A stretch of DNA of 32,983 nucleotides. Source: an uncultured Thomasclavelia sp. (GTDB lineage Bacteria > Bacillota_I > Bacilli_A > Erysipelotrichales > Coprobacillaceae). The translations under genes and the position numbers were made by a program. The stretch spans positions 1 through 32,983 of the forward strand of contig NZ_CALUXO010000019.1 in the NCBI RefSeq assembly GCF_944324745.1. Reading direction: 5' to 3'. Below are positions 1 through 32,983 of this stretch, one piece after another (positions within the stretch are counted from its first letter, which is position 1; each line of letters begins with the position of its first letter). The notes under the pieces were generated by a model. It made no database searches. It was given only the letters and a program-made list of their open reading frames with translations, and was not told where the DNA came from.

Positions 1-218
1 CAAAAGAAATCCAACCATAAGAAAGGTTAAAAAAGGATTTCTTCGTGTCAAATCGTAATAGTAGTATAGAACACCTTGTCTATATAAATTATAACCTAAA
101 ATTTAAAAAAAATCATCAAAAATCAAGGGATATTTATACGCTTTTTTAGCGTTTTCAAACACGAAAAGGATATGATCAGATACTTAATTAGCTAAACATA
201 TCCTTTTATCTTCTTAAA
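1..218. other. Non-coding segment upstream of truncated nucleotidase
   Basis: No supportable gene. A nested stem-loop is visible at 4-43: AAGAAATCC (4-12) pairs with GGATTTCTT (35-43), and AACC (13-16) with GGTT (25-28) inside it. The stretch stands where the N-terminal third of the nucleotidase should be encoded, so it may be foreign DNA or the edge of a deletion. I could not match it to a known insertion sequence. Confidence 0.4.
164..207. repeat. Inverted repeat, possible terminator
   Basis: AAAAGGATATG (164-174) pairs with CATATCCTTTT (197-207) across a 22-base loop. It ends only 12 bases before the first in-frame TTG of the truncated nucleotidase. It could be the terminator of a gene left of the window, or the end of a small element. 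Confidence 0.4.
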
Positions 219-1895
219 TTGACGACATTGAAGAAAATCGGATTCTTTGGTTTAACAACTGTTGATACAGCTACATCAACTAATCCTGCTGGTATTCAAG
301 ATTTAGAATTTAAAGATGAGATTGAAACAGCCAAAAAAGAAATTGATGAATTAGAGGCTGAAAACGTTGATGCCATCATCGCAATTTGTCATCTTGGTGA
401 TGGTGATGTTACATGCAACAGTGAAGACTTAGCTTTGGCGATGAATGATGAATATCAAGATAAAATTGATGTTATTATTGATGGTCACAGCCATACAACT
501 GAAAACAAAGAAGTTAATGACATTACAATTGTTCAAACAGGAACTGGAATGACTAATGTCGGTAAACTAACATTAAATTTTGATCAACAAGATGTTATGG
601 TTAATGAAGAATTATTAAATGCTTCTAACCTTAAAGATATTCAACCTAAAGCAGAAGTAACTAATAAGCTTCAAGAAATCCAAAATGAACAAGCAGCTAT
701 TTTAAACGAAGTAATCGGAAATAGCGAGACAACATTATGGGCTGGTCAAATTGGAGTTGTTGCTATAGCTCGTTTGGTAGAAACAAATTATGGTGACTTG
801 GCCGCTGATGCTTTCTATAATGCTGCTGCAACATTTTTACAGACCGTTAATGGACCTGAAGCAACCATGCCTATTGTGGCTGTTGAAAATGCTGGCGGTA
901 TTCGAGCTAAGTTAGCTAACGGTCAAATTACTACTGGGAATCTAATCGAAGCATTTCCATACGCCAATACTTTATATTTAAAAGTTATTACCCCTAAAAT
1001 TCTGTATCAAATGATGGAAATATCCGGAAGTTATTTAAATGGTCAAGATAAAGAAACAGGACTGCTATTACAAGAAGCTAACTCTGGTGGCTTTTTACAG
1101 ATTGCTGGATTTAATGTTGTTTATGATCCTGATGGTCAAGATACCAAAGTAACTTCAATTACTCTAGCAAATAGCAATACTATTTTAGATCGTAATGACG
1201 ACACTACCCAAATTATGTTAGTAAGTAATAACTATATTGCTAATGGTGGCAGCAATTATACAATGCTATCTGACATACCTAAATATGGTGAAGCTGGTGG
1301 TGAATTAGAAACAATTGAAGCTTATTTACAAAAATGTTTAAGCAACAATACTTTAACTAATTATTCAAGATCTCAAAATCGAATTCAAATGCTTAGTGAT
1401 GGTTACACGCCTAAAGATTATACTGCTTCAATTAAAATTGTCGATGAAAATCAACAGCCACTAGCCAACCAAAAGCTATCATATCGCCTTGATGGTGATA
1501 GTCGCCAAAATGGAATAACTGATGAAAATGGTATTTTAAAAATCACCGTAACCGATGGTAGTCATAGTGTTCGCTTAGCTGATAATCAAGCCGATATCTA
1601 TATCGATAATTATGCTGGTTTTGGAATTATCGAAGATCAGTACCGGCAAATGCCAACTTTAACCTTTATAGATGATGGAAGTTGCGATCCAATTATCGTA
1701 ACTGATCCCGATACCGATTTAAATCAGCCAGAATCAGGTACTAACAATGATCAGGCTACTGTTAATCAACCTGATAATACCAAAACTACTGCACCTGATA
1801 CCGGTGATAATAGTAACCTTGGTTGGATGCTTTTAGTAACTTTAGCACCACTTGCAATAATCGTTACTTTAAAAAAGAAACAATATCTTAACTAA
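219..1895 (+). pseudogene. 5'-truncated cell-wall-anchored 5'-nucleotidase (UshA/NadN family)
   Basis: The family hydrolyses extracellular nucleotides to nucleosides and phosphate. The protein begins in the middle of the metallophosphatase domain: the H-x-G metal ligand (AICHLG, about residue 58) and GHSH (89-92) are present. The signal peptide and the DxH, GD and NHE metal-binding motifs that should come first are missing. The 5'-nucleotidase C-terminal domain (about 165-390) looks intact, with ENAGGIRAKL and SNNYIANGG. A prealbumin-like repeat follows (about 400-475), then a Thr/Asp-rich stalk and a wall-anchor tail: APDTG, a hydrophobic helix and a Lys-rich end. The frame is open only back to position 192. 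The nominal TTG start at 219 has no ribosome binding site. I read it as a decayed gene that lost roughly its first 100-150 codons. The family call is firm; the loss of function is inferred. Confidence 0.8.
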
Positions 1896-1900
1896 TATTT

Positions 1901-1935
1901 AAAGGGTGATAATCGTTAAAATTATCACCTTTTAT
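1901..1935. terminator. Bidirectional terminator between nucleotidase and gldA
   Basis: GGTGATAAT (1905-1913) pairs with ATTATCACC (1921-1929), with A-rich sequence to the left and T-rich to the right. It can therefore serve the nucleotidase (+) and gldA (-), which converge here. Confidence 0.8.
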
Positions 1936-1936
1936 C

Positions 1937-3031
1937 TTATTTATTTTTATAATATTTCCCTAATTGATCCGCACCTAAAATTGCTGCAAAAACATCTTCA
2001 CACGTTACATTAAAAGGCATATTTCCAATAGTATCATCAGGTGAACAAACTAATTTTGCTACTTCCATAATTTCCTCAGGATTTACTTCCAAAATGTTTA
2101 AATCTTCTAATGTCGTTGGTAGGCCAACTGCATTACATAAATTAATTACTTCTTCAATTTCCTTTTTATGAGCATTTTCCAATACTAGTTGAACTAATGT
2201 TCCAAAAGCAACTTTTTCACCATGATATAAACTATGAGTAGCTGGAATTGCAGTTAATCCATTATGAATAGCGTGGGCTCCAGCCAAGCCACCTGATTCA
2301 AAACCAATTCCACTAAGATAAGTATTTGTTTCAATAATATTTTCTACCGCTTTTGTACAAACGTGATTTTCTACGGCTAATACGGCTGAAATTCCATCAG
2401 ATAGTAATGTTTCATAACATAATCTAGCTAAGGCCATTGCAGCTTTAGTAGTATTCCCATTTAAACAGTTTAATGCGTCACTACGATAACAAGCTCTGGC
2501 TTCAAAATAGGTTGCCAAAGCATCTCCAATTCCTGCTACTAATAATCTAGCTGGCGCATTACAAACTACCTGAGTATCAACTAAGACAATATTAGGACTA
2601 CTTGGTAAATATAAATATTTTTCAAAAACACCATTGTCACTATAAATTACAGACAGTGATGAACAAGGTGCATCTGTAGAAGCAATTGTCGGTACAATTA
2701 CTGTTGGGATATTGGCATAATATCCTACTGCTTTAGCAGTATCCAATGTCTTACCACCACCAACACCTACAATCACATTTGCTTGTTTTTCTTTAATTAG
2801 ATTACAGATTCGATTAATTTCATTCATCGAACATTCACCATTAAAATCAATAATATCTACAGTTATTTGTTCTTGAATGCTTGCATTAATATCCGGTACC
2901 ACTATATCTTTAATATTTTTATCTACGATCACTGCTAATTTATTTCCAATAACCGAAACATGTTTTGTTAAATTCTTTAGTTCTCCTTTTCCCTGGATAT
3001 AGCGAGATGGACTACCAATTATTTTTGTCAT
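1937..3031 (-). CDS. gldA: Glycerol dehydrogenase, NAD-dependent
   Basis: Oxidises glycerol to dihydroxyacetone with NAD+ in the cytoplasm; member of the metal-dependent (group III) alcohol dehydrogenase family. The NAD-binding GVGGGKTLDTAK loop, the metal/substrate region GIGDALATYFEARA and the histidine segments GAHAIHNG and HGEKVAFGT are all present and typical of GldA. The reading frame extends to 3046, but the codons there (ATGGGAGGTATG) are themselves the Shine-Dalgarno. I therefore start at the ATG at 3031, seven bases after GGGAGG, giving 364 residues, the usual family length. It is monocistronic, with its own promoter (3118-3145) and a cre-like site (3099-3112). Natural substrates other than glycerol, such as 1,2-propanediol, cannot be excluded. 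Confidence 0.93.
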   Translation of the reverse strand: MTKIIGSPSRYIQGKGELKNLTKHVSVIGNKLAVIVDKNIKDIVVPDINASIQEQITVDIIDFNGECSMNEINRICNLIKEKQANVIVGVGGGKTLDTAKAVGYYANIPTVIVPTIASTDAPCSSLSVIYSDNGVFEKYLYLPSSPNIVLVDTQVVCNAPARLLVAGIGDALATYFEARACYRSDALNCLNGNTTKAAMALARLCYETLLSDGISAVLAVENHVCTKAVENIIETNTYLSGIGFESGGLAGAHAIHNGLTAIPATHSLYHGEKVAFGTLVQLVLENAHKKEIEEVINLCNAVGLPTTLEDLNILEVNPEEIMEVAKLVCSPDDTIGNMPFNVTCEDVFAAILGADQLGKYYKNK

Positions 3032-3098
3032 TTTCATACCTCCCATTACATTAAAACAATAATAATGTTTTATTGTATTTATTTATTATATTATTGTT

Positions 3099-3112
3099 TT
3101 TTATCGATTACA
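3099..3112 (-). promoter_or_regulatory. cre-like catabolite control site of gldA
   Basis: On the minus strand the sequence is TGTAATCGATAAAA. It matches the CcpA consensus TGWAANCGNTNNCA except at the C of the final CA. It lies a few bases downstream of the gldA -10 box, a position typical of repression. CcpA itself is not in the window. Confidence 0.4.
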
Positions 3113-3117
3113 ATTTT

Positions 3118-3145
3118 ATTATAGTGGTATTTTTATTATTGTCAA
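3118..3145 (-). promoter_or_regulatory. gldA promoter
   Basis: TTGACA (-35, 3140-3145) and TATAAT (-10, 3118-3123) separated by 16 bases on the minus strand, both perfect consensus hexamers, about 90 bases before the gldA start. Confidence 0.7.
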
Positions 3146-3179
3146 TAATAATATTATTGTTTATTGATATTATCAATAA
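3143..3179. promoter_or_regulatory. Two adjacent AT-rich dyads upstream of gldA
   Basis: CAATAATA-A-TATTATTG (3143-3159) overlaps the -35 box. TTATTGAT-ATT-ATCAATAA (3161-3179) follows immediately. They are candidate operators, but the stretch is nearly all A and T, so chance symmetry is possible. Confidence 0.3.
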
Positions 3180-3197
3180 TTTTTAATAATTTATAAT

Positions 3198-3228
3198 AAA
3201 AAAATCTTAGTATTAACTAAGACCTTTT
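3198..3228 (-). terminator. Terminator of the response regulator/kinase operon
   Basis: A 7-bp stem (TCTTAGT 3205-3211 with ACTAAGA 3216-3222) is followed on the minus strand by a run of seven T. It lies just after the sensor kinase stop codon. Confidence 0.7.
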
Positions 3229-3234
3229 TATCAA

Positions 3235-4233
3235 TCAATCATTCATTTTATTAAAATCACTGTTAGGAAAAATAATTGTAACTTTAGTGCCCTGATGATA
3301 TTTTGAAGCTATCAGCAACTTTAAACCTAATTTTAAACAAATTTTATTAGCTAAATACAATCCCATTCCCGTTGCTCTTGTTTTTAAGCGATCGCTACCG
3401 GTAAAGCCGGCTTCAAATACCCGGGATAAATCACTTTCTTTGATTCCAATACCATTATCAATAATTTCTAATATTATTTGAGTTTTTTCTTTTTTAGCTT
3501 GAATGATGATCTTTTTTTGTTTCTTATCCATATATTTAATGGAATTATTGATAATTTGATTGATAATAAAAATTAACCATTTTTCATCACTAGCAACATT
3601 TATATCTAGATTATCAGTCTCAATTGCAATTTTATGCATTAAAAAATAATCTTTATTTTGCATGATTATCTGATGAATTACATCTGATAAATTAATTTCT
3701 TTAATAAAATAATCTTTTTGAGGATTTTCACTTCGAGCATAAAATAAAACTTGTTCTACTAAATTGTCCATCTTATTTACTTCTTGTTTCAATTCAACAA
3801 GTTTTTGATTATCACAATATAATGATAATGCTGCAAGTGGTGTTTTAATTTCATGAACAAAACTTTCAATATACTCTTGATAACCTTTATATTTGCCTTC
3901 TAATAACGTTATTTTATCATTCATGGCTTTAGTAGCTTTTTTTAAAGCATAGTAATACGCAATATTTTCTAATCGCTTTGGTTTTTTTATTACTTCGGAA
4001 ATTAAATATTTTTCTTCTAAATTATCAACTAGAAAAGTAATTTCTTGATTTCGTTTATTAATTTTACAATAATCAAATAACAAATACCCAAACAATAAAA
4101 GCAAACTTAGGATAAACATTGGGATAATTGTCATTATCTTTAAACCAATCATGTAACCAAAAAAGAATTGCATAAAAATAAATAAAAAATAAAAAGTAAT
4201 TAGTCCAATTTTTTCTTCAAAATAACGCATCAT
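3235..4233 (-). CDS. BceS-like intramembrane-sensing histidine kinase
   Basis: Membrane sensor kinase of the Bce/Psd peptide-antibiotic resistance family, which reports the activity of the partner ABC transporter to the response regulator. Two transmembrane helices lie close together near the N-terminus (about 12-30 and 33-52) with almost no extracytoplasmic loop, the hallmark of this class. The H-box is FVHEIKTPLAAL (His about residue 127), followed by an N-box (INQIINNSIKY) and ATP-lid glycine motifs (DNGIGI, TGMGLYLANKI). The length, 332 residues, is close to B. subtilis BceS. The start ATG overlaps the stop of the regulator gene by four bases (ATGA), indicating translational coupling. The terminator at 3198-3228 closes the operon. 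No catalytic residue looks damaged. Confidence 0.9.
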   Translation of the reverse strand: MMRYFEEKIGLITFYFLFIFMQFFFGYMIGLKIMTIIPMFILSLLLLFGYLLFDYCKINKRNQEITFLVDNLEEKYLISEVIKKPKRLENIAYYYALKKATKAMNDKITLLEGKYKGYQEYIESFVHEIKTPLAALSLYCDNQKLVELKQEVNKMDNLVEQVLFYARSENPQKDYFIKEINLSDVIHQIIMQNKDYFLMHKIAIETDNLDINVASDEKWLIFIINQIINNSIKYMDKKQKKIIIQAKKEKTQIILEIIDNGIGIKESDLSRVFEAGFTGSDRLKTRATGMGLYLANKICLKLGLKLLIASKYHQGTKVTIIFPNSDFNKMND

Positions 4234-4895
4234 ATCTGATATCCCTGTCCTCTGATTGTTTTAATAAAATCTTTTTGATCTATCTCTTTTAACTTTTTAC
4301 GTAAGCGATTTAAATTAACATTTAAAATATTGTCATCCAAATAGTACTTTTCATTCCATAAATAATCTAATAGCTCCTCTTTAGTAATCAATTTACCTGG
4401 ATTCATAAAAAAATAATATAAAATATGAAATTCATTTCTAGTCAATTCTACTTCCATTTCCTGATATCTTATAATTGATAAATGTAAATCTAAAACCACA
4501 TTATGTACTTTTAATTCCTTATATTGAATTGGATCAGATTGTCTTAGTGCCCGTTTAATTTTTGCCAGTAAAATACTTTTATTATATGGTTTAGTGACAA
4601 AATCATTGCCACCAGAAATAATACTTTTTAGTTCATCTTCTTCATTAGTTAAACTAGTTACAAAAATAATCGGCACAGATTCATATTGCTTGATTTGGCG
4701 ACAAATATCAAAACCATTTTGATTGGGCAAATTAATATCTAGTAAAATTAAATTTTTATCAATTTGATTCACATCATCTACAATATCTCTTGTAAAATCG
4801 TCTATTGTTGCTACATCGTAACCTTGATTCTCTAATAACTCTTTTAACTCCATTCGCACCCTTTTATCATCTTCAACGATTAATACTCTAGCCAT
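4230..4895 (-). CDS. BceR-like OmpR-family response regulator
   Basis: Two-domain DNA-binding regulator of 221 residues. The receiver domain has the acidic pocket E8-D9-D10, phospho-acceptor Asp53 (ILLDINLP), Thr80 and Lys102 (TKPY). A winged-helix trans_reg_C domain follows (about 125-221, ending IRGQGYQI). It should be phosphorylated by the kinase encoded immediately downstream and activate the bceAB promoter at the box at 7758-7771. A good ribosome binding site (AGAGGTG) precedes the ATG. The regulator/kinase pair is separated from bceB by a terminator, so it can be expressed apart from the transporter. The arrangement bceAB then bceRS differs from B. subtilis (bceRS first) but is common elsewhere. 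Confidence 0.92.
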   Translation of the reverse strand: MARVLIVEDDKRVRMELKELLENQGYDVATIDDFTRDIVDDVNQIDKNLILLDINLPNQNGFDICRQIKQYESVPIIFVTSLTNEEDELKSIISGGNDFVTKPYNKSILLAKIKRALRQSDPIQYKELKVHNVVLDLHLSIIRYQEMEVELTRNEFHILYYFFMNPGKLITKEELLDYLWNEKYYLDDNILNVNLNRLRKKLKEIDQKDFIKTIRGQGYQI

Positions 4896-4920
4896 CTTCT
4901 ACACCTCTTATTAAATATAT

Positions 4921-4950
4921 ATTATATCACCAATAGAAAAAAGCCCATAA
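4921..4950 (-). promoter_or_regulatory. Possible promoter of the regulator/kinase operon
   Basis: Minus-strand TATAAT (4921-4926) with a weak TTATGG (-35, 4945-4950) at 18-base spacing. The -35 overlaps the end of the bceB terminator. Confidence 0.35.
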
Positions 4951-4960
4951 CTGAGCTTTA
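4934..4960 (-). terminator. Terminator at the end of bceAB
   Basis: On the minus strand AAAGCTC pairs with GGGCTTT (one G-T wobble) around a 6-base loop and runs into T residues. It overlaps the bceB stop codon. It probably reduces rather than abolishes read-through into the regulator gene. Confidence 0.5.
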
Positions 4961-6952
4961 ATCCATTACATTATTTTTAAAAGTTAAGTAAGTAGCAATA
5001 TAGTAAACACTATAAATAATCATAAAGATCACAATTACCAGTAAAACCGTCAATAAATAATTCATCGAAGCACTAGTAATTTGATAAAATAGATGATCAA
5101 TTGAATAAGCCGTTATTAAAGCAATAATGATTGGATAAATAATTGGGAAAATAAAATTAGCTGTTATTTGCTTTAAAATCGTTTTATTAATATTACTTTC
5201 ACTAACACCTAATTTACTTAACAATTGATATTGATATTTATTTTTATTAGAATCACTAAGTGTTTGAATTGATAAAATCGTCCCGACAACTGTTATAAAA
5301 ATAAAACTGATATAAATAAGCGAAAATGAAAAGATCGTCATTGCTGAATAGTTAGCGGCTTCATAATATCCTCTGACTACTACTGGATAGTATTGAAAAG
5401 TACTGCCACTATCATTAAACTGATAATACCCTAATTGTTCTAATTGATCATTATCTTCCTCACCTAATTTTTCATCAGTATCCAAAACATATAATTCATT
5501 AACTACGGTCATATGCTCAATTACATCATTAGGAACTACGATTAAAAAACTATTTCCCGTACCCCATGCTAAACGAAAATATTCCATCGTCGTTGCTTTA
5601 AAAGATAATCGCTGTCCATTAATAGTTATATCTGCCTGATTACCAGCAATATTATCTAATCCATCTGCAATCGTTTTATCACCAGTTACTAAATATTCAT
5701 TATCTAATGATATGGCTTGACCACCTAGCATTGTTACTAATTGATTATAGACTGATTCTTTAAGATAACAATCGTAATTAAATAAACCATGAGGGCCAAT
5801 ATCTTCAATATACTTAGCAATTTGATTATCTTTTGTGGTATATATTTGATAATCTAATTCTTGATTGATTTTATAGTGCTCATGAATATAATCAATATAT
5901 TTTTGGGCCTGTTGTCTATTATCGTTTATTCCAAAAAAACCATCATCAGTTTCACTATAAATATCACCAATTATCACATCATAAGGAGCTTGTTGCTCAA
6001 TGTTATTTTCATATGCATCTTTCATTACAAAAGACATATTCATGCAAACTAAATTTAATGTAATTAATAATGATAATGTTCCTAAAGTCATCCCAATTGT
6101 TTTTGATTTAGCTTCATAATTTTTAGCGACAAACAAGTTATCATTACGATATTTTAATTTATTTCGTTTATTAATAAATGCTAAAATAAAATCACTTAAA
6201 GTAAAGGTAATACCATAAATACTAATAATTAATAATACTATGGATCCCCCTAATAACAATAAACTAGATGGCTCCATTTCTAAAAAGAACCGATCACAAA
6301 GAAATAGGCCAATAACTCCTAAGATAACAAATAAAATAAATAATAAATTACGATATTTTTTCTTTTTCCAGATCACTGCTTCATTTTTCTTTTCCAGATA
6401 TAATAAATCATGAATCTTCATCTTTTGCATTCGGCGACTGCTTCTAATAAGGACAAAAGCATAAATCAAAATAAAATAGATAATTGAAAGCAAAATAGGC
6501 TCTTTATTTATTTGTAAAGAAACTTGGTATGGCATTTTAAATAAAGTCATGATAATTGCCGAAAAAAGATTGCCAAAAATAATTCCAATGATAAAAGAAA
6601 TCAAAAAAGCCATAATTCCTAAAATTAAATTTTCTAAAATAAACATCCGATTAATATACTTTTTTTCAATTCCTAAAATCAGATATGTCCCAAATTCCTG
6701 ACTTCTTTTTTCAAACATAAACCGGGTTGTATAATTAATCAACCAGGCAACAACAAATAAAATAATCAAAGTCACAAAAATAACTGCATATTTTAAATTA
6801 TCCATGGTACTTGATAATTCATTAATTTCTTGAGAAAAGGAAACAAAATTAAAAGCAAAGATCAAAGAAAAAGCCATGATTACGGTCATGATATAAATTA
6901 GATAATCTTTTAAACTTCTTTGAACATTTCTAAGTGCTAATTTACATAACAT
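4958..6952 (-). CDS. BceB-like ABC transporter permease (FtsX family)
   Basis: Membrane subunit of a Bce-type transporter, which frees lipid II-cycle intermediates from peptide antibiotics and signals to the paired kinase. It has about ten predicted transmembrane helices. A large extracellular domain (about residues 315-525) sits between helices 7 and 8, diagnostic of BceB proteins. The final three helices follow (SFSLIYISFIFITVV and on). The frame opens at a GTG at 6967, but the family-typical start is the ATG at 6952 (MLCKLALRN), preceded by AGGTGG, giving 664 residues. It overlaps bceA by 11 bases and is translationally coupled to it. The actual antibiotic specificity, such as bacitracin or a lantibiotic, cannot be told from sequence alone. 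Confidence 0.9.
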   Translation of the reverse strand: MLCKLALRNVQRSLKDYLIYIMTVIMAFSLIFAFNFVSFSQEINELSSTMDNLKYAVIFVTLIILFVVAWLINYTTRFMFEKRSQEFGTYLILGIEKKYINRMFILENLILGIMAFLISFIIGIIFGNLFSAIIMTLFKMPYQVSLQINKEPILLSIIYFILIYAFVLIRSSRRMQKMKIHDLLYLEKKNEAVIWKKKKYRNLLFILFVILGVIGLFLCDRFFLEMEPSSLLLLGGSIVLLIISIYGITFTLSDFILAFINKRNKLKYRNDNLFVAKNYEAKSKTIGMTLGTLSLLITLNLVCMNMSFVMKDAYENNIEQQAPYDVIIGDIYSETDDGFFGINDNRQQAQKYIDYIHEHYKINQELDYQIYTTKDNQIAKYIEDIGPHGLFNYDCYLKESVYNQLVTMLGGQAISLDNEYLVTGDKTIADGLDNIAGNQADITINGQRLSFKATTMEYFRLAWGTGNSFLIVVPNDVIEHMTVVNELYVLDTDEKLGEEDNDQLEQLGYYQFNDSGSTFQYYPVVVRGYYEAANYSAMTIFSFSLIYISFIFITVVGTILSIQTLSDSNKNKYQYQLLSKLGVSESNINKTILKQITANFIFPIIYPIIIALITAYSIDHLFYQITSASMNYLLTVLLVIVIFMIIYSVYYIATYLTFKNNVMD

Positions 6953-7706
6953 TTTGAATATCGCCACCTAACAATGTTAATACATCTAATATTTCATCAA
7001 AAAAAGCTTTTCTAGTTTTTTCGCCTTTGATTATCTCATTAAAAATTCTTCCATCTTTTAAAAATAAAACTCGACTACAAAAGCTGGCACTAAAGGAATC
7101 ATGGGTAACCATCAATATTGTTGCTTTTAATTGACGATTCATTTCATCCATTGTTTCTAGTAACATCCGACTACTTTTAGAATCTAAAGCCCCGGTCGGT
7201 TCATCCGCTAAAATCAGCTTAGGACGATTAATCAAAGCTCGTGCACAAGCACAACGCTGTTTTTGACCACCCGAAACCTCATAGGGATATTTATCTAAAA
7301 TATCAATGATCCCTAACTTTTGTGCAATATCATTGACTTTTTGATCTACTAGATTAACATCTTCCCTATTAATAACTAATGCTAAAGAAATATTTTCAGC
7401 AATTGTTAAAGTATTTAATAAATTAAAATCCTGAAAAACAAAGCCTAAGTTTTCTCGCCTAAATTTTGCTAAATCTTTTTCCTTTAATTCTGTAATATCT
7501 TTATCACCAATATAAATATGACCACTAGTTACTTCGTCAATTGTCGCGATACAATTCAATAATGTAGTTTTACCCGAACCACTGGCTCCCATTATAGCGA
7601 CAAATTCACCTTCATTAACGCTAAGTGATAAATCATTAACTGCTTTAGTAATGTTGGTTTTAGAGCCATAATATTTTTTAACGTTTGTAAGTTTTAATAT
7701 TTCCAT
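6942..7706 (-). CDS. BceA-like ABC transporter ATPase
   Basis: Cytoplasmic ATPase that powers the Bce-type permease, 254 residues. Walker A is GASGSGKTT (about 40-48), the Q-loop lies in FVFQDFNLLNTLT, the signature is VSGGQKQR, Walker B is LILADEPTGALD, and the switch histidine is in MVTHD. The ATG has a clear ribosome binding site (GAAAGGGTG). It is the first gene of the bceAB operon, behind a promoter with a perfect BceR box. The ATPase alone could belong to other FtsX-type exporters (LolD/MacB-like). The neighbouring permease with its large extracellular loop and the RR/kinase pair fix the assignment. Confidence 0.93.
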   Translation of the reverse strand: MEILKLTNVKKYYGSKTNITKAVNDLSLSVNEGEFVAIMGASGSGKTTLLNCIATIDEVTSGHIYIGDKDITELKEKDLAKFRRENLGFVFQDFNLLNTLTIAENISLALVINREDVNLVDQKVNDIAQKLGIIDILDKYPYEVSGGQKQRCACARALINRPKLILADEPTGALDSKSSRMLLETMDEMNRQLKATILMVTHDSFSASFCSRVLFLKDGRIFNEIIKGEKTRKAFFDEILDVLTLLGGDIQNVM

Positions 7707-7728
7707 CTAAATCACCCTTTCCGCTTTC

Positions 7729-7757
7729 ATTATAACAACCCCACTGGCAAATAAAAA
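7729..7757 (-). promoter_or_regulatory. bceAB promoter
   Basis: Minus-strand TATAAT (7729-7734), a 17-base spacer and a poor -35 (TTTTTA, 7752-7757). A weak -35 directly beside a regulator box is what an activator-dependent promoter looks like. Confidence 0.55.
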
Positions 7758-7771
7758 TTACAGTTTTGTAA
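7758..7771. promoter_or_regulatory. BceR-type operator TTACA-N4-TGTAA
   Basis: TTACAGTTTTGTAA is a perfect inverted repeat fitting the published consensus for BceR-like regulators (TNACA-N4-TGTAA). It abuts the weak -35 of the bceAB promoter, ideally placed for activation. Confidence 0.75.
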
Positions 7772-7774
7772 GAC

Positions 7775-7800
7775 AAAAAACCTGCTTCTTGCAGGTTTCG
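7775..7800 (-). terminator. Terminator of the uvrX-yolD operon
   Basis: AAACCTGC (7778-7785) pairs with GCAGGTTT (7791-7798) around TTCTT, followed on the minus strand by TTTT. It lies just past the YolD stop and just upstream of the BceR box. Confidence 0.85.
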
Positions 7801-7805
7801 TTAAA

Positions 7806-8228
7806 TCATTTAATTATTTCAATCGTATATATATCTTCAATTTTAATTTTTTGGCCATCTACTAAAATAATTCTTCGTGAATATTCATCAATCTTAATTA
7901 CTCGACTTGTTATTTCAAGATATTTGCCACCAGCTTTTTTTAAATCTTGCTGAAAATAAACAATTTTAACTAGTGGTCTTGTCTTGAGCTTTTGGATAAT
8001 TATTTGTAATTGACGATCAATGGTTTCTTTTTGATTTTCATCAAGCATTTTTTTCTTTGTTGTCAACCGTTGAGTTTCTTGAATTGCTTCTTTATGACCC
8101 GTTAAGGCAGCAAATGGCGCAAATTGGGCTGCGCGATCCATCAAGGGCATCTGCGGATGTTTATTAGATACATGATGTGGTAAATCAATTATATCACGAT
8201 AGTCATGAATATTATCTCTAGTTGCCAT
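7806..8228 (-). CDS. YolD-like family protein
   Basis: Small cytoplasmic protein (140 residues) of the YolD-like family, which is almost always encoded next to a Y-family polymerase. It is thought to act as a UmuD-like accessory, though no enzymatic activity is known. The conserved N-terminal segment DRAAQFAPFAALTGHKEAI is present (about 32-50). A basic helical middle and a C-terminal beta-rich part (VDGQKIKIEDIYTIEI) follow. The start codon overlaps the stop of the polymerase gene by one base (TAATG), so the two are translated together. Nothing in it appears damaged. Confidence 0.85.
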   Translation of the reverse strand: MATRDNIHDYRDIIDLPHHVSNKHPQMPLMDRAAQFAPFAALTGHKEAIQETQRLTTKKKMLDENQKETIDRQLQIIIQKLKTRPLVKIVYFQQDLKKAGGKYLEITSRVIKIDEYSRRIILVDGQKIKIEDIYTIEIIK

Positions 8229-9736
8229 TATGCTTTATGACCTCCAATCGTTTTATTTCTTTCTTGCCCTGTTGCCCCTTCTTCTAGATTCATTCCTTTT
8301 AAAACAGCATTTTTGCCAAATTTTTTCTTAATCGCGATAGTTGCTTCCTGTAATTTTCGCTCTTTTTCTAAGTCTATTTTCTGTTTTTCTTCTTGTTTAA
8401 ATACTTTATTATAATCAGTAAACAAATCCATTTGTTGATATAGTTCTCTTTGTTCCAAACTTTTTTCATCAATTACATGACTAGCTGAAAGATTAAAACG
8501 CCGAATATATAATGATTTATTAACTTTTGTTTCATACCATCTTAATACTTTTTCTCTAATAATAGTTGCAGACGATGTATAACTGCCAAGATTAATAGTT
8601 CCATGAGCATGTTTAGGAATCTTACGACCGTAACGATCACTCATGATCTCCCCATGATAATTATGTTTTAAATTGTCACGATCGTAACCAATCGTAATCA
8701 CAATTTGATCAGTTACCAGCTGTTTAGCCACTAAATCCAGGGCTAGAGCATCTAGCATTTCTTTTAAAACTAAGCGTCCTTTATCAAAATCATAAGGGCA
8801 ACTTAACACCTGCCCGGCCCCAATGCTATTATGCTCTGGTTTATAAGCTTTAATTTCTTTCATAGTACATGGTTCATACCCCCAGGCATGATCGATTAAT
8901 AACTCAGCATTAACCCCAAAAAGATCATACAACAAATCTTCATTATAATACTCACCAGCTTTTCCAACTGAACATTTGGCAATATCTCCCATTGTATATA
9001 AACCAACTTGACGTAAACGTTTTTCATAACCACGACCAACTCGCCAAAAATCAGTAATTGGTTGATGATTCCACAAATACTTACGATACATCCCCTCGTT
9101 TAATACGGCAATTCGTACCCCATCCCGGTCGGGTTTTATATGTTTAGCAACAATATCCATAGCTACTTTACATAAATAAAGATTAGTTCCGATTCCAGCT
9201 GTTGCAGTTAGCTCTTTTGAATCATAGATATCCTGAATAATCATTTTAGCAAACTCTTTTGGTTTCATTTGTAAATTAGTTAAATAATGGGTAGCATCGA
9301 TAAAAACCTCATCTATTGAATAAACATGAAGGTCTTCAGGAGCAACATATTTTAAATAAATATTATATATTTCAGTACTATAATCTAAATAAAAAGCCAT
9401 TCTTGGTGTAGCTATAATAAATGAAAGTTTTAAAAATGGATCTTTTTGCAACTCTTTATCGTTACTAGATTCTCCTTTAAAAGCACGGCCATTGATTTTT
9501 CGTTGTCTTTGTACATTTATTTCTTTTACCTTTTGAATCACTTCAAATAACCGGGCCCGCCCTGGAATTCCATATTGTTTTAACGATGGTGATACAGCCA
9601 GACAAATTGTTTTTTCAGTTCTGCTTTCATCAGCTACTACTAAGTTAGTAGTTAACGGGTCAAGCCCCCGTTCTTTACATTCAACCGATGCATAAAAGGA
9701 TTTTAAATCAATTGCAATATAAACATGTTGACCCAT
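8228..9736 (-). CDS. UvrX/UmuC-like Y-family DNA polymerase
   Basis: Error-prone translesion polymerase of the Gram-positive UvrX/YqjW branch, 502 residues. The palm starts with AIDLKSFYASVECKERG, where the usual first catalytic Asp is D10 or so. The second catalytic site is YSIDEVFID (about 140-148). The helix-hairpin-helix/thumb (FWRVGRGYEKRLRQVGLYTMGDIA) and little-finger domains follow, with a Lys/Glu-rich tail. A strong ribosome binding site (AAAGGTGGTG) precedes the ATG. It heads a two-gene operon with yolD. Such genes are often SOS-controlled, but I found no convincing LexA box upstream; the upstream region has only a weak -10 (TAAAAT). Such cassettes are frequent on mobile DNA, though nothing here shows mobility. 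Confidence 0.9.
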   Translation of the reverse strand: MGQHVYIAIDLKSFYASVECKERGLDPLTTNLVVADESRTEKTICLAVSPSLKQYGIPGRARLFEVIQKVKEINVQRQRKINGRAFKGESSNDKELQKDPFLKLSFIIATPRMAFYLDYSTEIYNIYLKYVAPEDLHVYSIDEVFIDATHYLTNLQMKPKEFAKMIIQDIYDSKELTATAGIGTNLYLCKVAMDIVAKHIKPDRDGVRIAVLNEGMYRKYLWNHQPITDFWRVGRGYEKRLRQVGLYTMGDIAKCSVGKAGEYYNEDLLYDLFGVNAELLIDHAWGYEPCTMKEIKAYKPEHNSIGAGQVLSCPYDFDKGRLVLKEMLDALALDLVAKQLVTDQIVITIGYDRDNLKHNYHGEIMSDRYGRKIPKHAHGTINLGSYTSSATIIREKVLRWYETKVNKSLYIRRFNLSASHVIDEKSLEQRELYQQMDLFTDYNKVFKQEEKQKIDLEKERKLQEATIAIKKKFGKNAVLKGMNLEEGATGQERNKTIGGHKA

Positions 9737-9789
9737 CTTATCACCACCTTTATTTCTATTTTACTATATTTAATAATTTTTAAACAATA

Positions 9790-9820
9790 AAAACCAATGA
9801 AGAATTAATTTTCTTCATTG
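9790..9820 (-). terminator. Terminator after the PTS IIC gene
   Basis: Perfect 10-bp stem CAATGAAGAA (9795-9804) / TTCTTCATTG (9811-9820) with a 6-base loop, followed by GGTTTTTATT on the minus strand. Confidence 0.85.
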
Positions 9821-9828
9821 ACTAAAAC

Positions 9829-11059
9829 TTAGTTTGTTTCTTTTTCTAACATCTGCTTTTCAGCAATCTTAAAAAACGGATAATAAATCACAATTGCAAT
9901 AACAATTTCACAAGCTGACCAGATAGCAGCTCTGATATCCCAACCAGTTGCCAGTAACGGACCAATAATTGGTGGCATCGTCCAAGGAACTACAGTAACT
10001 GGCGCTCCTACCAAACCAATAGCCATCAATAAATACGATAGAGTACAAAGAACTAACGGTACTACTACAAAAGGAATCATCATAATTGGATTCATAACAA
10101 TCGGAAATCCAAAAATAATTGGTTCATTGATTTCAAACAAAGCCCCTGGTAAAGATACTTTACCAAGCTCTTGGTAAGCTTTACTTTTAGAAAATAACAT
10201 CAACAATACTAATGTTAATGTTGCTCCAGTTCCTCCAACATTTACAAATAAACTAGAAAAACCTGAAGCAGTAATATATGGTAAATCTTGGTGATTAGCA
10301 AATGCTGAGGCATTAGCGGCAACAAATGATAAAAAGATCGGATCTGCTACTCCTTCTAAAGTCATATCACCATGAATACCAGCACACCATAATAAACTTA
10401 CAACTAACGTATAAACTAAAATTCCTGGTAGACTGTTTAAAGCAAAAACAAATGGTGAAAAGATTGTTTCTACAAATTCATTTACATTAAAGTGTAATGG
10501 CACTCTTATAGCCCAAAATAACACTAATGTTATCACACCAGGAATTAATGTAACAAATGAGTTACTAACAGCCGGTGGTACCCCTTCTGGCATTTTAATA
10601 GTAAAATTTTTCTTTAAACAAAAATGAGAAATTTCTACCGCCGATAATTGCTGCAATAATAGCCGTAAATAATCCACCAGAGCCAAAACCATCAACACTG
10701 ATAGCAAAATCATCATTTAACTGCGTAATAATATAAGCCATGACGGCTAAACCAACGTTAGATATTGTATCCATCCGATATGATTTAGCTAAATGATAAC
10801 TGATTCCAATAACTGCCAATAAAGATATAATTCCAATTGAAACAGTTGAAGCTGCTCCAATCATAGTTGCATAAGGAGCAATAAAATTTGTCCAAGCATC
10901 AATTGGAATATTTCCAATAATCAAAAAGATTGATCCCCCGATGATTGCTGGTAATGTAATCGTTAACCCGTTTCTAATTGCGATTAAGTGTCTTTGATTT
11001 CCCAACTTAGTTAATGGTGGTATCAAAACATCTTGAATCCAATTTAAAAATTTATCCAT
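9829..11059 (-). pseudogene. PTS lactose/cellobiose-family IIC permease, frameshifted
   Basis: Membrane sugar channel (EIIC) of the Lac/CelB/LicC family. Two overlapping frames encode one protein. The N-terminal part (11059 to about 10640) begins MDKFLNWIQDVLIPPLTKLG and has several membrane helices. The C-terminal part (about 10640 to 9829) carries MPEGVPPAVSNSF and the substrate loop FEINEPIIFGFPIVMNP. They join if one base is removed from the C-run region at 10638-10642 (ACCGCCG on +). The frame then changes from IIAAIIGG to GVEISHF and gives 409 residues, close to the usual 420-450. Promoter and terminator are intact, so decay is recent or this is a sequencing error. No IIA or IIB gene is nearby. 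The sugar is unknown, probably a beta-glucoside. Confidence 0.85.
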
Positions 11060-11074
11060 TAGATATTCCCCTTC

Positions 11075-11103
11075 CTATCACACCCATCTTCTCTATGTGA
11101 TAG
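11075..11103. repeat. Inverted repeat in the PTS gene 5' untranslated region
   Basis: CTATCAC (11075-11081) and GTGATAG (11097-11103) flank 15 bases between the promoter and the start codon. It could be an operator or a leader hairpin. Confidence 0.45.
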
Positions 11104-11107
11104 AGGT

Positions 11108-11136
11108 ATTATAGCGCCACCAGCACCAATAATCAA
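11108..11136 (-). promoter_or_regulatory. PTS IIC promoter
   Basis: Minus-strand TTGATT (11131-11136), 17 bases, TATAAT (11108-11113). The inverted repeat at 11075-11103 starts at about the expected +1. Confidence 0.65.
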
Positions 11137-11248
11137 TAACTTTTTATCGTAATAATAATTATTTATAATAACAAATTAAAATAATCTCCTTCTAATCAAC
11201 AAATAATTAGAAAAAAATTTATTGTTAATCAAAAGAAAATATGCTAAT

Positions 11249-11283
11249 AAAATCCTAACAACATAATTTATTGTCAGGATTAG
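11249..11283 (-). terminator. Terminator of the LysR gene
   Basis: AATCCT...CAA at 11251-11261 pairs imperfectly with TTG..AGGATT at 11271-11281. On the minus strand it is followed by TTATT just beyond the LysR stop codon. Confidence 0.5.
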
Positions 11284-11293
11284 TTAAGTTTGA

Positions 11294-12181
11294 TTATCCA
11301 ATTTCAAAATCTTCACTTCGATAATGAGTCCAATCAACTTCATTAATATAATCTTTAATTTGAGCAATTTTAAAATACTCATTTTTATTACAAATAAGAT
11401 AAAAAGATAAGGTTGCTTCTTTATCGATAATCGGAATATAAACGCGGTCTTCATAAAGATGAAATCTTGGAATCGTTAAACTTGTTCTAAAGGTAAATAA
11501 TGTGGATTGTTTTTGTAAAATTTTATATAATTCCAACTCTTTTTGAATGATAAAATGTGAATCTGGCATATTTTCAACACATACTTGATGCCAATATCCA
11601 GTATTATCATATTCTAAAAAATTATAGCCATTTAATTCCTTAAAAGTTGTTTCCTTCTTAGCGGCAAATGGTTGATCAGCAGTTGTAGCTATATTTAGTA
11701 CTTCTTGGCATATTTTAAAACAAACTACATCATCACGTCTCATGGGATAATCTAAGATAATTGCTGAATATAAATGATCATTTAACCCCTTAATTAATTC
11801 TTCAACCTCCCCATTAACTTCATATCTAAATGATAAATCAGGATACTGACGTTTCAATGTATATCGAATAGCCCATAGTGGTGCTGGAGCACAAGAAGCA
11901 ATAACTAAATTATTATTTAAATTATACTGATTAATTACTTTTGTCTGCAATTCATCAACATCTTTTAGTATCTTTTTAGCTCCTTCTACAACAGTCTTGC
12001 CATATTCATTGATAATTAAACGATTATTAATTCGATCAAATAATTCTATTCCTAACTCATTTTCTAATGATTTTAAAGAACGGGTCAAACCTGATTGTGA
12101 AATATATAATTCTTCAGCAGCTTTAAGCATTGTTCCATACTTTGCAATCGCCAATACATATTTCAATTGTCTAAGTTCCAT
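11294..12181 (-). CDS. LysR-family transcriptional regulator
   Basis: Regulator of 295 residues with an N-terminal winged helix-turn-helix (MELRQLKYVLAIAKYGTMLK; recognition region EELYISQSGLTRSLKSLE) and a periplasmic-binding-protein-like effector domain (about 90-295). Two ATGs are adjacent (12184 and 12181). I chose 12181 because it has better spacing to GGAG and is the usual MELRQL start. It is transcribed divergently from the dehydrogenase at 12315, with palindromic sites between them, so it most likely controls that gene and itself. The effector is unknown. Confidence 0.9.
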   Translation of the reverse strand: MELRQLKYVLAIAKYGTMLKAAEELYISQSGLTRSLKSLENELGIELFDRINNRLIINEYGKTVVEGAKKILKDVDELQTKVINQYNLNNNLVIASCAPAPLWAIRYTLKRQYPDLSFRYEVNGEVEELIKGLNDHLYSAIILDYPMRRDDVVCFKICQEVLNIATTADQPFAAKKETTFKELNGYNFLEYDNTGYWHQVCVENMPDSHFIIQKELELYKILQKQSTLFTFRTSLTIPRFHLYEDRVYIPIIDKEATLSFYLICNKNEYFKIAQIKDYINEVDWTHYRSEDFEIG

Positions 12182-12206
12182 CATACCACTCCTATCTATG
12201 CAATAT

Positions 12207-12240
12207 AATCATATTATATTATGATTTATACTCATAAATC
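12207..12240. promoter_or_regulatory. LysR operator candidates in the divergent promoter
   Basis: GATTTAT-ACTC-ATAAATC (12223-12240) is a perfect inverted repeat containing the LysR T-N11-A pattern (TTTATACTCATAAA). A second overlapping repeat, AATCAT-N8-ATGATT, spans 12207-12226. Confidence 0.5.
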
Positions 12241-12314
12241 TATGATTTTTAACAATTATTTTTTTTGTAATGATGTTGCTAGAATATAAGTATAAAAACA
12301 AGGAGGTACCAAAG

Positions 12315-13052
12315 ATGGAAAACGTTGAAAACAAAGTTATAATTATTACAGGTGCTACTTCAGGGATTGGAGAAGCTACTGCTAGAGTATTAGCCACTAA
12401 TGGAGCAAAGGTGGTTTTAAGTGGTCGCCGTGAAGAACGACTTGAAAAATTAGCTAATGAACTAGGAGATAATGCTGCTTACTTAAAATCAGATGTCACT
12501 AGTGTTGAAGATATGCAGGCAATTGTCAAACTGGCCAAAGAAAAATTTGGAAAAGTTGATGTTTTATTTGCTAATGCAGGAATCATGCCAGCTGGTAATA
12601 TGTCAGAATTGGACTATAAAGGGTGGATGAACATGGTTGATATTAATATTAAAGGAGTATTAAATTCAATGTATGCAATCATTCCAGAATTCTATGATCA
12701 AAATTCTGGTCATATTATTATTACATCATCTAGAGCAGGAACAACACTAGTTCCTGGAAATGCTGTTTATTGTGGTACAAAGCATTTTGTCAAAGTAATG
12801 CTACAATCATTTAATTCAGAAACTAACCAGGAAGGTAAAAATATTAGAACAACAACAATTTATCCTGGAGCAATTAAAACTGAGTTATTAAATGCTGTTG
12901 CTGAAAATGATCATAAAAAAAAGGTTGCTGGATTCTATGAACAATTTGGTTTACAACCTGATACAATTGCCAATGCCGTATTATATGCTATTTCTCAGCC
13001 AGATGGAGTAGATGTATCCGACTTAGTTGTTCGTCCAACCTTTGAAGGATAA
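12315..13052 (+). CDS. Short-chain dehydrogenase/reductase
   Basis: Classical SDR of 245 residues. The dinucleotide-binding motif TGATSGIG lies near residue 13, NAGIMPAG near 88, catalytic Ser in ITSSRAG and the YxxxK pair in YCGTKHF. The arginines after the first beta-alpha unit (SGRREER) suggest NADP(H) preference. It resembles the YdfG/3-hydroxy-acid-dehydrogenase-like group, but the substrate cannot be read from sequence. The reading frame extends upstream to 12270. The real start is the ATG at 12315, eight bases after a strong GGAGG. It is divergent from a LysR gene and ends at a bidirectional terminator. Bile-acid or sugar-alcohol substrates are possible but unsupported. Confidence 0.9.
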   Translation: MENVENKVIIITGATSGIGEATARVLATNGAKVVLSGRREERLEKLANELGDNAAYLKSDVTSVEDMQAIVKLAKEKFGKVDVLFANAGIMPAGNMSELDYKGWMNMVDINIKGVLNSMYAIIPEFYDQNSGHIIITSSRAGTTLVPGNAVYCGTKHFVKVMLQSFNSETNQEGKNIRTTTIYPGAIKTELLNAVAENDHKKKVAGFYEQFGLQPDTIANAVLYAISQPDGVDVSDLVVRPTFEG

Positions 13053-13070
13053 TATAAATCTATTAAAGTA

Positions 13071-13093
13071 AAAACACGCTCAGACGTGTTTTT
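13071..13093. terminator. Bidirectional terminator
   Basis: AAACACG (13072-13078) / CGTGTTT (13085-13091) with a 6-base loop, A-run to the left and T-run to the right. It sits between the convergent SDR and TetR genes. Confidence 0.8.
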
Positions 13094-13094
13094 A

Positions 13095-13607
13095 TTATCG
13101 AAAGCCAACATTCATCGCATATTCAAAATCATCAACAATTTCATCGATATTAATATTATTGCTATTAATAATATATTCAAACATATCAACGGTTGCATAA
13201 GAAAAAAATAGCGCCAAAAAATCTTGGGTATGTCTGGCAGTGTGATTATTTTTATTTTCTAACATTATTTTATAATCACCTTCCATCATCTTAATAAACT
13301 CAGTTTTAAAATTATTTTGTCCAGTTTCTTGAAATGCCTGTTTAAAAAAATCCGGATATTCTTGCATAAATAAAATTAGCTGTCTGGTATTTTCTTTTTG
13401 ATGTCCTTCAGCTAAATTTAACGTTTTTTTGAAATTAGCATAAATATAACGCATTAAATCTTGTTTATCTTTAAAATGATAATAAAAAGAAACTCGATTT
13501 AATTCACAATAATCTGTTATATCTTTAATTGATATATCTTCAATTCGATGATTTTTTGATAATTCTAATAATGCTTTTGATAATTGTTTTTTCGTTCTAT
13601 CACTCAT
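13095..13607 (-). CDS. TetR/AcrR-family regulator
   Basis: Repressor-type protein of 170 residues. The N-terminal TetR helix-turn-helix is clear (IEDISIKDITDYCELNRVSF, then YYHFKDKQDL). The C-terminal half is an all-helical ligand and dimerisation region that resembles the TetR_C_7 / DhaS-like group. It has an AGAGGG ribosome binding site. It is divergent from the ene-reductase gene, and the intergenic region contains two matching inverted repeats. It therefore probably represses that gene and itself. The inducer is unknown, possibly a substrate of the reductase. Confidence 0.88.
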   Translation of the reverse strand: MSDRTKKQLSKALLELSKNHRIEDISIKDITDYCELNRVSFYYHFKDKQDLMRYIYANFKKTLNLAEGHQKENTRQLILFMQEYPDFFKQAFQETGQNNFKTEFIKMMEGDYKIMLENKNNHTARHTQDFLALFFSYATVDMFEYIINSNNINIDEIVDDFEYAMNVGFR

Positions 13608-13626
13608 ATTTATCCCTCTTTATTGT

Positions 13627-13647
13627 ATTGTAACATCTTTTTACAAT
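13627..13647. promoter_or_regulatory. TetR operator candidate 1
   Basis: ATTGTAA-N7-TTACAAT, perfect 7-bp arms. Same half-sites and spacing as the repeat at 13657-13675; centres are about 29 bases apart. Confidence 0.6.
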
Positions 13648-13656
13648 TTAGACTAT

Positions 13657-13675
13657 TTGTAAAAAAATTTTACAG
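13657..13675. promoter_or_regulatory. TetR operator candidate 2
   Basis: TTGTAA-N7-TTACAG; the inner TGTAAAA-AAA-TTTTACA (13658-13674) is a perfect dyad. It lies just upstream of the ene-reductase -35 box. Confidence 0.6.
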
Positions 13676-13692
13676 CTTGGTTTGGTTGTTTA

Positions 13693-13720
13693 TTGTAGTA
13701 AACTTAATAAATTTTATAAT
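13693..13720 (+). promoter_or_regulatory. Ene-reductase promoter
   Basis: TTGTAG (13693-13698), 16 bases, TATAAT (13715-13720), about 20 bases before the start codon. Confidence 0.5.
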
Positions 13721-13738
13721 TAAACAGAGGTGAAAAAA

Positions 13739-15619
13739 ATGAAGAACAAAAGTCAAGTCTTTACTCCTATTAAAATTGGAACCAAAGTTGCTAAAAATCG
13801 AATTGAAGTATCACCAGCTGGTTCTTTTATATCTGGTAAAAATGGTGATGTTAACCATGAGTTTTTAGCGTATATGAACCATCTAGCCAAAAGTAATGCC
13901 GGAATTGTTACTGTTGGTGTTTCGGATATCAGTGGTAAACCTAGTGGGGTTCCTATTCTCGATATCAACAATAAGTTAATGATTTCCGATTTATGCGATG
14001 TTACAGAAGTAATTCATAGACATGGAAGCCTAGCAAACATTGAATTAGTTCATGGCTATTATATGCTAGTTCCGGGTGAAAAACTAGTTAATGATTTAAC
14101 TACCGAGCAAGTAGAAGAGTTAATTCAAATGTATGTTGATTCAGCGGAAAATTGTTTAATTGCTGGATTTGATATGATAATGATTCACGGAGCTCATGGT
14201 AATGTTCCATCAATGTTTTTTTCTAGAAAATATAATCATCGTACTGACCGTTTTGGTAATCGCCATCAATTTGGTAAAGAGCTCTTGCAACAAATTCGTA
14301 ATCGCGTTGGTGATAAACTGGCCATTGAGTATCGAATTAGCGGTGAGGAAATATTAGATGGTTATTCTACTTTAGATGAAACTATCGAATATGCTAAAGC
14401 CATTGAAGAATATGTTGATTTATTTCATGTATCCCGTGGTTTATTAGAGAAAAATGAATGCCTGCCATATTTATTTATGCCAACATACTTCCCTAGAGGA
14501 ATGAATTTAAATGCGACTAAACAAATGAAAAAAGCATTAAACAAACCAGTTGCTGTCGTTGGTGGCTTTGATATGGATAAAGCAATGGAAGTTATTGATA
14601 ATGGTGATGTTGATGTCGTGGCTATGATTAGAAATATCTATGCTGATCCCAATTGTATCATCAACGCTCAAAACAATAAATCTAATTTAACACGACCATG
14701 CGTCCGTTGTAATAACTGTATCAATCGAACTCACTCAAAAATGATCAAAGTTCAATGTGCTGTAAATCCAACATTAGGAAAAGAAACCCAATTCCCACCT
14801 ATCTATCCAATCAAAACTGATAAAAAAGTTATGATTGTTGGTGGTGGCCCTGCCGGGATGGAAGTTGCCAGAGTTGCTTCTAAAAAAGGATATCAAGTAT
14901 TACTCTATGAAAAAGATGCTACTTTAGGTGGCGCTTTAAAAATGGCCAGTGGTGCTTCTTTTAAACAAGATATGAAAAAATATCTTGAATGGTCAATTAG
15001 AAGTATCGAAAACGATTCAAATATCACAATTTATACCAATACAATAGTAACTCCAGAACTAATAAAAGAAATTAATCCTTATGCCCTCTTTATCGCTATT
15101 GGTTCTAATCCAATTTTACCAACATTTAGTCATATGGAAAATGTCGTCTATGCCGGTGACGTTGATTTAAAAAAAGTTTCCGTTAAAGATAATGTTGTAA
15201 TTGTTGGTGCCGGATTTACGGGATTAGAAACTGCTTTAGAATTAGCTAGAGAAGGTAAGAATGTCACTGTAATTGATCGTCTTCGTAAAGAAGAAATTGG
15301 TGCTGATAGTGTTGAAATTAGCATGATTGGTTTAAAACAGTTATTAAAAAAAGAACATGTTAAATTTATCTGCGAAGTTTCTTTAAAAGACGTTAGTGAA
15401 AATGGCGCAATTATTACCTATAAAGATGGTCATGAAGAATTATTATCATGTGATACTGTTGTTTTATCATTAGGAGTTAAACCTGATTTAGAAAAAATTG
15501 AAGAATTAGATGATATCGTGGATATCACTCGTATCATTGGTGATTGTAGCATTGAACATGGTGGTACTTTATATCATGCCGTTCATAGTGGTTATGAAAA
15601 TGCTAAGGAATATCTATAA
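13739..15619 (+). CDS. FMN/FAD/4Fe-4S ene-reductase (2,4-dienoyl-CoA reductase / BaiCD-like)
   Basis: Soluble NAD(P)H-dependent reductase of the old-yellow-enzyme plus flavoprotein fusion type, 626 residues. An N-terminal FMN-binding TIM barrel (about 10-340) includes the family motif MIHGAHGN and RTDRFGN. The 4Fe-4S cluster motif CVRCNNC plus a later Cys (QCAVNP) lies around 320-345. A C-terminal FAD/NAD-binding module (GGGPAGMEVA near 370; second nucleotide-binding loop VGAGFTGLETA near 490) completes it. These enzymes reduce carbon-carbon double bonds in enoates, dienoyl-CoAs or steroid/bile-acid intermediates; the substrate here is unknown. The frame opens at a GTG at 13730, but that codon is part of AGAGGTG, so I start at the ATG at 13739. 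Regulation is probably by the divergent TetR. Confidence 0.9.
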   Translation: MKNKSQVFTPIKIGTKVAKNRIEVSPAGSFISGKNGDVNHEFLAYMNHLAKSNAGIVTVGVSDISGKPSGVPILDINNKLMISDLCDVTEVIHRHGSLANIELVHGYYMLVPGEKLVNDLTTEQVEELIQMYVDSAENCLIAGFDMIMIHGAHGNVPSMFFSRKYNHRTDRFGNRHQFGKELLQQIRNRVGDKLAIEYRISGEEILDGYSTLDETIEYAKAIEEYVDLFHVSRGLLEKNECLPYLFMPTYFPRGMNLNATKQMKKALNKPVAVVGGFDMDKAMEVIDNGDVDVVAMIRNIYADPNCIINAQNNKSNLTRPCVRCNNCINRTHSKMIKVQCAVNPTLGKETQFPPIYPIKTDKKVMIVGGGPAGMEVARVASKKGYQVLLYEKDATLGGALKMASGASFKQDMKKYLEWSIRSIENDSNITIYTNTIVTPELIKEINPYALFIAIGSNPILPTFSHMENVVYAGDVDLKKVSVKDNVVIVGAGFTGLETALELAREGKNVTVIDRLRKEEIGADSVEISMIGLKQLLKKEHVKFICEVSLKDVSENGAIITYKDGHEELLSCDTVVLSLGVKPDLEKIEELDDIVDITRIIGDCSIEHGGTLYHAVHSGYENAKEYL

Positions 15620-15636
15620 TCAAGCTGCTTAACATA

Positions 15637-15674
15637 AATAATCTCCTGTCTATAAAGCAGGAGATTATTTTTTA
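15637..15674 (+). terminator. Terminator of the ene-reductase gene
   Basis: 12-bp perfect stem AATAATCTCCTG (15637-15648) / CAGGAGATTATT (15658-15669), then TTTTTA. Confidence 0.9.
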
Positions 15675-15703
15675 GTAGTATTTTGTTAATTTAAAATATA
15701 GCA

Positions 15704-16258
15704 TTATTTATTTTTAATATATTGTATCAAAGAGATGATGATGATAACTATTGCCACAATTATATAAAAGTTATGCGAAACAAATGCTATAAAACCATTA
15801 TTGCCACTAGTAAAAGCCGTTGGAAATAACACCTGAAAATATAAAAACACTAAAGCTAAAAATATTCCTTTCCATAAACTTTGAACGGCACTATCTCTAT
15901 CTCGGGCTTTTTTAGATTCTTCATCGGAAAAAATATCAGATTTCAATGGATCATCAGAATAGAATATATTATTACTTGTATACGTATCATTGGCATAATT
16001 ATCATTAAAATAATGCCAGCCATCATCAAGAAAAATTTGTTTATATTCTTGCATATCCTCTTTTTTAACATTCCTAGAGTCCACACGATATATAATTCTT
16101 TTTCTATCTTTAGATTTTTTGAATTTATAAATATCTATTTTTAAAGGTACAAACAAGCTAAACGGTGTTATACTATCTAAAATATATCCTTTATCTGCTT
16201 TATTATTTAGATATTTTTCCATAGATTTACTACCTGAATATAATCTAACTGCTAACAT
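15704..16258 (-). CDS. DUF2812 membrane protein
   Basis: Protein of 184 residues with a cytoplasmic N-terminal part and two C-terminal transmembrane helices (about 128-148 and 160-180). The N-terminal section has the pattern of DUF2812 proteins (MEKYLNNKADKGYILDSI, then YRVDSRN, then DDGWHYF), a family commonly paired with a PadR regulator. Function is unknown; such pairs are often suspected of roles in membrane stress. Its start lies one base after the padR stop, so the two are co-translated. The loop between domains is rich in Asp, Ser and Asn. Confidence 0.75.
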   Translation of the reverse strand: MLAVRLYSGSKSMEKYLNNKADKGYILDSITPFSLFVPLKIDIYKFKKSKDRKRIIYRVDSRNVKKEDMQEYKQIFLDDGWHYFNDNYANDTYTSNNIFYSDDPLKSDIFSDEESKKARDRDSAVQSLWKGIFLALVFLYFQVLFPTAFTSGNNGFIAFVSHNFYIIVAIVIIIISLIQYIKNK

Positions 16259-16259
16259 A

Positions 16260-16580
16260 TCAACTATTCTCCTTATCTAAGATATTTTGGGCCACAAAAA
16301 ATAAATTTTTAATTCTTAAATAGTCATCATTTAATACTTCTTGCCCCTTTGTTGTCAAACGATAAACTTTTCTTCTAGAATTATCACTATTTGAAATCTG
16401 TTCAATTAATCCTGATTTTTTCAAATTATCAAGAGCACCATATAAAGTACCAGCCGCCAATACAATTGAATGACTACTTAGCTCTTCGACTTTTTTGATG
16501 ATACCATAACCATGAAGTGGTTCTAATGCTAATGATAAAAGTATATAAAACGTTGTTTCAGTTAAAGGACCAGCTTTCAT
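16260..16580 (-). CDS. PadR-family transcriptional regulator
   Basis: Small winged-helix repressor of 106 residues. The PadR core is evident (TETTFYILLSLALEPLHGYGI, AGTLYGALDNLKKSGLI, RKVYRLTTKGQEVL), with a C-terminal dimerisation helix. A strong GGAGGTG site precedes the ATG. It is the first gene of an operon with the DUF2812 protein. The promoter is buried in the repeated CTATATAT array at 16606-16655, which suggests autorepression. The ligand is unknown. Confidence 0.92.
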   Translation of the reverse strand: MKAGPLTETTFYILLSLALEPLHGYGIIKKVEELSSHSIVLAAGTLYGALDNLKKSGLIEQISNSDNSRRKVYRLTTKGQEVLNDDYLRIKNLFFVAQNILDKENS

Positions 16581-16605
16581 ACTTCACCTCCATTATTCAT
16601 AAAAT

Positions 16606-16655
16606 TATATAGTTTAACTATATATCGTAACTCTATATATCGTATAACTATATAT
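16606..16655. promoter_or_regulatory. PadR operator array
   Basis: TATATAGTT-T-AACTATATA (16606-16624) is a perfect dyad. CTATATAT recurs at 16618, 16633 and 16648, an exact 15-base period; the first two copies are followed by CGTA. The array overlaps a minus-strand TATAAT, as expected for an autorepressor. Confidence 0.55.
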
Positions 16656-16741
16656 TAGCAGAATATTTAATATTTTCAAGTATTGATATCATTAATCATA
16701 TTTATATTTTGAAATATTAGATTTTCATTAAAATAGTTTAA

Positions 16742-16775
16742 TAAAAAGATCCAAGATGATCTTGAATCTTTCTTT
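16742..16775 (-). terminator. Terminator of satD-DUF3307; third copy of the rpsI-type hairpin
   Basis: The sequence 16743-16770 matches the rpsI terminator copies at 18616-18643 and 20391-20418 over 28 bases; it differs from the rpsI copy at one position. On the minus strand AAGATTCAAG pairs with CTTGGATCTT and runs into TTTTTA. Sequence beyond the hairpin is not shared. Confidence 0.75.
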
Positions 16776-16799
16776 TAGTTATTATTCAGCTTAAAAACT

Positions 16800-17540
16800 T
16801 CAAATCAATGATACTACCAGAACACAAATAGTACTTAATAATGTCCCTAGTAAATAGTATTCAGCAAATTCTTGATCTTCGGCTATTTTATTATATCTTG
16901 CTATTGACTTAGCTGTCAAAACCAATCCTACTGAAGAATACTGATTAATCAACAAGAAAAATAGCATAATAATTCTTTCGATAGTCCCAATCATTCTTCC
17001 AGCTTTTATCGTATTTTCCTCATCTTTTTTAGTTGGTTTATAAGCTTGCATCATCTTAACTATAAATATATTTACTGGTTTATGTATAAGCAATAATTGG
17101 GTAAAAAAACTAATACTTATTTGAAGCGATAATCCCATAGCATTAAATATATCTAAAATCGTTTTATTGTATTCATAGGTTTTACCAGAGTCAATTATTA
17201 GATAACAAATAACTAGTAATATGATCAAATGTAAAAGTTGATCAACTACAAAAATATATTTATCGTACTCATTTTTTAATTTTCTATTTTTAATAAAGTA
17301 TTTTAGTGCATCAATCATAAAATGAGAAATAATTATTGTCCATAAATATATATTTTCAAACTCGAAACAGATTAATTTAATCCAGACTAAATTTACCAAT
17401 CCATAAATCACACTATGAACAACTACAAATCTAAAATTTTTTTCCTTTTTCTGTGCAATAAATTTAGTTTGAAAATAAAAATCAGCCAAGACGTGAGCAA
17501 ATAATAGCATTACTAATGCTTCTTTATAACTACTTATCAT
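16800..17540 (-). CDS. DUF3307 polytopic membrane protein
   Basis: Predicted inner-membrane protein of 246 residues with about six transmembrane helices. Conserved polar residues lie in or near helices: HVLADFYFQT (about 16-25), VVHSVIY (about 40-46), SHFMIDALKYF (about 72-82) and DQLLHL (about 99-104). This His/Asp spacing is reminiscent of membrane-embedded metal hydrolases of the YdjM type, but that is only a resemblance. The C-terminal part (AGRMIGTIERI, TAKSIARY, YYLLGTLLS) is the conserved signature of DUF3307. The gene overlaps satD by 11 bases and lacks a good ribosome binding site, so it depends on satD translation. I infer it is the membrane partner or effector of SatD. No function is established. 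Confidence 0.8.
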   Translation of the reverse strand: MISSYKEALVMLLFAHVLADFYFQTKFIAQKKEKNFRFVVVHSVIYGLVNLVWIKLICFEFENIYLWTIIISHFMIDALKYFIKNRKLKNEYDKYIFVVDQLLHLIILLVICYLIIDSGKTYEYNKTILDIFNAMGLSLQISISFFTQLLLIHKPVNIFIVKMMQAYKPTKKDEENTIKAGRMIGTIERIIMLFFLLINQYSSVGLVLTAKSIARYNKIAEDQEFAEYYLLGTLLSTICVLVVSLI

Positions 17541-18213
17541 ACTCTATCTCACTCAATATTTTATTGACAGTATCAAAAGCATCCTTATATGCATAAAAAT
17601 GCCCTTTTGATAAAATCTGTTGAATATTCGACTGGGTAACATTAAAATATTCTGCTGTCTTAGTCTGATTCATTTTATTGAATAAAACATAATTAATTAC
17701 CTCTCTTTGTTTTTTAGTCCAACTATTTTCGATACTATACATTAGTTTGAAAATTGAATTTAGCGACAACTCCTGTAAAAAATTATCGCCATCTATACTG
17801 ATTACGATATCTCCAAAAGCACTTTCTTTTTTCTTTTCTAACAATTTAAGATTTTCTACACTTTCCCTGGCTTTATAATAACCAGGTCCATCAGCACCAA
17901 TCGACATTTCAAAGTTTATTTCTGTTGTAATATTGCCGATGCCGATACCAAATCTGATCTTGTTGGGATATACTTCTTTTTTTATATAATGGATTATATC
18001 CATAATATATTTGCCAGAATGTAATAATCCTTGAAATTCATCACCTAAAGTAATTGTAAAATTAGAAGCTATAGAATCACTATATAACTGATTTACTTTA
18101 ATTAACGTTTGCTTTAATTTTTCTTGAAAAGCACTGCGATCATTAATATTTCTCGATTTTTTTACATCACCAATAATAGCTATATAAGGACTATTGTTGA
18201 AAAAGAAAAACAT
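17530..18213 (-). CDS. SatD-family protein: predicted cyclase-like domain plus HTH
   Basis: 227 residues. The N-terminal domain begins with a hydrophobic strand ending in an acidic motif (YIAIIGDVKKSR, Asp16). It continues with a hairpin TLGDEFQGLL (57-61 GDEFQ), then IRFGIGIGNITT and SIGADGPGYYKARE. This order (metal-binding Asp, GDEF-like hairpin, GIG strand) recalls the palm fold of class III cyclases, GGDEF and Cas10/mCpol proteins; that is my inference. The C-terminus has a helix-turn-helix (TKTAEYFNVTQSNIQQILSK, about 185-204), so it may also bind DNA. The frame extends to a GTG at 18225 inside AGGTGGTG; the ATG at 18213 is the proper start. Its promoter overlaps a 38-bp palindrome. The family name comes from the streptococcal sat operon. 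Confidence 0.8.
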   Translation of the reverse strand: MFFFFNNSPYIAIIGDVKKSRNINDRSAFQEKLKQTLIKVNQLYSDSIASNFTITLGDEFQGLLHSGKYIMDIIHYIKKEVYPNKIRFGIGIGNITTEINFEMSIGADGPGYYKARESVENLKLLEKKKESAFGDIVISIDGDNFLQELSLNSIFKLMYSIENSWTKKQREVINYVLFNKMNQTKTAEYFNVTQSNIQQILSKGHFYAYKDAFDTVNKILSEIEYDK

Positions 18214-18240
18214 ACTTATCACCACCTAAATTTCACTTTT

Positions 18241-18269
18241 AGTATAATACTTTTTATTATTATAATCAA
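18241..18269 (-). promoter_or_regulatory. satD promoter
   Basis: Minus-strand TTGATT (18264-18269), 17 bases, TATACT (18241-18246). The -35 box lies inside the palindrome at 18265-18302. Confidence 0.55.
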
Positions 18270-18302
18270 TAATTATAAGTTATATAACTTATAATTATTG
18301 AT
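18265..18302. repeat. Perfect 38-bp palindrome upstream of satD
   Basis: Two 19-base arms (18265-18283 and 18284-18302) with no spacer and no mismatch; the centre is AGTTATATAACT. It overlaps the satD -35 and is the best operator candidate for the HTH of SatD. It could also extrude as a cruciform. Confidence 0.85.
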
Positions 18303-18315
18303 CATTATTAAAAAA

Positions 18316-18338
18316 ACTAATAATCAATAATTATTAGT
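18316..18338. repeat. Second palindrome upstream of satD
   Basis: ACTAATAAT-CAATA-ATTATTAGT, 9-bp arms. It shares AATCAATAATTAT with the left arm of the 38-bp palindrome (direct repeat, 18264 and 18322), suggesting a second binding site. Confidence 0.6.
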
Positions 18339-18446
18339 CTAAAAATAAGTATTGTCTTAATATACTATTATTTTATCGCTCTTGATTTTATTTTATACTT
18401 ACTAAAATAATAACATTATAATTAGAATAATTTACAATTACATTTG

Positions 18447-18599
18447 CTACTCTCTCTTTTTTTTACGAGAATTATACCTTTTTAGTTGTGTTGCATTTTT
18501 TGCAACTGAACTAATTTCATCTAATTCTCCTTCTTTAAAAATACTAGATATATGTCTAGAAATAGTTGATTTATTTTTATCAAATAATTCACGATTATT
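18447..18599 (-). pseudogene. RhuM-family remnant 2
   Basis: A 50-codon minus-strand open stretch without a start codon. The segment RELFDKNKSTISRHISSIFK, then EGELDE, is the conserved N-terminal DNA-binding-like part of RhuM (virulence/Fic-neighbour) proteins and aligns with the remnant at 19905-20311. It ends at a TAG after a Lys/Arg-rich run. The rest of the roughly 330-residue family protein is absent. It lies 15 bases from the rpsI-terminator repeat at 18615-18666. Confidence 0.7.
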
Positions 18600-18614
18600 T
18601 CATTGAAAAGTACA

Positions 18615-18666
18615 AAAAAAGATCCAAGATAAACTTGAATCTTCTTTGTATTTGTTTGAAATTATC
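18615..18666. repeat. Copy B of the rpsI stop/terminator repeat (candidate att site)
   Basis: 51 of 52 bases are identical to 20390-20441, in the same orientation, 1775 bases away. The single difference is in the terminator loop, so the hairpin still works as a minus-strand terminator. Adjacent codons (18667-18681, minus strand) spell E-F-S-K-R-stop, like the rpsI end Q-F-S-K-R-stop, but the F, S, K and R codons all differ synonymously. Confidence 0.85.
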
Positions 18667-18812
18667 GTTTTGAAAACTCTGCAACTTTATAAAATAAGAA
18701 TTTTAAATCCTTTTTGTCGATTACTTGTTGTATTGCTAAAACATCTTATAACTATTTAACATGAGTATTCAAATAAATTAAAATGAGAGGCGCGCAAGTC
18801 CTCTCACAACGT
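18617..18812 (-). ncRNA. Candidate structured RNA downstream of the AbiF-like gene
   Basis: Starts about 7 bases after a good promoter that lies around the abi stop codon and could run to the terminator in copy B (about 195 nt). The strongest structure is TGAGAGG/CCTCTCA (18784-18806) closing a loop ACTTGCGCG. Such G+C-rich sequence is exceptional in this AT-rich region. No protein-coding reading frame with a start fits. AbiF genes are known to be associated with a conserved structured RNA, reported to act as an RNA antitoxin. Whether this is that RNA needs a covariance-model search. The 3' limit is a guess; the RNA could end soon after the hairpin (TTTTAATTTATTT). Confidence 0.5.
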
Positions 18813-18818
18813 ACATAT

Positions 18819-18847
18819 ATAATACCTTAATTTTTTCTATATGTAAA
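18819..18847 (-). promoter_or_regulatory. Promoter of the candidate RNA
   Basis: Minus-strand TTTACA (18842-18847), exactly 17 bases, TATTAT (18819-18824). It begins just after the abi stop codon. TACATATA and TATATGTA also form an inverted repeat over the same bases. Confidence 0.55.
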
Positions 18848-18850
18848 GTA

Positions 18851-19789
18851 TTATTTGATTTTTCTATTGTGAATTATAGAAAAATCAAATTTTGTATTGT
18901 ATTCTATATTAGTTTCTTCAATAATTTCATCTATTTTTTGTCTTAAAGGTAATGTTAAATTTTCATTAAGCAAAAAATTTGACCAATGACAAATTGAAAT
19001 ATATCCTAAAAAGACGATTGAATATAACTTTCCTTTAACAATATAGGGAGATTGTTTTCCTAAAATATTGGAATGATGAGATATTTTATTACGTAGCATA
19101 TGGATAGCTTTTAAGTCAACTCTACTGGGGTCCATTACTTCTTTAGGTTTTTTATATGATTTCCCTTTCATAAATTCATTAAGCTTTACAGTAGTTAAGC
19201 AATCGATTAACTTTATTAAAGTACCAAAACTAATAAAATTAATTGCTACCCAAATAGGAATAATACCATTATATGCATTGATATAATGTTTGATTGCTGG
19301 TTCTTCTCTTGTTTTAATAATATCATTATAAAGAGTTTTACTCAAAATACGATTATATGTATTTTCAGCAATGAATTTTTCTATTGAATTATTAACAAGA
19401 CAATAATTATCTTTTAACAAAGATATTTTATGAATATCATCAAGTTTAAAAGTTACCATATCATATTGGCCGCATAGATTTGCTAATTTTGTTCTTAGAG
19501 ATTCTTCTATTTTTCTTGTTTCTTGAAAAAGCATTATAGAAATTCTTTTATCAAGCTCACATAAAGCTATCAGTTCTGTACACTTATGATTATGATAGTC
19601 GTCTTCTTCAACATTATAATTATCCAGTAAAAATCTATATCCAGTAATATGATAATAAGTATTTACATTTTTTATATAATTATATAGTAACTGATAATCA
19701 TCAATTAACAAATGTCTTTTTTGTAATTTATCTATCCTATCTTCTATCGTTCGTGATTTTTTTAATTCTAAAGTACCATTTTCTGACAT
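18851..19789 (-). CDS. Abi_2 (AbiD/AbiF-like) HEPN abortive-infection protein
   Basis: 312-residue protein of the Abi_2 family, implicated in abortive phage resistance. The N-terminus (IDKLQKRHLLIDDYQLLYNY, then TGYRF) and the helical middle (RKIEESLRTKLA; PIWVAINFISFGTLIKL) are typical. Near the C-terminus HMLRNKISHHSNIL contains the HEPN ribonuclease motif R-x4-H (Arg233, His238). The likely activity is RNA cleavage that halts growth on infection. The frame opens at a GTG within GGGAGTG; I start at the ATG at 19789, eight bases after GGAG. A TATAAT lies at 19845-19850. The gene lies between two copies of the rpsI terminator and is followed by a candidate structured RNA, as expected for the AbiF branch. 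Confidence 0.85.
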   Translation of the reverse strand: MSENGTLELKKSRTIEDRIDKLQKRHLLIDDYQLLYNYIKNVNTYYHITGYRFLLDNYNVEEDDYHNHKCTELIALCELDKRISIMLFQETRKIEESLRTKLANLCGQYDMVTFKLDDIHKISLLKDNYCLVNNSIEKFIAENTYNRILSKTLYNDIIKTREEPAIKHYINAYNGIIPIWVAINFISFGTLIKLIDCLTTVKLNEFMKGKSYKKPKEVMDPSRVDLKAIHMLRNKISHHSNILGKQSPYIVKGKLYSIVFLGYISICHWSNFLLNENLTLPLRQKIDEIIEETNIEYNTKFDFSIIHNRKIK

Positions 19790-19904
19790 AATATTCACTC
19801 CCTTTTCAAGGAATTATTTCATTTACTAATACAGTATTCTACATATTATAACAAAAATGCAAGATAATCTTGAATTTATAAATAACATATTACTCAATCA
19901 GAGT

Positions 19905-20311
19905 TTATAGTTTATAATGAAAAAAAGCATTTAAACTTCTCACAAAGTCTAAATACTTCTCTAATCTTTTCAATATATTATTAGCCCATTTTCTAAAAAG
20001 AATACCTTTAGCTGAATTCGTTCTATATCCAACAGCTAAAATAACATCTAAATTATAATACTTTACATTATATTCTTGAACACCAAGTTTACCCATATGT
20101 GCAAAATTTGCACACATGCTATTTTCATCAAGTTCACCTGATTTAAAAATATTTTTAATATACCTCGTAACAACAGTTCTATCAATTCTAAACAAACTAG
20201 CTATTTGCTTTTGATTTAATCAAACTGTTTATCAGGAGAAAGATTAACGCCTAATACAAAATCTCCATCCTTAAATTGAACTATTTCATTTCTTTCTACT
20301 GTATCATTCAT
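19905..20311 (-). pseudogene. RhuM-family remnant 1, frameshifted and truncated
   Basis: A proper start exists (AAGGTG then ATG at 20311) and codes MNDTVERNEIVQFKDGD and about 30 residues, then hits TAA near 20220. The homologous sequence continues in another frame from LNQKQIASLF through RYIKNIFKSGELDEN and YYNLDVILAVGYRTNS to FRKWANNILKR. It then ends abruptly at 19905 after a non-family tail. The intact family protein is about 330 residues, so only the N-terminal third remains. RhuM proteins are often found near mobile elements and Fic or restriction genes; their function is unclear. Confidence 0.8.
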
Positions 20312-20389
20312 AATATCACCTTCTTCATTTAAAATTTTACTAATTACTTTATTATATAACTACCTCACTCTTATCTCATTAAAAAACAC

Positions 20390-20441
20390 AAAAAAGATCC
20401 AAGATAATCTTGAATCTTCTTTGTATTTGTTTGAAATTATC
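20390..20441. repeat. Copy A of the rpsI stop/terminator repeat (candidate att site)
   Basis: Covers the rpsI stop codon and its terminator. 51 of 52 bases are identical to 18615-18666. Minus-strand stem AAGATTCAAG / CTTGGATCTT followed by TTTTTT. It acts as terminator of rplM-rpsI and is the rpsI-proximal boundary of the inserted cargo. Confidence 0.85.
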
Positions 20442-20829
20442 TCTTAGAGAATTGTGGCGCACGTCTTGCTTTTTTAAGACCATATTTTTTACGTTCTTTA
20501 ACACGTGCATCACGAGTAAGGAATCCAGCAGCTTTTAGAGTTGGTCTGTAATCAGAACCAGCTTCCAATAATGCTCTTGAAATACCATGACGGATAGCTC
20601 CAGCTTGTCCTGAATATCCTCCACCATAAACATTTACTTTAACATCAAATTGATTAGTAGTGTTTGTTAATTCTAAAGGTTGATTAACAATCATTAATAA
20701 TGTTTCTGATGGTAAATAATCTTTAGCTGGTTTATCATTAATTGTAATATTTCCTGTACCAGGTGTTAAAATAACTCTTGCTACAGAAGTTTTTCTACGT
20801 CCAGTTCCGCGATATTGTACATTTGCCAT
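20437..20829 (-). CDS. rpsI: 30S ribosomal protein uS9
   Basis: 130 residues, full length. The N-terminus [19 protein letters not shown] and the universally conserved tail [17 protein letters not shown], which reaches the P-site tRNA, are present. It is preceded by GGGAGG and separated from rplM by 18 bases, forming the standard rplM-rpsI operon. Its stop codon lies within the 52-bp direct repeat, so insertion of downstream DNA has left the protein intact. Confidence 0.98.
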
Positions 20830-20847
20830 TGTTCTGTCTTACCTCCC

Positions 20848-21285
20848 TTACCCTTTAATCTTTAATTCTACAGGATTTTGTGCTGCGTGTGGATGTTCAC
20901 TACCTGCATAAACAAATAATTTCATACCTTGTTTTCTACCTAATGTATTATGTGGTAACATCCCTTTTACTGCTGCTTCAACCCAACCAGTTGGATTTTT
21001 TTCTTTGAATTGGCGAGCTGTTTTAACTTTTAAACCACCAAGCCAACCTGAATGATGATAGTATTTAACTGAATCTAATTTTTTACCAGTCATTACTACT
21101 TTATCAGCATTAACAATAATCACATAATCACCAGTGTCTACATGTGGTGTATAAGTAGGTTTATGTTTACCTCTTAACACTTTTGCTACTTCAGATGCTA
21201 AACGACCTAAAGTCATACCTTCAGCATCTACTACATACCATTTTCTTTCGATTGTGGCTGCATTAGCCATAGTTGTTTGTCTCAT
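20848..21285 (-). CDS. rplM: 50S ribosomal protein uL13
   Basis: 145 residues from the ATG at 21285 ([20 protein letters not shown]), which follows AAAGGAG by eight bases. The open frame continues upstream to 21327, but that part is the leader. Conserved blocks include [33 protein letters not shown] and [11 protein letters not shown]. First gene of the rplM-rpsI operon, driven by a perfect consensus promoter with a short structured leader. Confidence 0.97.
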
Positions 21286-21335
21286 ATTTTCTTCTCCTTT
21301 ATCCTTACCGGGGACTTTAGAGTTCATAAGAACAT
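21286..21335 (-). promoter_or_regulatory. rplM leader (candidate L13-type autoregulatory leader)
   Basis: About 48-base 5' untranslated region. GTTC-TTAT-GAAC with flanking GAG/CTC forms a hairpin near the 5' end. A CCCCGGTAAGG segment precedes the ribosome binding site. This is compatible with L13 leaders known in Firmicutes, but I could not test it against the covariance model. Confidence 0.4.
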
Positions 21336-21339
21336 TCTC

Positions 21340-21368
21340 ATTATATTCATTTCATATTTCAATGTCAA
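21340..21368 (-). promoter_or_regulatory. rplM-rpsI promoter
   Basis: Minus-strand TTGACA (21363-21368), 17 bases, TATAAT (21340-21345): a perfect sigma-A promoter. Confidence 0.85.
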
Positions 21369-21444
21369 TTATTTTCATAAATTATCTTGATATTTTCGTA
21401 CATTTTTCTTAATTTTAATTATCAACGTTTTATACACCCTAAAA

Positions 21445-21478
21445 AAATATGAATGCCACAAATAATGTGGCATTCAAG
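21445..21478 (-). terminator. Terminator of the GH16 gene
   Basis: GAATGCCACA (21451-21460) / TGTGGCATTC (21466-21475), 5-base loop, followed on the minus strand by ATATTTTTTT. Confidence 0.9.
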
Positions 21479-21521
21479 AGGTAAAAACTATCAGCATTTT
21501 TTATTTTACCTATCTAAAATA

Positions 21522-23969
21522 TTAACACTTTTTATTTTTTCTCAATAGAACTACTCCAGCTCCAGATGCCATTAACACTAATAATGCACTTGCTAGCATT
21601 GCATCATCACCAGTTTTTACAGCACTAGAATTAGATGGCGTAGTAGTTGTTACAGATCCATTACCTCCAGTATTATTTGGTTCATCAGGAGTCACAACTG
21701 GTGTATCAGGATCTTCTGGATCTGTTGTCGGTTGTTCAGGATCGGTTGCTTCAACTTTTTCTAATCCATTAATTGCATCATTCACATTTGCATAAGCCAC
21801 TTCAATTGCTTCTTTATCTTTAGAATCGATTGCTGCTTTTAATGCATTTAATGCTGTATTTAATTTATCTAATGATTCTTGAGTATATTCACCAGTTTGG
21901 CTAACTAAAGAATTTCCTTGGTCGACCAAATCATTAACATCATCTTCTGCAACATATAATTGTAAGCTTGCAATAGCATTATTTAATGACGCTAAAGCTG
22001 TAGCTACTTCTTCATCAGTAGCGCTTGGATTCATAAATACAGCTCTTGCAGATTTAATAGCTGCACTTAAAGCTTCCCTAGAAGCTAATGTATAAGTATC
22101 ATCTTTTACTACTTCTAAATCAGCATTATCTAACACTGTTTCTAATTCAGTTTTATCTGGTGCTTCTACAATTGTAAGTTTAACAGTTTTACGCACTGAT
22201 GGTTTATCAGGATGCATCGCAGAGTAATGAATATTATATTCACCAGGTGCCAAACTTGCAATCATTTCTTTATTTGCATCACTATCAACTACACGTTCTA
22301 CTTTTGTTTGATTAGTATCATTACTTGTAGAACCATCTGTTAAATCAGGTATTGATGTAAACATATATTCATTATCAATTGAATAATCAACTGTATATTC
22401 TGAAGTATCTACACTATCAGAACCAGGAACTAATGTTACATTATCTAATAAATCTGGTACAGTACCTTCAATAATTGTTACATCATCAGCATCAACTGCT
22501 ACTGTATTAGCATAATAATTGGCAGCAGCTTCTTTTTGTTCTTGGTTTTGAGCATAATACACATATTCAATTTCAAATTTTTGACCTGCTAAATCAGTTC
22601 CAGCATCACCAGGCCAGTTACCACCTGTTGCAAAATTTAATTGAATATATTGTGGACGATTTAAAGCTGCTTGAGCAACTGGATCATCACTATAATCAAC
22701 TGTTCTAACGATTTGATCATCTACGTACCATTCCATTACGTTTTCAGACCAGTTAATTCCAAATACATGGTATGTTTCACCATCAATTTGAACACCTTCA
22801 GTAGCTATATTAGTTGTTTTACCATTACCAGCATATTTACCAGCATCATCACCTTCAACACTAGCATAGTGTAATGTTTCATATACTACATTTGGATTAC
22901 CAATTGATTCCATAATATCAATTTCACCAGATACTGGCCAACCGTCACCTTGTGCATCATTAATAGCTCCATCTAATGTAAAATCAGAACCTAATGTCCA
23001 AAATGCAGGGAATGTCGCTTGTCCTTCTGGCAATTTTGCTAAAATTTCAATTCTTCCATATAAGAACTCTTGTTTACCATGAGTACGAACACTTCCAGAA
23101 TTATAAATTACTTGACGAGATCCACGAGGATTTTGATATTGATATTGTTCATCACGATCAGTAACTTCTAACACTAATTTTCCATCTGTTACATGAACAT
23201 TTTCTTTATCATTTGTATAATGTTGTTGTTCAACACCACGGATACTACCTAATTCATATCCCCAGTCATCTAAATTTAATCCGTTTTCATCAACATTACC
23301 TGTTTCACCATCAAATTCATCTTTCCAAATTACTTCATACACTTCATCTTCAGTTTCACCAGTAACAACTTCAGATAAAGACATATTATCTACGTATACT
23401 TGACTTTGATACACAGGACCACTATCTTTTTCAGTCCATTTCATTACGCAAAGTTGTACATCAGTATAATTACCAGTGTTAAATTCAAATTCAACATCTT
23501 GATATACAAATTTTTGATCTTCAGATGTACAAGAAATTGTAACACCAGGATTTACTGTAGTTCCTAACCAATTAGTTTTTAAATTAAAGTTAGCTTCACC
23601 ACCGACTTGTCCAATTGCTACTTTAGCTTTCGCAATATAAGTAGTATTAGGCTTTAATGTTAAATTTTGATATAATACCGAATCTTTTTGTTCAACTGGT
23701 AATAAGCCACATTTTTCACCGTCATAAGCAGCACCATCATAATCAGTAACTTGTGAATTTTTAAATTGCCAACCGTTAGTCCCGTTTTCAAAATCACCGT
23801 TGGTAATTAATTCATCACCAGGTTTTGCTCTTTCAAGTTCTAACATATCATATTCAGTATCTAAACCTGTTGTTGTTTGCGTTGCGGCAAAACTAGCCAT
23901 TGCATTAGCACCTAATAAACTGCATGTTGTAGTAAAGGCTAATGCTAATTTAAATATTTTTCCTTTCAT
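21522..23969 (-). CDS. Secreted multi-domain GH16 beta-glucanase (laminarinase-like), wall-anchored
   Basis: 815-residue exported enzyme that should cleave beta-1,3 or mixed-linkage glucans. Signal peptide 1-28 (MKGKIFKLALAFTTTCSLLG). A CBM4/9-like carbohydrate-binding module follows (about 50-205, NGDFENGTNGW). The GH16 domain (about 210-475) has the catalytic EIDIME: nucleophile Glu349, Asp351 and acid/base Glu354. An Ig-like/Big domain spans about 480-595 and two FIVAR helical repeats about 605-740. A Pro/Asp/Thr linker leads to a wall-anchor-like tail, VKTGD, a hydrophobic helix and RKNKKC. The VKTGD motif is not canonical LPXTG. The frame runs upstream to 24047, but the signal peptide starts at the ATG at 23969, about 10 bases from GGAAGG. 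It has its own promoter and a cre-like site. Confidence 0.93.
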   Translation of the reverse strand: MKGKIFKLALAFTTTCSLLGANAMASFAATQTTTGLDTEYDMLELERAKPGDELITNGDFENGTNGWQFKNSQVTDYDGAAYDGEKCGLLPVEQKDSVLYQNLTLKPNTTYIAKAKVAIGQVGGEANFNLKTNWLGTTVNPGVTISCTSEDQKFVYQDVEFEFNTGNYTDVQLCVMKWTEKDSGPVYQSQVYVDNMSLSEVVTGETEDEVYEVIWKDEFDGETGNVDENGLNLDDWGYELGSIRGVEQQHYTNDKENVHVTDGKLVLEVTDRDEQYQYQNPRGSRQVIYNSGSVRTHGKQEFLYGRIEILAKLPEGQATFPAFWTLGSDFTLDGAINDAQGDGWPVSGEIDIMESIGNPNVVYETLHYASVEGDDAGKYAGNGKTTNIATEGVQIDGETYHVFGINWSENVMEWYVDDQIVRTVDYSDDPVAQAALNRPQYIQLNFATGGNWPGDAGTDLAGQKFEIEYVYYAQNQEQKEAAANYYANTVAVDADDVTIIEGTVPDLLDNVTLVPGSDSVDTSEYTVDYSIDNEYMFTSIPDLTDGSTSNDTNQTKVERVVDSDANKEMIASLAPGEYNIHYSAMHPDKPSVRKTVKLTIVEAPDKTELETVLDNADLEVVKDDTYTLASREALSAAIKSARAVFMNPSATDEEVATALASLNNAIASLQLYVAEDDVNDLVDQGNSLVSQTGEYTQESLDKLNTALNALKAAIDSKDKEAIEVAYANVNDAINGLEKVEATDPEQPTTDPEDPDTPVVTPDEPNNTGGNGSVTTTTPSNSSAVKTGDDAMLASALLVLMASGAGVVLLRKNKKC

Positions 23970-24063
23970 AGTTGTATTTCCTTCCTCCATAATAGTACTC
24001 GATGTTTTTGAATAAATAGATATTTTATGCTGACTCAAATAGTCCATAAATAAACAACATCAA

Positions 24064-24077
24064 TGAATACGTTTACA
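24064..24077 (-). promoter_or_regulatory. cre-like site of the GH16 gene
   Basis: Minus-strand TGTAAACGTATTCA matches TGWAANCGNTNNCA except one position (A for T). It starts at the last base of the -10 box, a classic repression position. Glucose repression of a glucanase makes sense. Confidence 0.5.
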
Positions 24078-24105
24078 TTATAGCTTTATTTACTACATTT
24101 GTAAA
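24077..24105 (-). promoter_or_regulatory. GH16 gene promoter
   Basis: Minus-strand TTTACA (24100-24105), 17 bases, TATAAT (24077-24082). This leaves a 5' untranslated region of roughly 100 bases. Confidence 0.65.
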
Positions 24106-24142
24106 TAGAATTTTAGTAAATTTTTACTTTTTGATTAAATAA

Positions 24143-24208
24143 AAATAAGAATTATTAGTAATATATTATAGATATTTTAATATTTTTTTGTTATTAATAA
24201 TTCTTATT
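24143..24208. repeat. Long AT-rich inverted repeat
   Basis: Arms at 24144-24161 and 24191-24208 (core AATAAGAATTATTA / TAATAATTCTTATT), 17 of 18 positions paired with one wobble, around a 29-base loop. It is upstream of the GH16 promoter. No T-run makes it a clear terminator; role unknown. The rest of 24106-24287 is AT-rich with nothing further that I can support. Confidence 0.6.
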
Positions 24209-24287
24209 ATAAATTTTATGTAATTATTTTTATTATTATATTTTAGTAAATATTTAGTATAATTTAGTGATAACTTTATGACAAATA

Positions 24288-24314
24288 AAAATAGATTGCA
24301 AAACAATCTATTTT
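24288..24314 (-). terminator. Terminator of the tcdA operon
   Basis: AAAATAGATTG (24288-24298) / CAATCTATTTT (24304-24314), loop CAAAA. It overlaps the esterase stop codon, with TTTTATTTG following on the minus strand. Confidence 0.75.
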
Positions 24315-25048
24315 GATAAAAATTCTAATGATAATTTTTGTACTTTTTTTATTTGTTCAATAGTATCAAAATTATGATTCCCATTTTCAATCGAAACAAA
24401 ATTTAATTGATCAGAAAATTTAGGAACATATAATTTAGATATTTCATATGGCACAGTAGTATCAGCAGTTCCATGAATAACTAATAAATCATTTTTGAAA
24501 ATATCAAGATTTTCATAAAAATCACGTACCAAAAGATCATCAACAAATTCCTGCGATATTTCATAACCACCATGATCATACAAACCATCTTTGTTTGCTT
24601 CTACTTTCCCTGTTAAATAATCTAAAGCAGCCGGTAAATTAAACGCTGGAGCCCAAAGCACCATTTTTTTGATATCATCGGGATGTACTTTAGCTAATTC
24701 ACTAGCAATAGCACCACCCATCGAATGACCTAGCAAATACACTTCAGTACAATTTTTATCATCTAAAGCTTTCTGTAAAACAAGCTCGGCACATTCTAAC
24801 TCATCTTTAAATGTCATGTCTTTAAAATCCAAATCACTTTCACCACTACCTAAAAAATCAAATCTCATAGTAGCAATTCCTTTTTCTTCTAACATCCTTG
24901 ATAGTTGAACATATGAAAATTTAGTTCCGGTTTTTTGTCCGGTAAATCCATGAAAGATAATACAAATTGGATACTTATCATTTTGAGGCTGATGAAAGAA
25001 ACCACGCATTACTCCTTTAGGAGTTTTAAGTTCTAAATATTGTTGCAT
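24308..25048 (-). CDS. Alpha/beta hydrolase, cinnamoyl/feruloyl-esterase-like
   Basis: Cytoplasmic serine hydrolase of 246 residues. Oxyanion loop HGFTGQKTG (about 33-41), nucleophile elbow GHSMGG (Ser109), acid Asp196 (HGTADTTVP) and His225 (NGNHNF) complete the triad. The N-terminal pattern (MRFDFLGSGESD) and overall size resemble the lactobacillus feruloyl-esterase group, which has a lid domain in the middle (about 130-180). Aromatic ester hydrolysis is a guess; other short-chain esters are possible. The start overlaps the stop of the upstream 80-residue gene by one base (TAATG), so translation is coupled. Last gene of the operon. Confidence 0.85.
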   Translation of the reverse strand: MQQYLELKTPKGVMRGFFHQPQNDKYPICIIFHGFTGQKTGTKFSYVQLSRMLEEKGIATMRFDFLGSGESDLDFKDMTFKDELECAELVLQKALDDKNCTEVYLLGHSMGGAIASELAKVHPDDIKKMVLWAPAFNLPAALDYLTGKVEANKDGLYDHGGYEISQEFVDDLLVRDFYENLDIFKNDLLVIHGTADTTVPYEISKLYVPKFSDQLNFVSIENGNHNFDTIEQIKKVQKLSLEFLSK

Positions 25049-25290
25049 TAATAAATACCGTGCGCTAGCTTAAAGCGATGAATTCCTCTATTATCAATAT
25101 ATTGTTGGGTAATAAAGCGAATATTTTCTTCATCATAATCGCCACCGATTTGTAGGCAAGTATCCATAATTTCACTAGTTAAAGTTAACCAAATTTCATC
25201 ACTAAATTCTTCTGTAGTAATCATTTCTTTGACTATTTTTAAACAGTCATCAATATAATCAGATTTATCTATTTCTACAATTCCTTCCAT
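25048..25290 (-). CDS. Small acidic protein of unknown function
   Basis: 80 residues, clearly acidic (many Asp/Glu), no signal or membrane segment. Predicted mainly helical: YIDDCLKIVKEMITTEEFSD, then WLTLTSEIMDTCLQIGG, then DEENIRFITQQYIDNRG. Excellent ribosome binding site (AAGGAGG). It starts two bases after the tcdA stop and ends on the esterase start (TAATG), so it is part of a tight three-gene operon. I do not recognise the family and assign no function. Confidence 0.75.
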   Translation of the reverse strand: MEGIVEIDKSDYIDDCLKIVKEMITTEEFSDEIWLTLTSEIMDTCLQIGGDYDEENIRFITQQYIDNRGIHRFKLAHGIY

Positions 25291-25292
25291 TT

Positions 25293-25976
25293 CTATTCCT
25301 CCTTAACTAATTCATTCATTACATAACCAGCAATCATCAATCCCGCTACTGAAGGAACATAGCTCATACTACCAGGAGTATTTCCTTCTACCTTTCTAGG
25401 CTGTTCTGTCGAAAATAAAACTGGACACTTTTTTATTTGTCGTTTTTTTAGTTCCCGACGCATTACCCGTGCCAAGGGACAAACGCTAGTTTTATAAATA
25501 TCATCAATTCTAAAACTTGTTGGATCCAGCTTATTACCAGTACCCATTGATGAAATTATCTTAATATTTAATTTTTGGCAATTTTCAATTAAAGCAATTT
25601 TAGCTTTAACAGTATCAATGGCATCAACAACAAAATCACAATCTTCAAACATAAATTCATCACCTTGTTCAGGTAAATAAAACTGTTGATAACTTTGAAT
25701 CTTTAAATTAGGGTTGATATCCAGACATCGTTGTCTGGCAATTTCCACCTTAGGCTGACCAATTGTTGAATGAAGAGCATATAGTTGTCGATTGATATTA
25801 GTAACATCAACACAGTCATGATCAATTAGTACCAGTGAGCCAACACCACCACGCGATAATGCCTCGACTACATAACTGCCAACTCCACCCAAGCCAAAAA
25901 CAGCAACTTTTTTTCTTTGTAATTTTTCAACCCATTGACTACCAACCATTCGATCAATACGTGCAAACTGTTCCAT
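25293..25976 (-). CDS. tcdA: tRNA threonylcarbamoyladenosine dehydratase (TcdA/CsdL)
   Basis: E1-like ThiF/MoeB-superfamily enzyme of 227 residues. It uses ATP to convert t6A at position 37 of ANN-decoding tRNAs to the cyclic ct6A form. N-terminal FARIDRMVGSQWVEKLQ, nucleotide-binding GLGGVGSYVVEAL (about 29-41), DHDCVDVTNINRQ (about 52-64), and VVDAIDTVKAK are typical of TcdA rather than ThiF. The catalytic-Cys region is SVCPLARVMRRELKK. Ribosome binding site GAGGTG. First gene of the operon; the divergent neighbour is a small Xre regulator. Confidence 0.9.
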   Translation of the reverse strand: MEQFARIDRMVGSQWVEKLQRKKVAVFGLGGVGSYVVEALSRGGVGSLVLIDHDCVDVTNINRQLYALHSTIGQPKVEIARQRCLDINPNLKIQSYQQFYLPEQGDEFMFEDCDFVVDAIDTVKAKIALIENCQKLNIKIISSMGTGNKLDPTSFRIDDIYKTSVCPLARVMRRELKKRQIKKCPVLFSTEQPRKVEGNTPGSMSYVPSVAGLMIAGYVMNELVKEE

Positions 25977-26043
25977 AAGTCACCTCGTGTTTATTATAAA
26001 CTAATTGAAAAATATTATAAAGCAATAGCATTAATTTTTTTAT

Positions 26044-26058
26044 AGTCCAATTTGGTCT
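26044..26058. promoter_or_regulatory. Possible operator between tcdA and the Xre gene
   Basis: AG-T-CCAA-T-TTGG-T-CT, a 15-base near-palindrome in the divergent promoter region. A TATAAT for the Xre gene lies downstream. Could be the Xre binding site. Confidence 0.35.
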
Positions 26059-26112
26059 AAAATCAAAATGTGAACTAAAGTACCTCTATAATAAAATCAG
26101 GTGGTGATTTTT

Positions 26113-26349
26113 ATGAGATACAAACGAATCCGTGATCTACGGGAAGATCGAGATATGACACAAAAACAAGTAGCTGATTACTTAAATGTATCTCAAAAAT
26201 CATACTCTCGATATGAACGAGGTGAGAGAACTATCGATCCCGAAATTCTTTCTAAACTAGCGACCCTTCATGAAACCACCGTTGATTATTTAATCGAAAG
26301 AACTAATGATAAGACTGATTATACCAAAAAAAGAACAAATAATCGCTAA
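26113..26349 (+). CDS. Xre-family helix-turn-helix regulator
   Basis: 78-residue DNA-binding protein, almost entirely a Cro/CI-type helix-turn-helix (RIRDLREDRDMTQKQVADYL, then SQKSYSRYERGERTI). A short basic Lys/Thr-rich tail follows. The frame begins at a GTG within AGGTGGTG at 26101; the ATG at 26113 has correct spacing. Related solitary small regulators (YozG/SinR-like) are common in Firmicutes. It is divergent from tcdA and ends at a bidirectional terminator. No phage genes adjoin, so it is probably a chromosomal regulator with unknown targets. Confidence 0.88.
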   Translation: MRYKRIRDLREDRDMTQKQVADYLNVSQKSYSRYERGERTIDPEILSKLATLHETTVDYLIERTNDKTDYTKKRTNNR

Positions 26350-26357
26350 TATAAATA

Positions 26358-26383
26358 AAACGTTTGGAGTTTTCCAAACGTTT
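26358..26383. terminator. Bidirectional terminator between Xre gene and thrB
   Basis: AAACGTTTGGA (26358-26368) / TCCAAACGTTT (26373-26383), 4-base loop, with A-rich and T-rich flanks. Confidence 0.85.
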
Positions 26384-27275
26384 ATTCATAATCTGCTGTA
26401 TAACCGCGACCATCTAACTCTAATTTTACTACCTGCCATTCTTTAATCAAATCACCTAATTCTTCTTTGATTCGAACAACACCCATTTTGTCTTCTTCTC
26501 TAATCAATGCCATTATTGTTGGTCCCGCACCAGATAAATAAGCTCCTAATACCTGTTCATCTTGATCCAAAACCGCCATAATTTCATCATATCCCTTGAT
26601 CAAACCTCCACGATAAGGCTGATGTAACCGATCTTTAAAACCTAATTTTAGCCCATCATCATAACCATTGATCAGTGAGGCAACCATCAAAGCTAAATGC
26701 GAAACATTGGTAATCGCATCACTTCGTGGTAAGTCTTGTGGTAAAACTGAACGAGATTGTTCTGTAGAAAGAGTAAATGGTGGAATTAAAGCTACAAATC
26801 GATATTTATGTTTAACCGGTATATTTAAAGTTAAAACATTTTCTTCTTCCATAACCGAAACAGTTAGACCTCCGAAAATTGCCGGAGCAACATTGTCTGG
26901 ATGCCCTTCGATCGATGTTGCCAACTCAAGAATTTCTTGACGATCTTCAGCTTTATCTTTAAAAGCAAAAGCACCAACAATTCCAGCAACGATACAAGTA
27001 GAACTACTTCCTAATCCTCTTGTATATGGAACATCACCAGAACATTCAATTTTTACACCACTATATTGTAATCCACAAGCTGTAGCCGCCTGTTTAAACG
27101 CCTGGTATGTCAAATTATTTTCATTACAAAATTGCTGTGGACAGCCAGTAATTACTAGGCCATTTTCAATCAATTCAAATGTAAATGTATTGTACATTGT
27201 TAAAGCTACCCCAGCAACGTCAAACCCCGGTCCTAGATTAGCACTAGTTGCAGGTACTTTTACCTTTACTTGCAT
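26382..27275 (-). CDS. thrB: Homoserine kinase
   Basis: GHMP-family kinase of 297 residues that phosphorylates L-homoserine to O-phosphohomoserine, the substrate of ThrC. N-terminal VPATSANLGPGFDVAGVAL and the ATP-binding glycine/serine loop YTRGLGSSSTCIVAGI (about 86-101) are diagnostic. The C-terminal LSGAGPTIMAL motif is present. GGGAGG precedes the ATG; the gap from thrC is 12 bases, so it is the second gene of thrC-thrB. Full length and undamaged. Confidence 0.96.
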   Translation of the reverse strand: MQVKVKVPATSANLGPGFDVAGVALTMYNTFTFELIENGLVITGCPQQFCNENNLTYQAFKQAATACGLQYSGVKIECSGDVPYTRGLGSSSTCIVAGIVGAFAFKDKAEDRQEILELATSIEGHPDNVAPAIFGGLTVSVMEEENVLTLNIPVKHKYRFVALIPPFTLSTEQSRSVLPQDLPRSDAITNVSHLALMVASLINGYDDGLKLGFKDRLHQPYRGGLIKGYDEIMAVLDQDEQVLGAYLSGAGPTIMALIREEDKMGVVRIKEELGDLIKEWQVVKLELDGRGYTADYE

Positions 27276-27287
27276 AATTGCCTCCCT

Positions 27288-28769
27288 TTAGATAGATTCA
27301 ATTTCTCCTTTGATAAAATCAATTATTTCGCTTTTATCAATTGCCTGTTTATGTAGTACTTTACGATCCTTAATTCCTTGTAATGGTTTAGGAACAGGTA
27401 CCCCAGTCTTTTGATTTAATTTATCAATTGCTTCATATACATCTAATTGTTCACCATAAATAGCTTGATATACTGATTCAGGGAATTTATATGGTGAAGC
27501 TGTTGCCAATAAAACCGTTTTTGTATCATCATTACTTTCTTGTTGATAACGTTTCAAAACCCCATACCCTACTGCTGTATGAGTATCTAATAGATAACCT
27601 GTTGTTTGATAACATTCTTTAATTGTCGCTAAAACTTCTTCTTCGTTTAAACATCCGGCTTTAAATTGTTCTTTAATTTTAGCAAATGTTTCATCATCAA
27701 CTTCATAGACACCATCTTGATTTAATTTATCCATATAACTACGTACTTTATCACCATCATTAGTCATAAACCATACTAATCTTTCTAAGTTACTAGAAAC
27801 TAAAATATCCATTGCTGGTGCATTAGTTTTATAAAACTCACGATTAGCATCGTATTTTCCCGTTGTGAAGAAATCAGTTAAAATATTATTTTTATTTGAA
27901 GCACAAATAAACTTATTAATTGGTAACCCCATTTGTTTAGCAAAATATCCAGCTAAACAATTACCAAAGTTACCACTAGGAACGCAGAAATTGATTTTAT
28001 CTCCTAATTCAATTTCATTATTACGAACTAATTCAAAATAACTATGGAAATAATATACAATTTGTGGAATTAATCGTCCAACATTAATTGAATTGGCTGA
28101 TGATAAAAAGACATTGTGTTTATCACTAGCTTCTTTTAATTCTTTAGATGCAAAAGCCTTCTTAACCGCTGTTTGGGCATCATCAAAATTACCATGAATT
28201 CCAACCACTTTAACATTATCACCAGTTTGACTAACCATTTGTTGCTGTTGAATTGCTGAAACACCATCTAATGGGTAGAAAACTTTAATACTGGTTCCCG
28301 GCACATCTTTAAATCCTTCTAAAGCGGCTTTACCAGTATCCCCACTAGTTGCTGCCAAAATCATTACCTCACGTTGTTCATTTAATTGTTTTAATGATAA
28401 AGTCATTAAGTAAGGTAATAAAGATAATGCCATATCTTTAAAGGCCGCAGTCTGTCCATGGAAAAGCTCTGCTACAAAAACATCTCCAGCTTTTTTGACT
28501 GGCACTACTTCTTTAGGAAATAATCCTTTTCCATAGGCATTTAAACAGGCATCATGGATTAAACCTTTACCATCTTCTGGTACAAACGTGCTTAAAACTT
28601 CAGTTGCTAAATCAACATAATCAAGTTTCATCAACGCTTCAAGATCCATTTTTGTAAAATCAAAATCAGGCACTAATAACCCACCATCATCGCCGATTCC
28701 TTGGACAATTGCCTGATAAAAATTAATTGCTTTTTGTTGGTTTCGAGTACTAATATATTCTTTTACCAT
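27288..28769 (-). CDS. thrC: Threonine synthase
   Basis: PLP enzyme of 493 residues that converts O-phosphohomoserine to threonine. The family N-terminus (STRNQQKAINFYQAIVQGIG, then DDGGLLVP) and the lysine that binds PLP (ELFHGQTAAFKDMAL, Lys111) are visible, as is the PLP-phosphate-binding region AATSGDTGKAA. This long form is the fungal/E. coli-like class I type. The frame opens at a GTG (28772). The next codon, ATG at 28769, seven bases after AGGGGG, is preferred. First gene of thrC-thrB, with the promoter overlapping an ATTGTATACAAT palindrome. Confidence 0.96.
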   Translation of the reverse strand: MVKEYISTRNQQKAINFYQAIVQGIGDDGGLLVPDFDFTKMDLEALMKLDYVDLATEVLSTFVPEDGKGLIHDACLNAYGKGLFPKEVVPVKKAGDVFVAELFHGQTAAFKDMALSLLPYLMTLSLKQLNEQREVMILAATSGDTGKAALEGFKDVPGTSIKVFYPLDGVSAIQQQQMVSQTGDNVKVVGIHGNFDDAQTAVKKAFASKELKEASDKHNVFLSSANSINVGRLIPQIVYYFHSYFELVRNNEIELGDKINFCVPSGNFGNCLAGYFAKQMGLPINKFICASNKNNILTDFFTTGKYDANREFYKTNAPAMDILVSSNLERLVWFMTNDGDKVRSYMDKLNQDGVYEVDDETFAKIKEQFKAGCLNEEEVLATIKECYQTTGYLLDTHTAVGYGVLKRYQQESNDDTKTVLLATASPYKFPESVYQAIYGEQLDVYEAIDKLNQKTGVPVPKPLQGIKDRKVLHKQAIDKSEIIDFIKGEIESI

Positions 28770-28796
28770 CACTAAACCCCCTGTATGATTTTAATT

Positions 28797-28808
28797 ATTG
28801 TATACAAT
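28797..28808. promoter_or_regulatory. ATTGTATACAAT operator 1 (thrC side)
   Basis: Perfect 12-bp palindrome of GntR-like type (GT-AT-AC core). It contains the thrC -10 box (TACAAT on the minus strand). Identical to the site at 28897-28908, exactly 100 bases away. Confidence 0.75.
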
Positions 28809-28825
28809 TTATTTATATAAGTCAA
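28799..28825 (-). promoter_or_regulatory. thrC-thrB promoter
   Basis: Minus-strand TTGACT (28820-28825), then a -10 read as TATACA at 15 bases or TACAAT at 17 bases, both within the operator palindrome. Confidence 0.6.
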
Positions 28826-28890
28826 TACATTGTTTATTATAGCACAACTGATAAAATTACTTTGATTATTTCAATTATTATTGTTAATCG

Positions 28891-28919
28891 TTGACTATTG
28901 TATACAATCGTGGTAATAT
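28891..28919 (+). promoter_or_regulatory. hom-lysC-asd promoter
   Basis: TTGACT (28891-28896), 17 bases, TAATAT (28914-28919). The spacer contains operator 2, so a bound repressor would block polymerase. Confidence 0.65.
28897..28908. promoter_or_regulatory. ATTGTATACAAT operator 2 (hom side)
   Basis: Second exact copy of the 12-bp palindrome, lying between the -35 and -10 of the hom promoter. Confidence 0.75.
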
Positions 28920-28951
28920 GTCATAAATTAGAAAAAATGGAGGATTATATT

Positions 28952-29020
28952 ATGTTATTAATGGGCATGAATTCGATGATGATTATTATAACCAGTTTAA
29001 TCATGCCTATGAATAAATAA
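28952..29020 (+). CDS. Methionine-rich leader peptide of hom-lysC-asd
   Basis: 22-codon reading frame with an excellent ribosome binding site (GGAGG at 28939-28943, eight bases before the ATG). Seven of its 22 residues are Met (positions 1, 4, 6, 9, 10, 18, 20) and four are Ile, three of them consecutive (11-13); there is a single Thr. It lies between the promoter and a terminator at 29053-29080. Its coding sequence contains GGCATGA (28964-28970) that can pair with TCATGCC (29001-29007). This is the layout of a ribosome-mediated attenuator. Stalling at Met codons when methionyl-tRNA is scarce should free strand 2 and prevent termination. Confidence 0.75.
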   Translation: MLLMGMNSMMIIITSLIMPMNK

Positions 29021-29055
29021 TTGGTTCTGCTTTTTATTATTTGGAATGTTAGGGC
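29005..29055 (+). promoter_or_regulatory. Candidate antiterminator of the hom leader
   Basis: AAATAAT (29015-29021) pairs with ATTATTT (29036-29042), and GCCT (29005-29008) can pair weakly with GGGC (29052-29055). This would use the 5' side of the terminator stem. It competes with both the 28964/29001 hairpin and the terminator. Confidence 0.45.
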
Positions 29056-29080
29056 CTTTGTTTAAAGGCCGATTTTTTAT
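29052..29080 (+). terminator. Attenuator terminator before hom
   Basis: GGCCTTT (29053-29059) / AAAGGCC (29064-29070), loop GTTT, then GATTTTTTAT. It is a strong intrinsic terminator upstream of the hom start, after the leader peptide. Confidence 0.85.
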
Positions 29081-29095
29081 ATAAGGGGGAATAAG

Positions 29096-30250
29096 ATGAA
29101 AATCGGAGTTGTCGGACTAGGAACTGTTGGTTACGGAGTTGTAGAAATTTTGACCAATGAAAAAAACAGATTAGAAAAGGCCATCAATGAAGAAATAGTT
29201 ATTAAATATGGTTGTGGTTTAGAAGAAGTTGATTTGCCTGATGGAATTATTTATACTAAAGATTTTAATGATGTAATTAATGATAAAGAAATTGATGTTG
29301 TTGTTGAACTTGTCGGTGGTTTAACAGTAGCTAAACAAATTATCTTAGGAGCTATTAATAATGGTAAGCATGTGGTAACTGCTAACAAAGCTTTATTGGC
29401 TCATGATGGAAAAGAAATCTTTTTAGCCGCTAAAAAGAATCGAGTTCATATTTTTTATGAAGCCAGTGTTGGTGGTGGTATTCCGGTTTTAGTTGGACAA
29501 AAAGAAAGTTTAATTGCCAATAATACTAAAGAGATTATTGGAATCTTAAATGGAACTACTAACTTCATTTTAACTTTAATGGAAAATGAAAATCTAGATT
29601 TTAACGAAGCTTTAACGATTGCTGATGGTCTTGGATATGTTGAAGCTAATCCAGCCTTAGACTTGGATGGAATTGATGCGGCTCATAAAATTTGTATTTT
29701 GGCGCAAAATGGATTTAAAAAATACATTGATTTTGATAAAATCTCTGTTAGCGGTATTCGTAATGTTACAAAAGTTGATATGGATTATGCCAAAAAGCTC
29801 GGATATCGTTTTAAACTGATTGCTCAAGCAAAAGAAGTTAATAACGGAATTGGAATTGATGTTGCAGCAACCTTAGTTAATAAAAAAGAACTAGTCGCTA
29901 GCGTTATGGATGCATATAATGTAATAGAAATTGATAACGACTATGTTGAAAATGTTATTTTTTATGGAAAAGGAGCTGGACGTTATGTAACTGCTTCAGC
30001 TGTAGTAAGTGATATTATCAAAACAGTACAAAAAGAATATTGGGATCACGATTATGAAGATTGTCCTAACATTTACCCAATCACTAAATCAAAATATTAT
30101 TTACGCACTGATCGACCTATTGATGTTGATTATGAATTGTATTTCACTGAAAAACAAGACCATATTTACATCACTCACGAAATTGAACTTGCTAACTTAA
30201 CAACTAGTCTTGGCAATCTTGAATATACAATTTTTAAAGTGAGGGGATAA
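29096..30250 (+). CDS. hom: Homoserine dehydrogenase (short form)
   Basis: NAD(P)H-dependent reduction of aspartate semialdehyde to homoserine, 384 residues. The Rossmann glycine motif GVVGLGTVGYGVV is at the start; VTANKALLA, GILNGTTNFIL and the catalytic region GLGYVEANPALDLDGIDAAHK follow. It is shorter than the usual 420-440 residues, and the C-terminal part does not look like a normal ACT domain, so feedback by threonine may be weak or different. Ribosome binding site AAGGGGG. First structural gene of hom-lysC-asd, behind the leader peptide and attenuator. Confidence 0.95.
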   Translation: MKIGVVGLGTVGYGVVEILTNEKNRLEKAINEEIVIKYGCGLEEVDLPDGIIYTKDFNDVINDKEIDVVVELVGGLTVAKQIILGAINNGKHVVTANKALLAHDGKEIFLAAKKNRVHIFYEASVGGGIPVLVGQKESLIANNTKEIIGILNGTTNFILTLMENENLDFNEALTIADGLGYVEANPALDLDGIDAAHKICILAQNGFKKYIDFDKISVSGIRNVTKVDMDYAKKLGYRFKLIAQAKEVNNGIGIDVAATLVNKKELVASVMDAYNVIEIDNDYVENVIFYGKGAGRYVTASAVVSDIIKTVQKEYWDHDYEDCPNIYPITKSKYYLRTDRPIDVDYELYFTEKQDHIYITHEIELANLTTSLGNLEYTIFKVRG

Positions 30251-30251
30251 A

Positions 30252-31511
30252 ATGAATATTATTGTCCAAAAATTTGGCGGAACATCAACTCGCTCAAGAG
30301 AAACACGCTCTTTGATGTATAACAACATCATTCGAGAAATCAATAATGGTAATAAAGTTGTTGCCGTTGTTTCAGCCATGGGACGTTATGACGATCCTTA
30401 TGCTACAGATACTTTATTATCAATTGTTAATACTAAACAGTTAACTGATGAAGAGATTGACCGCCTAACAAGTATTGGAGAAACTATTTCAACTTTAGTT
30501 TGTAAAAGTGAAATGGCTAGTCTAGGATATCGTAGCGCCACGACTACCAATGACGAACTGGGAATCGTAACGGATTCAACTTTCAAAAACGCTACTATTA
30601 ATCATGTTGAGGGTAAAGAAATCATTAAAAAACTAGAATACGCTGATGTCGTCTTCTGTCCTGGATTCCAAGGACATTCTGTCCATGGTAAAATTACCAC
30701 ACTGGGACGCGGTGGCAGTGATTTATCAGCAGTTGCTATCGGAGTAGCTGTTGATGCCAGTGAAGTTGAAATATATAGCGATGTTAACGGTATCTATACT
30801 GCTGATCCTAGAATAGTACCAGATGCTATTAAGCTAGATTACATCAGTTACGCTGAAATGTTGGAATTATCTAAAAATGGTGCTAAAGTATTAAATCATC
30901 GTTGTGTCCAATTAGCTGCTAGTCACAACATTGCTATTCACGCCCGGTCTTCATTTGAAGATAGTAAAGGGACATATGTTATAGGAGATGATCGTATTAT
31001 GAAAGAAAATATTAATCAATTAATTATCTCAGGCATTACCGGTTCTCAAAACGAAGCCCGAATCACCTTAGTAAAGGTCGATGCCACTAATAACAGCGCC
31101 GGAAATTTATTTAAAAAAATTTCTGATGTCGGTGTAAATGTTAATGTTTTTAATCAGGCTTTAGTCGGTGGTGGTCGCATGGATATATCTTTAATTATAA
31201 GTGATAAAGATGTTCCCGCGGTTATTGAAGTTCTCAATGATCTTAAACCACAATTAAACGCTGAAAGAACAATTGTTCGTGGTAATATCGGTAAGGTATC
31301 GGTTATAGGAGTTGGAATTAAAAACAACCGTGGTATGTTCCAAAAAGCTTATAACACTTTAATGGAAAATGAAATCAATGTCGAAATGACCTCTTGTTCA
31401 GAAATAAATATTTCATGTTATATCGATCGCGATGACGTTAAAAGAGCTCAAGTCTTATTACATGAAGCATTTTTAGGAAAGAAAGGAAGTAAAATAAATG
31501 AAAAAATATAA
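30252..31511 (+). CDS. lysC: Aspartokinase (DapG-like)
   Basis: Phosphorylates aspartate, the first step of the aspartate-family pathway; 419 residues. The kinase motif KFGGTS is at residues 7-12. VVSAMGRYDDPYATDTLL closely resembles B. subtilis aspartokinase I (DapG), and GFQGH and TLGRGGSDLSAVAIG follow. Two C-terminal ACT domains (about 265-410) include KVSVIGVGIKNNRGM. The start is one base after the hom stop (AGGGGATAAAATG), with the ribosome binding site inside the end of hom. It could be called dapG; the inhibitor (diaminopimelate, lysine or threonine) cannot be told. Confidence 0.94.
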   Translation: MNIIVQKFGGTSTRSRETRSLMYNNIIREINNGNKVVAVVSAMGRYDDPYATDTLLSIVNTKQLTDEEIDRLTSIGETISTLVCKSEMASLGYRSATTTNDELGIVTDSTFKNATINHVEGKEIIKKLEYADVVFCPGFQGHSVHGKITTLGRGGSDLSAVAIGVAVDASEVEIYSDVNGIYTADPRIVPDAIKLDYISYAEMLELSKNGAKVLNHRCVQLAASHNIAIHARSSFEDSKGTYVIGDDRIMKENINQLIISGITGSQNEARITLVKVDATNNSAGNLFKKISDVGVNVNVFNQALVGGGRMDISLIISDKDVPAVIEVLNDLKPQLNAERTIVRGNIGKVSVIGVGIKNNRGMFQKAYNTLMENEINVEMTSCSEINISCYIDRDDVKRAQVLLHEAFLGKKGSKINEKI

Positions 31512-32532
31512 AGTTGCCATTGTCGGAGCTACTGGAGCTGTCGGAAGAGAAATGTTACGTTGTATCTTTCAATTCAATTTCCCATTTGAAAGTTTAAAAT
31601 TATTAGCTTCTAGTCGTAGTGCAGGAAAAGAAATTGAATTTGAAGGACATAAATTTATTGTAGAAGAATTAACTGAAAATAGCTTTGAAGGTATTGAAGT
31701 TGCTTTCTGGTCTGCCGGAGGTAGTATTTCTGCCAAATATATGGAATATGCGGTTAAGGCTGGATGTATCAATATTGATAATACTAGTCATTTTAGAATG
31801 GATCCTGATGTTCCATTAGTTGTTCCAGAAGTAAATGGCGAAGCCTTAAAAAATCATAAAGGAATTATCGCTAATCCAAATTGTACAACAATTCAAATGG
31901 TTAGTGCCTTGAATCGTTTAAATGAATATTTCGATATCGAAAGAATTATCGTTTCTACTTATCAGGCTGTTTCTGGTGCTGGAGTAGCTGGAATGGAAGA
32001 ATTATATCGTCAATCACAAGAAGTATTAGATGGTAAAGAACCTGTAGCTAAAACATTACCTTGTGCCAGTGATAAAAAACATTTCCCAATTGCCTTTAAC
32101 TGTATTCCTCAAGTTGATAAATTTGATTTAGATAATCATTTTACTAAAGAAGAAATGAAAATGGTAAATGAAACTAAAAAGATTTTCAACAAGGATATTA
32201 AAGTTAATGCCACATGTGTTCGGGTTCCAGTTTTAAGAGGACACTCTGAATCTGTTTATATTGAAACTAAAAAACCAATTGACATTGATAAAGTCTTTGA
32301 ACTATTAAATAACTCAACTGGAGTTGAATTATATGATGATATTGAAAACCAAATCTATCCAATGGCTAACTTATTTGTAGGCGATGAATTAGTTCATGTT
32401 GGACGGGTTCGTAAAGATTTAGATAATCCTAATGCTTTAAGTTTATGGATCGTTGCTGATCAATTAATGAAAGGCGCTGCTTATAATTCAATTGATATTG
32501 GTCTTAAAATGATTGAAATGGGATTATTATAA
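31498..32532 (+). CDS. asd: Aspartate-semialdehyde dehydrogenase
   Basis: 344-residue NADPH-dependent enzyme reducing aspartyl phosphate to aspartate semialdehyde. The N-terminal VAIVGATGAVGREMLR is the nucleotide-binding motif. The catalytic cysteine is Cys129 in NPNCTTIQM, and the RGHSESVYIE segment holds the active-site histidine. The start overlaps the lysC stop by 14 bases, with GAAAGGAAG as ribosome binding site. Third gene of the operon, which ends at 32569-32600. Confidence 0.96.
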   Translation: MKKYKVAIVGATGAVGREMLRCIFQFNFPFESLKLLASSRSAGKEIEFEGHKFIVEELTENSFEGIEVAFWSAGGSISAKYMEYAVKAGCINIDNTSHFRMDPDVPLVVPEVNGEALKNHKGIIANPNCTTIQMVSALNRLNEYFDIERIIVSTYQAVSGAGVAGMEELYRQSQEVLDGKEPVAKTLPCASDKKHFPIAFNCIPQVDKFDLDNHFTKEEMKMVNETKKIFNKDIKVNATCVRVPVLRGHSESVYIETKKPIDIDKVFELLNNSTGVELYDDIENQIYPMANLFVGDELVHVGRVRKDLDNPNALSLWIVADQLMKGAAYNSIDIGLKMIEMGLL

Positions 32533-32568
32533 TATAATCTTTTTATCAATTATTATAAAACTTATTTA

Positions 32569-32600
32569 AAAAAGGAAAGGTCATTGCATCTTTCCTTTTT
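32569..32600 (+). terminator. Terminator of hom-lysC-asd
   Basis: AAAAAGGAAAG (32569-32579) / CTTTCCTTTTT (32590-32600) around a 10-base loop. Confidence 0.85.
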
Positions 32601-32749
32601 GTATTAATTAACTACTAACCAAATATTCCCCATTTTAATTCCCGAGTATATTTAACCATAAAATAACCACCATAACCGCAGCAATTAAATCTATCAAAAG
32701 CTTGCTAGATTCTTGGAATTACTGAATGTTATAAATGCTACTATTAATA
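32601..32749. other. Intergenic segment without a supportable gene
   Basis: On the minus strand a short open stretch (about 32626-32715) could encode a hydrophobic peptide (KLLIDLIAAVMVVILWLNIL), but it has no ATG and no convincing ribosome binding site. It may be the tail of a lost gene. Nothing else is visible. Confidence 0.3.
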
Positions 32750-32983
32750 TGTACAAAAACGATCATATAAAAATGTACAAAATCAATGCAACATAATATA
32801 ATAATTCAGTTTTTATTGGAGGTTATATTATGATTATGAATTTAACAGTTAGTTCGAGTATTGAGATTAATTGTTTGCTTGATTTACCAAAATTGAAAGT
32901 ATTAGTAGAGGAGTTAAAATTGAAAATAAATAAATCACAAATTGCCCGAGAGCTTGGTGTAGATAGAAGATTGATTGATAAAT
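32750..32983 (+). mobile_element. Left end of an IS21-like insertion sequence (partial)
   Basis: TGTACAAAA occurs twice, at 32750-32758 and 32774-32782, as expected for the repeated terminal transposase-binding sites of IS21 elements, which begin with TG. An IstA-like gene follows 73 bases later. The right end lies outside the window, so completeness and any target duplication cannot be judged. Confidence 0.55.
32830..32983 (+). CDS. IstA-like IS21 transposase, N-terminal fragment
   Basis: Only about 51 codons are in the window. A GGAGG precedes the ATG at 32830; a second ATG at 32836 is possible (MNLTVSSSIEIN). The segment LKLKINKSQIARELGVDRRL is the helix-turn-helix found at the start of IS21-family transposases (normally REL-GVDRRTIxKY). 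The assignment rests on this and on the terminal repeats upstream. A different helix-turn-helix recombinase or regulator is possible. Confidence 0.6.
   Translation, partial: MIMNLTVSSSIEINCLLDLPKLKVLVEELKLKINKSQIARELGVDRRLIDK

Follow-up and report, generated by a model that had tools for sequence, protein, structure and literature searches.

Does an abi gene whose stop codon is followed at once by a promoter and a hairpin form, together with that hairpin, an AbiF-type toxin and its RNA antitoxin, and is the RNA the one already known to accompany abiF genes? The question is raised by a locus in the window, i.e., the whole 32,983-nt stretch of DNA analysed here, for which the original prediction had proposed an AbiF-like HEPN protein with an adjacent promoter-driven structured RNA. 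The abi gene (18851–19789) lies on the minus strand, running from an ATG at 19789, with a Shine–Dalgarno element AAGGGAG 5′ of it, to a TAA at 18853–18851; it codes for 312 aa, and its reading frame is open from a GTG at 19798. The protein is a full-length member of the Abi_2 family, matching the Pfam profile (PF07751) with an E-value of 1.9e-28 and 100.5 bits (gathering score 25.6) over positions 2–182 of 184, and PADLOC labels it AbiD (3.7e-32). In the PDB it has one significant match, 8VZ6 (the PbAbiF dimer with its ncRNA), recovered both by sequence (E 7e-9, residues 17–250) and by fold (E 7.9e-6, probability 1.00, using an AlphaFold2 model with a mean pLDDT of 68). These matches uphold the proposed identity of the protein.

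The R-polar-xxx-H motif of the HEPN domain is present as R236-N-K-I-S-H241. R236, N237 and H241 are invariant across the aligned Abi_2 proteins, and the arginine and histidine correspond to R210 and H215 of PbAbiF in 8VZ6, of which the double mutant is reported to be inactive (PMC12373285). Identity to PbAbiF in the fold alignment is 18%, and the comparison with the PbAbiF–AbiFr complex covers the protein. The motif, together with the precedent of AbiFCd, suggests that the window protein is a toxic ribonuclease. The Abi_2 family is also common to this protein and the lactococcal AbiD, AbiD1 and AbiF, for which, unlike the window locus, no downstream RNA is described in the literature surveyed.

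The predicted elements that follow the gene, namely promoter, hairpin and terminator, are all present on the minus strand. The sigma-70-type promoter TTTACA-N17-TATTAT (18819–18847) begins 3 nt past the abi stop, with the −35 hexamer TTTACA at 18847–18842, a 17-nt spacer and the −10 hexamer TATTAT at 18824–18819. The transcript is predicted to start 7 nt beyond the −10 element, at 18812, giving a 33-nt RNA, ACGTTGTGAGAGGACTTGCGCGCCTCTCATTTT (18812–18780), which consists of a 5′ tail ACGUU, an 8-bp stem, a 9-nt loop and the start of a U-run, and which scores 57.7 bits with a covariance model. Its hairpin (18783–18807) pairs columns 6–13 with 23–30 as TGAGAGG/CCTCTCA, the eight pairs including one G–U, around the loop ACTTGCGCG. 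This hairpin likely doubles as the RNA's own terminator: the T-run after it is weak in the window (TTTTAATTT) and longer in several relatives. The window transcript may therefore end at the hairpin (about 35 nt) or at an intrinsic terminator, copy B, at 18615–18647 (about 195 nt); a further copy, A, stands at 20427–20385, after rpsI. Taken singly, the promoter does not reach significance (2.1 kb of sequence contain 19 promoter-like sites, shuffled versions 16.9) and the hairpin folds modestly better than shuffles (z −2.3), so what lifts the RNA above chance is its conservation across diverged copies. A reading of the RNA as a small ORF (ATG TAC GTT GTG AGA...) was discarded: relatives do not have the ATG, and in one copy (L038) the frame contains a TAA.

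Close Abi_2 homologues occur in six other genomes of the family, and the DNA past their stop codons can be aligned with that of the window. An intact abi gene together with the RNA is present in Massilimicrobiota timonensis An13, where the transcript is predicted to start at the A of ACGUUGUG. Over these seven diverged copies, identity within the 33-nt RNA is 87%, whereas it drops to 40% immediately before it and to 52% in the promoter spacer, and from +44 on it is 31%; the −35 and −10 hexamers are kept while the spacer between them drifts, and the loop and 5′ tail of the RNA are almost invariant. Two stem pairs show compensatory changes, with columns 9–27 occupied by AU, UA or GC and columns 10–26 by GC or AU. 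Overall, 97.9% of stem cells pair, compared to 35–71% when the partner strand is slid, in a data set where five of the eight stem pairs never vary and where the shuffle control for covariation counts sequences rather than events. Aligning the regions downstream of the relatives' Abi_2 genes thus bears out the proposal of a structured RNA next to abi.

We then followed the distribution of the RNA with a covariance model built from the abi-linked copies. Across 311 genomes of the order, it recovered ten true copies in nine genomes: all seven that carry this Abi_2 clade and two of the rest. The association of RNA and clade is strong (Fisher p 1e-12, about 295 genomes), with a significance that is inflated by the shared ancestry of the abi-linked loci. 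At every abi locus with an intact 3′ end, the RNA promoter abuts the stop codon. A second model, extended by the copy from genome G105, returned no copies from samples of the phylum and class beyond the genomes already known; searches of viral contigs, phages and plasmids found none, and no close relative of the Abi_2 clade was found in the viral contigs. Weak model matches were set aside as chance (G035, G273 and G407) or as lying within coding sequence or plain terminators (L076, L077 and L086, the last judged by eye), and 17 of the 23 GC-rich exact-pattern matches in genome contigs, having neither stem nor promoter, are likewise due to chance.

At three loci the RNA is intact beside a broken abi gene, and at a fourth it occurs with no abi at all. 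In G080, a 631-nt deletion has removed abi from about codon 103 to the last codons while leaving the promoter and RNA untouched; in G005 the 5′ half of abi is missing and the 3′ part remains; and in G063 abi is frameshifted and has a stop just ahead of the HEPN motif, with the RNA and promoter again intact in both of these. The orphan in G029 has the consensus sequence, complete with promoter, and follows rpsI and a TauE-like gene (named by eye). Retention of the RNA without the gene is how an antitoxin outliving a decayed toxin could be expected to look, and recent decay would look alike in the near-identical cases.

Two copies are found behind Fic genes, and it is chiefly these that cast doubt on the RNA serving AbiF alone. 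G003 has a second copy (L062, 3852–3884) with its own promoter, 125 nt downstream of a Fic gene and about 2.4 kb from its Abi_2-linked copy. In G105, which belongs to another family, the copy (L075, 1501–1533) lies about 370 nt behind a Fic gene and features both a promoter and compensatory stem changes. The two Fic genes are homologous (58% identity), and three other Fic homologues that were checked (about 58–78% identity) do not have the RNA. Hence, Abi_2 genes may not be the sole partners of the RNA. Beside the Abi_2 gene of G003 (L062, 7461–11721) there is also a defence island with an AbiH-family gene, an AAA ATPase and then a gene that looks HNH-like but has no Pfam match.

The prediction had further identified the RNA with the conserved abiF ncRNA, and this part of it fails. 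The Rfam abiF model (RF03085) has no match in the window or in the whole source genome up to an E-value of 10, although in positive controls on plasmids of Metabacillus and Exiguobacterium it found its targets immediately 5′ of Abi_2 genes (consensus CCCGCCAAGCCUCUCAACGAUGCUCAAAUCGGCGGGU). The RF03085 instances found in other species differ in sequence and precede their Abi_2 gene, whereas the window RNA is downstream of abi; upstream of abi, the window's clade has no RNA conserved between genera. Low-scoring Rfam matches to miRNA and snRNA families are due to chance. As for the concern that the protein might belong to an Abi_2 branch devoid of RNA partners, it falls outside the RF03085 branch of the protein tree; its own branch is one with downstream RNAs.

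One point of comparison is the C. difficile prophage system, in which AbiFCd is toxic via its HEPN residues and the RCd22 ncRNA silences it in trans by direct binding (PMC12373285); PbAbiF is described in like manner in a review (PMC12737573). With RCd22–AbiFCd and RF03085 the window locus shares an Abi_2 HEPN protein with the RN-xxx-H motif beside a short structured RNA with its own promoter and terminator, but the sequence and fold of the RNA differ. RCd22 is upstream of the toxin gene and co-transcribed with it, the AbiFCd mRNA arising through read-through of the RCd22 terminator (PMC12373285), and contains two abiF motifs; the window RNA is a single hairpin that follows the gene, the promoter being located at the stop codon. 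The window RNA type may be among the covariance models of Zilberzwige-Tal et al. 2025 (AbiF5_iter3.CM and diverse_rna_xinsi.CM, named in PMC12804078).

We also surveyed Abi_2 genes for adjacent short RNAs with a detector that requires a promoter and then, within 90 nt, a GC-containing hairpin with a T-run. Such a promoter-driven, self-terminated RNA was scored at 20 of 25 Abi_2 loci compared to 11 of 147 other ORFs in similar DNA (p 5e-14), the detector having been loosened after the Abi_2 loci were viewed, since earlier versions were too strict, and then applied identically to the background ORFs. Four loci were assigned by eye: L014, which falls just below the threshold, and, among those with an upstream RNA, L024, L082 and L083. 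Most modules lie upstream of the Abi_2 start and are of several sequence types: an RF03085-like CCCACCACGCCTCT...GGTGGG, GGTCAGGAAGCGTACG.CGCCCTGGCC, and CTCGGG-bulge-CCCG..GGG-CTCGGG. The survey suggests that Abi_2 genes as a rule have a short RNA linked to them, far more widely than RF03085 would indicate. Short promoter-driven hairpin RNAs stand directly upstream of the Abi_2 genes at L010, L011, L017, L019, L022, L023, L027 and L116; at least two of the upstream types (GGTCAGGAAGCGTACG..CCTGGCC and the CTCGGG-bulge type) are missed by RF03085, and the RNA of L116 is RF03085-like. A 'downstream' call by the detector at L027 stemmed from a misplaced gene, the RNA being upstream of the real Abi_2 start.

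A downstream RNA with a promoter touching the stop codon is found in the window's clade and in two sister genes, L021 and L014, which come from one genus; these two have a different RNA at the same place, and in L014 the −35 element overlaps the stop codon. In the protein tree, the six rows with downstream RNAs form one branch (96/96 support), requiring one change in 96% of bootstrap trees, with L014 on a long branch and L012 labelled as upstream despite an ambiguous placement. L012 lacks an upstream module, and a possible promoter lies about 69 nt beyond its stop codon, so RNAs may have come to lie downstream on more than one occasion.

As to the setting, the rpsI 3′ end with its terminator occurs on either side of the cassette (RhuM remnant, abi and RNA) as a 67-nt direct repeat of 90% identity, of which one copy (20390–20456) forms the near boundary and the duplicate (18615–18681) the far boundary; the same layout recurs at L003 and L066. 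One broken RhuM-like fragment on the minus strand follows each rpsI-end copy, at 19905–20320 (by Pfam) and at about 18450–18600 (from the translation), suggesting tandem island insertions, or duplication followed by decay. The cassette resembles what is left of a small island with rpsI as its integration site, its repeats being like attL and attR; an integrase was not seen among the ORFs listed near it. Elsewhere in the window, a very AT-rich long inverted repeat (18260–18340, ataattattgatcaataattataagttatataacttataattattgat) lies upstream of a SatD-family gene.

We consider that the locus is probably, though far from certainly, an AbiF-type toxin–antitoxin pair of type III-like character, in which the RNA, transcribed independently, would be the antitoxin, a role assigned to it by analogy. 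The homology to PbAbiF, the constraint on the RNA, its linkage to the clade, its persistence without an intact abi, the outcome of the survey and the AbiFCd experiments argue for such a pair; weighing against it are the failure of RF03085 to match, the location on the other side of the gene, the Fic-linked and orphan copies, the shared ancestry of the loci and the decay of abi being perhaps recent. The main competing explanation, which we hold to be unlikely, is that the RNA is a small regulator in its own right, carried along with defence genes such as Abi_2 and Fic, which does not bind AbiF and acts on other RNAs or on a shared cellular or phage target. It would account for the copies in G003, G105 and G029, and the near-invariance of the loop and tail would suit an element used for pairing or recognition; yet the RNA occurs in every genome of the Abi_2 clade, its promoter abuts the stop at abi loci while the Fic copies are 125–370 nt off and three Fic homologues have none, and sister Abi_2 genes carry a different RNA at the very same place.

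Two further readings remain. That the hairpin is a mere terminator for abi transcription, with the promoter a chance match in AT-rich DNA, agrees with the background frequency of promoter-like sites and with the T-runs in several relatives, but a terminator needs neither the hexamers nor the 5′ tail and loop that are conserved far above their surroundings, the Fic-linked and orphan copies included; we deem it highly improbable. The least probable is that the element acts as DNA, being a palindrome or recombination site that belongs to the island (e.g., an integration end) next to an accidental promoter-like sequence: the cassette does sit between duplicated rpsI ends and the orphan is likewise near rpsI, but the repeats bounding the island lie elsewhere, the G003 and G105 copies are not beside rpsI, and a palindrome leaves unexplained why the hexamers and the distance between them are kept while the spacer sequence drifts.

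For the toxin–antitoxin pair, we envisage that AbiF would act as a dimeric HEPN ribonuclease whose cutting of RNA stops growth, for example during phage infection. The promoter abutting the abi stop would yield a separate RNA of about 35 nt, with the conserved tail, the hairpin and the U-run, that would bind the AbiF dimer and keep it silent, as RCd22 does AbiFCd. Transcribed alone from downstream, this RNA would not be tied to toxin expression by read-through as RCd22 is and so should act in trans, and the separate promoter would allow the levels of toxin and RNA to be set independently. Loss of the short RNA upon infection would then free the toxin.

The proposed logic, an RNA that binds and silences a ribonuclease, is that of the type III systems ToxIN, CptIN and TenpIN. 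Systems of the ToxIN type have a ToxN-like toxin fold and an upstream RNA in the form of a tandem array cut by the toxin. In contrast, the window toxin has the HEPN fold and its RNA is a single downstream unit; as in those systems, a linked RNA gene with its own promoter and terminator, the latter weak in the window, is conserved with the toxin. A further possibility, which we put forward tentatively and with more doubt than conviction, is that a branch of AbiF swapped the upstream co-transcribed abiF RNA for an unrelated mini-RNA, transcribed independently from a promoter at the toxin gene's stop codon, with a portable RNA class serving, or being passed between, unrelated effectors such as Fic.

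In the family presumed to be ancestral to Cas13, the locus would represent a second type of RNA and a second order of genes; the relatedness to Cas13 pertains to AbiF in general rather than to this locus. With one hairpin of about 33 nt, it would be a very small RNA antitoxin, convenient for structural work and for defining what the silencing of AbiF requires. If AbiF proteins accept unrelated hairpins, then the identity of the partner RNA would be evolutionarily loose, which may bear on how a guide RNA came to be adopted.

Follow-up and report, generated by a model that had tools for sequence, protein, structure and literature searches.

The window, a stretch of 32,983 nucleotides from an uncultured Thomasclavelia sp. 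(contig NZ_CALUXO010000019.1), carries a 22-codon open reading frame upstream of hom-lysC-asd, and gene identification placed thrC and thrB divergently on the other strand. The closest named relatives of Hom were from Erysipelatoclostridium sp. An173 (92%), a Thomasclavelia MAG (91%), and T. cocleata (87%). The features considered below are as follows, with percentages giving the alignment cells that were paired.

28798–28807, no strand assigned: second copy of the palindrome TTGTATACAA, overlapping a candidate −10 element of the divergent thrC (sequence match)
28891–28919, + strand: predicted hom promoter, TTGACT-17-TAATAT, its second hexamer preceded by TG (consensus match 9/12)
28898–28907, no strand assigned: palindrome TTGTATACAA between the hexamers of the hom promoter, a candidate operator (pattern in the genus)
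28941–28946, + strand: leader Shine-Dalgarno region AGGAUU, closing a long hairpin with 29023–29028 (pairing kept in 9/9)
28952–29020, + strand: leader peptide reading frame MLLMGMNSMMIIITSLIMPMNK plus stop (reading frame; leaders of relatives)
28964–28970, + strand: leader hairpin strand 1, GGCAUGA (85.7%, nine species)
29001–29007, + strand: leader hairpin strand 2, UCAUGCC, partner of strand 1 in the nine-species alignment
29023–29028, + strand: GGUUCU, predicted 5′ arm of the antiterminator and partner of the Shine-Dalgarno region (alignment, folding)
29051–29056, + strand: AGGGCC, predicted 3′ arm of the antiterminator, overlapping the 5′ arm of the terminator (96.3%, nine species)
29053–29078, + strand: intrinsic terminator GGCCUUU-GUUU-AAAGGCC plus U run (stem 98.4%)
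29096–30250, + strand: hom, homoserine dehydrogenase, the putative first controlled gene (gene identification)
30252–31511, + strand: lysC, aspartate kinase (gene identification)
31498–32532, + strand: asd, aspartate-semialdehyde dehydrogenase (gene identification)

A 30-base pattern containing the TTGTATACAA of the hom promoter was present in all nine genomes of the genus. The palindrome occurred in both the thrC and hom promoters of the window, and likewise in L072, L074, and L075. Genome-wide, 11 such sites were counted against 20 for a reversed control pattern; further sites lay immediately before serC, a glnPQ-like ABC transporter, and a citrate synthase gene, the last having two sites separated by 19 nt. 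The occurrence of the palindrome in both divergent promoters suggests that a repressor, at present only suspected, may act on hom and thrC besides the attenuator described below, and the sites represent a candidate amino-acid regulon of this putative repressor.

The leader reading frame was preceded by a Shine-Dalgarno sequence GGAGGA at 28940–28945, began with ATG at 28952, and ended with TAA at 29018–29020. A good ribosome site and a short reading frame upstream of the operon were thus found in the window, and leaders were also found in relatives. The first-pass annotation had described seven Met codons and three consecutive Ile codons in this leader, and both descriptions held: seven ATG codons were counted, start included, and the Ile run is ATT ATT ATA. 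Beyond the start, Met occupied six of 21 codons; dinucleotide shuffles gave 1.4, and none of 2000 reached six. Ile (4/21) did not exceed its null of 3.6. The window's leader is the Met-richest among the nine leaders of the genus, and it was because of this outlier that the first-pass annotation had read the element as a methionine sensor.

Strands 1 and 2 of the leader hairpin were perfect complements of 7 bp enclosing the middle codons, as had been annotated. The strong terminator annotated after the leader was also present, with GGCCTTT/AAAGGCC at 29053–29070 followed by TTTTTT, and lay between the leader and the first gene. One pair of its stem had changes on both sides among the nine species, and 2 terminator-like sites were found in 2 kb against 0.9 expected. 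The previously proposed alternative pairing, 29015–29021 with 29036–29042, was rejected: 65.8% of 38 two-sided cells were paired, most cells were gaps in relatives, and the terminator stem that it was supposed to block is not touched.

The conserved antiterminator is predicted to be GGUUCU/AGGGCC (29023–29028/29051–29056), which fitted the alignment better than that first pairing. It shares four bases with the 5′ arm of the terminator, so that the two structures would exclude each other. GGUUCU can also pair with the Shine-Dalgarno region; these six pairs were kept in 9/9 species (100% of cells paired), and the lowest-energy fold in all nine combined the terminator with a long hairpin reaching from the ribosome site as far as GGUUCU. 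When the 3′ arms were slid by 1–3 columns, the control structures showed 33 to 58% of cells paired. Covariation within the genus was weak because the arms hardly vary: two pairs changed on both sides, a number reached in 140 of 500 shuffles, and in the alignment set with the antiterminator the single such pair was matched in 305 of 500. Whole-leader folding was moderately better than that of shuffled sequences (z −1.83; 11 of 200 shuffles as good). A cleaner case was provided by Faecalibacillus, where AUGGU/ACCAU became ACGGU/ACCGU, i.e., a U-A pair became C-G. The terminator stem fails to explain this change because the altered 3′ base belongs to the terminator loop, and the case counts as one apparent change common to related species. 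L055, with an ungapped antiterminator of only 3 bp, did not fit.

The distribution of the element was investigated in 43 genomes of the family, 40 of which had hom; nine Thomasclavelia species formed the comparison set. A covariance model found one strong copy in each of the nine genomes of the genus, always before hom (E 7e-25 or better); the same genomes had built the model, and its independent part is solely the absence of further copies. No second strong copy was detected by this model in any of the 43 family genomes, the next best match having an E value of 0.005. By a mechanical scan, leader and terminator occurred together in 23 of the 40 hom upstream regions (terminator in 27, leader in 26); the scan took the antiterminator hairpin in L004 and L007, the leader of L030 is doubtful, the upstream sequences of L053 and L078 were short, and that of L020 has a stretch of N. 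Other genera had short leaders with many Ile, Thr, or Met residues (MMTIITIIDAFNK, MIIHMTIFK, MITINISKTIMCFSNC, and MYKMMTMCISN), and the peptide sequence was not conserved among relatives. Some genera had a terminator yet no ATG leader and others had neither; on inspection, seven family members kept a terminator or decayed element without an ATG leader. L014, L017, and L056, of one genus, had a strong ribosome site and a terminator before hom with ATT where ATG was expected, a sign of leader decay or else of an unusual start. In L015, L018–L021, and L024, of other genera, the leader was followed by a GAGACUGUCUU-like element for which inspection by eye suggested pairing both to the ribosome-site region and to the terminator arm. 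No such leader was found in nine hom upstream regions of the sister family of the order, where the matches in L111 and L112 began inside hom and thus gave an imperfect view of the sequence before the gene. In L104–L110 and L112 of that family, a motif like ACAAGTGTTTTT, perhaps an operator or an RNA element, was seen by eye right after the −10 element of leaderless hom.

Codon usage was counted in the nine leaders of the genus after trimming two of them, L006 and L078, to 24 codons. Ile, Thr, and Met made up 51, 14, and 22 of 185 codons in frame, compared with 10, 2, and 2 and with 9, 1, and 0 in the other two frames (176 codons each), and there were 0 stop codons in frame versus 31 and 10. 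Shuffled sequences gave 28.5 Ile and 5.9 Thr, and none of 1000 reached either observed count; Met was expected 6.3 times, and Ser was enriched about as much as Thr. The leader is therefore enriched in codons for the operon's products Ile, Thr, and Met. The loop of the hairpin, counted in the eight full-length leaders (87 codons; the truncated L003 was excluded), contained 37 Ile, 11 Thr, and 8 Met codons against 13.4, 2.8, and 3.0 expected, and binomial values for these counts overstate the enrichment since the species are related. Every one of the eight had at least four Ile codons and at least one Thr codon in the loop, and seven had Met there, L005 having none.

These counts bear on a methionine-specific attenuator, in which the ribosome would stall on Met codons and the operon would answer to methionine. 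Such specificity would account for the six additional Met codons of the window's leader, for the Met excess over the leaders of the genus, and for that in seven leaders of other genera (10/77 vs 3.0). However, much of the excess sits at freely varying positions in the stem: codons 4, 6, and 18 were Met in 5/9, 3/9, and 4/8 leaders and elsewhere coded for I, K, T, V, or A. With 8 of 87 loop codons and none in L005, Met was not conserved at stalling positions as the methionine reading supposed, and Faecalibacillus leaders showed no excess (3/55 vs 2.9 expected). We therefore consider a purely methionine-specific response unlikely. Aligning the leaders of relatives, as the first-pass annotation had suggested, confirmed an overall enrichment of Met and yielded weak compensatory change within the genus; of its methionine-sensing attenuator, a ribosome-stalling attenuator before hom found good support in the anatomy and in the nine-species comparison, and Met as the chief signal did not. 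On the basis of the loop counts and the stem position of the varying Met codons, we ranked Ile first, Thr second, and Met as possible. The leader most likely senses isoleucine, with threonine, and Met is possibly a third input or co-signal.

Taken from the sequences, these features make it quite probable that hom-lysC-asd of Thomasclavelia is under a ribosome-mediated transcription attenuator. Under a shortage of charged Ile-tRNA (and of Thr-tRNA, perhaps Met-tRNA), translation would halt on the Ile, Thr, or Met codons of the loop, and the ribosome would leave the middle of the leader blocked and the long hairpin open; GGUUCU would stay free and pair with AGGGCC, and the operon would be transcribed. 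When amino acids are plentiful, the ribosome would reach the stop codon, 2 nt before GGUUCU, and cover that arm, or else it would leave and the long hairpin would capture GGUUCU; in either case the terminator would form. Isoleucine would be the chief signal, together with threonine, an arrangement known from the thr attenuator of E. coli. Folding after masking of the leader up to about codon 12 was consistent with this model: GGUUCU/AGGGCC formed in 8/9 species before the 3′ arm of the terminator existed and stayed in 7/9 after that arm was made, L004 and L007 refolding to the terminator. The distance from the stop codon to GGUUCU was 2–6 nt in six of the nine species, and with an assumed footprint of ~13 nt a ribosome at the stop would cover GGUUCU in these six. 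L003, L006, and L078 differed. The leader of L003 already ends at codon 12, within the loop; that of L006 ends only 15 nt past the start of GGUUCU; and that of L078 has 44 codons and runs through the terminator, hom also being frame-broken in this draft. These three leaders may be decayed, or that of L078 may be misread.

The same architecture could serve a sensor of general translation, i.e., of initiation or elongation rate or of slowing by antibiotics, with the ribosome merely freeing or covering GGUUCU. The pairing of the ribosome site itself with GGUUCU throughout the genus, the unconserved peptide with its truncation in L003, and the relatives that have a terminator without an ATG leader agree with such a role, whereas the in-frame enrichment of pathway products, Ile, Thr, and Met, in several genera is against it and makes it improbable. 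A ligand-binding RNA, either an unknown riboswitch or a T-box-like element whose fold happens to hold a short reading frame, would explain the conserved long hairpin and terminator, but it is very unlikely, as the loop sequence varies while the codon content stays and as Rfam gave no match although its T-box and SAM models find members in the genome.

The preferred attenuator with isoleucine and threonine as its signals may be extended to a three-input device, a proposal that we make only tentatively. In this form, Ile, Thr, and Met codons in one peptide would let the operon at the homoserine branch point respond when any of its three end products runs short, the ribosome site would be held by the antiterminator arm, and the element would be a lineage-specific invention of Coprobacillaceae, with T-boxes on the matching tRNA synthetases. 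In the same genome, ilvA and ilvC scored over the cut-off and a MetA-like gene below it; because of these genes, the host is predicted to make isoleucine, and probably methionine, from the homoserine pathway. Inspection by eye revealed no leaders before ilvA, ilvC, and metA.

The E. coli thr operon is controlled by an attenuator whose leader, thrL, contains Thr and Ile codons. The Thomasclavelia element resembles it in that a homoserine dehydrogenase operon is preceded by a short leader encoding products of the pathway, and in its alternative antiterminator and terminator. It differs in belonging to another phylum, in lacking an Rfam match, in adding Met codons while Thr codons are few, and in preceding hom-lysC-asd instead of thrABC.

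T-boxes and the SAM-I riboswitch are the usual attenuators of amino-acid genes in Bacillota. The genome contained 15 T-boxes over the cut-off, among them those before ileS, metG, and a MetN-like transporter. A weaker T-box match before thrS scored below the cut-off, and one SAM riboswitch lay upstream of metK. At the hom leader, none of the covariance models of Rfam families, Thr leader included, matched at gathering or with E up to 1, and the T-box model likewise found only members elsewhere in the genome. The first-pass annotation had stated that Firmicutes usually sense methionine by these two devices; both occur in this genome, and the hom leader matches neither.

The first-pass annotation also called a classical attenuator unusual in Firmicutes. 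This is fair, but precedents exist in the his (PMC2965389) and ilv-leu (PMC5794164) leaders. The S. aureus ilv-leu operon has a Leu-rich leader-peptide attenuator (Kaiser 2018, PMC5794164) and is thus a likewise attenuated amino-acid operon in Bacillota; it is a different operon with Leu as its main signal, and it combines the DNA-binding repressor CodY with attenuation, whereas at hom a repressor is only suspected. Bacilli hisZ and hisS* carry a histidine leader peptide (Naville and Gautheret 2010, PMC2965389), again a regular leader-peptide attenuator in Firmicutes, there replacing a T-box; that system concerns histidine, hisS paralogs, and bacilli. A survey of Actinobacteria reported that no conserved RNA element was found upstream of the threonine or methionine operons of that group (PMC1262725). 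Leader-peptide attenuation is thus already known in Firmicutes, and its use at hom in this group appears new: we found no published example among the matches listed in a search that left most subscription journals outside.

Bacillota are thought to control amino-acid genes mainly by T-boxes and riboswitches. The genome studied here has T-boxes at ileS and metG and would use the enteric method for its homoserine operon. If true, the element would have arisen as a counterpart of the thr attenuator by convergence, and its leader may respond to three end products of a single branch point. The divergent leaders of the nine species make this codon logic testable.
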